Below, in pieces: positions 1 through 35,493 of a stretch of 35,493 nucleotides of DNA. The notes under the pieces are model-generated. The model was not told the DNA's origin and made no database searches. It saw only the letters and a program-made list of their open reading frames with translations. The position numbers were made by a program, and so were the translations under genes. Position 1 is the stretch's first letter. Each line of letters begins with the position of its first letter. This DNA comes from a virus, in IMG/VR virus record IMGVR_UViG_3300039098_000250, positions 1 to 35,493 of that record. The stretch is one strand, 5' to 3'.

Positions 1-1101
1 TCATTTGACATAGGAATTGACATATTTCTCTAATTTATCAGCACCAGTTGATCGCATGCCAGCTGTTACGAATCCGTATTGATCCAAGGTAAAGGCTGCG
101 GTATGATGACCAAGATTTTCTTGAACTGTTTTAACGTCCACTCCTGCTTGTAAAGATAATACTGCATAAGTATGGCGTAAATCATGAACGCGAAGTCCAG
201 GGAATCCAATTTGGGCACTAACGGTTTTTAGATGTTTATAAACACCATGGCCATTGATCGGACTCCCATCATCCCCACAAAATACAAGACTATGTTTATT
301 ATAATCAGGATCGCCAATCAGTAGTTTTAATCGTGCTTGATCAGATCGTTCACTTTTAATAATTCGGATCGCTGATGTTGGTAAAGAAACAGTTCGTATT
401 TTGTCATGCTTGGGGGTTCCAAACTTTACAGGATAGGCAGATACTAATTGTCGGTCAATAAGAATTGTTTTATTTGAAAAATCAACACGATCAAAGGTAA
501 GCCCAGTAAGTTCTGAGATCCTTAATCCAGTTAAAATTAAAAATGTAAAGATTGATGCATACCGATCATTCTCAGCAGCTTTATAAAATTTAGATAATTC
601 ATCTTCAGTTAAAGGCGTGATTTTAGGTTTTATTTTTTTGGGTAGGGTAATGCCCGTAGCAGGATTGATCCGTATCAATTTAGCAGATATAGCATCATCC
701 AAACATTTGTGTAAGGTCCCATGAATATTTCGTACCATTTTTTGAGATAAACCTTTATCTTTAAATAAACTTGTACAAAACTTTTGAATATCTGATTGCT
801 CAATGCTTTGAATCTGTTTATTGCCAAATGCAGGAATGATGTGAGTATTTAAATGACTGATATAACTCTTTTTTGTAGTTTCTTTAATTCCAACGAGATA
901 ACCTTTTTTCCAGTCCTCCACCCAGTGCTTAAATAGGGTCTTATCCGCTTTCACATAAGTTCCATCTTCTATTTGTGCAACAAGATCATAAGCTTTTTGC
1001 CTGCATTCCTTACTTGTTTTTCCATATACCGTTTTATACTTTCCGTCTGGTATGTGAATTTGAGTGCCAAATCGTCCATCTTTTCGTTTACTGATTTTCA
1101 T
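1..1101 (-). CDS. int: Phage tyrosine-recombinase integrase
   Basis: Catalyses site-specific integration (and, with a directionality factor, excision) of the phage genome through a covalent 3'-phosphotyrosine intermediate. The 366-residue protein has an N-terminal arm-binding region (about 1-55), a SAM-like core-binding domain (about 57-155) and a C-terminal catalytic domain (about 165-350). The catalytic residues are all visible: R194 in TGLRISEL, K231 in GTPKHDK, H306 and R309 in HDLRH, H332 in LGHH, and nucleophile Y342 in DQYGF. The ATG follows CTAGGAGG on the minus strand with good spacing. It is the outermost lysogeny gene and reads away from the repressor. The stop codon is the first base triplet of the window, so the adjacent att site would lie just outside. 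Family and activity are secure; the target site is unknown. Confidence 0.95.
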   Translation of the reverse strand: MKISKRKDGRFGTQIHIPDGKYKTVYGKTSKECRQKAYDLVAQIEDGTYVKADKTLFKHWVEDWKKGYLVGIKETTKKSYISHLNTHIIPAFGNKQIQSIEQSDIQKFCTSLFKDKGLSQKMVRNIHGTLHKCLDDAISAKLIRINPATGITLPKKIKPKITPLTEDELSKFYKAAENDRYASIFTFLILTGLRISELTGLTFDRVDFSNKTILIDRQLVSAYPVKFGTPKHDKIRTVSLPTSAIRIIKSERSDQARLKLLIGDPDYNKHSLVFCGDDGSPINGHGVYKHLKTVSAQIGFPGLRVHDLRHTYAVLSLQAGVDVKTVQENLGHHTAAFTLDQYGFVTAGMRSTGADKLEKYVNSYVK

Positions 1102-1124
1102 TTTTATTTACCTCCTAGAATTTT

Positions 1125-1140
1125 AGGCATAAAAATGCCT
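1125..1140. repeat. Inverted repeat in the integrase leader
   Basis: A perfect 6-bp inverted repeat AGGCAT/ATGCCT with a 4-bp AAAA spacer sits 24 bp upstream of the integrase start codon. In the integrase mRNA it would form a small hairpin just ahead of the ribosome-binding site, or it may be a protein-binding site. No function can be assigned. Confidence 0.4.
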
Positions 1141-1145
1141 GGCAG

Positions 1146-1174
1146 TTGTAAAACTCCAGGATATAAAGTATAAT
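1146..1174 (+). promoter_or_regulatory. Predicted sigma-70 promoter for a short plus-strand transcript
   Basis: TTGTAA (1146-1151) and a perfect TATAAT (1169-1174) are separated by exactly 17 bp. Transcription would start near 1181 and meet a strong terminator about 65 bases later. Both flanking genes are on the opposite strand, so this promoter does not serve a visible protein gene. Chance matches are possible in AT-rich DNA. Confidence 0.45.
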
Positions 1175-1207
1175 ATTTGTGATAAGTATATTGGGTTTAT
1201 ATCCTGG
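1156..1207. repeat. 12-bp inverted repeat upstream of integrase
   Basis: CCAGGATATAAA (1156-1167) and TTTATATCCTGG (1196-1207) are perfect inverted copies 28 bp apart. The left arm lies in the spacer of the predicted plus-strand promoter and the right arm downstream of its start point. Such a layout fits a dimeric regulator or a directionality factor bound at two sites, or a hairpin in the integrase leader. Which one applies is unknown. Confidence 0.5.
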
Positions 1208-1216
1208 TATATCAAA

Positions 1217-1251
1217 GCCGTTCTCATGTTCTAGCATGAGGGCGGTTTTTT
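1217..1251 (+). terminator. Intrinsic terminator between integrase and zinc-ribbon gene
   Basis: A 12-bp stem (1217-1228 with 1235-1246, including G-U pairs) with a six-base loop TTCTAG runs directly into a T tract on the plus strand. In the minus direction only three T residues follow the stem, so it is much the stronger on the plus strand, where no protein gene precedes it. Confidence 0.7.
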
Positions 1252-1269
1252 ATTTAGTTAGAATTAGTA

Positions 1270-1674
1270 TTAAGGCAGTAAACCTAAAAATAATAATGAA
1301 ATTCCTAATGCTACAGAAACAATAGCGACAACAATTTTAGTAGTATTATCCATAGGCTTTTTAGCTATATATATATGCACATTTACAAGATACAACATGC
1401 CTAATGACCAAATAGATCCTATTATTGAGAAAAGAGATAAGTCGCCTCTCAGTACAAATGCAAGACAAGGGAATAAAATATATATTAGCGGAATATCACA
1501 GAGAATCGTTATTGCTATTTTAAGCGGCAATGGGAGCTTTCTCTTTTTTAAGGTTGAATCAACAATTTCAACTCTTTTAGCCCCAGGCATAAGATTGTCT
1601 AATTCTCCTACGCTTGCACCGCACTTTCCACAAAAGTTACCAGTTACTTCTTCTCCACAGTTTTTACAGAACAT
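1270..1674 (-). CDS. Zinc-ribbon membrane protein
   Basis: Small membrane protein of unknown role in the lysogeny module. It starts with a zinc-ribbon of the form CxxCG...FCxxCG (first 20 residues), followed by a short basic linker and three or four hydrophobic segments (about residues 50-77, 80-103 and 111-134). The zinc-ribbon would face the cytoplasm if the N-terminus stays inside. I place the start at the ATG behind GAGGTG rather than at the GTG six bases upstream, because that GTG is part of the ribosome site. It lies 76 bp downstream of the lipoprotein gene on the same strand and may share its transcript. A lysogenic-conversion role, such as a cell-surface or signalling change, is inference from position only. 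Confidence 0.75.
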
Positions 1675-1750
1675 TTTCACACCTCTTTCAAATTATGTTG
1701 TAGTACAATAGCGTTTATGTTGTTGTTATAATATTATCCAATCATATTTA

Positions 1751-2548
1751 TTAATAACCAACTTGTGTAACGCCGTATTCTGCTTGCTCATTGGTAAACC
1801 CGTCATGTTCTAATTGTTCGATTAATCCAGAACGCGAAAATTCCATAATATTCAAATACGCTTCAGATTTTTTTGCTGCTTGTTCATTCCAATCGGTATT
1901 ACAATTATCCGCTGCATACGTTGCCTCTTCAGTAGTAAATCCGTCATGTTCTAATTGTGCAATTAAGCCGATATGCGAAAATTCCATAATACTAAAATAT
2001 GCTTTAGCTTTTCCAATTGCATTTTCCTGCCCCAATGTTGGCTGTTTTGCTGCCGCCGCAATTCGATCTGCTAGTTCTTTGTCTGCTGCAACGCGCTCAG
2101 CTTTAATTTTCAATTCTTGATCTAGTTCTTCTTGGGTAGGTTCGATAGCTTCTATAGGAGCAGGGGGAGTGTAAGATTTTGCGATTTTTGAGAAATAACC
2201 GTTTGTTTTCACAAGAACCATCCCACTACCATACGTAAGTTCATCATCCTTGAAGGCTAGTATAGTAGATTCATTACTAAGAGAAATGATATTACCGTCA
2301 ATTGTATATTCACCCGAATTATTTTCTATAATGTTTGGTTCTTTTATATTGTTATAGGCCCGAGTATAAGAGCCGTTCTCATTTAACGTTAAATTACTTA
2401 TCAATTCACTATCAAATGCTCCCTTTTCACTTTGCAGCAATTCCCATTTTCCTGAAATTTTTTCATTCGTCAATTCGCTACTGCATCCAGAACCTAAAAT
2501 TAAAACTGATACTAACACCAGGATAAACAAAACTATTTTTCTTTTCAT
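1751..2548 (-). CDS. ltp: Ltp-family surface lipoprotein, probable superinfection exclusion
   Basis: Predicted lipoprotein of the lysogenic cell surface. Residues 1-21 are a type II signal peptide with lipobox LGSGC, giving lipidated C22. Residues about 28-115 resemble a small beta-rich lipocalin-like domain, about 140-168 are a charged alpha-helical linker, and the C-terminus holds two copies of an Ltp repeat (about 178-216 and 225-263), each with a core like IMEFS..GLI.QLEHDGF. Ltp proteins such as that of Streptococcus phage TP-J34 block DNA injection by related phages and are encoded in the same place, between integrase and repressor. The function here follows from the repeat family and position. 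It has its own promoter (2579-2607) and a strong TAGGAGG site. Confidence 0.85.
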   Translation of the reverse strand: MKRKIVLFILVLVSVLILGSGCSSELTNEKISGKWELLQSEKGAFDSELISNLTLNENGSYTRAYNNIKEPNIIENNSGEYTIDGNIISLSNESTILAFKDDELTYGSGMVLVKTNGYFSKIAKSYTPPAPIEAIEPTQEELDQELKIKAERVAADKELADRIAAAAKQPTLGQENAIGKAKAYFSIMEFSHIGLIAQLEHDGFTTEEATYAADNCNTDWNEQAAKKSEAYLNIMEFSRSGLIEQLEHDGFTNEQAEYGVTQVGY

Positions 2549-2578
2549 AAAACTTACCTCCTAAAATAAGATAAATTT

Positions 2579-2607
2579 ATTATACGACGTATAGTAAATG
2601 ATTACAA
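2579..2607 (-). promoter_or_regulatory. Promoter of the Ltp lipoprotein gene
   Basis: On the minus strand TTGTAA (2602-2607) and TATAAT (2579-2584) are separated by 17 bp, about 30 bp upstream of the lipoprotein start codon. A perfect dyad TATACG-A-CGTATA (2581-2593) overlaps the -10 box and could be an operator. The promoter fits expression in the lysogen independent of the repressor transcript, which ends just before it. Confidence 0.65.
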
Positions 2608-2610
2608 CTA

Positions 2611-2639
2611 TTTATAAAACATCACTCGGAAATGTGATG
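2611..2639 (-). terminator. Terminator after the repressor gene
   Basis: CATCAC/GTGATG stem (2620-2625 with 2634-2639), 8-base loop, followed on the minus strand by TTTTATAAA. It lies 11 bp beyond the repressor stop codon. The stem is short, so it may be leaky into the lipoprotein gene. Confidence 0.5.
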
Positions 2640-2650
2640 GCTTTACCTAA

Positions 2651-3292
2651 TTAAAATTTACCTCTGAGTTCAATAACTTTACCTATAATACCAACCGGTA
2701 ATGTTTGTACTTCATCACTGGTAAAAAATTTGGGTGGATACGCCTGATTAATTGATATTAAGGAGATCCCATTTTCATGAATAACTACCTTCTTTACTGT
2801 TGCATCACTTCCATTTACTAATACAACAGCAATTTCGCCACTTTCAATCATTTCCTGTTTTTTAACAACAACTACGTCTTTTTCAAGCATTCTAGGTGAC
2901 ATACTATCCCCAGATATTTCAAGGCAAAAGAATTCTCCTGTTCTTGCAAGTTCTTCTGTTATTTCTTCATAGTCAATAACGTCTTCAATAGCTTCAATAG
3001 GAATGCCAGCTGCTACCCTCCCCAAAACTGGGATTTTAACACCTTTTGATTTTTGAGATTTAACTGATTCCCAACCCATTAAAAAGGCTGGGTCTATTTT
3101 TAGCGCGCCGGCAACGATTTCTAACTTATCGATCGGCATGTTTTTAATTGAGCCAGTCTCATATCTTTGTAACGTAGATTTACTCAGTCCTGTTTTATCA
3201 GCTAGTTCTTGATAAGAAATATCAAGTTCAACTCGCCTATTTTTTAAACGTTCCATTATCTCTTTCATTAAATTAGCGTTATGTTCATTCAT
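2651..3292 (-). CDS. CI-like phage repressor with LexA/S24 autoprotease domain
   Basis: Master repressor that keeps the prophage silent. Residues about 8-73 form a HTH_3 (Xre) DNA-binding domain, with the recognition region around TGLSKSTLQRYE. Residues about 85-213 are an S24 peptidase domain with an Ala-Gly cleavage site A95-G96 (GRVAAG), nucleophile S130 (GDSM) and general base K167 (TVKK). Such proteins cleave themselves when RecA is activated by DNA damage, so the prophage should be SOS-inducible. The ATG follows GGGGGTG on the minus strand. It is divergent from the DUF739 regulator and probably binds the TGCAAC boxes between them. Confidence 0.93.
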   Translation of the reverse strand: MNEHNANLMKEIMERLKNRRVELDISYQELADKTGLSKSTLQRYETGSIKNMPIDKLEIVAGALKIDPAFLMGWESVKSQKSKGVKIPVLGRVAAGIPIEAIEDVIDYEEITEELARTGEFFCLEISGDSMSPRMLEKDVVVVKKQEMIESGEIAVVLVNGSDATVKKVVIHENGISLISINQAYPPKFFTSDEVQTLPVGIIGKVIELRGKF

Positions 3293-3316
3293 TATACAAC
3301 ACCCCCCGTTGATTTT

Positions 3317-3344
3317 ATTATATACTATTTTTTCATAAGTGCAA
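3317..3344 (-). promoter_or_regulatory. Repressor promoter
   Basis: Minus strand TTGCAC (3339-3344), 16-bp spacer, TATAAT (3317-3322), 25 bp upstream of the repressor start. The -35 box overlaps one TGCAAC box, which would allow autoregulation. Confidence 0.5.
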
Positions 3345-3435
3345 CAAAAATTTTAATAACTTTTAAATTTTGTTGCATATTTGACTTGACAGTTAAAATT
3401 ACGCGTGATAATATTAGGTATCCCAAATATGCAAC
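3340..3435. promoter_or_regulatory. Operator region of the genetic switch (three TGCAAC boxes)
   Basis: Three copies of TGCAAC or its complement lie in the divergent promoter region: TGCAACAAAA (3340-3349), TTTTGTTGCA (3368-3377, the exact inverse of the first) and TGCAAC ending at 3435. The second and third also form a perfect 12-bp inverted repeat, GTTGCATATTTG (3372-3383) with CAAATATGCAAC (3424-3435). The boxes flank both promoters, as expected for repressor or Cro-like binding sites. Which protein binds which box cannot be told from sequence. Confidence 0.6.
3386..3414 (+). promoter_or_regulatory. Early lytic promoter
   Basis: A perfect TTGACA (3386-3391), 17-bp spacer and TAATAT (3409-3414) on the plus strand. 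It drives the DUF739 regulator and the early genes behind it, with a leader of about 28 bases. It is flanked on both sides by TGCAAC boxes, so it is the likely target of the repressor. Confidence 0.8.
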
Positions 3436-3448
3436 GGAGGTGATGAAC

Positions 3449-3682
3449 ATGGATGCAAATAAATTGAAGGGATTGATGGTAGAGAAAAAATATACACAAT
3501 TAAAATTGGCTAGAGAATTAAAATTGAGTGCACAATCTTTAAATGCAAAGCTTAATGGGCGCAATCAATTTACATTAAATGAAGTTGTTGAGATTTCAAA
3601 GATTCTTAGCATTGAAGATCCGAGAGATATTTTTTTTACGGGCGCCGTCCCAAATCCGCAACGTAAATCGCGTGCTAGCTGA
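3449..3682 (+). CDS. DUF739 family Cro-like regulator
   Basis: Small helix-turn-helix protein of 77 residues in the position of Cro, divergent from the CI-like repressor. The pattern LKGLMVEKKYTQ...A.EL..S.QSLN.KLNG...FTL.EV..I..IL matches DUF739, a phage XRE-like family. Helix-turn-helix spans about residues 14-44. The ATG at 3449 is chosen because GGAGG at 3436-3440 is spaced 8 bases from it; the ATG six bases upstream is too close to that site. Probable role is to bind the switch operators and favour lytic growth; this is family- and position-based. Confidence 0.85.
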   Translation: MDANKLKGLMVEKKYTQLKLARELKLSAQSLNAKLNGRNQFTLNEVVEISKILSIEDPRDIFFTGAVPNPQRKSRAS

Positions 3683-3707
3683 TTTAATTTAAGAAGGAGG
3701 AAACTAA

Positions 3708-3878
3708 ATGAACGATTTAATTAAATTTCGAGCGACAAAAAAAAACAATGATGAAACATCATTGTTTTTGGATGAATTTGAGTTAAGAGGCGTAACTGCT
3801 TACGGTTTACAAGTTACGCCAGATGGGTCTGAACTGACCTTGTCAATAGTTGTCAGCCCCCCAGTTGAGATTGAATAA
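3708..3878 (+). CDS. Small hypothetical early protein (56 aa)
   Basis: Unrecognised acidic 56-residue protein beginning MNDLIKFRATKK. It has a strong AAGGAGG site 8 bases before the ATG. The first 13 coding bases and the leader before them are nearly identical to those of the small gene at 4298, pointing to a local duplication. Its 3' end overlaps the minus-strand DUF2513 gene by 26 bp, and a strong hairpin terminator for the opposite strand lies within its coding sequence. That dual use makes me less sure it is always translated. Confidence 0.6.
   Translation: MNDLIKFRATKKNNDETSLFLDEFELRGVTAYGLQVTPDGSELTLSIVVSPPVEIE
3741..3769 (-). terminator. Intrinsic terminator of the DUF2513 gene, inside an opposing gene
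   Basis: Perfect 13-bp stem AAAAACAATGATG/CATCATTGTTTTT with a 3-base loop. On the minus strand it runs into a nine-T tract (complement of 3737-3745), about 85 bp past the DUF2513 stop codon. On the plus strand it ends in five T residues, so it could also attenuate the early operon. Confidence 0.7.
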
Positions 3879-4236
3879 GACTTGAAATAATGCTAGCGGC
3901 GATTTGTTTTAAAGCATCTAAGGAGTTGGAACCAACAGATTTAGCAACTTCTTTAGTTTTATTCCAGTTATTGTCTTCTCGAATATCGGCAATGAATTGA
4001 TGTCCAGAAGGGGACAAGTAGCGAATCATACAACCACCGTCCATGAACCAATTTACACCTGTAAAAAAGTGTGATAGCTCGCATTGTTTGATATGGTACA
4101 AAGCAGTTTCTTTATCATAAGTACTTAGACGAGTTTCTTCTTTATAGGGAACTTGATAAACGAATGGCTTATTCAAATTTGTAAAATCTTCGATATCTAA
4201 TAGGATATCGCGGATACATTCAGGGTTTAATTTCAT
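3853..4236 (-). CDS. DUF2513 family phage protein
   Basis: 127-residue protein of the DUF2513 family, common in Firmicute prophages and of unknown biochemical role. Visible family features are the start MKLNPECIRDILL, a central YHI.QCE..HFF segment, and YLSPSGHQFIADIRED.NW near residue 75-92; the fold reads as winged-helix-like. The ATG follows AAAGGATGTG on the minus strand, 22 bp downstream of an extended -10 promoter. It runs against the early operon and overlaps the small plus-strand gene at its 3' end. A lysogen-expressed regulator is possible but unproven. Confidence 0.8.
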   Translation of the reverse strand: MKLNPECIRDILLDIEDFTNLNKPFVYQVPYKEETRLSTYDKETALYHIKQCELSHFFTGVNWFMDGGCMIRYLSPSGHQFIADIREDNNWNKTKEVAKSVGSNSLDALKQIAASIISSLIQSQLGG

Positions 4237-4258
4237 AAAATCACATCCTTTTGGATTG

Positions 4259-4267
4259 ATTATACCA
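4259..4267 (-). promoter_or_regulatory. Extended -10 promoter of the DUF2513 gene
   Basis: On the minus strand TGG-TATAAT (a TGnTATAAT extended -10) lies about 22 bp upstream of the start codon. No good -35 box is seen, which is usual for extended -10 promoters. Confidence 0.5.
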
Positions 4268-4297
4268 TAAACAAAATTTAAAAAAGGAGAAAACTAA

Positions 4298-4453
4298 ATG
4301 AACGATTTAAGAGAAACAAACGATAAGAATAACCGAAATCTTGATCAAAGAATAAAAGATTTTGACGATAAAGCGATTCATGTAGTAATTACGATTGCTT
4401 TAAGCATTATAACCGCGACATTAACAACATTGGCATGGATGCAAATTATTTAA
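4298..4453 (+). CDS. Small single-pass membrane protein (51 aa)
   Basis: Unrecognised 51-residue protein: a charged N-terminal half (about 1-27, rich in D, N, R and K) and one C-terminal transmembrane helix (about 28-51, core IHVVITIALSIITATL). The ribosome site AAAGGAG precedes the ATG and the leader copies that of the gene at 3708. It overlaps the last 4 bp of a minus-strand gene. It is too short for a normal holin and lies in the early region. Function unknown. Confidence 0.65.
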   Translation: MNDLRETNDKNNRNLDQRIKDFDDKAIHVVITIALSIITATLTTLAWMQII

Positions 4454-4806
4454 AGTATCCAGTTAGCCAACCAAAAGAGGATTGTTGATGTAGCTATTGA
4501 TATACCGATTGGGATAATAACCGAACGATAAAGAAAAGATTTAGTTTCAAGCCATGAATATTCTAAACAGTGGGCGCCTTCATAAGTTAATTCGATTAAA
4601 CCGATATCAGTTTTATTGTCATAATTAACAAACTCAACATGAACCAGCTCTCTTTTCTTGAGATGTTTAGCTGTAATCAGTATTTCCTTATGCGACAGAT
4701 TGATTAAACTATCTAATTCTTTAGAAGTAAGATATTCAATATTATCTAGATTTAATTTTTTTATTGATTTGATTAAAGTTTTTTCATTTTTAGTAAGCTG
4801 ATACAT
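4450..4806 (-). CDS. Winged-helix-like protein with C-terminal membrane segment
   Basis: 118-residue protein in two parts. Residues about 1-80 look like a small winged helix (TKNEKTLIKSI..., ELTYEGAHCLEYSW), and residues about 93-118 form one or two hydrophobic segments (SVIIPIGISIATSTILFWL). Proteins of this layout are common in Firmicute prophages but have no assigned function. It has its own extended -10 promoter and runs against the early operon, like the DUF2513 gene, so it may be expressed in the lysogen. A membrane-tethered regulator is one possibility. Confidence 0.65.
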   Translation of the reverse strand: MYQLTKNEKTLIKSIKKLNLDNIEYLTSKELDSLINLSHKEILITAKHLKKRELVHVEFVNYDNKTDIGLIELTYEGAHCLEYSWLETKSFLYRSVIIPIGISIATSTILFWLANWIL

Positions 4807-4836
4807 TTAATTTATTACCTTTCTTTATGATTATCC

Positions 4837-4845
4837 ATTATATCA
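4837..4845 (-). promoter_or_regulatory. Extended -10 promoter for the 4450-4806 gene
   Basis: On the minus strand TGA-TATAAT (TGnTATAAT) lies 31 bp upstream of the start codon. The same promoter type serves the DUF2513 gene, so the two minus-strand genes appear to be separately and similarly transcribed. Confidence 0.5.
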
Positions 4846-4898
4846 GAAAAGGCTAAAAGAAGTATATTTTAAAAGATAAGAAAAGGGGAGTGAAGGAT

Positions 4899-5126
4899 AT
4901 GAGAGAAAAGAACGGCCCTGTAGATGCGAAATTTAATGAAATAGTGATGAATGATTTGAAAGAAAGTATTGCTAAAGCTTTTATAGATCTCGACTCAAAA
5001 TTAAGAGAAAATTCTCCCACAAATGAAATTGATTCTAAAGAATTTGTAATTGCAAAAGCGAGCCAGATGAAAAAAGAACTGAACAACTTTATTGATGGAC
5101 ATATGAAGCTAGTGATTAGAGATTAA
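4899..5126 (+). CDS. Hypothetical early protein (75 aa)
   Basis: Unrecognised, mostly helical, charged protein (MREKNGPVDAKFNEIV...). I start it at ATG 4899 because GGGGAG (4885-4890) is spaced 8 bases from it; the in-frame GTG at 4890 overlaps that site. No membrane segment, signal peptide or known motif is visible. It sits just before the excisionase-like gene in the early operon. Confidence 0.6.
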   Translation: MREKNGPVDAKFNEIVMNDLKESIAKAFIDLDSKLRENSPTNEIDSKEFVIAKASQMKKELNNFIDGHMKLVIRD

Positions 5127-5162
5127 ATTTTGAATAATGTTTGATAGAAAGGAGCAATTAAA

Positions 5163-5432
5163 ATGACGATTGAAGATCGATTAGAAAACATTGAAAAACT
5201 ATTAACTGAACAGAAAGAAGTTGTTGTTGAGTCTAAATCGGAGTATTTATCCGCTAAAGAATTTAGTGGACGGATAGGGATTGGGTATGGTGCTGTGCGA
5301 CGAATGATTAATGAACGCCTATTCCCGTACCCAGTACATTTTGTAGCTGCAGGGAATGACAAGATAAACATGAAAGCATTTGATGAATGGATTTTAGTAA
5401 CAGAAAATGCTGAAAAATTAGGAAATATATAG
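5163..5432 (+). CDS. Excisionase-like helix-turn-helix protein
   Basis: 89-residue DNA-binding protein. Residues 1-24 are a predicted coiled coil (MTIEDRLENIEKLLTEQ), and residues about 28-80 resemble the HTH_17/MerR-type fold of excisionases: YLSAKEFSGRIGIGYGAVRRMI, then a wing ending in FDEWI. Such a protein could be the recombination directionality factor that partners the integrase, or an early regulator. No other excisionase candidate is visible in the window. The AAAGGAG site is well placed. Confidence 0.65.
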   Translation: MTIEDRLENIEKLLTEQKEVVVESKSEYLSAKEFSGRIGIGYGAVRRMINERLFPYPVHFVAAGNDKINMKAFDEWILVTENAEKLGNI

Positions 5433-5450
5433 GAAGGGAGAAAACTGAAA

Positions 5451-5612
5451 ATGGAATTATTTGAAAGATGCGTGCGATATCGGATTGAAATGTTGTGCGC
5501 TAGAAAAAAAGTGCTTATTGGTGACGTTGGCCAGAATTTATTTGGTTCGGAAGGGTTAGATGAATTAATCGAAATTAATAAAGAATTAAAAGTTTTAAGG
5601 ACCGAAAGATAA
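5451..5612 (+). CDS. Hypothetical early protein (53 aa)
   Basis: Unrecognised 53-residue protein starting MELFERCVRYRIEML. It has a good GGAAGGGAG ribosome site, begins 18 bp after the excisionase-like gene and ends 15 bp before the next gene. The compact spacing supports a real gene. No domain is recognised. Confidence 0.6.
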   Translation: MELFERCVRYRIEMLCARKKVLIGDVGQNLFGSEGLDELIEINKELKVLRTER

Positions 5613-5627
5613 ATAGGAGGAAAGAAA

Positions 5628-5903
5628 ATGAAAGTAGAATTATCAGAAGAAATTCAAGATAAGCTAGAAAAAATATTCACTTTAAAAATTGAGTTGGAAA
5701 AAACGAAAGACGAAATTGAAACATACTTTAATAAAGTACTCAATTATGATTTGTATGATTTGGAAAACAATGATTTAGATATCGCACTAGAACCAATATT
5801 TGATGGTGAGGTAGGGGATTTTGGAGACGGAATTGATGAAGCCATTGGTAAAGTTATCGAAGCATTTAATTCTTGTAACCACAAGGAGGTGATGAAATGC
5901 TAA
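5628..5903 (+). CDS. Hypothetical acidic early protein (91 aa)
   Basis: Unrecognised acidic protein. Residues 1-35 are predicted coiled coil (EIQDKLEKIF..KIELEK), followed by an Asp/Glu-rich stretch (DLENNDLDIALEP) and a short helix. The TAGGAGG site is strong. Its last 7 bases overlap the next gene, whose ribosome site lies inside its 3' end, so the two are likely translationally coupled. Confidence 0.65.
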   Translation: MKVELSEEIQDKLEKIFTLKIELEKTKDEIETYFNKVLNYDLYDLENNDLDIALEPIFDGEVGDFGDGIDEAIGKVIEAFNSCNHKEVMKC

Positions 5904-6052
5904 TTAAAGATCTGATAGAAGAACTAGAGGGATGTGATCCTGAAAGTGAAGTGAAGTTATGGGATCGAGTAAATGGAAAATATCACGATATTCAACACGT
6001 TGATATCCAGGAAGAAAGTATTGATCTTGTGTATTTTGGTAAAAAGCAATAA
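5897..6052 (+). CDS. Small hypothetical early protein (51 aa)
   Basis: 51-residue acidic protein beginning MLIKDLIEELEGCDPESEVKL. The pattern LI..L.....D.EV.L resembles small phage proteins of unknown role in replication-adjacent clusters. AAGGAGG lies 7 bases before the ATG, inside the upstream gene. It ends directly before the hairpin at 6057-6087. Confidence 0.65.
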   Translation: MLIKDLIEELEGCDPESEVKLWDRVNGKYHDIQHVDIQEESIDLVYFGKKQ

Positions 6053-6056
6053 AAAA

Positions 6057-6087
6057 ATCCCCAATCGTTGGCACGATATAAGGGGAT
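6057..6087. promoter_or_regulatory. Hairpin in an early leader
   Basis: ATCCCC (6057-6062) pairs with GGGGAT (6082-6087), with an inner CGT/ACG. On the minus strand the stem is followed by seven T residues, but no minus-strand gene needs ending here. On the plus strand it stands in the 84-bp leader of the following gene. It may be an RNA or protein-binding control element for the next genes. Confidence 0.4.
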
Positions 6088-6136
6088 CAACAAAAATACT
6101 TATTTAAAATATACCATATTTGAGGGGGAATATCAA

Positions 6137-6364
6137 ATGGTTAAATACAGTGAACAGAAAATTGTAGAAATATTGGAAAACAAAAGTTATTGCATTGAAG
6201 TTTTAAATAATTCCAAAATTATTGCTAAAAAAACTAATCAGTTTCCGATTATTGGTTTACCGGATCCTCAATCTAAAACAGGATGGATATTTAATGTTGG
6301 TAAAAACAAATTAACACTTGTTTATGATGCAATTGTATTTAGTGAAAGACAAATTATCCAATAA
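6137..6364 (+). CDS. Hypothetical protein, first of two tandem paralogues
   Basis: 75-residue protein, MVKYSEQKIVEILENKS..., with a C-terminal IFNVGKNKLTLVYDAI segment. It shares its layout with the next gene (K.VEILE near the start, I F.VGK.....VY.A near the end), so the pair looks like an old tandem duplication. The ATG at 6137 is chosen for its GAGGGGG site; the reading frame stays open further upstream but runs into the hairpin. Function unknown. Confidence 0.65.
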   Translation: MVKYSEQKIVEILENKSYCIEVLNNSKIIAKKTNQFPIIGLPDPQSKTGWIFNVGKNKLTLVYDAIVFSERQIIQ

Positions 6365-6384
6365 GAAATGGAGGAAAAGTAAAT

Positions 6385-6597
6385 ATGACCGTAAAGCAAT
6401 CAGTTCAAAAAGTTATTGAGATATTAGAAAAACATTGTTTTGAAGTAACACAAAAAGGAAATATTTATCACTGCAACCGACCAAAATGTTGCGAAATTAA
6501 GTTTAGAGAAACCATTGGAGGTGATCAAATTTTTCATGTTGGTAAAACATGGTGTCATACAGTTTATAAGGCCCTTGAAATGGCGGTGATAGCGTGA
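6385..6597 (+). CDS. Hypothetical protein, second of two tandem paralogues
   Basis: 70-residue protein similar in layout to its upstream neighbour, with QKVIEILEKHCFEV at the start and QIFHVGKTWCHTVYKAL near the end. It differs in carrying five Cys and four His residues (CNRPKCC and KTWCHTV among them), which could bind a metal; the upstream copy has one Cys. The GGAGG site is well spaced, and its stop overlaps the next start (GTGA). Confidence 0.65.
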   Translation: MTVKQSVQKVIEILEKHCFEVTQKGNIYHCNRPKCCEIKFRETIGGDQIFHVGKTWCHTVYKALEMAVIA

Positions 6598-6881
6598 CAA
6601 TTGATGAAGCTGAAAGAATTAGAAAGGATTATCGATTTGCCCCTCAACACGAATTAAAATGTAGAAAATTTATACCTGTTATTACATCAACAGGCGATAC
6701 CGCTCTAATAGCTAAAGTAGCTTATGAAAAAATCTTAAACAATAAAAAAATTGAAATCATAGGGTTTGAAGCAACAGAAAAAGGCGTGCTATTGAAATAT
6801 AAAGGGATTAGATCACCAGTTGTTGGGATTGTAGAATTCAAAGATGTTTCACAAATATTAGATAAAAAGAAGGTGGTATAA
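6594..6881 (+). CDS. Hypothetical early protein (95 aa), GTG start
   Basis: Unrecognised protein of mixed alpha/beta character, beginning at a GTG that overlaps the previous stop codon (GTGA), so translation is coupled. GGCGGTG lies just upstream. No domain is recognised. The C-terminal half has short beta-like segments (KIEIIGFEA, GVLLKYKG, VVGIVEF). Confidence 0.6.
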   Translation: MTIDEAERIRKDYRFAPQHELKCRKFIPVITSTGDTALIAKVAYEKILNNKKIEIIGFEATEKGVLLKYKGIRSPVVGIVEFKDVSQILDKKKVV

Positions 6882-7100
6882 ATGTCAGATAAGTTAATAT
6901 TTGTCCGACAAAAACGGAATAAATCAACTGCTAAAAGCGAGTTGATTCGAGTAGATGGTGCAGCCTACAACGAGATCGTGAACATAGCCCATGAAGCAGG
7001 CATATCAATTCAAAGAGCGGCATCAAACATGATTAAATTTGCGGTTGAAAGAGTAGCTTTTGTGGACGATGCAGATTATGAAATGAAAGAAGGAGAATAA
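6882..7100 (+). CDS. Small protein, possibly ribbon-helix-helix
   Basis: 72-residue protein. Basic N-terminus, then SELIRVDGAAYNEIVNIAHE followed by a second helix with SIQRAASNMIKFAVE. The strand-helix-helix order resembles Arc/CopG-like ribbon-helix-helix proteins, so a small regulator is possible, but the match is by eye only. It starts directly after the previous stop codon, with GAAGGTGG as ribosome site. Confidence 0.6.
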   Translation: MSDKLIFVRQKRNKSTAKSELIRVDGAAYNEIVNIAHEAGISIQRAASNMIKFAVERVAFVDDADYEMKEGE

Positions 7101-7101
7101 A

Positions 7102-7467
7102 ATGAACACCCGATTTGATAGCGATGAGTGGATAACCGCTCAAGGAGAATATATCCTTGTTAGCAATTTGGAAACGTCGCATTTAATAAACATTCTAAAA
7201 ATGTTTATTAAACAGCCTTTAAGAACCATATCGATGTTGATAAAGGATATTGAAAGGTTAGACGACCATACAAGGGGTGATGTTTGGTCCAAAAATAATC
7301 GAAATGGTGTAAAAAAAGAATCTATTCGAGAAATTACAAAGATGAAACCCGAAGAGTGCGTAGAATACGCTCTGACAAGTACGTTGGGGGTAACAATGCT
7401 AAAAGAATTAAACACTAGAGGCGTTGATGTTAAAAACATAATCACTTTTATGAAAGAAGGAGAATAA
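7102..7467 (+). CDS. Hypothetical early protein (121 aa)
   Basis: Unrecognised soluble protein with helices around residues 22-50 (SHLINILKMFIKQPL) and 84-118. Its start lies 1 base after the previous gene and uses AAGGAG. No motif or catalytic pattern is visible. Confidence 0.6.
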   Translation: MNTRFDSDEWITAQGEYILVSNLETSHLINILKMFIKQPLRTISMLIKDIERLDDHTRGDVWSKNNRNGVKKESIREITKMKPEECVEYALTSTLGVTMLKELNTRGVDVKNIITFMKEGE

Positions 7468-7470
7468 AAA

Positions 7471-7923
7471 ATGTTAGAAATTAATGTAAATATCCAAGGA
7501 TTAGATGGTTTAGTGGAAGTTTTAAAAGGGTTAATTGTATCAACCCCTGTATCATCAGAAATAAAAACGGGAGAAGCCTTTTTTCAAACTTCCCCTATTG
7601 TGAATCAACAACCTATTACGACACCCGTCACTGAGCAACAAACACCTCCTGTTGTGACTCAACAATCGATATCAGCACCAATACAACAGATACCACCCTT
7701 TAATGTCCCAATAAATCAAACCGCTCCCCCAGTGCCAACAACAGAAGTGAATTATAACTTTGATCAGTTGGCCGTTGCGGCATCATCTTTAATGGATGCT
7801 GGACGAATGGCAGATATTCAAGCTTTATTAAGTCGCTACAGTGCCCCCTCTCTTACGCAACTCCAAAAGGAACAATACGGAGCATTCGCTAATGAGTTAC
7901 GTCGAATGGGGGCAAAATTATGA
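7471..7923 (+). CDS. Phage protein with Pro/Gln/Thr-rich linker
   Basis: 150-residue protein in three parts: a short N-terminal segment INVNIQGLDGLVEVLKGLI, a disordered Pro/Gln/Thr/Val-rich linker (about 35-92), and a helical C-terminal domain (about 94-150, ending LRRMGAKL). This layout is familiar from Firmicute phages directly upstream of DUF2800 genes, but no function is established. It overlaps the DUF2800 gene by ATGA. Possibly a replication-module partner or scaffold; inference. Confidence 0.65.
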   Translation: MLEINVNIQGLDGLVEVLKGLIVSTPVSSEIKTGEAFFQTSPIVNQQPITTPVTEQQTPPVVTQQSISAPIQQIPPFNVPINQTAPPVPTTEVNYNFDQLAVAASSLMDAGRMADIQALLSRYSAPSLTQLQKEQYGAFANELRRMGAKL

Positions 7924-9074
7924 GTCATGCAATATTAAGCGCAAGCGGAGCGTCTCGGTGGCTTAACTGTCCTCCGAGTGCCCGTCTTGAAGAACAATTT
8001 CCAGACTCAACAAGTGAAGCAGCCGCAGAAGGAACATTAGCCCATGCATTAGGAGAATTGAAGCTACAAAAGTATTTAACCCCAATGCCAAAAAGAACCT
8101 ATACAAGACGTCACAATGTAATTAAAAAAGATCCTTTGTATTTGGCAGAAATGGAGGGTTACACTGATGATTATCTGGATTTTATTAAAGAAACGATGCT
8201 GTCTTTTCCGTCAAGTCCGTATGCAACAATTGAGAAAAAAGTCAATTTTTCTACTTATGTTCCTGAAGGATTTGGAACAGCTGATTGTATTATTATCGGT
8301 GGAAATACACTTTATATCGTAGATCTAAAATACGGAAAGGGCGTGTCTGTATCGGCTGAAAAGAATCCTCAAATGCGATTATATGCTTTGGGAGCTTTAA
8401 AAGAATATAGCTTGTTATACGCTATAAAGAATGTTCATATGGTCATTTTCCAACCGCGACTAAATAACATCTCGACTGATCAAATGGCGGCTGAAACCTT
8501 ACTAAACTGGGGGGATGCTTTCGTTAAGCCTTTAGCTGATCTTGCATTCAAAGGTGAGGGCAATTTTTCACCTGGTGATCATTGTCGTTTTTGTCGGGCC
8601 AAAGCAGTGTGCAGGGCCCGAAGCGAAAAGAATATGACCTTGGAAGAATTCAAAGGAGCATTACCACCATTAATTAGCAATGAAGAAGTAGGCTCTTTAT
8701 TATTAAAAGCTCAAGATCTAGCAAAATGGGCGAAAGATCTTGAAGTGTATGCTTTATCCGTATGTTTAGCTGGTGAAGATGTTGCGGGATGGAAAGCAGT
8801 AGAAGGACGATCAAATCGATGCTTTAGTGATATTGATGCCGCTTTTAAAAAACTAAAAGATGACGGTGTAAAAGAAGAACTGTTATATATTAGAAAACCA
8901 ATCACTCTAACAGAAACAGAAACATTATTAGGAAAGAAAGAATTCAATGCTGCTTTATCAGATTTCATTGAAAAGCCACCAGGAAAACCCGCGCTAGCAA
9001 AAGCAAATGATAAAAGGGATCCAATAACGTTAAAAAATGATGCAAATACAGATTTTGCAAATATTCAAATTTAA
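7920..9074 (+). CDS. DUF2800 protein, Cas4/RecB-like PD-(D/E)XK nuclease fold
   Basis: 384-residue protein of the phage DUF2800 family, related to Cas4/RecB-type nucleases. Visible motifs are H42 in GTLAHALGE, D122 in GTADC, and D135-x-K137 in IVDLKYGKG, the expected metal-binding and catalytic set. C17, C222, C225 and C231 (NCPPS and HCRFCRAKAVC) are placed as in nucleases that carry an iron-sulphur cluster. It probably acts on DNA ends during phage replication or recombination. It sits directly before the DUF2815 gene, as it usually does. Confidence 0.85.
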   Translation: MSHAILSASGASRWLNCPPSARLEEQFPDSTSEAAAEGTLAHALGELKLQKYLTPMPKRTYTRRHNVIKKDPLYLAEMEGYTDDYLDFIKETMLSFPSSPYATIEKKVNFSTYVPEGFGTADCIIIGGNTLYIVDLKYGKGVSVSAEKNPQMRLYALGALKEYSLLYAIKNVHMVIFQPRLNNISTDQMAAETLLNWGDAFVKPLADLAFKGEGNFSPGDHCRFCRAKAVCRARSEKNMTLEEFKGALPPLISNEEVGSLLLKAQDLAKWAKDLEVYALSVCLAGEDVAGWKAVEGRSNRCFSDIDAAFKKLKDDGVKEELLYIRKPITLTETETLLGKKEFNAALSDFIEKPPGKPALAKANDKRDPITLKNDANTDFANIQI

Positions 9075-9094
9075 ACCATAGAACACAGTGAACT

Positions 9095-9110
9095 AGCCTA
9101 TATACAGGCT
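9095..9110. repeat. Small inverted repeat in the DUF2800-DUF2815 gap
   Basis: AGCCT (9095-9099) and AGGCT (9106-9110) form a short hairpin in the 93-bp gap between the two genes. The T tract after it is too short for a convincing terminator. Otherwise the gap holds only the ribosome site of the next gene. Confidence 0.3.
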
Positions 9111-9167
9111 TTGCGATTAGATCAAATAGCGAAAATTGAAAATCAAATTTTAAGGAGAAATAATATT

Positions 9168-9944
9168 ATGAAACAACCAACACAAATAGTAACTGGACAG
9201 GTACGATTAACCTTCCCACACCTTTTTAAGGCATATGCAAATCCCAATCAACCAGGGCAAGAGCCAAAGTATTCAACAACCATGCTTCTACCAAAAACAG
9301 ATTTAACCACCAAAGCAAACATCGACGCTGCTATTATGGCCGCTATTGACTTAGGTATATCTAGTAAATGGAATGGCTCTCGCCCACCAAAAATTAATTT
9401 ATCGATCCATGATGGCGATGGTGTTCGACCTAACGGAGAAGCATTTGGTTCTGAATGCAAAGGGCACTGGGTTTTCGCAGCGTCAAGTAAACAGGCGCCT
9501 GAAATTGTTCAACACCAAAGTTTAGAACGAGTCTTAAACGAATCGGAAGTTTATTCTGGTATGTATGCTTTAGTGTCATTAAACTTTTTTCCTTATGCTT
9601 CAAGCGGTAATAAAGGGGTCGGCATTGGTCTTAATAACGTGGCCAAAGTAGCCGACGGTGAGCCACTCGGTGGTAGAACAACAGCAGCTAATGATTTTGG
9701 AGGGGCGCAACCCCAGCAACAAGTCCAAACAGATTCAGCTTGGCCAACTCAACTAGGTGGGCAACCAGCACCTCAAAATTATCAACAACAAACGCAATAC
9801 CAAGCGCCCGCACCTCAGACTCAAACCTATCAACAACCACAACAAAACTTTCAACAACCACAACAGAATTTTCAACAACCAGCACAACAACAACAAATTG
9901 ACCTCATTACAGGCAAACCGATTGAGGCTGTGTATGGGATATGA
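9168..9944 (+). CDS. DUF2815 family ssDNA-binding-like protein
   Basis: 258-residue protein of the phage DUF2815 family, thought to bind single-stranded DNA. The conserved part (about 1-180) starts TGQVRLTFPHLFKA and includes YSTTMLLPK and GVGIGLNNVAK. Residues about 185-245 are a Gln/Pro/Asn-rich low-complexity tail containing a 7-residue repeat (QQPQQNF). The acidic tip of bacterial SSB is absent. The ATG at 9168 follows TAAGGAG; the frame is open further upstream only from a poor TTG. It overlaps the polymerase gene by ATGA. Confidence 0.8.
   Translation: MKQPTQIVTGQVRLTFPHLFKAYANPNQPGQEPKYSTTMLLPKTDLTTKANIDAAIMAAIDLGISSKWNGSRPPKINLSIHDGDGVRPNGEAFGSECKGHWVFAASSKQAPEIVQHQSLERVLNESEVYSGMYALVSLNFFPYASSGNKGVGIGLNNVAKVADGEPLGGRTTAANDFGGAQPQQQVQTDSAWPTQLGGQPAPQNYQQQTQYQAPAPQTQTYQQPQQNFQQPQQNFQQPAQQQQIDLITGKPIEAVYGI
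9831..9880 (+). repeat. 21-bp direct repeats in the DUF2815 tail
   Basis: CAACAACCACAACA-type units begin at 9831, 9852 and 9873, a period of 21 bp, coding for QQPQQNF repeats. The units are nearly identical in DNA, which suggests recent slippage and variable tail length among relatives. Confidence 0.7.
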
Positions 9945-11926
9945 GCCATCATTTAAATATTGATATCGAAACTTATAGCGATATTGACATCAAAAAATCG
10001 GGACTGTACAGATATGTGCAGTCCCCTAATTTTCAGATTTTACTTTTTGCGTATTCTCTTGATAGTGCGCCTGTTGAGATTATTGATCTAGAACAAGGTG
10101 AAAAATTACCAATAAAAATAATTATAATGCTCAATGATCCAAATGTTATTAAACATGCTTACAATGCTGCCTTTGAATGGTATTGTCTCAGCAAATATAT
10201 TGGGGATACCGATCAGATTACATGGCTTGGCCATTGGCAATGTACCATGTTTCACAGTCTTTATTGTGGCTATCCTGCGGGATTGGGGTCAACGGGAATA
10301 GCGTTAGGGTTACCTCAAGACAAGCAAAAAGATACAGCAGGTAAAGCTTTAATCCGATATTTTTGCGGCCCGTGTAAACCCACTAGAAATAATGGAAACC
10401 GTACACGAAACTTACCCCACCATGACTTGGATCGATGGAATCTTTTTAAAGAATATTGTATTCAAGATGTGGTAGTGGAAATGGAAATCGAAAAACGATT
10501 ATCTTCCTTCCCTGTTCCTGAATTAGAACAACATTACTGGCGATTGGATCAGCAAATGAATGCAAGAGGGATCAGAATCGACACAGAGTTAGTACACAGT
10601 GCTCTTTATTGTAATGATGTCGTGATGGAAGAATTGAAAAAAGAAGCAATTGAAATAACAGGACTCGCTAATCCCAACAGTGCTGCCCAAATAAAAGAAT
10701 GGTTAAAAAAACAAGGTGTTAAGACGGATAATCTCCAAAAAGCAACCGTAGCAGATCTTCTAACCAAAACAACAGGATTCCCTAAACGTATGTTAGAAAT
10801 TCGACAAGAAAGTTCCAAAACAAGCATTAAAAAATATGCAACGATGGAAACAACACTGTGTAATGATGGAAGAATTCGAGGGCTATTACAATTTTATGGG
10901 GCCAATCGTACAGGGCGATGGGCAGGACGATTTGTACAAATGCAAAACCTCCCACGTAATTACTTAGAAACTTTAGATCATGCTAGAGAATGCGTGAAAC
11001 ATCAAAAAATTGATACCCTAAAAGTAGTATACGGAAATATACCTGATACCTTATCTCAATTAATACGAACAGCTTTTATTCCCTCTGGAGGGCGAACATT
11101 TGTAGTCTCAGATTATTCCGCTATTGAAGCCCGGGTGATTGCTTGGATGGCGGGCGAAGAATGGCGGCAAGAAGTGTTTGCTACACACGGCAAGATCTAT
11201 GAAGCTTCAGCCAGCGCCATGTTTGGGGTGCCGATTGAAAAAATAGTAAAAGGAAATCCAGAATATGCACTCAGGTCCAAGGGTAAAATCGCAGAATTAG
11301 CATTAGGCTATCAAGGTGCTGCTGGGGCACTTATTACCATGGGAGCTCTTAAAATGGGACTATCAGAGGATGAACTTCCAGAGATCGTTACCAAATGGCG
11401 ACAAGCGAATAAGAAAATAGTGAACCTCTGGTATGCCATCGGTGGTGCTGCCATTAAGACGATGCAGACAGGACAAGCGAACGAAGTCAAAGGTGTTATT
11501 TTCGCCCGTGAAGGAGACTTTGACAATGGGCAAGACTTTTTAACGGTCCAACTCCCAAGCGGGCGAAAACTCTTTTACGTAAAACCTTTTCTTGCTCCTA
11601 ACCAATGGGATCGGGATGCTCTATTTTATCAAGGTATGGACCAGACAACAAAGAAATGGGTAAGCCTTCAAACCTACGGTGGAAAACTTACTGAAAATAT
11701 TGTTCAAGCCATTGCAAGAGATTGTTTAGCAGTGGCCATTGATCGATTAGCGTGTAAAGGCTATGAGATGGTGATGTCTGTCCACGATGAAGTGATCCTT
11801 GATTGTCCAATGGAAATGGCGGATCTTGAACGGGTCAACGCGATCATGGGCGAGCCGATCGAATGGGCCCCAGGACTTTTACTCAATGCAGAAGGTTATA
11901 TTACAAACTATTATAAAAAAGACTAG
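9941..11926 (+). CDS. Family A (Pol I type) DNA polymerase
   Basis: Replicative DNA polymerase of the phage, 661 residues. The N-terminal 190 residues form a DnaQ-like 3'-5' exonuclease domain with D8 and E10 (NIDIETYSD). The polymerase domain carries motif A with D391 (DYSAIEAR), motif B (LRSKGKIAELALGYQG) with the expected Arg/Lys and YQG, and motif C H615-D616-E617 (SVHDEV). No 5'-3' exonuclease domain is present, as is normal for phage Pol A of this type. It overlaps the upstream gene by 4 bases and is followed 10 bp later by the primase-helicase gene, its likely partner. Confidence 0.95.
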   Translation: MSHHLNIDIETYSDIDIKKSGLYRYVQSPNFQILLFAYSLDSAPVEIIDLEQGEKLPIKIIIMLNDPNVIKHAYNAAFEWYCLSKYIGDTDQITWLGHWQCTMFHSLYCGYPAGLGSTGIALGLPQDKQKDTAGKALIRYFCGPCKPTRNNGNRTRNLPHHDLDRWNLFKEYCIQDVVVEMEIEKRLSSFPVPELEQHYWRLDQQMNARGIRIDTELVHSALYCNDVVMEELKKEAIEITGLANPNSAAQIKEWLKKQGVKTDNLQKATVADLLTKTTGFPKRMLEIRQESSKTSIKKYATMETTLCNDGRIRGLLQFYGANRTGRWAGRFVQMQNLPRNYLETLDHARECVKHQKIDTLKVVYGNIPDTLSQLIRTAFIPSGGRTFVVSDYSAIEARVIAWMAGEEWRQEVFATHGKIYEASASAMFGVPIEKIVKGNPEYALRSKGKIAELALGYQGAAGALITMGALKMGLSEDELPEIVTKWRQANKKIVNLWYAIGGAAIKTMQTGQANEVKGVIFAREGDFDNGQDFLTVQLPSGRKLFYVKPFLAPNQWDRDALFYQGMDQTTKKWVSLQTYGGKLTENIVQAIARDCLAVAIDRLACKGYEMVMSVHDEVILDCPMEMADLERVNAIMGEPIEWAPGLLLNAEGYITNYYKKD

Positions 11927-11936
11927 GAGGGCTTAC

Positions 11937-14357
11937 ATGATTAACGATAAACAAATAAAGATATCATCAGCAGGAAGCCGAAAGGCCACCTCCTGGCCAC
12001 AACAGACACTGATGTGGTCTGAATTTGCAGAACGATTAAAAACACCGGTTAGAAGTACAGAAACATTAACAGAATACCTTAATTATAATAAAGGCAAGCA
12101 GGATGACTTAAAAGATGTTGGAGGGTTTGTTGGGGGCGTTCTCGAGGGCAATCGGCGTAAGGCCGACTGTGTACTTGGTAGAGATTTAATCACTTTAGAT
12201 ATGGATAACATTCCATCTGAAGGGACTACAAGTATTTTACAACGCATCGGCTCCATGGGCTTTGCTTGTGTCGTTTATTCAACGCGAAAACATGAAGCCG
12301 TTAAACCACGCTTACGTGTGGTAGCACCCTTATCTCGAACAGCGACCTCTGATGAATACGAACCCATTACTCGAAAACTTGCAAGTATGTTAGGCATTGA
12401 ATTTTGTGATCCAACAACGTTTGAAGCTTCACGGTTAATGTATTGGCCATCCTGTTGCACGGATAGTCAATATGAATTTCATGCCTGGGATAACCCTTTG
12501 CTTAACATCGATGGAATGCTTAACCTCTATTCTGATTGGCGTAATGTTAGGGAGTGGCCAACAGTACCTGGCGCCGATAAGATTCAAGAACGCTTACTTA
12601 AACGACAAGAAGACCCGACTACTAAAAAGGGTGTGGTTGGTGCATTTTGCAAGACTTATGATATATACAAAGCAATCGAAACCTTTATTCCTGGTGAATA
12701 TACTACCTGTGAAACCGCCGATAATCGATTAACTTTTACGGGAGGATCCACCACCGGGGGTGCAATTATTTATGATGATGGACTTTTTCTATATTCCCAT
12801 CATGCAACAGATCCGTGTAGCGGGAAGTTAGTTAATGCTTTTGACTTAATACGCTTACATAAATTTAATGATCAGGATGATGATGCGGTACCAGGAACCC
12901 CGATTAACAGGCTTCCAAGCTTTACAGCGATGTGTCAGTTTGCAGCAGCCGATAAAGCCGTTACAGGTTTAATGAGTCAAGAACGCTATGAGCAGGCAAC
13001 CCAAGAATTTTCACAAGTAACTGGCGTTGAAAACCCTGGTAACTTAGATTGGATGAATCATCTTGAAGTATCCGCAACGACAGGCGCGCATGCTAAAACC
13101 ATTGATAATGTATTGATCATTCTTGAAAATGATCCGCAACTTAAAGGTAAACTGGCATTTGATGAATTCGCTAACCGAGGTTTGGCCATGGGGTCCCTGC
13201 CGTGGGATGAACGCGCAAAACGCAGGGCGTGGAGTGACCCAGATGATGCGGGAATACTTCATTATTTGGAACATGCTTATAAAATACAACTATCTGATAA
13301 ACGACTCTATGCAGCCATGACATTATGTTCTCAACGGCATAAATTTAATGATGTGAAAGACTATTTAATCAATTTACAATGGGATGGAACTAAGCGCCTA
13401 GATACTGTTTTTATAGACTATCTCGGTGCTGAAGATAATATTTACACCCGTGCGGTGGCAAGAAAGAGTTTAGCAGCAGCGGTGGCCAGAGCCATGGTCC
13501 CTGGTACAAAATATGATTACATGCCAATATTAGGTGGCCCCCAGGGGATCGGTAAAAGTACCTTTTTAAGATTCTTAGGTCATAAATGGTATTCAGACAG
13601 CTTACAAACATTTGAAGGAAAAGAAGCAAGCGAAATGATCCAAGGCATTTGGATTAATGAACTTGGTGAATTAACAGGACTTTCGCGATCAGAAAACAAT
13701 GCCGTTAAACAATTTCTTAGCCGAACAGAGGATATTTATAGGGAACCCTATGGACGCCGTACGGGCGTTTATCCAAGGCGATGTGTCTTCTTTGGAACGA
13801 CCAATGACACTGAATATTTAAGAGATCGCACAGGCAATCGACGGTTTTGGCCAATTGACTGTAGCATTGAAGAACCGACAAAAGATATTTTCACACAGCT
13901 TAAGGATGAAGTAACACAAATATGGGCGGAGGCTTATATCGCTTGGCAACTTGGGGAACCGCTATATTTATCAGGCGAAGTAGAAGCTAAAGGAAAAGAA
14001 ATGCAAGAAGGGCATCAAGAATTGAACGGTAAAGAAGGTTCGATTCTGGAATTTTTAAATCTGAAAGTTCCAGCGAACTGGGGTAAAAGAAATTTGAATG
14101 AACGTAAGATGTTTTGGGCAAGTGAACAAATGCAAAGCGATTGTGATCTTATTAAAAGAGATCGTATATGTGCAACAGAAATTTGGTGTGAATGTCTCGG
14201 AGGTGACCTAAAAAGTTTCAAAAGACAGGACACTGTTGAGATAAATCATATTTTAGAAAATGCCTCTGATTGGGAGAAAAGTTCAAGTACTTTACGGTTT
14301 GGAAAAACCTATGGGGTGCAACGAGGATTTGAAAGAATAGAGATAATTAGAGAATGA
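11937..14357 (+). CDS. Primase-helicase (AEP-like N-terminus, VirE-family ATPase)
   Basis: 806-residue replication protein. The N-terminal third resembles an archaeo-eukaryotic primase-type domain: D88-x-D90 in LDMDNIP, then STRKHEAVKPRLRVV and ASRLMYW. The C-terminal half is a VirE-family (PF05272) superfamily 3-like ATPase with Walker A GGPQGIGKS (K540) and Walker B IWINELGEL (E near 575), followed by FFGTTNDTEYLRD and RRFWPI. It would unwind DNA and synthesise primers for the Pol A enzyme. The ATG at 11937 follows AGGAGGG; the frame extends upstream inside the polymerase gene, but that part is not conserved-looking. Confidence 0.9.
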   Translation: MINDKQIKISSAGSRKATSWPQQTLMWSEFAERLKTPVRSTETLTEYLNYNKGKQDDLKDVGGFVGGVLEGNRRKADCVLGRDLITLDMDNIPSEGTTSILQRIGSMGFACVVYSTRKHEAVKPRLRVVAPLSRTATSDEYEPITRKLASMLGIEFCDPTTFEASRLMYWPSCCTDSQYEFHAWDNPLLNIDGMLNLYSDWRNVREWPTVPGADKIQERLLKRQEDPTTKKGVVGAFCKTYDIYKAIETFIPGEYTTCETADNRLTFTGGSTTGGAIIYDDGLFLYSHHATDPCSGKLVNAFDLIRLHKFNDQDDDAVPGTPINRLPSFTAMCQFAAADKAVTGLMSQERYEQATQEFSQVTGVENPGNLDWMNHLEVSATTGAHAKTIDNVLIILENDPQLKGKLAFDEFANRGLAMGSLPWDERAKRRAWSDPDDAGILHYLEHAYKIQLSDKRLYAAMTLCSQRHKFNDVKDYLINLQWDGTKRLDTVFIDYLGAEDNIYTRAVARKSLAAAVARAMVPGTKYDYMPILGGPQGIGKSTFLRFLGHKWYSDSLQTFEGKEASEMIQGIWINELGELTGLSRSENNAVKQFLSRTEDIYREPYGRRTGVYPRRCVFFGTTNDTEYLRDRTGNRRFWPIDCSIEEPTKDIFTQLKDEVTQIWAEAYIAWQLGEPLYLSGEVEAKGKEMQEGHQELNGKEGSILEFLNLKVPANWGKRNLNERKMFWASEQMQSDCDLIKRDRICATEIWCECLGGDLKSFKRQDTVEINHILENASDWEKSSSTLRFGKTYGVQRGFERIEIIRE

Positions 14358-14630
14358 AGAATGTGACATCCAAGAGAATGTTACATCTATGACGTAACAT
14401 TGAAACATTCTCATCGGAGTTTGTTGTTTCGCCTCAAAGCAAGGCGGGTAAAGGGTTATAGAGCTTTGTAACATTAAAACATTAATATATATAAATAAAA
14501 TAAATAGGGCGTATAGGGCGCGCGAGCATATACGTGACCGCCTATACGTAAATGCCCGTATACGCGCGTTACGTTGTTACTGTTACACTTTAAAAAATAC
14601 ACCCTATTTATTTTTGAAAGAAGGGTTGAT
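14358..14630. other. 273-bp non-coding gap, candidate replication origin
   Basis: Gap between primase-helicase and VRR-NUC genes. It holds five copies of TGTTAC or its complement: 14379-14384, 14394-14399 (inverse), 14468-14473 (inverse), 14575-14580 and 14581-14586. Two inverted repeats overlap: ATGTTAC/GTAACAT (14378-14384 and 14394-14400) inside GAGAATGTT/AACATTCTC (14374-14382 and 14404-14412). An AT-rich stretch (14473-14505) is followed by an oddly CpG-rich block (14509-14572) with TAGGGCG twice and TATACG several times. Iterons, an AT-rich segment and dyads beside replication genes fit an origin; this is inference. No coding sequence is evident. Confidence 0.45.
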
Positions 14631-14918
14631 ATGAAAGAAAAAGAAATCGAACAATATCTGGTAAAGAGAGTTAAAACGATTGGTGGTAAAGCGTTTAAAT
14701 TTGTAAGTCCTGGAAACAACGGTGTGCCTGATCGAATGGTATGTCTTCCAGAGGGAAGAATTATTTTTGCAGAGTTGAAAGCTACCGGATGCAAAACTAG
14801 ACCAAGCCAAGATCAACAGATAAAAAAATTATATGATCTTGGTTTTGATGTTTATGTGATTGATAGCAAGGAAATGATAGATCAACTGATTAGACAATGG
14901 AATCATGAAGATTTTTAA
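14631..14918 (+). CDS. VRR-NUC domain nuclease
   Basis: 95-residue stand-alone VRR-NUC protein, a PD-(D/E)XK nuclease of the type found in phages and fused in FAN1. Catalytic residues are visible: D34 in GVPDR, E48-x-K50 in AELKA, and Q60 in PSQDQQ. Such phage enzymes may resolve branched DNA. The ATG at 14631 follows GAAGGG. Its 3' end overlaps the SNF2 helicase gene by 14 bp, a pairing seen in many Firmicute phages. Confidence 0.9.
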   Translation: MKEKEIEQYLVKRVKTIGGKAFKFVSPGNNGVPDRMVCLPEGRIIFAELKATGCKTRPSQDQQIKKLYDLGFDVYVIDSKEMIDQLIRQWNHEDF

Positions 14919-16248
14919 GCCCCACCCCTACCAAGCATACTGCATTAGACAAATGATCACGCAGAAAAACATAGCACTATGGCTTGATATGGGACTTGGG
15001 AAGACCTCCATCACGTTGACAGCACTTAACGATTTAAAATATAACCGATTTGCAATCAATAAGACTTTGATCATCGCCCCTAAAAAAGTGGCGCAAGGAA
15101 CTTGGAATCGTGAAAAAGATAAATGGGGGCACTTAAAACTTTTAAGAATATCCAAAGTACTTGGATCACAGATCAATCGAATAAGAGCCTTAAATACACC
15201 CGCGGATATTTACATTATAAACCGTGAAAATGTTCAATGGTTGGTTGATCATTACCGAAATGCTTGGCCTTTTGATACGGTGGTGATCGATGAAGCATCG
15301 AGTTTTAAGAACCATCAAGCTAAACGGTTTAAGGCCCTGAAAAATGTTAGACCTAAAATAGATCGCATGATTGAATTAACAGGAACCCCAGCACCTAAAG
15401 GCTATATTGATTTATGGGCCCAAGTATTTTTATTAGATCAGGGCGAACGATTAGGTAAAACCATTACGGCTTACAGAGAACGATATTTTGATCATGAAAG
15501 TTATGGCTTTGGGTATAACATCAAGCCAGGTGCAGAAGATGCAATACGTGATAAATTGCAAGGTTTATGTATCTCGATGAAATCAGAGGATTATTTAGAA
15601 TTACCAGATGCGATTGTAGACGATATCCCAGTGATCCTTGAAGGTAAAGGTAAAGCAGCTTATAAAGAGATGGAACGAAAGATGCTACTTGAAGTGGATC
15701 CGCTAACAATTGTAGATGCCACGAGTGCGGCAGTGCTTTCTAATAAACTTCAACAATTATGTAATGGTGCGATTTATGATGAGGATCATGGTGTTCATGA
15801 GATCCATAATAGTAAGCTTGAACGATTTTTAGAACTAATCGAAGAATTGAATGGAAAACCTGCGATTGTGTTTTATAGTTTTAAGCATGATCTTACCAGG
15901 ATCCGAAAGGCCCTGGCAAAAACTAATTTAGCCGTTCGGGTGTTTAAAACTACCCAGGATGAGGACGATTGGAATAATAAAAAGATTGATGTTCTCCTTG
16001 CACATCCTGCCAGTACCGCTTACGGGTTAAACCTACAAGATGGCGGGAACCACATTATCTGGTTCGGTTTGAATTGGTCATTAGAACTTTACCAACAGGC
16101 AAATAAAAGACTCCATAGACAAGGGCAGCAACAGAAAGTAATTATCCACCGCTTGATTGTTGAGGGTGGACGAGATGAAGATATTGCTGCGGCGTTAGAA
16201 GCAAAACACGTAACACAGAAAGATTTACTTGAAAGAAAATATACATAG
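14905..16248 (+). CDS. SNF2-family DNA helicase/translocase
   Basis: 447-residue superfamily 2 ATPase. Motif I is DMGLGKTS with K33, motif II is DEAS (D129-E130), motif III region has TGTPAPKG, and the C-terminal RecA-like domain carries IVFYSFK, NLQDGGNHIIWFG and motif VI QQANKRLHRQGQ. Phage members lack the long accessory domains of chromatin remodellers and probably remodel protein-DNA complexes or branched DNA in replication. It is translated in overlap with VRR-NUC. The last codons overlap the reading frame of the DUF4406 protein. Confidence 0.93.
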   Translation: MKIFKPHPYQAYCIRQMITQKNIALWLDMGLGKTSITLTALNDLKYNRFAINKTLIIAPKKVAQGTWNREKDKWGHLKLLRISKVLGSQINRIRALNTPADIYIINRENVQWLVDHYRNAWPFDTVVIDEASSFKNHQAKRFKALKNVRPKIDRMIELTGTPAPKGYIDLWAQVFLLDQGERLGKTITAYRERYFDHESYGFGYNIKPGAEDAIRDKLQGLCISMKSEDYLELPDAIVDDIPVILEGKGKAAYKEMERKMLLEVDPLTIVDATSAAVLSNKLQQLCNGAIYDEDHGVHEIHNSKLERFLELIEELNGKPAIVFYSFKHDLTRIRKALAKTNLAVRVFKTTQDEDDWNNKKIDVLLAHPASTAYGLNLQDGGNHIIWFGLNWSLELYQQANKRLHRQGQQQKVIIHRLIVEGGRDEDIAAALEAKHVTQKDLLERKYT

Positions 16249-16514
16249 CTGGGAAAATAACAGGAAATCCTAATTATAAAAAAGAATTCATGCAAATGCA
16301 GGAGTTAGTCGAAGAAGGCGGTAATGTTGTTTTAAACCCTGCGTTATTGCCAGCAGGATTGACGCAAGGCGAATACATGAAAATATGTTTTGCTATGATC
16401 GATGTGGCAGCTAAAGTTGTATTTTTGGATGGGTGGCGGGATAGTTTGGGCGCAAAATTAGAACATCAATATTGTCTGTATTGTGGAAAAAAATGGATAG
16501 ATTTAGCGGTGTAA
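16239..16514 (+). CDS. DUF4406 protein (nucleoside 2-deoxyribosyltransferase-like) without a standard start codon
   Basis: The frame encodes the DUF4406 signature from its first strand onward: IYIAGKITGNP, then NPALLPAGL, YMKICFAMID, FLDGWRDSLGAKLEH. These proteins resemble nucleoside deoxyribosyltransferases. No ATG, GTG or TTG lies between the in-frame TGA at 16230 and the conserved motif; the codons are AAG, AAA, ATA. The first ATG (16290) would remove the whole first strand. Either a non-standard ATA start near 16239 is used, or a 1-base change in the A run at 16236-16239 has broken the start, or the read has an indel. I list the frame from 16239. The C-terminus has a CxxC pair (YCLYCGKK). 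Confidence 0.6.
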   Translation: MYIAGKITGNPNYKKEFMQMQELVEEGGNVVLNPALLPAGLTQGEYMKICFAMIDVAAKVVFLDGWRDSLGAKLEHQYCLYCGKKWIDLAV

Positions 16515-16526
16515 CGGAGAAAACAA

Positions 16527-16823
16527 ATGATAAGTGATGAAAAAATAATAATTATCTATGCAGGGATTTCAGGTATTAGCGATGAAAATGACGAAGCAAA
16601 AAATAAAGAAATAAAAGAATATCTTGAGAGATTAATTGATGGGTTAAGCGATGAAAGCAGAATTGCAATTGAACTGGAATTAAATGCAGAACCAATGCAG
16701 TCACCTGATTTTCTAATAATGTATGAAAGCTACAAAGAAAAGCCTACAAATAGACAAGTTGAAAATAAAAAACATTGGAAACATAAACAAAAGAAAAACT
16801 CATGGGAAAGGCGGATAAAGTAG
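16527..16823 (+). CDS. Hypothetical protein (98 aa)
   Basis: Unrecognised protein with an acidic N-terminal two thirds and a very basic Lys-rich C-terminus (NKKHWKHKQKKNSWERR). ACGGAGA precedes the ATG. It lies between the DUF4406 frame and the late regulator, 1 base before the latter. The basic tail suggests nucleic-acid contact; function unknown. Confidence 0.6.
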   Translation: MISDEKIIIIYAGISGISDENDEAKNKEIKEYLERLIDGLSDESRIAIELELNAEPMQSPDFLIMYESYKEKPTNRQVENKKHWKHKQKKNSWERRIK

Positions 16824-16824
16824 A

Positions 16825-17319
16825 ATGACACCTGAAGAACGAAAACGAAAAGTAAAGTGGTTAAGTCGGTATCGGATACTTGAGAATCAGATCAAACGAT
16901 TAGAAGCTGAAAAGGAACGGTGGAAAGCTAGGGCAACAAATACAGTCCCTGCGCCAGTACATTTTAAATATATAAAAAACAAAGAAAAATTGGAAGCAAT
17001 GACAAAAGAAGAACGAAGACGTAATAACATGCCTCCTATTGTGATCCATGGATCTGGTAGTGGTTTAGGAATCGATGACTGTGTTGCTGAAACGGATAAA
17101 TTAGAGCAAAAACTGATTGATAAAATTTATGAGGCAATTAAAACCCAACGTGCGATCGATAATGCCATTGATTGCGTTGAGGATGACCGCCTACGATTGA
17201 TTTTAAGTTATCGTTACATTGATGGGCTGAAATGGGAAAACATTTGCTGTGAAGCTAATTATTCATGGAAATGGATTCATATTTTACATAATGAAGCCCT
17301 TGAAAAAATAGAAATCTAA
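16825..17319 (+). CDS. Sigma-region-4-like late transcription regulator
   Basis: 164-residue protein. Residues about 15-40 are a coiled coil (NQIKRLEAEKERWKAR), and residues about 118-160 are a helix-turn-helix like sigma factor region 4: RLRLILSYRYIDGLKWENI followed by YSWKWIHILHNEAL. This matches the DUF1492/ArpU/RinA-type activators that switch on phage late genes and are encoded just before the terminase genes. The tandem AGTACACTA repeats and extended -10 promoter immediately downstream are its probable target. GGCGGA lies upstream of the ATG. Confidence 0.8.
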   Translation: MTPEERKRKVKWLSRYRILENQIKRLEAEKERWKARATNTVPAPVHFKYIKNKEKLEAMTKEERRRNNMPPIVIHGSGSGLGIDDCVAETDKLEQKLIDKIYEAIKTQRAIDNAIDCVEDDRLRLILSYRYIDGLKWENICCEANYSWKWIHILHNEALEKIEI

Positions 17320-17321
17320 AG

Positions 17322-17356
17322 AGTACACTAAAGTACACTATGATCCGTGCTAATAT
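17322..17356 (+). promoter_or_regulatory. Putative late promoter with activator repeats
   Basis: Two AGTACACTA direct repeats (17322-17330 and 17332-17340) with a 10-bp period, so on one face of the helix, lie just upstream of TGC-TAATAT, an extended -10 box at 17351-17356. No TTGACA-like -35 box is present at the right place, as expected for an activator-dependent promoter. The sigma-region-4-like protein encoded directly upstream is the likely activator. Confidence 0.6.
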
Positions 17357-17380
17357 GGTAACATGAAATAAAAATATTAA

Positions 17381-17404
17381 GGCATCCGCAAGGGTGTCTT
17401 TTTT
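17381..17404 (+). terminator. Intrinsic terminator between late promoter and terminase
   Basis: A 7-bp stem (GGCATCC with GGGTGTC, two G-U pairs), a GCAA tetraloop and six T residues. It lies about 20-40 bases downstream of the predicted late start point. It would end early transcription and might also attenuate late transcription. Confidence 0.75.
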
Positions 17405-17439
17405 AATGCAACAAAACAAACGAATATGGGGTGAGGTGA

Positions 17440-18150
17440 TTGAGTGAAGACTTAAGAGATAAGGCATATGTAGATTATAAAGCAGGCATGAAATATAAAG
17501 ATATTGCTGAAAAATATGGAGTCAGTTTATCTGCTATAAAATCTTGGGCAGTTCGTTATTGGAAGAAAAAAGGTTGCAACCTTGAAACCAAAAAAGTTGC
17601 AACCAAGAAAAAAGGCGGTCAACTTGGAAACAAAAATTCTACTGGTCCCCTACCTGGTAATAAGAATGCTGAGCGTCACGGGTTCTTTGCGAAATGGCTA
17701 CCTACTGAAACAATGGAAATCATGCAATGTATTGAGCGATCTAATCCGATTGATTTATTATGGGATAACATTCAACTCCAATATGTCGCGATTATTAGGG
17801 CCCAAAACATAATGTATGTTCGAGATCAAGAAGATACAACGACAACAAAGACTGCAGAAAGCATGGGCGATAGTTCCTCTAGTGAGAAATGGGAGGTCCA
17901 GCAAGCCTGGGATAAACATGCTAATTTCTTACAGGCGCAATCCAGGGCAATGAAAACTTTGGAAAGTATGATCAAGCAATATGATGAACTTACCCGATCA
18001 GATATGGTTACAGAAGAACAACGGGCACGGATCGATAAGCTTAAGGCAGACGTGGAAAAGATAAAAGGCGAGGATGTAACCTATGAAGATGATGGATTTA
18101 TTGATGCATTAAGAGATAATGTTACAGAGGTGTGGGATGATGAAAAATAA
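17440..18150 (+). CDS. terS: Terminase small subunit
   Basis: Recognises phage DNA and hands it to the large terminase. The 236-residue protein has an N-terminal helix-turn-helix (about 5-45: [30 protein letters not shown]), a basic linker with [11 protein letters not shown] typical of PBSX-type small subunits, and a helical oligomerisation region. The start is a TTG behind GAGGTG, with unusually short spacing; no better in-frame start is available. It overlaps the next small gene by 14 bp. Confidence 0.85.
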
Positions 18151-18337
18151 ACTTTACAAAGCAGATATACTATTTGAACATATTGAAGGAAAGACAACAG
18201 ATGTTTTTCACATAATGGCGATTAGTCGATTTCAGGCACGAAGAAAATTTAAAAAAAGAATAAATGCGATAGGAAACTTTAAATGTTTGAAAGTAACAAA
18301 CATAAAACGTTGCGTGAATTCTGGAAGATCAGGCTGA
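18137..18337 (+). CDS. Small hypothetical protein between the terminase genes
   Basis: 66-residue basic protein ([18 protein letters not shown]...). The AGAGGTG site lies inside terS, and its stop codon overlaps the start of terL as TGATG, so the three genes are translationally coupled. The sequence reads as a small alpha/beta domain with a basic stretch ([11 protein letters not shown]). I do not recognise it; a packaging accessory is a guess from position. Confidence 0.6.
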
Positions 18338-19608
18338 TGACGATTAAAAAAGCGATATTTAAGTTTAAACCATTCTCGAAAAAGCAAAAGAAGGTCTTAA
18401 CCTGGTGGATGTCTGGAAGCCCTGCATGTGAAAAAGATGGGATTATAGCTGACGGCGCGATCCGATCTGGCAAGACATTGTCAATGTCATTATCGTTTGT
18501 AATATGGGCAATGATAGCATTTAACGGTCAAAATTTTGCGATGTGTGGTAAAACGATTGGATCATTTAGACGTAACGTGCTTTTCATTCTCAAGCTTATG
18601 CTTAAAGCACGAGGTTATAAAGTTGTTGATCATCGTGCAGATAATTTGATTACAATTTCTCGGGGAGAGATTACTAATTATTTTTATATATTTGGTGGAA
18701 AAGACGAACGGTCCCAAGATTTAATTCAAGGGATTACATTAGCGGGAATATTTTTCGATGAAGTGGCATTAATGCCTGAATCTTTTGTTAACCAAGCGAC
18801 AGGACGATGTTCGATAGATGGGTCAAAGTACTGGTTTAACTGTAATCCCGATGGGCCTTTTCATTGGTTTAAGGTTAATTGGATCGATCAGATAAAGCAA
18901 AAGAATCTATTATACTTGCATTTTACGATGGATGATAACTTATCATTATCGGAAAAGATAAAAGCACGGTATCGATCCATGTATACTGGGGTGTTTTTTC
19001 AACGCTATATATTAGGATTTTGGACAGTTGCTCAAGGGATTATTTATGATATGTTTGATTTGCATAAGCATGTGATAAAGGGAATACCCGAAGAATTATC
19101 GGGAAATAGATATGTCAGTATTGATTACGGAACCCAGAATGCAACGGTGTTTCTGATGTGGTGTGAAGGAATAAGTGGGAAATGGTATTGTACGAAAGAA
19201 TACTATTATAGTGGGCGAGATAAAATGAAACAAAAAACAGATGGCGAATATTGTGATGATCTGATTGAATTTATAGCAAAAGACAAAGTGAAACAGATTA
19301 TTATTGATCCATCGGCTGCATCATTTATTGCAGAAATAAGGAAACGCGGATTAAGTATTAAAAGAGCAAAGAATGATGTTTTAAATGGCATTCGTGTAAC
19401 AGGAACTCTTATTCAAACCGGTAAAGTTTTCTTCTTGGATGAATGCAAGGAGACAATCAAAGAGTTTTCAAATTACATTTGGGATGCAAAAGCGACAAAT
19501 CGTGGTGAAGATAAACCGATTAAAGAACATGATCATGCGATGGATGCCGTGCGTTATTTTTGTTATACGATTCTTGGTAAAAAACGAGGTGCATCTATTT
19601 TAAAATAA
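18337..19608 (+). CDS. terL: Terminase large subunit
   Basis: ATP-driven packaging motor and headful/cos nuclease, 424 residues. Walker A is GAIRSGKT (K46), Walker B IFFDEVALMP (D141-E142). The C-terminal RNase H-like nuclease has D263 (SIDYGTQ), D324 (IIDPSA) and the DHAMDAVRY motif (D399, D403). The type resembles PBSX/SPP1-like TerL. I use the ATG at 18337, coupled by TGATG to the preceding small gene; an in-frame ATG at 18283 would overlap that gene further and adds 18 unconserved-looking residues. Confidence 0.93.
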   Translation: MTIKKAIFKFKPFSKKQKKVLTWWMSGSPACEKDGIIADGAIRSGKTLSMSLSFVIWAMIAFNGQNFAMCGKTIGSFRRNVLFILKLMLKARGYKVVDHRADNLITISRGEITNYFYIFGGKDERSQDLIQGITLAGIFFDEVALMPESFVNQATGRCSIDGSKYWFNCNPDGPFHWFKVNWIDQIKQKNLLYLHFTMDDNLSLSEKIKARYRSMYTGVFFQRYILGFWTVAQGIIYDMFDLHKHVIKGIPEELSGNRYVSIDYGTQNATVFLMWCEGISGKWYCTKEYYYSGRDKMKQKTDGEYCDDLIEFIAKDKVKQIIIDPSAASFIAEIRKRGLSIKRAKNDVLNGIRVTGTLIQTGKVFFLDECKETIKEFSNYIWDAKATNRGEDKPIKEHDHAMDAVRYFCYTILGKKRGASILK

Positions 19609-19627
19609 AACGAGGGGGGTGAAGTAT

Positions 19628-21001
19628 TTGAATATCGAAATAATTAAAAAGATTATTAAAAGCTATATACCTACGCAACAGGGTTTTGTTGCTAAAGCTG
19701 AGGAAGGTGAACGCTATTATCAGGGGGAAACAGACATTCTCTACAAGATAGATGATGAAGAGGATAATCCTCTTCGAAACGCTGATAATCGTATATCAAC
19801 AAATTGGCACGGGCTATTAGTGGATCAGAAGGCATCGTATCTTTTTACATATCCCCCTACTTTTGAGACTCAAAATGATGGTCTTAATAAAAAGATTGTG
19901 GAGTTATTAGGTGATGAGTTTCCAAAATTCTGCAAAGATATCTGTGTGAATGCTTCTAATACAGGTGTTGGTTGGACGTTTATCTGGGATGATGAGCAAG
20001 GAAAAAGACAATATGCAATTGTAAAATCAGAACAAATTATCCCGATATATTCAAAAGATTTAAAAGAACGATTAATCGCTGTTTTAAGAATTTATAAGGG
20101 ATTTGATGATGAAGGCAAAGTATATAAATATTATGAATATTGGACGGATACGGGATGTTATGCGTATAAGATGTCTGAAGGTGATAATTATGATGCCTTA
20201 GAAGAAAATGACACTTTTATTAATATTAATTTAGATACTGGGGAATCAACCGAAGATAATGTTTTAAAACATAATTTCGGAGCGGTTCCTTTTGTTCCTT
20301 TCTACAATAATAATTTAAAACGTGGAGATCTTAGTAAGATTAAAAAATATATCGATGTGTATGATAAAGTCTTTTCAGGATTCATCAATGATCTTGACGA
20401 TATCCAACAGGTTATATTTATTCTTACAAATTATGAGGGGACGGATAAATCAGAGTTCTTGAGGGATCTGAAAAAATATAAAACCCTTAACCTTCAAAAT
20501 GACGGTCCCGATGATAAGTCAGGATTAACAACCTTGGCTATTGAAATACCCATTGAAGCCAGAGAAAAAGTGCTTGAAATTGCAGAAAAACAAATATATA
20601 AGCAAGGTCAAGGCGTGGATCCGAACCCTGAAGCATTTGGGAATAGTTCAGGTGTAGCTTTAAAATACTTATATTCACTCTTGGAATTAAAGTGTGGTTT
20701 GATGGAGACTGAATTTAGATTAGGCTTTGGGAAGCTGATCCGGTTATTGTGTAAAGATGTATTACACGAAAAAATTGCAATTACACAAACATGGACACGA
20801 AATGCAATTGATAATGATGTGGAATTATCTGGTATAGCTATGAATTCTAAAGGCGTTATTTCTGATAGTACAATTATTAAGAATCATCCTTGGGTAAGTA
20901 ATCCCACTCAGGAAATAAAAGATCTGGAAAAACAAATTGCAGATGAAATGGATTTTACTGATAAAGTACCGATAGGTGAAAACAATGACGGTTCAGAATA
21001 A
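19628..21001 (+). CDS. SPP1 Gp6-type portal protein
   Basis: Forms the ring at the capsid vertex through which DNA is packaged. 457 residues with the N-terminal YYQGETDILYK segment typical of Phage_prot_Gp6 (PF05133), a long middle region, and the EIAEKQIYKQGQGV...G.ALKYLYS helix region near residues 310-350. The start is TTG at 19628, spaced 8 bases from GAGGGGGG; the GTG at 19619 lies within that ribosome site. It is followed by the MuF gene in the usual order and overlaps it by 17 bp. Confidence 0.9.
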   Translation: MNIEIIKKIIKSYIPTQQGFVAKAEEGERYYQGETDILYKIDDEEDNPLRNADNRISTNWHGLLVDQKASYLFTYPPTFETQNDGLNKKIVELLGDEFPKFCKDICVNASNTGVGWTFIWDDEQGKRQYAIVKSEQIIPIYSKDLKERLIAVLRIYKGFDDEGKVYKYYEYWTDTGCYAYKMSEGDNYDALEENDTFININLDTGESTEDNVLKHNFGAVPFVPFYNNNLKRGDLSKIKKYIDVYDKVFSGFINDLDDIQQVIFILTNYEGTDKSEFLRDLKKYKTLNLQNDGPDDKSGLTTLAIEIPIEAREKVLEIAEKQIYKQGQGVDPNPEAFGNSSGVALKYLYSLLELKCGLMETEFRLGFGKLIRLLCKDVLHEKIAITQTWTRNAIDNDVELSGIAMNSKGVISDSTIIKNHPWVSNPTQEIKDLEKQIADEMDFTDKVPIGENNDGSE

Positions 21002-22292
21002 TTATTGGGAGAAACGAATCGCAAATAATATCTGGGAACTTTACAATAAATCAGAAATAAGAAACAGAGAGTTATTAAAAGCGTATCAGAAGGTATCAGA
21101 TGATATAACAAAAAATCTCTATAAGCTATCAGAAAAAATAAATAACGGTGAAATACTTACCAGATCAGAGATGTATCGAAATAACCGGCTTAGGATCTTA
21201 CAAAAAAAATACAGTATTATTCTAAAAGATTTAGCGACAGGTATTGAAAAGAAAGTTAGCAATGATTTAATCAAAGGAATGGAAGCTAACGCTAAAAATA
21301 TTGCTGATCAATTAGGGTATGAATTTACAGTTCCAAATAAAGGTATTTTTGAACAAACATTAAAAGAACCCTGGAAAGGGAGTAATTTTTCAAAAAGGCT
21401 TTGGAAGAATACTGGGAAATTAAATCAAGAGTTAAATAATATCCTTGTCACTGGTCTTGCGCAAGGTAAGACCGTAACCCAAATGGCAATACAACTTAAT
21501 AATGTTATGAATAAAGGATTTAATAATGCACACCGTTTAATTCGTACGGAAACAATGCACTATTTAAACCAAAGCAGCTTACAGACATATAAAGAGGCAG
21601 GGGTTAAGAAAGTTCAATTTTGGGCGGCTGAGGATGAACGGACGTGTGAAATATGTGGTGTGATGCATGGAAAAGAATATGATATTGATAAAGCGCCAAT
21701 ATTACCGCTTCATCCTTTGTGTCGTTGTTGTTATTTACCAGTGATTGAGGGTATAAATGATGATGGTAGAATGTATAAAAAAGCTTTAAAGAATGAACCA
21801 GAGATTTCAAAGGATATAAAAAAAATAGCAAAAAAAGAAGGATTTGAAATAGCAGGATTTAAATACCGATTAAAAACTAAAGAATCATATTTGAGAAAAG
21901 TGAAAAATAAAAAACAGGGATATATAGTTAATGATATTATAAGATACACATATATTTCAGAGCCCGAAAAATTAGTGACTAAAACTTTAAAAACTCTTGA
22001 AGTATACAAAGATGAAGGATATAATATCATTGTAATAAAGAATAGTTGGGTTGATGATTTTAACCCTTACAATGGCATAAATACAGTGCTTGAATCGAGT
22101 AGCGGTCAAACTTTTGAACTCCAATTTCATACAAAAGAAAGTTTTGATTTAAAAAATGGAAAATTACATGAACTTTATGAAAAAGCTAGAGTTCTTAATT
22201 TTGAATCTAAAGAATACATTGAATTGGAAGAAAAGATGTTTCAATTGTCATCGAGGCTTAAAACCCCAAAAAATATTAAGGATGTAAAATAA
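20985..22292 (+). CDS. MuF minor capsid protein fused to a RelA/SpoT-like toxin domain
   Basis: 435 residues. Residues about 1-255 are a MuF (SPP1 gp7-like) minor capsid domain that sits in the head beside the portal: R187-T-E in the core helix, D217-ERTCEIC, and PLHPLCRCC near 241-249. Residues about 285-410 read as an RSH-type nucleotide pyrophosphokinase: R295-x-K297, S301 and K305 (donor-site like), D317-x-x-R320, Y362-NGINT in place of the NGYQSLH loop, E378-x-Q380-x-H382-T in place of EIQIRT, and H395-x-x-Y398. The catalytic Glu and Gln are kept. MuF fusions to toxin domains are known in temperate phages; the RSH call is mine by motif. The ATG is chosen for AGGTG at 20974-20978; a GTG lies 9 bases upstream. 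The C-terminal part is far more AT-rich than the N-terminal part. Confidence 0.8.
   Translation: MTVQNNYWEKRIANNIWELYNKSEIRNRELLKAYQKVSDDITKNLYKLSEKINNGEILTRSEMYRNNRLRILQKKYSIILKDLATGIEKKVSNDLIKGMEANAKNIADQLGYEFTVPNKGIFEQTLKEPWKGSNFSKRLWKNTGKLNQELNNILVTGLAQGKTVTQMAIQLNNVMNKGFNNAHRLIRTETMHYLNQSSLQTYKEAGVKKVQFWAAEDERTCEICGVMHGKEYDIDKAPILPLHPLCRCCYLPVIEGINDDGRMYKKALKNEPEISKDIKKIAKKEGFEIAGFKYRLKTKESYLRKVKNKKQGYIVNDIIRYTYISEPEKLVTKTLKTLEVYKDEGYNIIVIKNSWVDDFNPYNGINTVLESSSGQTFELQFHTKESFDLKNGKLHELYEKARVLNFESKEYIELEEKMFQLSSRLKTPKNIKDVK
21997..22025 (+). promoter_or_regulatory. Promoter-like sequence inside the toxin domain
   Basis: TTGAAG (21997-22002), 17-bp spacer and a perfect TATAAT (22020-22025). 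The start point near 22032 would give an mRNA carrying the 70-residue protein and the HD hydrolase but not the toxin, ending at the terminator at 22920-22952. The surrounding coding sequence is very AT-rich, so a chance match cannot be excluded. Confidence 0.4.
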
Positions 22293-22505
22293 ATGATAAG
22301 ATATTTTAAGTTAAATGATAATAAGCATAAAAACGTTATAGTAAAAGCAGATGGAAGAATTCAACATAGATATGACAAAAAAAAAGGTTGGATTCGTACT
22401 GGAATTATGCTTGATTATTTCTCTGATGAAAGCGATACGTATGATATGTATGAAGAAATAAAAGAGAGCGAAGCTTTTAAATTGATTGGAGAAAAAAGTG
22501 CATGA
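22293..22505 (+). CDS. Small protein between toxin and hydrolase, candidate immunity factor
   Basis: 70-residue protein that begins on the base after the toxin stop codon. It starts MIRYFKLND, has a central basic part with DGRIQHRYDKKKGWIRTG, and an acidic end (DESDTYDMYEEIKESEAF). The W... and Y.EI.E.EA pattern resembles small proteins I associate with toxin neighbourhoods, but I cannot name a family. It overlaps the hydrolase gene by ATGA. Binding and blocking the toxin domain is a reasonable guess from size, charge and position. Confidence 0.65.
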   Translation: MIRYFKLNDNKHKNVIVKADGRIQHRYDKKKGWIRTGIMLDYFSDESDTYDMYEEIKESEAFKLIGEKSA

Positions 22506-22921
22506 CGATAAAGGAGATAGCTTTAAAAATTGCTGAAGAAGCACACGATGGCCAGTTTGATAAAGCTGGAAAACCGTATATTGATCATCCTAAATATGTT
22601 GCATCAGCATTCAATGATGATGAACGTTATATTGTAGCATTACTCCATGATGTAATAGAAGATTCAAATTTTGATGCAATTCAATTAATTCATAGGGGTA
22701 TACCATTAGAGATCGTGGAATCCGTTGAAATACTAACAAAATCAAAAGGCGAAGATTATTTTAAATATCTTGAAAGAATTAAACAAAATTCAATTGCAAA
22801 AGATGTAAAGTTGGAAGACTTAAAACATAATATGGATTTAAATAGAATTCTTAGTTTAAGTGATCAGGATCATGAAAGATTAAAAAAATATCAAAAAGCA
22901 TATAAATATTTAACTAATTAA
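22502..22921 (+). CDS. Small alarmone hydrolase (SpoT/MESH1-like HD domain)
   Basis: 139-residue single-domain HD phosphohydrolase of the SAH/MESH1 type, which removes the 3'-pyrophosphate of (p)ppGpp-like nucleotides. The family pattern is clear: AHDGQFDKAGKPYIDHP with H29, ALLHDVIEDS with H49-D50 and E53-D54, LTKSKGE, and KLEDLKHNMD with D106. All four metal ligands are present, so it should be active. Small hydrolases of this type act as antitoxins of some toxic small alarmone synthetases (for example FaRel). Directly after an RSH-like toxin domain, its likely job is immunity by destroying the toxin's product. It is translationally coupled to the 70-residue gene. Confidence 0.88.
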   Translation: MTIKEIALKIAEEAHDGQFDKAGKPYIDHPKYVASAFNDDERYIVALLHDVIEDSNFDAIQLIHRGIPLEIVESVEILTKSKGEDYFKYLERIKQNSIAKDVKLEDLKHNMDLNRILSLSDQDHERLKKYQKAYKYLTN

Positions 22922-22952
22922 CCACCAACATTAATTTGTAAGGTGGTTTTTT
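22920..22952 (+). terminator. Intrinsic terminator after the hydrolase gene
   Basis: Perfect stem AACCACC (22920-22926) with GGTGGTT (22942-22948) and six T residues (22947-22952), beginning at the hydrolase stop codon. It lies in the middle of the late operon, before scaffold and capsid genes, so it marks off the toxin-immunity cassette as its own transcription unit or must be read through. Confidence 0.8.
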
Positions 22953-22979
22953 AATGTAAAAAATTAAGGAGGTTGCTGA

Positions 22980-23276
22980 ATGAAAATACCAAAACGTGTA
23001 AAGATCGGTTGGAAGAAATATAAAATCATTAAAAGAACGCCTGAAAGACAGCTTATTGAAGTTGCGAATTATCGTTATGGGGAAATTGATTATGACAAGC
23101 GAACTATAACGATCAACTCAGATGCGGATCAAAAGAATCAAGAAGCGACTTTTATTCACGAAGTGATTCACGGGATTAGTGAAATGTACAAACTTGAATT
23201 TGATGAAAAAACAGTAGAATTGCTTGGCGATGCAATGTATACATTCTTGAAAGATAACCATAAAATATTAAAATGA
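22980..23276 (+). CDS. Small HExxH metalloprotease-like protein
   Basis: 98-residue zincin-like protein. The motif H60-E61-VI-H64 (FIHEVIHG) is a zinc-binding HExxH, and E80 (TVELLGD) could be the third ligand. The N-terminal half has YGEIDY and TITIN strands as in ImmA/IrrE-like or small phage peptidases. No prohead protease of the ClpP or U35 type is encoded nearby, so a role in head maturation is conceivable, as is cleavage of a host protein. AAGGAGG precedes the ATG. Confidence 0.7.
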   Translation: MKIPKRVKIGWKKYKIIKRTPERQLIEVANYRYGEIDYDKRTITINSDADQKNQEATFIHEVIHGISEMYKLEFDEKTVELLGDAMYTFLKDNHKILK

Positions 23277-23289
23277 AGGAGGAATAGCA

Positions 23290-23409
23290 ATGCATCATTA
23301 CATCACGAAATACTGGGAGGATGGCATTCATTATGCTGAGTCCTGGATACAGATTAATCTATTGAGTTGGAATTTTTGTTTTAGCAAGAGAAAAATCATT
23401 ATCCCATAG
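23290..23409 (+). CDS. Very small conserved-looking phage protein (39 aa)
   Basis: 39-residue protein, MHHYITKYWEDGIHYAESW..., ending FCFSKRKIIIP. Aromatic-rich and basic at the C-terminus. I recall similar small proteins in the same place in other Firmicute phages, but cannot check. AGGAGG stands 7 bases before the ATG. It lies 13 bp after the HExxH gene. Confidence 0.6.
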   Translation: MHHYITKYWEDGIHYAESWIQINLLSWNFCFSKRKIIIP

Positions 23410-23549
23410 GAGGTGATCCACTTATCTCGTCTTAAAGTACAGACGTTAAACAGGCTTATTTTTTATGCCTAAAATTTGACCGTGCCAATGTCGTAAAACT
23501 ATGGCCACTATGAGAGCGAACTCGTAAAAAGCGTAATGAAAGGAAGATT
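23410..23549 (+). ncRNA. Structured leader upstream of the scaffold gene
   Basis: 140-bp gap with no coding sequence. Short stems can be drawn: CGTCT/AGACG (23428-23432, 23441-23445), AGGC/GCCT (23452-23455, 23467-23470), GTGCCA with TGGCCAC (23482-23487, 23502-23508, one bulge) and GAG/CTC (23512-23514, 23521-23523). The GTG at 23414 behind a strong GGAGG opens only a 19-codon frame. The segment may be a cis-acting RNA that sets scaffold and capsid translation. Confidence 0.4.
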
Positions 23550-24152
23550 ATGAAACGTGAATTTTTAGAAGGCTTAGGTCTTGAAAAAGAAGTAGTTGAC
23601 AAAATTATGACGGTTAACGGTACCGATATTGAAAATCAGAAAGATGAAACTACAAAAGCTGAAAATAAATTGTCTGATATTCGGATACAGCTTAAGACAG
23701 CAAATACAACCATTACCGATTTAAAGAAATCAAATGGGGATAATGAAACGTTACAAACGACGATTAAGGATCATGAAGCGACGATTGAAAAATTAAAAAA
23801 TGATGCATCAGCCAAAGAATTTGATTTAGCACTGGAATTAGAACTTGTGAAATCAAAAACACGGAATACAAAAGCGCTCAAAGCGGTGCTTGATCTAGAA
23901 AAGATTAAGCAAAAAGACGATGGGAGCTTTGAAGGATTAGAAGATCAACTAAAAGAAAAGATGGAAAAAGAAAGTTATTTATTTGAAACAGGAGCAAATC
24001 AGACGATCTTTAAACCCAAAGGTGGTGAAGGTGGCTCAGGGATCAATCCTTTTGCGAAGGATACATTTAACTTAACAGAGCAAGGAAAGCTATATAAAGA
24101 AAACCCTGCACAGGCTAAAGAGTTAGCAATTGCTGCAGGAGTAAAAATTTAA
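23550..24152 (+). CDS. Capsid scaffolding protein (Gp20 type)
   Basis: 200-residue scaffold of the phage minor structural Gp20 family (PF06810). It opens with MKREFLEGLGLEKEVVDKIM, continues as a long coiled coil (about 25-100), and ends in a Gly-rich then basic/acidic helix-turn-helix tail (NPFAKDTFNLTEQGKLYKENP) that likely contacts the coat protein. It directs coat assembly and leaves the head. It is directly followed by the capsid gene. Confidence 0.9.
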   Translation: MKREFLEGLGLEKEVVDKIMTVNGTDIENQKDETTKAENKLSDIRIQLKTANTTITDLKKSNGDNETLQTTIKDHEATIEKLKNDASAKEFDLALELELVKSKTRNTKALKAVLDLEKIKQKDDGSFEGLEDQLKEKMEKESYLFETGANQTIFKPKGGEGGSGINPFAKDTFNLTEQGKLYKENPAQAKELAIAAGVKI

Positions 24153-24173
24153 AAAGAAAAGGAAGTATAAAAT

Positions 24174-25187
24174 ATGCCAGGAACAACTTTAAGGGATATA
24201 ATCGTCCCAGAATTATTTACCCCATATGTTATCAATCGAACCATGGAGTTATCCGCATTATTGCAATGCGGGGTTATCACAAACGATAGTAAGTTTGATG
24301 AATTAGCATCTCAAGAGAGTCCTTATGTCAATATGCCATTCTTTGAAGATTTGACGGGTGAGTCTGAACAAATTATCGAAGATGTAGATTTAGAGAGTAA
24401 TAAAATAGGATCGAATAAAGATGTCGCAGTTATTATCCGAAGAGCGAAAATGTGGAGTGCAACGGATTTATCAGCAGCGATGGCAGGAGTAGATCCAATG
24501 GGAGCAATCGGAACATTAGCTGCTTATTTTTGGGTGCGAGATATGCAAAAAGAATTAATCGCATTGCTAAAGGGTATCTTTGGAACAATTCCAGCGACAA
24601 CAGATCCCGTTGCCGATGCAATAACACGATTAGATAGTAACTTACTTGATATTTCAAGTTTAAGTGGGGGAGCAGCGAAATGGTCAGCAGGTGCATTCAT
24701 TGATGCTCAACAACTTTTGGGGGATGCACAAGAACAGCTAACAGCCATTACAATGCATTCAGCGACGAAGTCAGCACTTAAGAAACAAAACTTAATTGCG
24801 ACTGAACACCCTTCAATGGGTGGTGATTTTGAGTCTTACCAAGGGAAACGTGTCATAGTAGATGATGGTTGCCCCGCGACTGGAACGGGAACAAATAGAG
24901 TATTCACATCCTATCTGTTTGGACAAGGTGCGATTGCTTTAGGAAACGGATCCCCAGTGGGATTTGTATCAACAGAAGTTGATCGAGACAAGAAAAAAGG
25001 TTCAGGGGTTGATTATTTGATCAACCGTAAAACAAACATCCTTCATCCACGAGGGATTAAGTTTACCAATGCGTCTGTTGCAAAAACGGAAGGTCCTTCT
25101 CGTTTGGAACTTGCAAATCCAATTAACTGGTTACCTGTTTATGAACCAAAACAAATTCGAATTGTAGCCTTTCAGCATAAGATATAA
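24174..25187 (+). CDS. Major capsid protein
   Basis: 337-residue coat protein of the Gp13-like HK97-fold family. It starts MPGTTLRDIIVPELFTPYV and has RAKMWSATDLSAAMAGVDPM, a hydrophobic helix after it, the HSATKSALKKQNLI segment and a DYLINRKTNILHPRGIKF region near the end. No propeptide or cleavage signal is obvious, consistent with a separate scaffold. GAAGT-type ribosome site with AAAGGAAG upstream. Confidence 0.92.
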   Translation: MPGTTLRDIIVPELFTPYVINRTMELSALLQCGVITNDSKFDELASQESPYVNMPFFEDLTGESEQIIEDVDLESNKIGSNKDVAVIIRRAKMWSATDLSAAMAGVDPMGAIGTLAAYFWVRDMQKELIALLKGIFGTIPATTDPVADAITRLDSNLLDISSLSGGAAKWSAGAFIDAQQLLGDAQEQLTAITMHSATKSALKKQNLIATEHPSMGGDFESYQGKRVIVDDGCPATGTGTNRVFTSYLFGQGAIALGNGSPVGFVSTEVDRDKKKGSGVDYLINRKTNILHPRGIKFTNASVAKTEGPSRLELANPINWLPVYEPKQIRIVAFQHKI

Positions 25188-25191
25188 GACG

Positions 25192-25497
25192 ATGGAAAAT
25201 CAAGTGTATAAAAATTTACGCCTTTATCCACAAACTCAATCATTGAGGGAAGCATTGCTAAAATCGTGGATAAAGGATGCTCTTGATGATGTGAGAGGTT
25301 ATATCAATTATTTACCAGAAGAAATATTGCCTCCATCATGTTCAAGTATCATTCTTGATTTGGTTTTAATTCGAATTAATAAATTAGGTGCAGAAGGGAT
25401 TGTTTCAACTTCTCAAAGTGGCGTTAGTGAGACCTACAGTAACGGTATGCCGGTGGATATACGTCGCCGGTTAAATCGATTAAGGCGGGTAAGATAA
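25192..25497 (+). CDS. Head-tail connector (DNA packaging) protein
   Basis: 101-residue helical protein in the head-completion position, 4 bp after the capsid gene. It has the helix pattern of phage gp6/gp15-like connectors (LKSWIKDALDDVRGYINYLPEEILP...IILDLVLIRINKLGAEGI). It would bind below the portal. The ribosome site is weak, so it may depend on coupling with the capsid gene. Confidence 0.75.
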   Translation: MENQVYKNLRLYPQTQSLREALLKSWIKDALDDVRGYINYLPEEILPPSCSSIILDLVLIRINKLGAEGIVSTSQSGVSETYSNGMPVDIRRRLNRLRRVR

Positions 25498-25818
25498 ATG
25501 GGAATAACGGCAAATATGAAAGCATTTCGACTTCAAAATAAAACAAAAATAGGAACGGAGTCAGGGGCACAAAAAGAGACCTGGTCAGATGGTCCTATGG
25601 TTGATGTATCAATTTATCAAAAGAACGAACGATTAATTACCCAGAGTGCCCGCTATAATGAATCAACGCATACAGGGTTAAGCTTTTCTAAAAATATAAA
25701 AGCGTTCAAAAATCGTTTAAGGGATGAAGAAACACAAGAAATTTTTGAAATAACAAGTGCCGTAAATGATGGACGTTTAACAAATCTTTTATTAAAGAAG
25801 GTGGATACGGATGTCTAA
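25498..25818 (+). CDS. Head-tail adaptor/stopper protein
   Basis: 106-residue mostly beta protein in the stopper position, starting directly at the stop codon of the connector gene. ETWSDGPMVDVSIYQK and EIFEITSAVNDGRLTNLLLKK resemble head-closure proteins of the SPP1 gp16 type. It overlaps the next gene by 8 bp. Confidence 0.7.
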   Translation: MGITANMKAFRLQNKTKIGTESGAQKETWSDGPMVDVSIYQKNERLITQSARYNESTHTGLSFSKNIKAFKNRLRDEETQEIFEITSAVNDGRLTNLLLKKVDTDV

Positions 25819-26215
25819 TAATAGTGCGTTTGAAGCAAGTATGGATAATGCAACCCTGGAAATTTTTACACGATTAGTTGCAAATATGAAGACGGCGACG
25901 TTAGTTGTGGAGCGATCAGCCAAACAGAATTGTCCCGTTGATGAAGGGTTATTGCGAGCGGATATTAAATCAGAAGTAAAAACAAGTGGCGGGGAGATTG
26001 TCGGTGAAGTTGGGAATACCATCGAATATGCGCCGTATGTTCACCAGGGGACTGGTATTTATGCCGTTAATGGTGATGGACGTAAAACCCCTTGGGTCTA
26101 TGGCACACCAAAAGGTTTTTTCACAACCAAAGGCCAAGGACCACAGCCGTATCTGGAAGATGCCAAAACAGAAAATGCGGGAAACATATCAAAAATTTTA
26201 GCAGGTGGCGGATAA
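25811..26215 (+). CDS. HK97 gp10-type tail component
   Basis: 134-residue tail-completion protein of the HK97 gp10 family: CPVDEGLLRADIKSEV, GEVGNTIEYAPYVHQGTG, and the C-terminal GPQPYLEDA. It would sit at the head-proximal end of the tail. Stop and next start overlap as TAATG. Confidence 0.88.
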   Translation: MSNNSAFEASMDNATLEIFTRLVANMKTATLVVERSAKQNCPVDEGLLRADIKSEVKTSGGEIVGEVGNTIEYAPYVHQGTGIYAVNGDGRKTPWVYGTPKGFFTTKGQGPQPYLEDAKTENAGNISKILAGGG

Positions 26216-26589
26216 TGGAAATTGATATTAAAAACTATATTGAAGCAAAGGTACCCGAACTTCAAGATCGATTGTTTCCAGTGTTCACAACGGATATTAA
26301 CAGTCCTTCGGTTGTTTATGATTTTAAGCCAATAACGAGAGGATATTTAAATCAAAGTCAACTTCAATTAAGGATCATTTGGAATGATTATGATGAGTGC
26401 AAAGCTTTGGAAGAAAAGCTAAATGATAAAAAGTGCTTAGCATTTGAAGAAGATGCACCCTTTATTGTTTTTGGAAAGACGCGGTTTTATAGCATTCTTT
26501 CAGGTGGAGGGGTACTGTTTAACGAAAAAGTACAAATGTATGAAGATACATTAATTTATATTTTGAAATGGAGGAATACGAATGGATAA
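26215..26589 (+). CDS. Tail terminator/completion protein
   Basis: 124-residue alpha/beta protein in the tail-terminator position, between gp10-like and major tail genes. It starts MEIDIKNYIEAKVPELQ and has the layout of DUF3168-like terminators (strand-rich middle with QLQLRIIWNDYDECKALEEKL). Start at ATG 26215 overlaps the previous stop. It overlaps the major tail gene by 8 bp. Confidence 0.75.
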   Translation: MEIDIKNYIEAKVPELQDRLFPVFTTDINSPSVVYDFKPITRGYLNQSQLQLRIIWNDYDECKALEEKLNDKKCLAFEEDAPFIVFGKTRFYSILSGGGVLFNEKVQMYEDTLIYILKWRNTNG

Positions 26590-27139
26590 TTCAGAAATTA
26601 TTCTAGGAGCTGGTGAGGTGTACATGTTCGAATTTACAGGAACAGTTATTCCTGAGCATGCGACAATAGAAACTGAAATAAATAATGTGGGGCACTGTTC
26701 AGGTGGCTTTAGTATTGATTATAAGCCAGAGAAATACGATGTAAAAAATCAATACGGTAAGACCGTTAAGAGTTTTACGACAAAAGAAGAAATAACGGCC
26801 AAAACAGGAATCTTAACCTGGCGTATTGCGAACTTAGCATTGTTATCAACCGCAAAATTTTTAGCTGATAAAGTAAAAAAAACCCGAACCTTAACATTTG
26901 GTGGCGGTGGTAGTTTAAAAACAGTGTTGTTTCGCTTTGTGCATACGAAGGAAAATGAGAAGAAAATACGCTTTACTATGATTGCCCAAGGTGGTAATGG
27001 TTTTGCAATGGAGTTTAGTGATAAAGAATTGACAGTGGATGCAACACTCAATGCCATTGAATATATTAAAAACTTTTTAGCTGATTTCGAAGAGGAACTA
27101 ACCGATGAAGAAGCGGCGGCACTACCAGAACCAGTATAA
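26582..27139 (+). CDS. Major tail tube protein
   Basis: 185-residue beta-rich protein, MDNSEIILGAGEVYMFEF..., with GFSIDYKPEKYDVKNQ and TLTFGGGGSLKTVLFRFVH segments and an acidic C-terminal tail. The order (tail terminator, tube, chaperone pair, tape measure) identifies it as the tail tube. No sheath gene is present, so the tail is non-contractile. It is followed by a terminator, as is common after the abundant tube protein. Confidence 0.88.
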   Translation: MDNSEIILGAGEVYMFEFTGTVIPEHATIETEINNVGHCSGGFSIDYKPEKYDVKNQYGKTVKSFTTKEEITAKTGILTWRIANLALLSTAKFLADKVKKTRTLTFGGGGSLKTVLFRFVHTKENEKKIRFTMIAQGGNGFAMEFSDKELTVDATLNAIEYIKNFLADFEEELTDEEAAALPEPV

Positions 27140-27160
27140 AATAATTAAATAAAACAACTA

Positions 27161-27193
27161 AAAAGTGTGTCGGAAGATGCGCTTTTCTTTTTT
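27161..27193 (+). terminator. Intrinsic terminator after the major tail gene
   Basis: 11-bp stem with three G-U pairs (27161-27171 with 27176-27186), GGAA loop and CTTTTTT. It lies between tube and chaperone genes and probably lowers transcription of the genes for less abundant tail proteins. Confidence 0.75.
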
Positions 27194-27211
27194 AGAAAGT
27201 GAGAATAAAAG

Positions 27212-27544
27212 ATGATCGATTTAAATAAATATATAAATGCAAATGTGGAAATCCAATTAGGTGAGGATCTATTGCATGTTAAAATTCCATCTGTATCAAA
27301 TATGGGGAAGATTGCAGATCTTGAAAAAGGACTTGGTGATGATGCAACTATTAATTACGAAATCAAACAGAAAACAGCACAGTTATTGTTAAATGACAAT
27401 TCAGAGGAAAAAGAGATCCCAATGTCTGTTATTGAACAGATCCCATTAAACGGCTTGCTTCAAGTTATTAAGGCTGTATTCAGTGCGAGAGTTGAGTTAG
27501 AAAAAGACCCAAACTCCGACTCCCAATCCCTGAAGGAGAAATAG
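27212..27544 (+). CDS. Tail assembly chaperone, short form (gpG-like)
   Basis: 110-residue chaperone MIDLNKYINANVEIQLG... with an N-terminal beta part and C-terminal helices (IEQIPLNGLLQVIKAVF). It binds the tape measure during tail assembly. The heptamer C CCA AAC at 27508-27514 is in its reading frame, so some ribosomes slip by -1 and read into the downstream frame. Confidence 0.85.
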   Translation: MIDLNKYINANVEIQLGEDLLHVKIPSVSNMGKIADLEKGLGDDATINYEIKQKTAQLLLNDNSEEKEIPMSVIEQIPLNGLLQVIKAVFSARVELEKDPNSDSQSLKEK

Positions 27545-27828
27545 GAGAAGCGATTGCTTTAAAACATTTCGAACGCGAGGATTGGGAGAGCAATTATTTA
27601 TTGTCTACCTTTGAAGTGAAAAGGATCTCAAACTATACAGGATTAAATTTTAATGAAGTCTTAAATCTAAATTATGGGGCGTATTTACTATACCGAAAAG
27701 AAAGCTGGATTGATGTTATGAATCAATCTAAAAAAGGGAAAGAGTTATTAAAAAACCTTTGGCGGTATAAACAAACTGATGCAGATGAGCAAAAGATTAA
27801 AGAATTTACAGAAAGGGGGAAACTATGA
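27212..27828 (+). CDS. Tail assembly chaperone, -1 frameshift product (gpGT-like)
   Basis: The second frame (to 27828) has no good start of its own: its first possible start is a TTG at 27601 without ribosome site, while the frame is open from 27496. A canonical X XXY YYZ slippery site CCCAAAC (27508-27514) lies in the overlap. After a -1 slip the product is about 101 residues of the short form plus about 104 of the second frame, including NYTGLNFNEVLNLNYG and KGKELLKNLWRYKQ, roughly 205 residues. This gene organisation before a tape measure is the rule in long-tailed phages. Confidence 0.85.
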
Positions 27829-30737
27829 GTTTAACAGGTGGTATTGCGTTAGCACCTTTAAAAGTAGAACTTAAAGCCAATATTGCTGGATTTAAGAGTG
27901 ATATGAGTAAAGCTGCAGTAATAGGCTCAACTCAAGCTAATGCTATTAGTAAATCATTAGCCAAAACAGCAAAAGTCGGTGCAACATTATCTACCGTTGG
28001 CACTAATTTGACTAAGTTCGTTTCCTTACCTTTAGCAGCGGTAGCGTTTGCGTCAACAAAAATGGCTCTTGATTTTGGCAATGACTTTGCAAAAGTTACA
28101 ACGTTATTAGATGATGGTGTTGTTAATTTTGAAGATTATAAAGATGCAGTCATCCAAGGTTCAACAGATAGTAAGATTGTCATTGATGACTACACGGATG
28201 CGGTTTATCAATCTATTTCAGCAGGTGTTGATCAAACAGAAGCAATCAAATTTACGACAGAAGCAATGGATTTGGCACGTGGTGGATTTACGACAGGTGC
28301 ATTGGCTGTTGATATATTAACAACAGCAATTAATGGCTACAAGCTAAAAACAGAGGATGCAACTGAAATATCAGATATGCTTGTTGCTACTCAAAACGCT
28401 GGTAAAACAACGGTTGATGAATTAGCAAGTAGCATGGGTAAAGTTATTCCAATTGCTGCAAGTGTGAATTTTGGTATGGAAGAACTGTCAGCATCTTATG
28501 CTCAACTTACATTCAATGGGATTGCTACAGCAGAAGCTGGAACATATCTCAAATCAATGTTATCCGAATTAGGCAAAGCGGGGTCGATCACTGATAAAGC
28601 ATTACGAGAATTATCAGGAAAAGGTTTTGCTGAGTTAAAAGCTGAGGGTGTACCAACAGCTGATGTTTTAAATATGTTGAGCCAGTATGCAGAAGAATCA
28701 GGAATTACTTTAAAAGATATGTTTGGATCAGTGGAAGCCGGCACAGCAGCATTAGTATTAGCATCAGAAGATGGTGAACAATATAATGAATTTTTAGCAA
28801 AAATAGAGGATTCAGCAGGATCTACTCAAGCAGCCGTTGATAAGCTAGATGCGGATCCACTCGAACAGCTTAAAGGTTCAATGAACGAACTGAAAAACGC
28901 TGGTATTGAAATGGGTGGAGCATTGGCACCAGTTGTTTCAGATTTAGCTGGAATAATAAGTGATCTTGCTCACGCGTTTACAGATCTTGATGAATCACAA
29001 CAATCGGCGGTAATAAATACTGGGTTGTTTTTAATCGCATTAGGTCCAGTAATAAAAATTGCTGGTGGTGCGGTAACACTATTTACTAAATTAGCACCTC
29101 TGATTGGTGGGGTAAATGCTGGGTTGGCTAGTTTAGGTACAGCGTCAACGGTAGCCAGTGCAGGAACAGCTACATTAGCAACGGAAGTTGCGGCAACAGG
29201 TGTGGCGGCAACAACAGCAAGTGCAGGAGTCAGTGGTTTTGGTGGTGTTGTATCTGGTGTATTAGGTGGTAGTATAGCAACCGCCACTGTAGCAGTAGCG
29301 GCATTTAGTGCGGCAATTGGTGGGGTAGCAATTGCGGGTGTCGAAGCCTATAAACAGATCAATGCAGAGGTAGTGCCAGAAGTTGATATCTTTACAAGTA
29401 AAATGGATGAAGCTAATCAATCAATGGTGAAAAATACTGGAAATACGGTAACATCAATGCAAATGGCAGCAGGAACCTATAAAGAAACGGCGGTTGAAAT
29501 ATCCGAAGCGACAAAGGGTGCGGTGGGAGCTTATTTTGAATTAGATGAAGGTGCTTATAAAAGCATGATGTCTTTATATTTAAATGGGACAACCATTACC
29601 CAGGATATTGCAAATGATATGACATCCAAATATGCAGAAATGGGTCAAACGATTAATGCAAGTTTGGAAGCTGATTACAGTCAACGATTAACGATAATGC
29701 AGGGGTTCTTTGATCAACAGAGTACGTTGTCAGAAGCGGATCAAACGCAGATATTAGGTAATCTAAATACCAATTTTGAAGAACAAAAATTGGCGAATAT
29801 ATCCTATCAAGAACAGATCAATGCAATTTATCAATTAGCAGCAAATGAACACCGAAAAATTACTGAAGCAGAGCAACAAGAAATTAATACACTTCAAGGT
29901 GTTATGAAGATTAATGCCGTAAATACCTTATCCCAAACCGAAGCTGAAAGCGCGGTGATTTTAGGGCGCATCAAAGATCAAGATGGACGGATGACCGCTG
30001 AAATGGCAAGTGAGCATGTTAAAGCATTAGAAGATCAACGTGTAAAATCAGTGGATCAAGCCAATCAGGAATACGCTGAAAAAGTTGCAGTTATTGAACA
30101 AATGCGTGATGAATTGGGCGTGATATCAGCTGAACAAGCAGATACCATGATTGCTGATGCAGAACGACAAAAGACAGAAACGATTAATGCTGCTCAAGCG
30201 ACAAAAGATGATGGGGTGGAAGTTTTAAAAGGTGCTTATGATGATCTTGAGAACACCGTAAATGTAAATACCGGTGAAATATTATCAAATTGGGAACGTG
30301 CTAAACAGGGTTGGAATGGTTGGAACATAACACCTAAAGAAGCAGTTGTAAAAGATAATACCGAGATATTTAGAGGTAATGTACAATGGGCAAAAGATTG
30401 GTGGAATACATTAGAGTTTGAAACCAAATATGCCGTAATTGAGACTGTAAACAGAATGACAGAAGTAAATGCTGGTATGGATTCAAGCATCAGAGATCCT
30501 GGAAACAGTTATGTCGGTCTTTCTTACGTACCTTATGATGGTTATATGATCCGAGCGCATAAAGGTGAAACCTTACTTGATGAAAATGAAGCGTCTGATT
30601 ATCGTCAAGGAAATACAACAAAAGGCGATGATATTAACCAGGAGTTTAATTTTTATGGAAATGTAGATAGTCCTTACCAAGTTGCGAAAGCCGCTAAAAA
30701 AGGGATTGAAGATTTAAAATTTTTATCAGGAGGATAA
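27825..30737 (+). CDS. Tape measure protein
   Basis: 970-residue tail tape measure, TP901 type. The N-terminal 45 residues are a helical entry (LKVELKANIAGFKSDMSKAA), residues about 75-350 match the conserved PhageMin_Tail core (MALDFGNDFAKVTTLLDDG, TEAMDLARGGFTTGALAVD), about 400-500 are hydrophobic and Ala/Gly-rich, and about 600-820 are long helices rich in Gln and Glu. By the usual rule of about 0.15 nm per residue the tail would be near 145 nm. Start overlaps the chaperone stop (ATGA). Confidence 0.95.
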   Translation: MSLTGGIALAPLKVELKANIAGFKSDMSKAAVIGSTQANAISKSLAKTAKVGATLSTVGTNLTKFVSLPLAAVAFASTKMALDFGNDFAKVTTLLDDGVVNFEDYKDAVIQGSTDSKIVIDDYTDAVYQSISAGVDQTEAIKFTTEAMDLARGGFTTGALAVDILTTAINGYKLKTEDATEISDMLVATQNAGKTTVDELASSMGKVIPIAASVNFGMEELSASYAQLTFNGIATAEAGTYLKSMLSELGKAGSITDKALRELSGKGFAELKAEGVPTADVLNMLSQYAEESGITLKDMFGSVEAGTAALVLASEDGEQYNEFLAKIEDSAGSTQAAVDKLDADPLEQLKGSMNELKNAGIEMGGALAPVVSDLAGIISDLAHAFTDLDESQQSAVINTGLFLIALGPVIKIAGGAVTLFTKLAPLIGGVNAGLASLGTASTVASAGTATLATEVAATGVAATTASAGVSGFGGVVSGVLGGSIATATVAVAAFSAAIGGVAIAGVEAYKQINAEVVPEVDIFTSKMDEANQSMVKNTGNTVTSMQMAAGTYKETAVEISEATKGAVGAYFELDEGAYKSMMSLYLNGTTITQDIANDMTSKYAEMGQTINASLEADYSQRLTIMQGFFDQQSTLSEADQTQILGNLNTNFEEQKLANISYQEQINAIYQLAANEHRKITEAEQQEINTLQGVMKINAVNTLSQTEAESAVILGRIKDQDGRMTAEMASEHVKALEDQRVKSVDQANQEYAEKVAVIEQMRDELGVISAEQADTMIADAERQKTETINAAQATKDDGVEVLKGAYDDLENTVNVNTGEILSNWERAKQGWNGWNITPKEAVVKDNTEIFRGNVQWAKDWWNTLEFETKYAVIETVNRMTEVNAGMDSSIRDPGNSYVGLSYVPYDGYMIRAHKGETLLDENEASDYRQGNTTKGDDINQEFNFYGNVDSPYQVAKAAKKGIEDLKFLSGG

Positions 30738-30738
30738 T

Positions 30739-31623
30739 ATGAAGCCAGATCAAATTAATATTATTAATCAACGCAACAATGAAAAAATAACACTTGAATC
30801 ATGTATTAATGGTCCTGAAGGTATCCTCCTTCAAAACTTTGATCCAGGAAAGATTCCGGTGCGTTTTAATGCAACAAAGGGTGTTAATCAAGTAGGCGAA
30901 ACCAAACAAAGCGTTGACTTTGAAGTAAGAACAGTGACCATAGAAGCGGCAATAATTGCACAAGAGGGGCAAATGATCATTGATTATTATAAATCGATTT
31001 TAGACCGATTGTGCAATCCACAGGATGATCTTTTAATCACAGTATTAGGGAATGAAAAGAGTCGAGAAATAATTGGATCAGCTGATGGGACGGTGGTTTA
31101 TTCCGTGGATTATCGGACCAGTAATTCAAACATTTTATCATTTAAACTTTCTTTTGATTGTTTTAATCCTTATTTTAGAAATACAAAAGAAATGACAGTA
31201 AAAGTTGAAACTTGGGAAGGCGGGATTGAGTTTCCACTTGAATTTATACCAGGTGGAATTGAATTTGCAACGAAAGGTCCCAATCAAGTAGAAATAAAGA
31301 ATAATGGTGATATTGATGCGCCACTTGAAATATTTTTTACAGGACCCGCGACGAACCCCATAATTACTTTAAATAATGATAAATCAATCAAAATAAATAA
31401 AACAATCACAGGGGATTCAATTCTTTATATTCGTTGTGATTATGATGAAATAACAGTTGAGATTAATGAAGGTGGAATGATCGAGGATGGAAATAATTAT
31501 ATTGATATAGAGTCTGATTTTTTCACGTTAGATCAAGGGCAGAATGTTTTGAAATATGAAACAGAAACAGAAATACCACAAAGTGTAATACTGAAATATA
31601 AAGATCACTATTTTAGTGCTTAG
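30739..31623 (+). CDS. Distal tail protein (Dit-like)
   Basis: 294-residue protein of the siphovirus tail family (PF05709). The N-terminal half forms the ring that joins tail tube and tail tip (ESCINGPEGILLQNFDPG, VDFEVRTVTIEA); the C-terminal half is a galectin-like beta domain (about 160-290). It starts 1 base after the tape measure stop, with AGGAGG inside that gene's end. Confidence 0.85.
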   Translation: MKPDQINIINQRNNEKITLESCINGPEGILLQNFDPGKIPVRFNATKGVNQVGETKQSVDFEVRTVTIEAAIIAQEGQMIIDYYKSILDRLCNPQDDLLITVLGNEKSREIIGSADGTVVYSVDYRTSNSNILSFKLSFDCFNPYFRNTKEMTVKVETWEGGIEFPLEFIPGGIEFATKGPNQVEIKNNGDIDAPLEIFFTGPATNPIITLNNDKSIKINKTITGDSILYIRCDYDEITVEINEGGMIEDGNNYIDIESDFFTLDQGQNVLKYETETEIPQSVILKYKDHYFSA

Positions 31624-31638
31624 GAAGGGGGCAATGAT

Positions 31639-32250
31639 TTGAAATTTAACGGATATTATAACTCAATTGGTGGTGATCGAAAGTATCCTGCTGAACAAAT
31701 GGCCTTGTTTATTGCATCTTTTGCGACAAATGGTGTCAACTCAAAGCAAGATTCTTTAAAGGTTATAAAAAAGAACAGTACTCAAATAACAATCAAAGCG
31801 GGTGCAGCAGTTATTGAAGGAAATCCTTATTTGAATACTGAGGATGAAACAATAACACTGGATGTGAGTACGAACGGCTATTACCGTGTCATGGTTAGAA
31901 AAAGCATATCAGATCGGATGAATGATGCTGTTTTAATTCGGGGATCTACGTTGCCAGGTGTTACAAGAGACGGATCAATTTATGATTTATCCTTAGCACA
32001 AATTAAAATTGAAAATGGTTCGTTTACAGTAAGTGATGAACGTGGGCTTAAATCGGTTTGTGGATATATGGGATTTGCGGGAAGAGATGATCTGCAAACA
32101 ATGTGGGATCAGTTTTTATCAGAATGGGAAGCACAAAAAACTAATTGGAAAGCGTGGTTTGATCAACAACAAAGTGTGGGATGGCGACAGATCTATATCC
32201 AGGACACTGAGCCAATTGATCCAGTAGAGGGGTCACTATGGATCGGATAA
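31639..32250 (+). CDS. Baseplate/tail-tip structural protein
   Basis: 203-residue protein, MKFNGYYNSIGGDRKYPAEQ.... The beginning (FYNS..GDR.Y.A) and the beta-rich core with GAAVIEGNPYLNTED resemble upper-baseplate or fibre-anchor proteins of Firmicute siphophages. A helical C-terminus ends WIG. It uses a TTG start spaced 7 bases from GGAAGGGGG. It overlaps the next gene by 13 bp. Confidence 0.7.
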   Translation: MKFNGYYNSIGGDRKYPAEQMALFIASFATNGVNSKQDSLKVIKKNSTQITIKAGAAVIEGNPYLNTEDETITLDVSTNGYYRVMVRKSISDRMNDAVLIRGSTLPGVTRDGSIYDLSLAQIKIENGSFTVSDERGLKSVCGYMGFAGRDDLQTMWDQFLSEWEAQKTNWKAWFDQQQSVGWRQIYIQDTEPIDPVEGSLWIG

Positions 32251-33350
32251 TTTTAAAAATATTAGATGAAGAGCTGAACTTTGTAGGAAGCATTAAAAAA
32301 TATGCTTCTTTTTATTTTGTTTTAAATTTTAATAGAGCAAAAGAATTTCAACTCATTGCACCAATTAAATACGAAAAAATTTTAAAGGAAGATTATTATA
32401 TTTATGTTTCACGCAAAAAAAGTTTTATTATTAATTATGTGAAATCAGAAGAAGATAAAGGCATTGTAACTGTTCGAGGAAAGCATGTTATGAATGAGTT
32501 GAAAAATTGGATAACGTTGCCTTTGACAGGTTTAGATTATGATGTGATTACCGGTGATGCCGAAACGGTTTTAAAACATTATATTAATAGCAATTGTGTT
32601 AATCCACAAGATACTGAACGAAAAGGAATGTTTTTTGAAATAGCTCCGAATTTAAATCGTGGATCACGGATTCATCGGGAAAGTAGTCATAAAAATTTAT
32701 TAGAAGAAGTTGAAGAAATTGCAAAAAGTATCGATATAGGTTGGATTGTAGAGCTTGATTATGTTCGTAAAAAGCTTATATTTGATGTTTATGAAGGTGT
32801 TGATCGAGCCTATTCACAAGATATCAATAATAAAGTCATCATGTCTAAAAAGCGAAAAAATATTGAAAATGTGATTACAACACGTGATATTTCAGATTAT
32901 AAAAATGTGAATTATGTTGCCGGACAAGGAGAGGGAGCCGAACGAAAAATTGCGATAGTAAGAGATCCAAATCAAACATTTATGAAACGTCGCGAGATGT
33001 TTACCGATGCCAGAGATATTGGTGATGATTCTGAAACGACATTAGAAGATCGAGGACTAGCAAAACTTGGGGAGGCAAGTTATATTTATCGATCGGAATC
33101 AACAATTGTTGATAAAAATTCAAAATATGAAGAGTCTTGGAATTTGGGGGATTTAGTAACGGTTCAAGATGGTTTAGGACAACTTGATTATCGCGTTAAT
33201 GAAGTAAAAGAGGTTCATGAGCCGTTGAAAAAAGTAGATGTGGTTATTGGAAATATTGGGTTGAATGTATTAGAAAGATTAAACAAGAATACTCTTATTT
33301 ATCCAGGGACCCAGTCTTTAAAATCAATTGATGGCGGTGGCTTTACCTAG
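32238..33350 (+). CDS. Siphovirus ReqiPepy6 Gp37-like tail hub protein
   Basis: 370-residue member of the Gp37-like family (PF14594), the tail-hub (Tal-like) protein. Family features are the start ILDEELNFVGSIKKYASF, VRGKHVMNELKNWI, and the C-terminal SWNLGDLVTVQDGLGQLDYRV. It lacks the long peptidase or lysozyme extension seen in some Tal proteins. Confidence 0.88.
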   Translation: MDRIILKILDEELNFVGSIKKYASFYFVLNFNRAKEFQLIAPIKYEKILKEDYYIYVSRKKSFIINYVKSEEDKGIVTVRGKHVMNELKNWITLPLTGLDYDVITGDAETVLKHYINSNCVNPQDTERKGMFFEIAPNLNRGSRIHRESSHKNLLEEVEEIAKSIDIGWIVELDYVRKKLIFDVYEGVDRAYSQDINNKVIMSKKRKNIENVITTRDISDYKNVNYVAGQGEGAERKIAIVRDPNQTFMKRREMFTDARDIGDDSETTLEDRGLAKLGEASYIYRSESTIVDKNSKYEESWNLGDLVTVQDGLGQLDYRVNEVKEVHEPLKKVDVVIGNIGLNVLERLNKNTLIYPGTQSLKSIDGGGFT

Positions 33351-33361
33351 GAGGTGACAGT

Positions 33362-33709
33362 TTGGACATACAAATAAAAAGAGGCACTAAAGAAGAACTT
33401 AACACTCATGGTCTTTTAAAAGAGGGTGAATTTGGTTTCTGTAAGGATACTAAAGAATTATTTATAGGAACAGGAACAGAAAATGAGCCGATTAATAATA
33501 ATCAATTTGAACCGATTACCCATACTCAGAGCGTACCAGCGGATACTTGGACCATTATCCTACCAGCATCTTTTAATAAAAATCCGAATACCGTTATTTA
33601 TGATTCTGCTGGAACAAGGGTTTTTTGTGAAGAAAGATATAACGAAGAAACAAGAACAGTGACATTGTTGTTTTCATCCCTATTTAGCGGCAAAGCAACA
33701 ATCGATTAG
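33362..33709 (+). CDS. Tail fibre accessory protein with Mtd-N-like start
   Basis: 115-residue protein. IKRGTKEELNTHGLLKEGEFGFCKDTKELFIGTG matches in pattern the short N-terminal domain of major-tropism-determinant-like fibres, which docks fibres to the baseplate; residues about 55-115 are a small beta domain. TTG start behind GGAGGTGA. Probably part of the receptor-binding apparatus. Confidence 0.7.
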   Translation: MDIQIKRGTKEELNTHGLLKEGEFGFCKDTKELFIGTGTENEPINNNQFEPITHTQSVPADTWTIILPASFNKNPNTVIYDSAGTRVFCEERYNEETRTVTLLFSSLFSGKATID

Positions 33710-33723
33710 AAAGGAGTGATTAT

Positions 33724-35493
33724 ATGGCCATACCTTATATAAATAGCATTGATCTAAATTTTAATGAAATGTTAAATATGCGAATTCAAAACTTAGCGAC
33801 ACCGCCCAGTAATGTTTTGGATGGCTTTGTTTATTTTAATACGACTATGAAAAAATTTATGGGTTATGCAAATGGCGATTGGGTAACGTTTGGACATACA
33901 GGGGAAGTTTTGACAACAACCTTATTGCAAAAGATAAACGGTATAAGTCCCAGTGCAACGAAGGTTGAAGATTCGACCGTAAATGGAAATATTAAAATTA
34001 ATGGTACCGAAAATGTTGTCTATACGCATCCAGGGACCGGGACCAATCCACACAGTACGACAAAGGCAGATGTCGGGTTAGGGAGCGTTGAGAATAAGAG
34101 CGCAACCACAATATTAGCAGAATTAACGGCTGCACAAATAGCTGTAAGTTTAGGGTTTTCCCCTAGAAATACAAGAGTAGGTCTTGAGAGTGCAAAAGGA
34201 ACGGCAACGGGAAGTAAAACTGTCTATATTGCTATAGATAGCAAGAAAATATATTTAGACAATGCGAATGAATCCTGGTTACAGATTGGTGGTCAAGAGA
34301 CGCTTCCTTGGGGAAGTATTACAGGAAAACCGACTACCTACACGCCACCGATTGCAACACCATCAAATTTAGGTGGTGTAAAAGTCGGAGCTAATATGAC
34401 AGTTGATGCAAACGGTGTATTAAATGCTAATGATAATCCCACGAGTTTTATCTTAAAAGAAGAATCATTTATTGCAACCGCTGGACAAACGATTTTTAAC
34501 TTGTCCCAAGGGCAATACCGAATAGGACTTGGTACGATTGAAGTATTTATTAACGGTGCCAAAATAGCCAATTCAGGGTTTAATGAGACAAGCACGACGC
34601 GGATCACGTTGAGTACAGGGATGGAAGCAGGCGATCATGTGTTACTCAGATACATTGAGTTAATTAACATCACACCGTATCCGAGCCATCATCATGAGCA
34701 TTTACCAGGAGGTGTTGATCCGATTCCTTTGGTTACGACAACAGTACCAGGGCTTATGGATTCAGCGGACAAAGTAAAATTAAATAGTACTTATACCAGT
34801 GCCCAAGCAGATGCGGAAATTAGTGCAGCGGTTAACGGTTTGATTAACGGATCACCTGGCGCATTAGATACACTTAATGAACTAGCAGCTGCAATGGGTG
34901 ATGATCCAAATTTTGCAGCAACGATTGCTAATACAATAGCTGGAAAAGTAGATAAGATTACAGGAAAAAACTTAAGTGCAAATGATTTTACAAACACTTT
35001 ACTAGCTAAATTAAATGGCATTGCAACAGGTGCGAATAAATATAGCCATCCATCAAAAACAGTAATATCTTCAGGATTAAAAAAGATTGGTAGAGATTCG
35101 ACTGGTCATGTTACGGATGGTGGAAATGTTACAAAAGCTGATATTACAGGATTAGGGATTCCTGGACAAGATACGGTTTACGCACATCCAATTAAACATC
35201 CAGCATCTATTATTACTCAAGATCAAAATAATCGTTTTGTATCAGATACCGAAAAAACAAAATGGAATGCTAAAACAAGAAAATATGTTCACTCAATCGG
35301 AAATGGATCTGCAACAAGCATTGTTGTTTCCCATAATCTTAATACAAGAGATATTTCCGTTACGCTTAGAGAGACGGCAAGCCCATATAGAGTGGTAATG
35401 ACCGATATTGCGATGACAAACGTAAATTCAATTACATTAACCTTTGCTAAGCCACCAAGTTCAAATAAATATACAGTAATGGTGGTGGGATAA
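33724..35493 (+). CDS. Tail fibre protein, putative receptor-binding
   Basis: 589-residue fibre. The N-terminus (about 1-60, LDGFVYFNTTMKKFMGYANG) is the attachment region. The shaft is modular, with collar-like segments (LGSVENKSA, LTAAQIAVSLGF, SNLGGVKVGANMTVDANGVL, HEHLPGGVDPIP, SDTEKTKWNAK) typical of long phage fibres. The last 70 residues (SIGNGSATSIVVSHNLNTRD..., ending MVVG) form a compact beta tip found at the ends of many fibres. The gene is complete, its stop being the last codon of the window. Confidence 0.88.
   Translation: MAIPYINSIDLNFNEMLNMRIQNLATPPSNVLDGFVYFNTTMKKFMGYANGDWVTFGHTGEVLTTTLLQKINGISPSATKVEDSTVNGNIKINGTENVVYTHPGTGTNPHSTTKADVGLGSVENKSATTILAELTAAQIAVSLGFSPRNTRVGLESAKGTATGSKTVYIAIDSKKIYLDNANESWLQIGGQETLPWGSITGKPTTYTPPIATPSNLGGVKVGANMTVDANGVLNANDNPTSFILKEESFIATAGQTIFNLSQGQYRIGLGTIEVFINGAKIANSGFNETSTTRITLSTGMEAGDHVLLRYIELINITPYPSHHHEHLPGGVDPIPLVTTTVPGLMDSADKVKLNSTYTSAQADAEISAAVNGLINGSPGALDTLNELAAAMGDDPNFAATIANTIAGKVDKITGKNLSANDFTNTLLAKLNGIATGANKYSHPSKTVISSGLKKIGRDSTGHVTDGGNVTKADITGLGIPGQDTVYAHPIKHPASIITQDQNNRFVSDTEKTKWNAKTRKYVHSIGNGSATSIVVSHNLNTRDISVTLRETASPYRVVMTDIAMTNVNSITLTFAKPPSSNKYTVMVVG

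Follow-up and report, generated by a model that had tools for sequence, protein, structure and literature searches.

A predicted antisense small RNA upstream of a phage integrase gene and a candidate transcription attenuator of the integrase

The segment between the integrase and its upstream gene

The window analyzed here is the whole of IMG/VR virus record IMGVR_UViG_3300039098_000250 (35,493 bases). It opens with a minus-strand gene for a tyrosine integrase, and the segment between this gene and the co-oriented gene upstream of it holds (i) the Shine-Dalgarno sequence of the integrase, (ii) a 16-nt palindrome, (iii) a plus-strand promoter, (iv) a predicted small RNA that ends in an intrinsic terminator, and (v) a perfect 12-bp inverted repeat whose arms, L and R, lie 28 nt apart (Table 1).

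Table 1. Features at the integrase end of the window
Feature	Positions	Strand	Basis and remarks
Tyrosine integrase, 366 aa, presumed target	1-1101	-	ORF; PF00589, E 1.1e-23; phrog_1 integrase
Shine-Dalgarno AGGAGG of the integrase	1111-1116	-	Sequence reading
16-nt palindrome AGGCATAAAAATGCCT (H0)	1125-1140	-	Leader-RNA hairpin, bases shared with A'; sequence reading and folding
Proposed attenuator hairpin L':A' (CCTGGAGTT / AACTgCCAGG, one bulge), then CAUUUUUAU	1138-1160	-	Folding, covariation
Small-RNA promoter TTGTAA-17-TATAAT	1146-1174	+	Sequence scan, 10/12 matches; same place in 37 members
Left arm (L), 12-bp inverted repeat	1156-1167		Inverted-repeat search
Predicted small RNA, ~70 nt	1181-1251	+	Folding and comparison; 5' end inferred from the -10 box
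Hairpin 1 of the predicted small RNA	1186-1212 (1186-1195 with 1203-1212)	+	Folding
Right arm (R), 12-bp inverted repeat	1196-1207		R':L', proposed antiterminator of the integrase leader; inverted-repeat search, folding
Intrinsic terminator of the small RNA	1214-1251	+	Hairpin 1214-1249, 16 pairs, T-run; sequence scan and folding
Upstream gene, 136 aa, co-oriented with the integrase	1270-1680	-	ORF; weak PF12773 match; possible read-through source

The original prediction had read at this place a plus-strand promoter with 17-bp spacing, a plus-strand terminator with no gene in between, minus-strand genes on both sides, and an inverted repeat straddling the start point, all of which are present. 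Its zinc-ribbon neighbor exists as a minus-strand gene, but the corresponding Pfam match is weak (20.2 bits) and falls below the cut-off. The predicted transcript, folded as 1181-1255, reaches -30 kcal/mol (z -6.6), a value equaled by none of 200 shuffles. By score, promoter-like matches in the first 3 kb of the window are at chance level (12 versus 12.9 expected) and terminators are slightly above it (3 versus 1.4 expected). The promoter and RNA of the window are lifted above chance by conservation, since 36 other loci show the promoter with its spacing and an RNA of two hairpins. With this support from comparison, the small RNA of about 70 nt proposed for the plus strand very probably exists, with ends near 1181 and 1251.

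The original prediction is right in these respects and understates the case; it mentions neither the antisense orientation of the segment relative to the integrase leader nor the terminator-like hairpin facing the integrase. Read in the direction of the integrase, the leader comprises the complement of the small-RNA terminator, R', L', A', a U-run, the ribosome site, and the start codon. Across members, L':A' makes a GC-rich hairpin followed by (C)AUUUUUAU, which is the form of an intrinsic terminator; the window has AUUUUU at this point, and its hairpin was missed by a simple terminator scan. The U-tract of the proposed attenuator corresponds to an A-run (1131-1135) inside the H0 palindrome, and the -35 of the small-RNA promoter sits in the attenuator hairpin, mostly in its loop.

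The best Rfam 15 score for the window segment, 23.6 bits, is below the gathering score of 59 for that family, so that no family is matched, and the related element L201 likewise matches no Rfam 15 family at the gathering threshold. BLAST of the window segment returned no DNA matches in E. coli genomes, named phages, or plasmids. The sole Rfam family above threshold in the window lies away from 1146-1251: a GP20-b RNA (RF03003) at 23477-23535 on the plus strand (45.7 bits, gathering score 36.2), just upstream of an ORF at 23550.

Related elements ahead of recombinase genes

Among 49 whole records of related phages, one strong match to the segment is found (79% over 142 nt, E 1.8e-28). The integrase beside it is merely 26% identical to that of the window, which indicates that the segment is conserved independently of the enzyme. 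Patterns drawn from the shared core reached further viral contigs, and BLAST led to plasmid p1_EUCAMar of Eubacterium callanderi DSM 3468 (NZ_CP132156.1), which has a similar element (3603-3736) ahead of a serine recombinase. Two BLAST matches were rejected as elements, H101 because it sits inside an annotated nuclease gene and H108 because it has part of the palindrome only. Peptide patterns yielded no useful integrase relatives, and searching viral and genome contigs for exact copies of the 12-bp inverted repeat led to no relatives.

The collected loci contain 63 palindrome places, 38 of which passed the promoter pattern; all but one of these (L218) have a long frame directly beside them. 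L218 was dropped for lack of that frame, as were L245 and L258, which are copies of L224 and L247 by eye and by frame. L201 and L209 failed the pattern and were added after inspection, while L205 (a copy of L201), two palindromes lacking the promoter (L233 and L253), and 20 other pattern-failing places stayed outside the set. The palindrome GGGCATAAAAATGCCC is accompanied in L253 by a short hairpin with a T-run in place of the promoter, and L233 looks like an internal deletion. With duplicates removed, the set holds 37 members (the window and 36 relatives), and statistics use 35 of them, L208 and L247 having been judged by eye to be nearly identical to L201 and L238. Most search patterns included the palindrome and the U-run, the conservation of which is thus partly selected.

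In every member the element lies directly 5' of a recombinase gene, which bears out the conservation in related prophages that had been named as a check on the small RNA. The recombinases form two similarity clusters, of 28 (tyrosine) and 9 (serine) proteins, and fall into 31 clusters at 50% identity. Pfam assignments for 10 of the 36 relatives agree with this division: six from the second cluster are Resolvase (PF00239) and four from the first are Phage_integrase (PF00589), the family that the window integrase also matches. The spacer between -35 and -10 is 17 nt long in 33 of the 37 members and 18 nt in the other 4. An extended -10 (TGn before the -10) occurs in 27 members and is absent from the window; the terminator hairpins of L226 and L241 lack a clear T-run.

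For the small RNA to be complementary to the integrase leader, transcription would have to read through from the upstream gene, which is co-oriented with the integrase. Of 35 members that could be assessed, 33 have as their longest frame starting within 400 nt upstream one that runs in the direction of the recombinase; in 25 of these 33 it lies within 50 bases of the element, and in the two exceptions (L235 and L243) a shorter co-oriented frame abuts. The upstream gene of L209 reads by eye as a helix-turn-helix repressor. Read-through from lysogeny genes into the recombinase is plausible on this gene order. The right arm was considered as the site of a minus-strand promoter for the integrase, a reading rejected because several members do not keep its -10 (by eye).

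An independent sample of recombinase upstream regions was assembled to lessen the bias of a palindrome-based search, using virus records found by their terminase or polymerase and recombinases located by Pfam. Fifty of 159 loci were used, long contigs being favored, and G024 was left out because it was already known. Of the 50 records, 25 have PF00589 and 10 have PF00239, giving 37 places and 36 examined upstream regions. A divergent promoter followed by a terminator within 40-110 nt occurs in 13 of these 36 regions, versus a mean of 0.3 and a maximum of 1 in 20 rounds of 2-mer block shuffling and 2 on the opposite strand. Scoring and reading by eye differ in places: L289 is positive by eye and uncounted by the script, and for L277 the script scored a different promoter from the one read by eye. 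In L281, L282, L290, and L296 the promoter falls inside the longest called frame, which leaves the true start and the exact layout uncertain.

Upstream of a further integrase, L268 (G025:C1:7400-8900) has GGGTACAAAAATACCC adjoining a simple hairpin that is flanked on either side by T-runs; it lacks a small-RNA promoter and is perhaps an unregulated version of the module.

Pairing in the small RNA and in the integrase leader

When all 37 members were aligned with MAFFT and folded as a consensus, the palindrome alone was recovered, probably because the helices are shifted between members, and folds were therefore computed per sequence. The 35 non-redundant predicted RNAs each form a hairpin and a terminator hairpin, with a mean z of -5.0 (range -2.4 to -7.4; 60 mononucleotide shuffles each). 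The hairpin-1 region is a near reverse complement of the promoter spacer and -10, and its sequence varies between members with complementarity to their own left arm kept. R:L pairing amounts to -21.1 kcal/mol with a member's own arm versus -15.2 kcal/mol with the arms of other members, and L:A pairing to -13.3 versus -11.5 kcal/mol; none of 500 permutations does as well in either case, in a test that ignores kinship among members. L and A make up a second inverted repeat that flanks the -35, is member-specific (30 distinct stems among 35), and averages 7.5 pairs and -13.2 kcal/mol. At the sequence level, comparison thus establishes the architecture of the small RNA, its covarying pairings, and its position before recombinases.

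The palindrome lies farther out than the stem around the -35. Over the 37 members, its three outer pairs include two mismatches and seven cells that form G.U when the integrase strand is read, with no such cell for the small-RNA strand. Between the arms, wobble-type substitutions are biased in the direction opposite to that expected of a leader RNA (55 on the small-RNA strand versus 28 on the other), a count on which the hairpin of the small RNA itself has a confounding effect. The L:A stem shows nearly equal numbers on the two strands (10 versus 7).

Leaders folded up to the U-run form, when free, a mean of 13.4 R'L' pairs and 3.2 L'A' pairs across the 35 members; blocking the part complementary to the small RNA raises L'A' to 7.5 pairs. 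In the window, the free leader is predicted to have 15.5 R'L' pairs, with H0 holding A' while R':L' forms, and L'A' goes from 0.2 pairs free to 7.4 blocked, followed by CAUUUUUAU. For the window, predicted folding and covariation together support an antiterminator and an intrinsic terminator that exclude each other ahead of the integrase. The bulge in the window's L':A' stem is a weak point. Nine of the 35 leaders (L207, L216, L223, L224, L225, L232, L239, L248, and L259) have more than five L'A' pairs even when free, and three more (L201, L226, and L229) have four to five, so that a switch in those members would have to rest on folding kinetics.

Leaders from the independent sample are less uniform. 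Six of the 13 positives were folded, and two behave as the model predicts, keeping the pairing logic with other sequences: L'A' rises from 3.1 to 6.9 pairs on blocking in L195 and from 0.4 to 14.7 in L285 (G018:C1:20200-21500). L285 is a variant in which, by its predicted fold, the L' freed by the small RNA would cover the integrase Shine-Dalgarno instead of forming a terminator. Three leaders form a terminator-like hairpin also when free, namely, L270 (palindrome GGGTATAAAAATACCC; 8.0 to 8.4 pairs), L277 (8.1 to 12.5), and L286 (U6; 8.0 to 11.8). In L294, L'A' drops from 3.7 to 0.3 pairs on blocking, and a different hairpin forms before a U-run. Little R:L pairing is seen in L277, L282, L287, L288, L289, L291, and L296. 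As predicted from these sequences, the divergent small-RNA module is common in the sample and the exact switch is not uniform.

The segment is likely an antisense-RNA-controlled transcription attenuator of the integrase. Minus-strand transcription from the upstream lysogeny genes would yield a leader that carries R', L', A', the U-run, and the ribosome site. When the small RNA is absent, R' would pair with L' as the antiterminator, H0 would hold A', and integrase would be made. When present, the small RNA, synthesized from the plus strand of the same DNA, would pair with R' and its flank; with R' occupied, L' would be free to pair with A' in a GC-rich hairpin before AUUUUU, and transcription would end ahead of the integrase. 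Integrase might then be produced early in infection, before much small RNA has built up, and be turned off once lysogeny is established.

Slightly more probable than not is a broader reading, namely, that this is an undescribed and widespread integrase switch of Firmicutes phages: a module of about 130 bp, with the antisense promoter embedded in the attenuator that it controls, reused before tyrosine and serine recombinases, with termination or Shine-Dalgarno masking as output, and providing integrase at infection and not in lysogeny without a dedicated protein. How a lysogen keeps its integrase off, with the enzyme still on hand for infection and excision, is not well understood outside lambda-like phages. 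If true, many phages would share a single testable answer in the form of an RNA module that stands before recombinases of unrelated kinds; such a module could account for the antisense RNAs seen in Streptococcus pyogenes prophages and would supply natural families of RNA attenuators. Dormant phages may commonly keep their integration enzyme off in this manner, given that a similar layout precedes enzymes that differ widely.

Alternative readings and known systems

The original prediction placed the small RNA under regulator control; on that view the inverted repeats would be operators through which a repressor or the integrase controls the promoter, and the perfect arms centered on the start point, as well as three CCNGG sites that vary in concert when the window is compared with its nearest relatives (by eye), fit it. 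The spacing of the arms varies, however, from -2 to 17 nt between aligned blocks, and both the arms and the -35 stem differ between phages yet stay complementary, which looks like RNA pairing in the integrase leader and not like a protein operator. One-base bulges in some stems and the unrelated classes of the recombinases also speak against a protein site. The inverted repeat is probably not an operator, and control through it is quite unlikely. A trans-acting small RNA with targets elsewhere in phage or host, incidentally placed by the integrase, would equally possess a defined promoter, hairpin, and terminator. This reading is very unlikely given that long frames stand beside nearly all pattern-passing places, that those of the kept members all belong to the two recombinase clusters, and that hairpin 1 varies while remaining complementary to its own left arm. 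That promoter and terminator arose by chance, with no functional RNA, would suit the chance-level promoter score in the first 3 kb, but the compensatory changes, the conservation across 37 members, and the frequency of the module in the independent sample relative to shuffles make it hardly credible. The segment was also rejected as attP, since the element accompanies unrelated recombinases and sits 5' of the gene.

Plain cis-antisense silencing, in which pairing of the small RNA with the leader leads to cleavage or to a translation block without any terminator switch, is unlikely rather than remote. The small RNA would be fully complementary to a read-through leader, silencing alone is what has been proposed for S. 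pyogenes (PMC6431027), and the alternative pairing of L285 suggests that outputs other than termination may exist. Silencing of this kind leaves unexplained, in window-type members, the covarying L:A stem around the -35 and the U-run behind it, both of which belong to the proposed attenuator.

The nearest parallel comes from S. pyogenes prophages, where RNA-seq detected antisense small RNAs upstream of the integrase (SP119_SR034, SR071, SR086, and SR106), which, according to the authors, may help silence the integrase in lysogeny (Rosinski-Chupin et al. 2019, PMC6431027). Like them, the window RNA is intergenic, antisense, and upstream of a prophage integrase; it is predicted here, whereas those were detected. 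The sections of that report on these RNAs give no mechanism beyond silencing, and the comparison is one of description and position (PMC6431027). Phages 315.1 and 315.3 show, by eye, the int start, a divergent extended -10 promoter, a hairpin, and a terminator. They lack the palindrome GGGCATAAAAATGCCC, and layout alone is shared with the window, again by eye.

In the plasmids pT181 and pIP501, control relies on mutually exclusive antiterminator and terminator pairings in the leader. RNAIII of pIP501 is described as causing transcriptional attenuation of repR (PMC4981023; pIP501 also in PMC5415839), and the window element resembles these systems, as described there, in having a convergent antisense RNA that would act on a leader. 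It differs in its target, a phage recombinase instead of a replication initiator, in having the small-RNA promoter inside the attenuator, and in length (about 70 versus 136 nt). The Rfam family ctRNA_pT181 is not among the window matches, and L201 scores 17.5 bits with it against a gathering score of 56. The element would thus work like pT181/pIP501 control and is by sequence not a member of those families. Other small antisense RNAs of mobile elements, such as IS10 RNA-OUT, lambda OOP, and the P4 CI RNA, differ from the window element in targets and layouts.

STAXI, EFASI, and Lacto-int are, as presented in PMC2864571 and PMC12370729, RNA-like motifs near integrase genes or in phages. STAXI and EFASI, as outlined there, represent other lineages or structures, and neither the window element nor that of L201 matches an Rfam family; Lacto-int appears in the text of these papers without an Rfam number and is set beside the element by description only. 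A literature search on integrase-associated or integrase-controlling RNAs, judged in part by titles and abstract openings and with most subscription journals outside its reach, gave, besides PMC6431027, nothing on this element or on an integrase attenuator among the matches listed. Searching the literature for the palindrome strings found no paper, nor did a search for fixed expressions denoting antisense RNA of the integrase.

Beyond the upstream gene, the window encodes an Ltp-family lipoprotein (1751-2548, minus strand). It contains two Ltp stretches, which correspond to a 110-nt DNA repeat of 75% identity, and has PHROG matches to "superinfection exclusion"; on the E. callanderi plasmid, too, the element is followed by a gene for an Ltp lipoprotein. 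Farther along, after a Cro-like gene, a perfect 13-bp inverted repeat with a 3-nt loop (AAAAACAATGATG / CATCATTGTTTTT) occupies positions 3741-3769.
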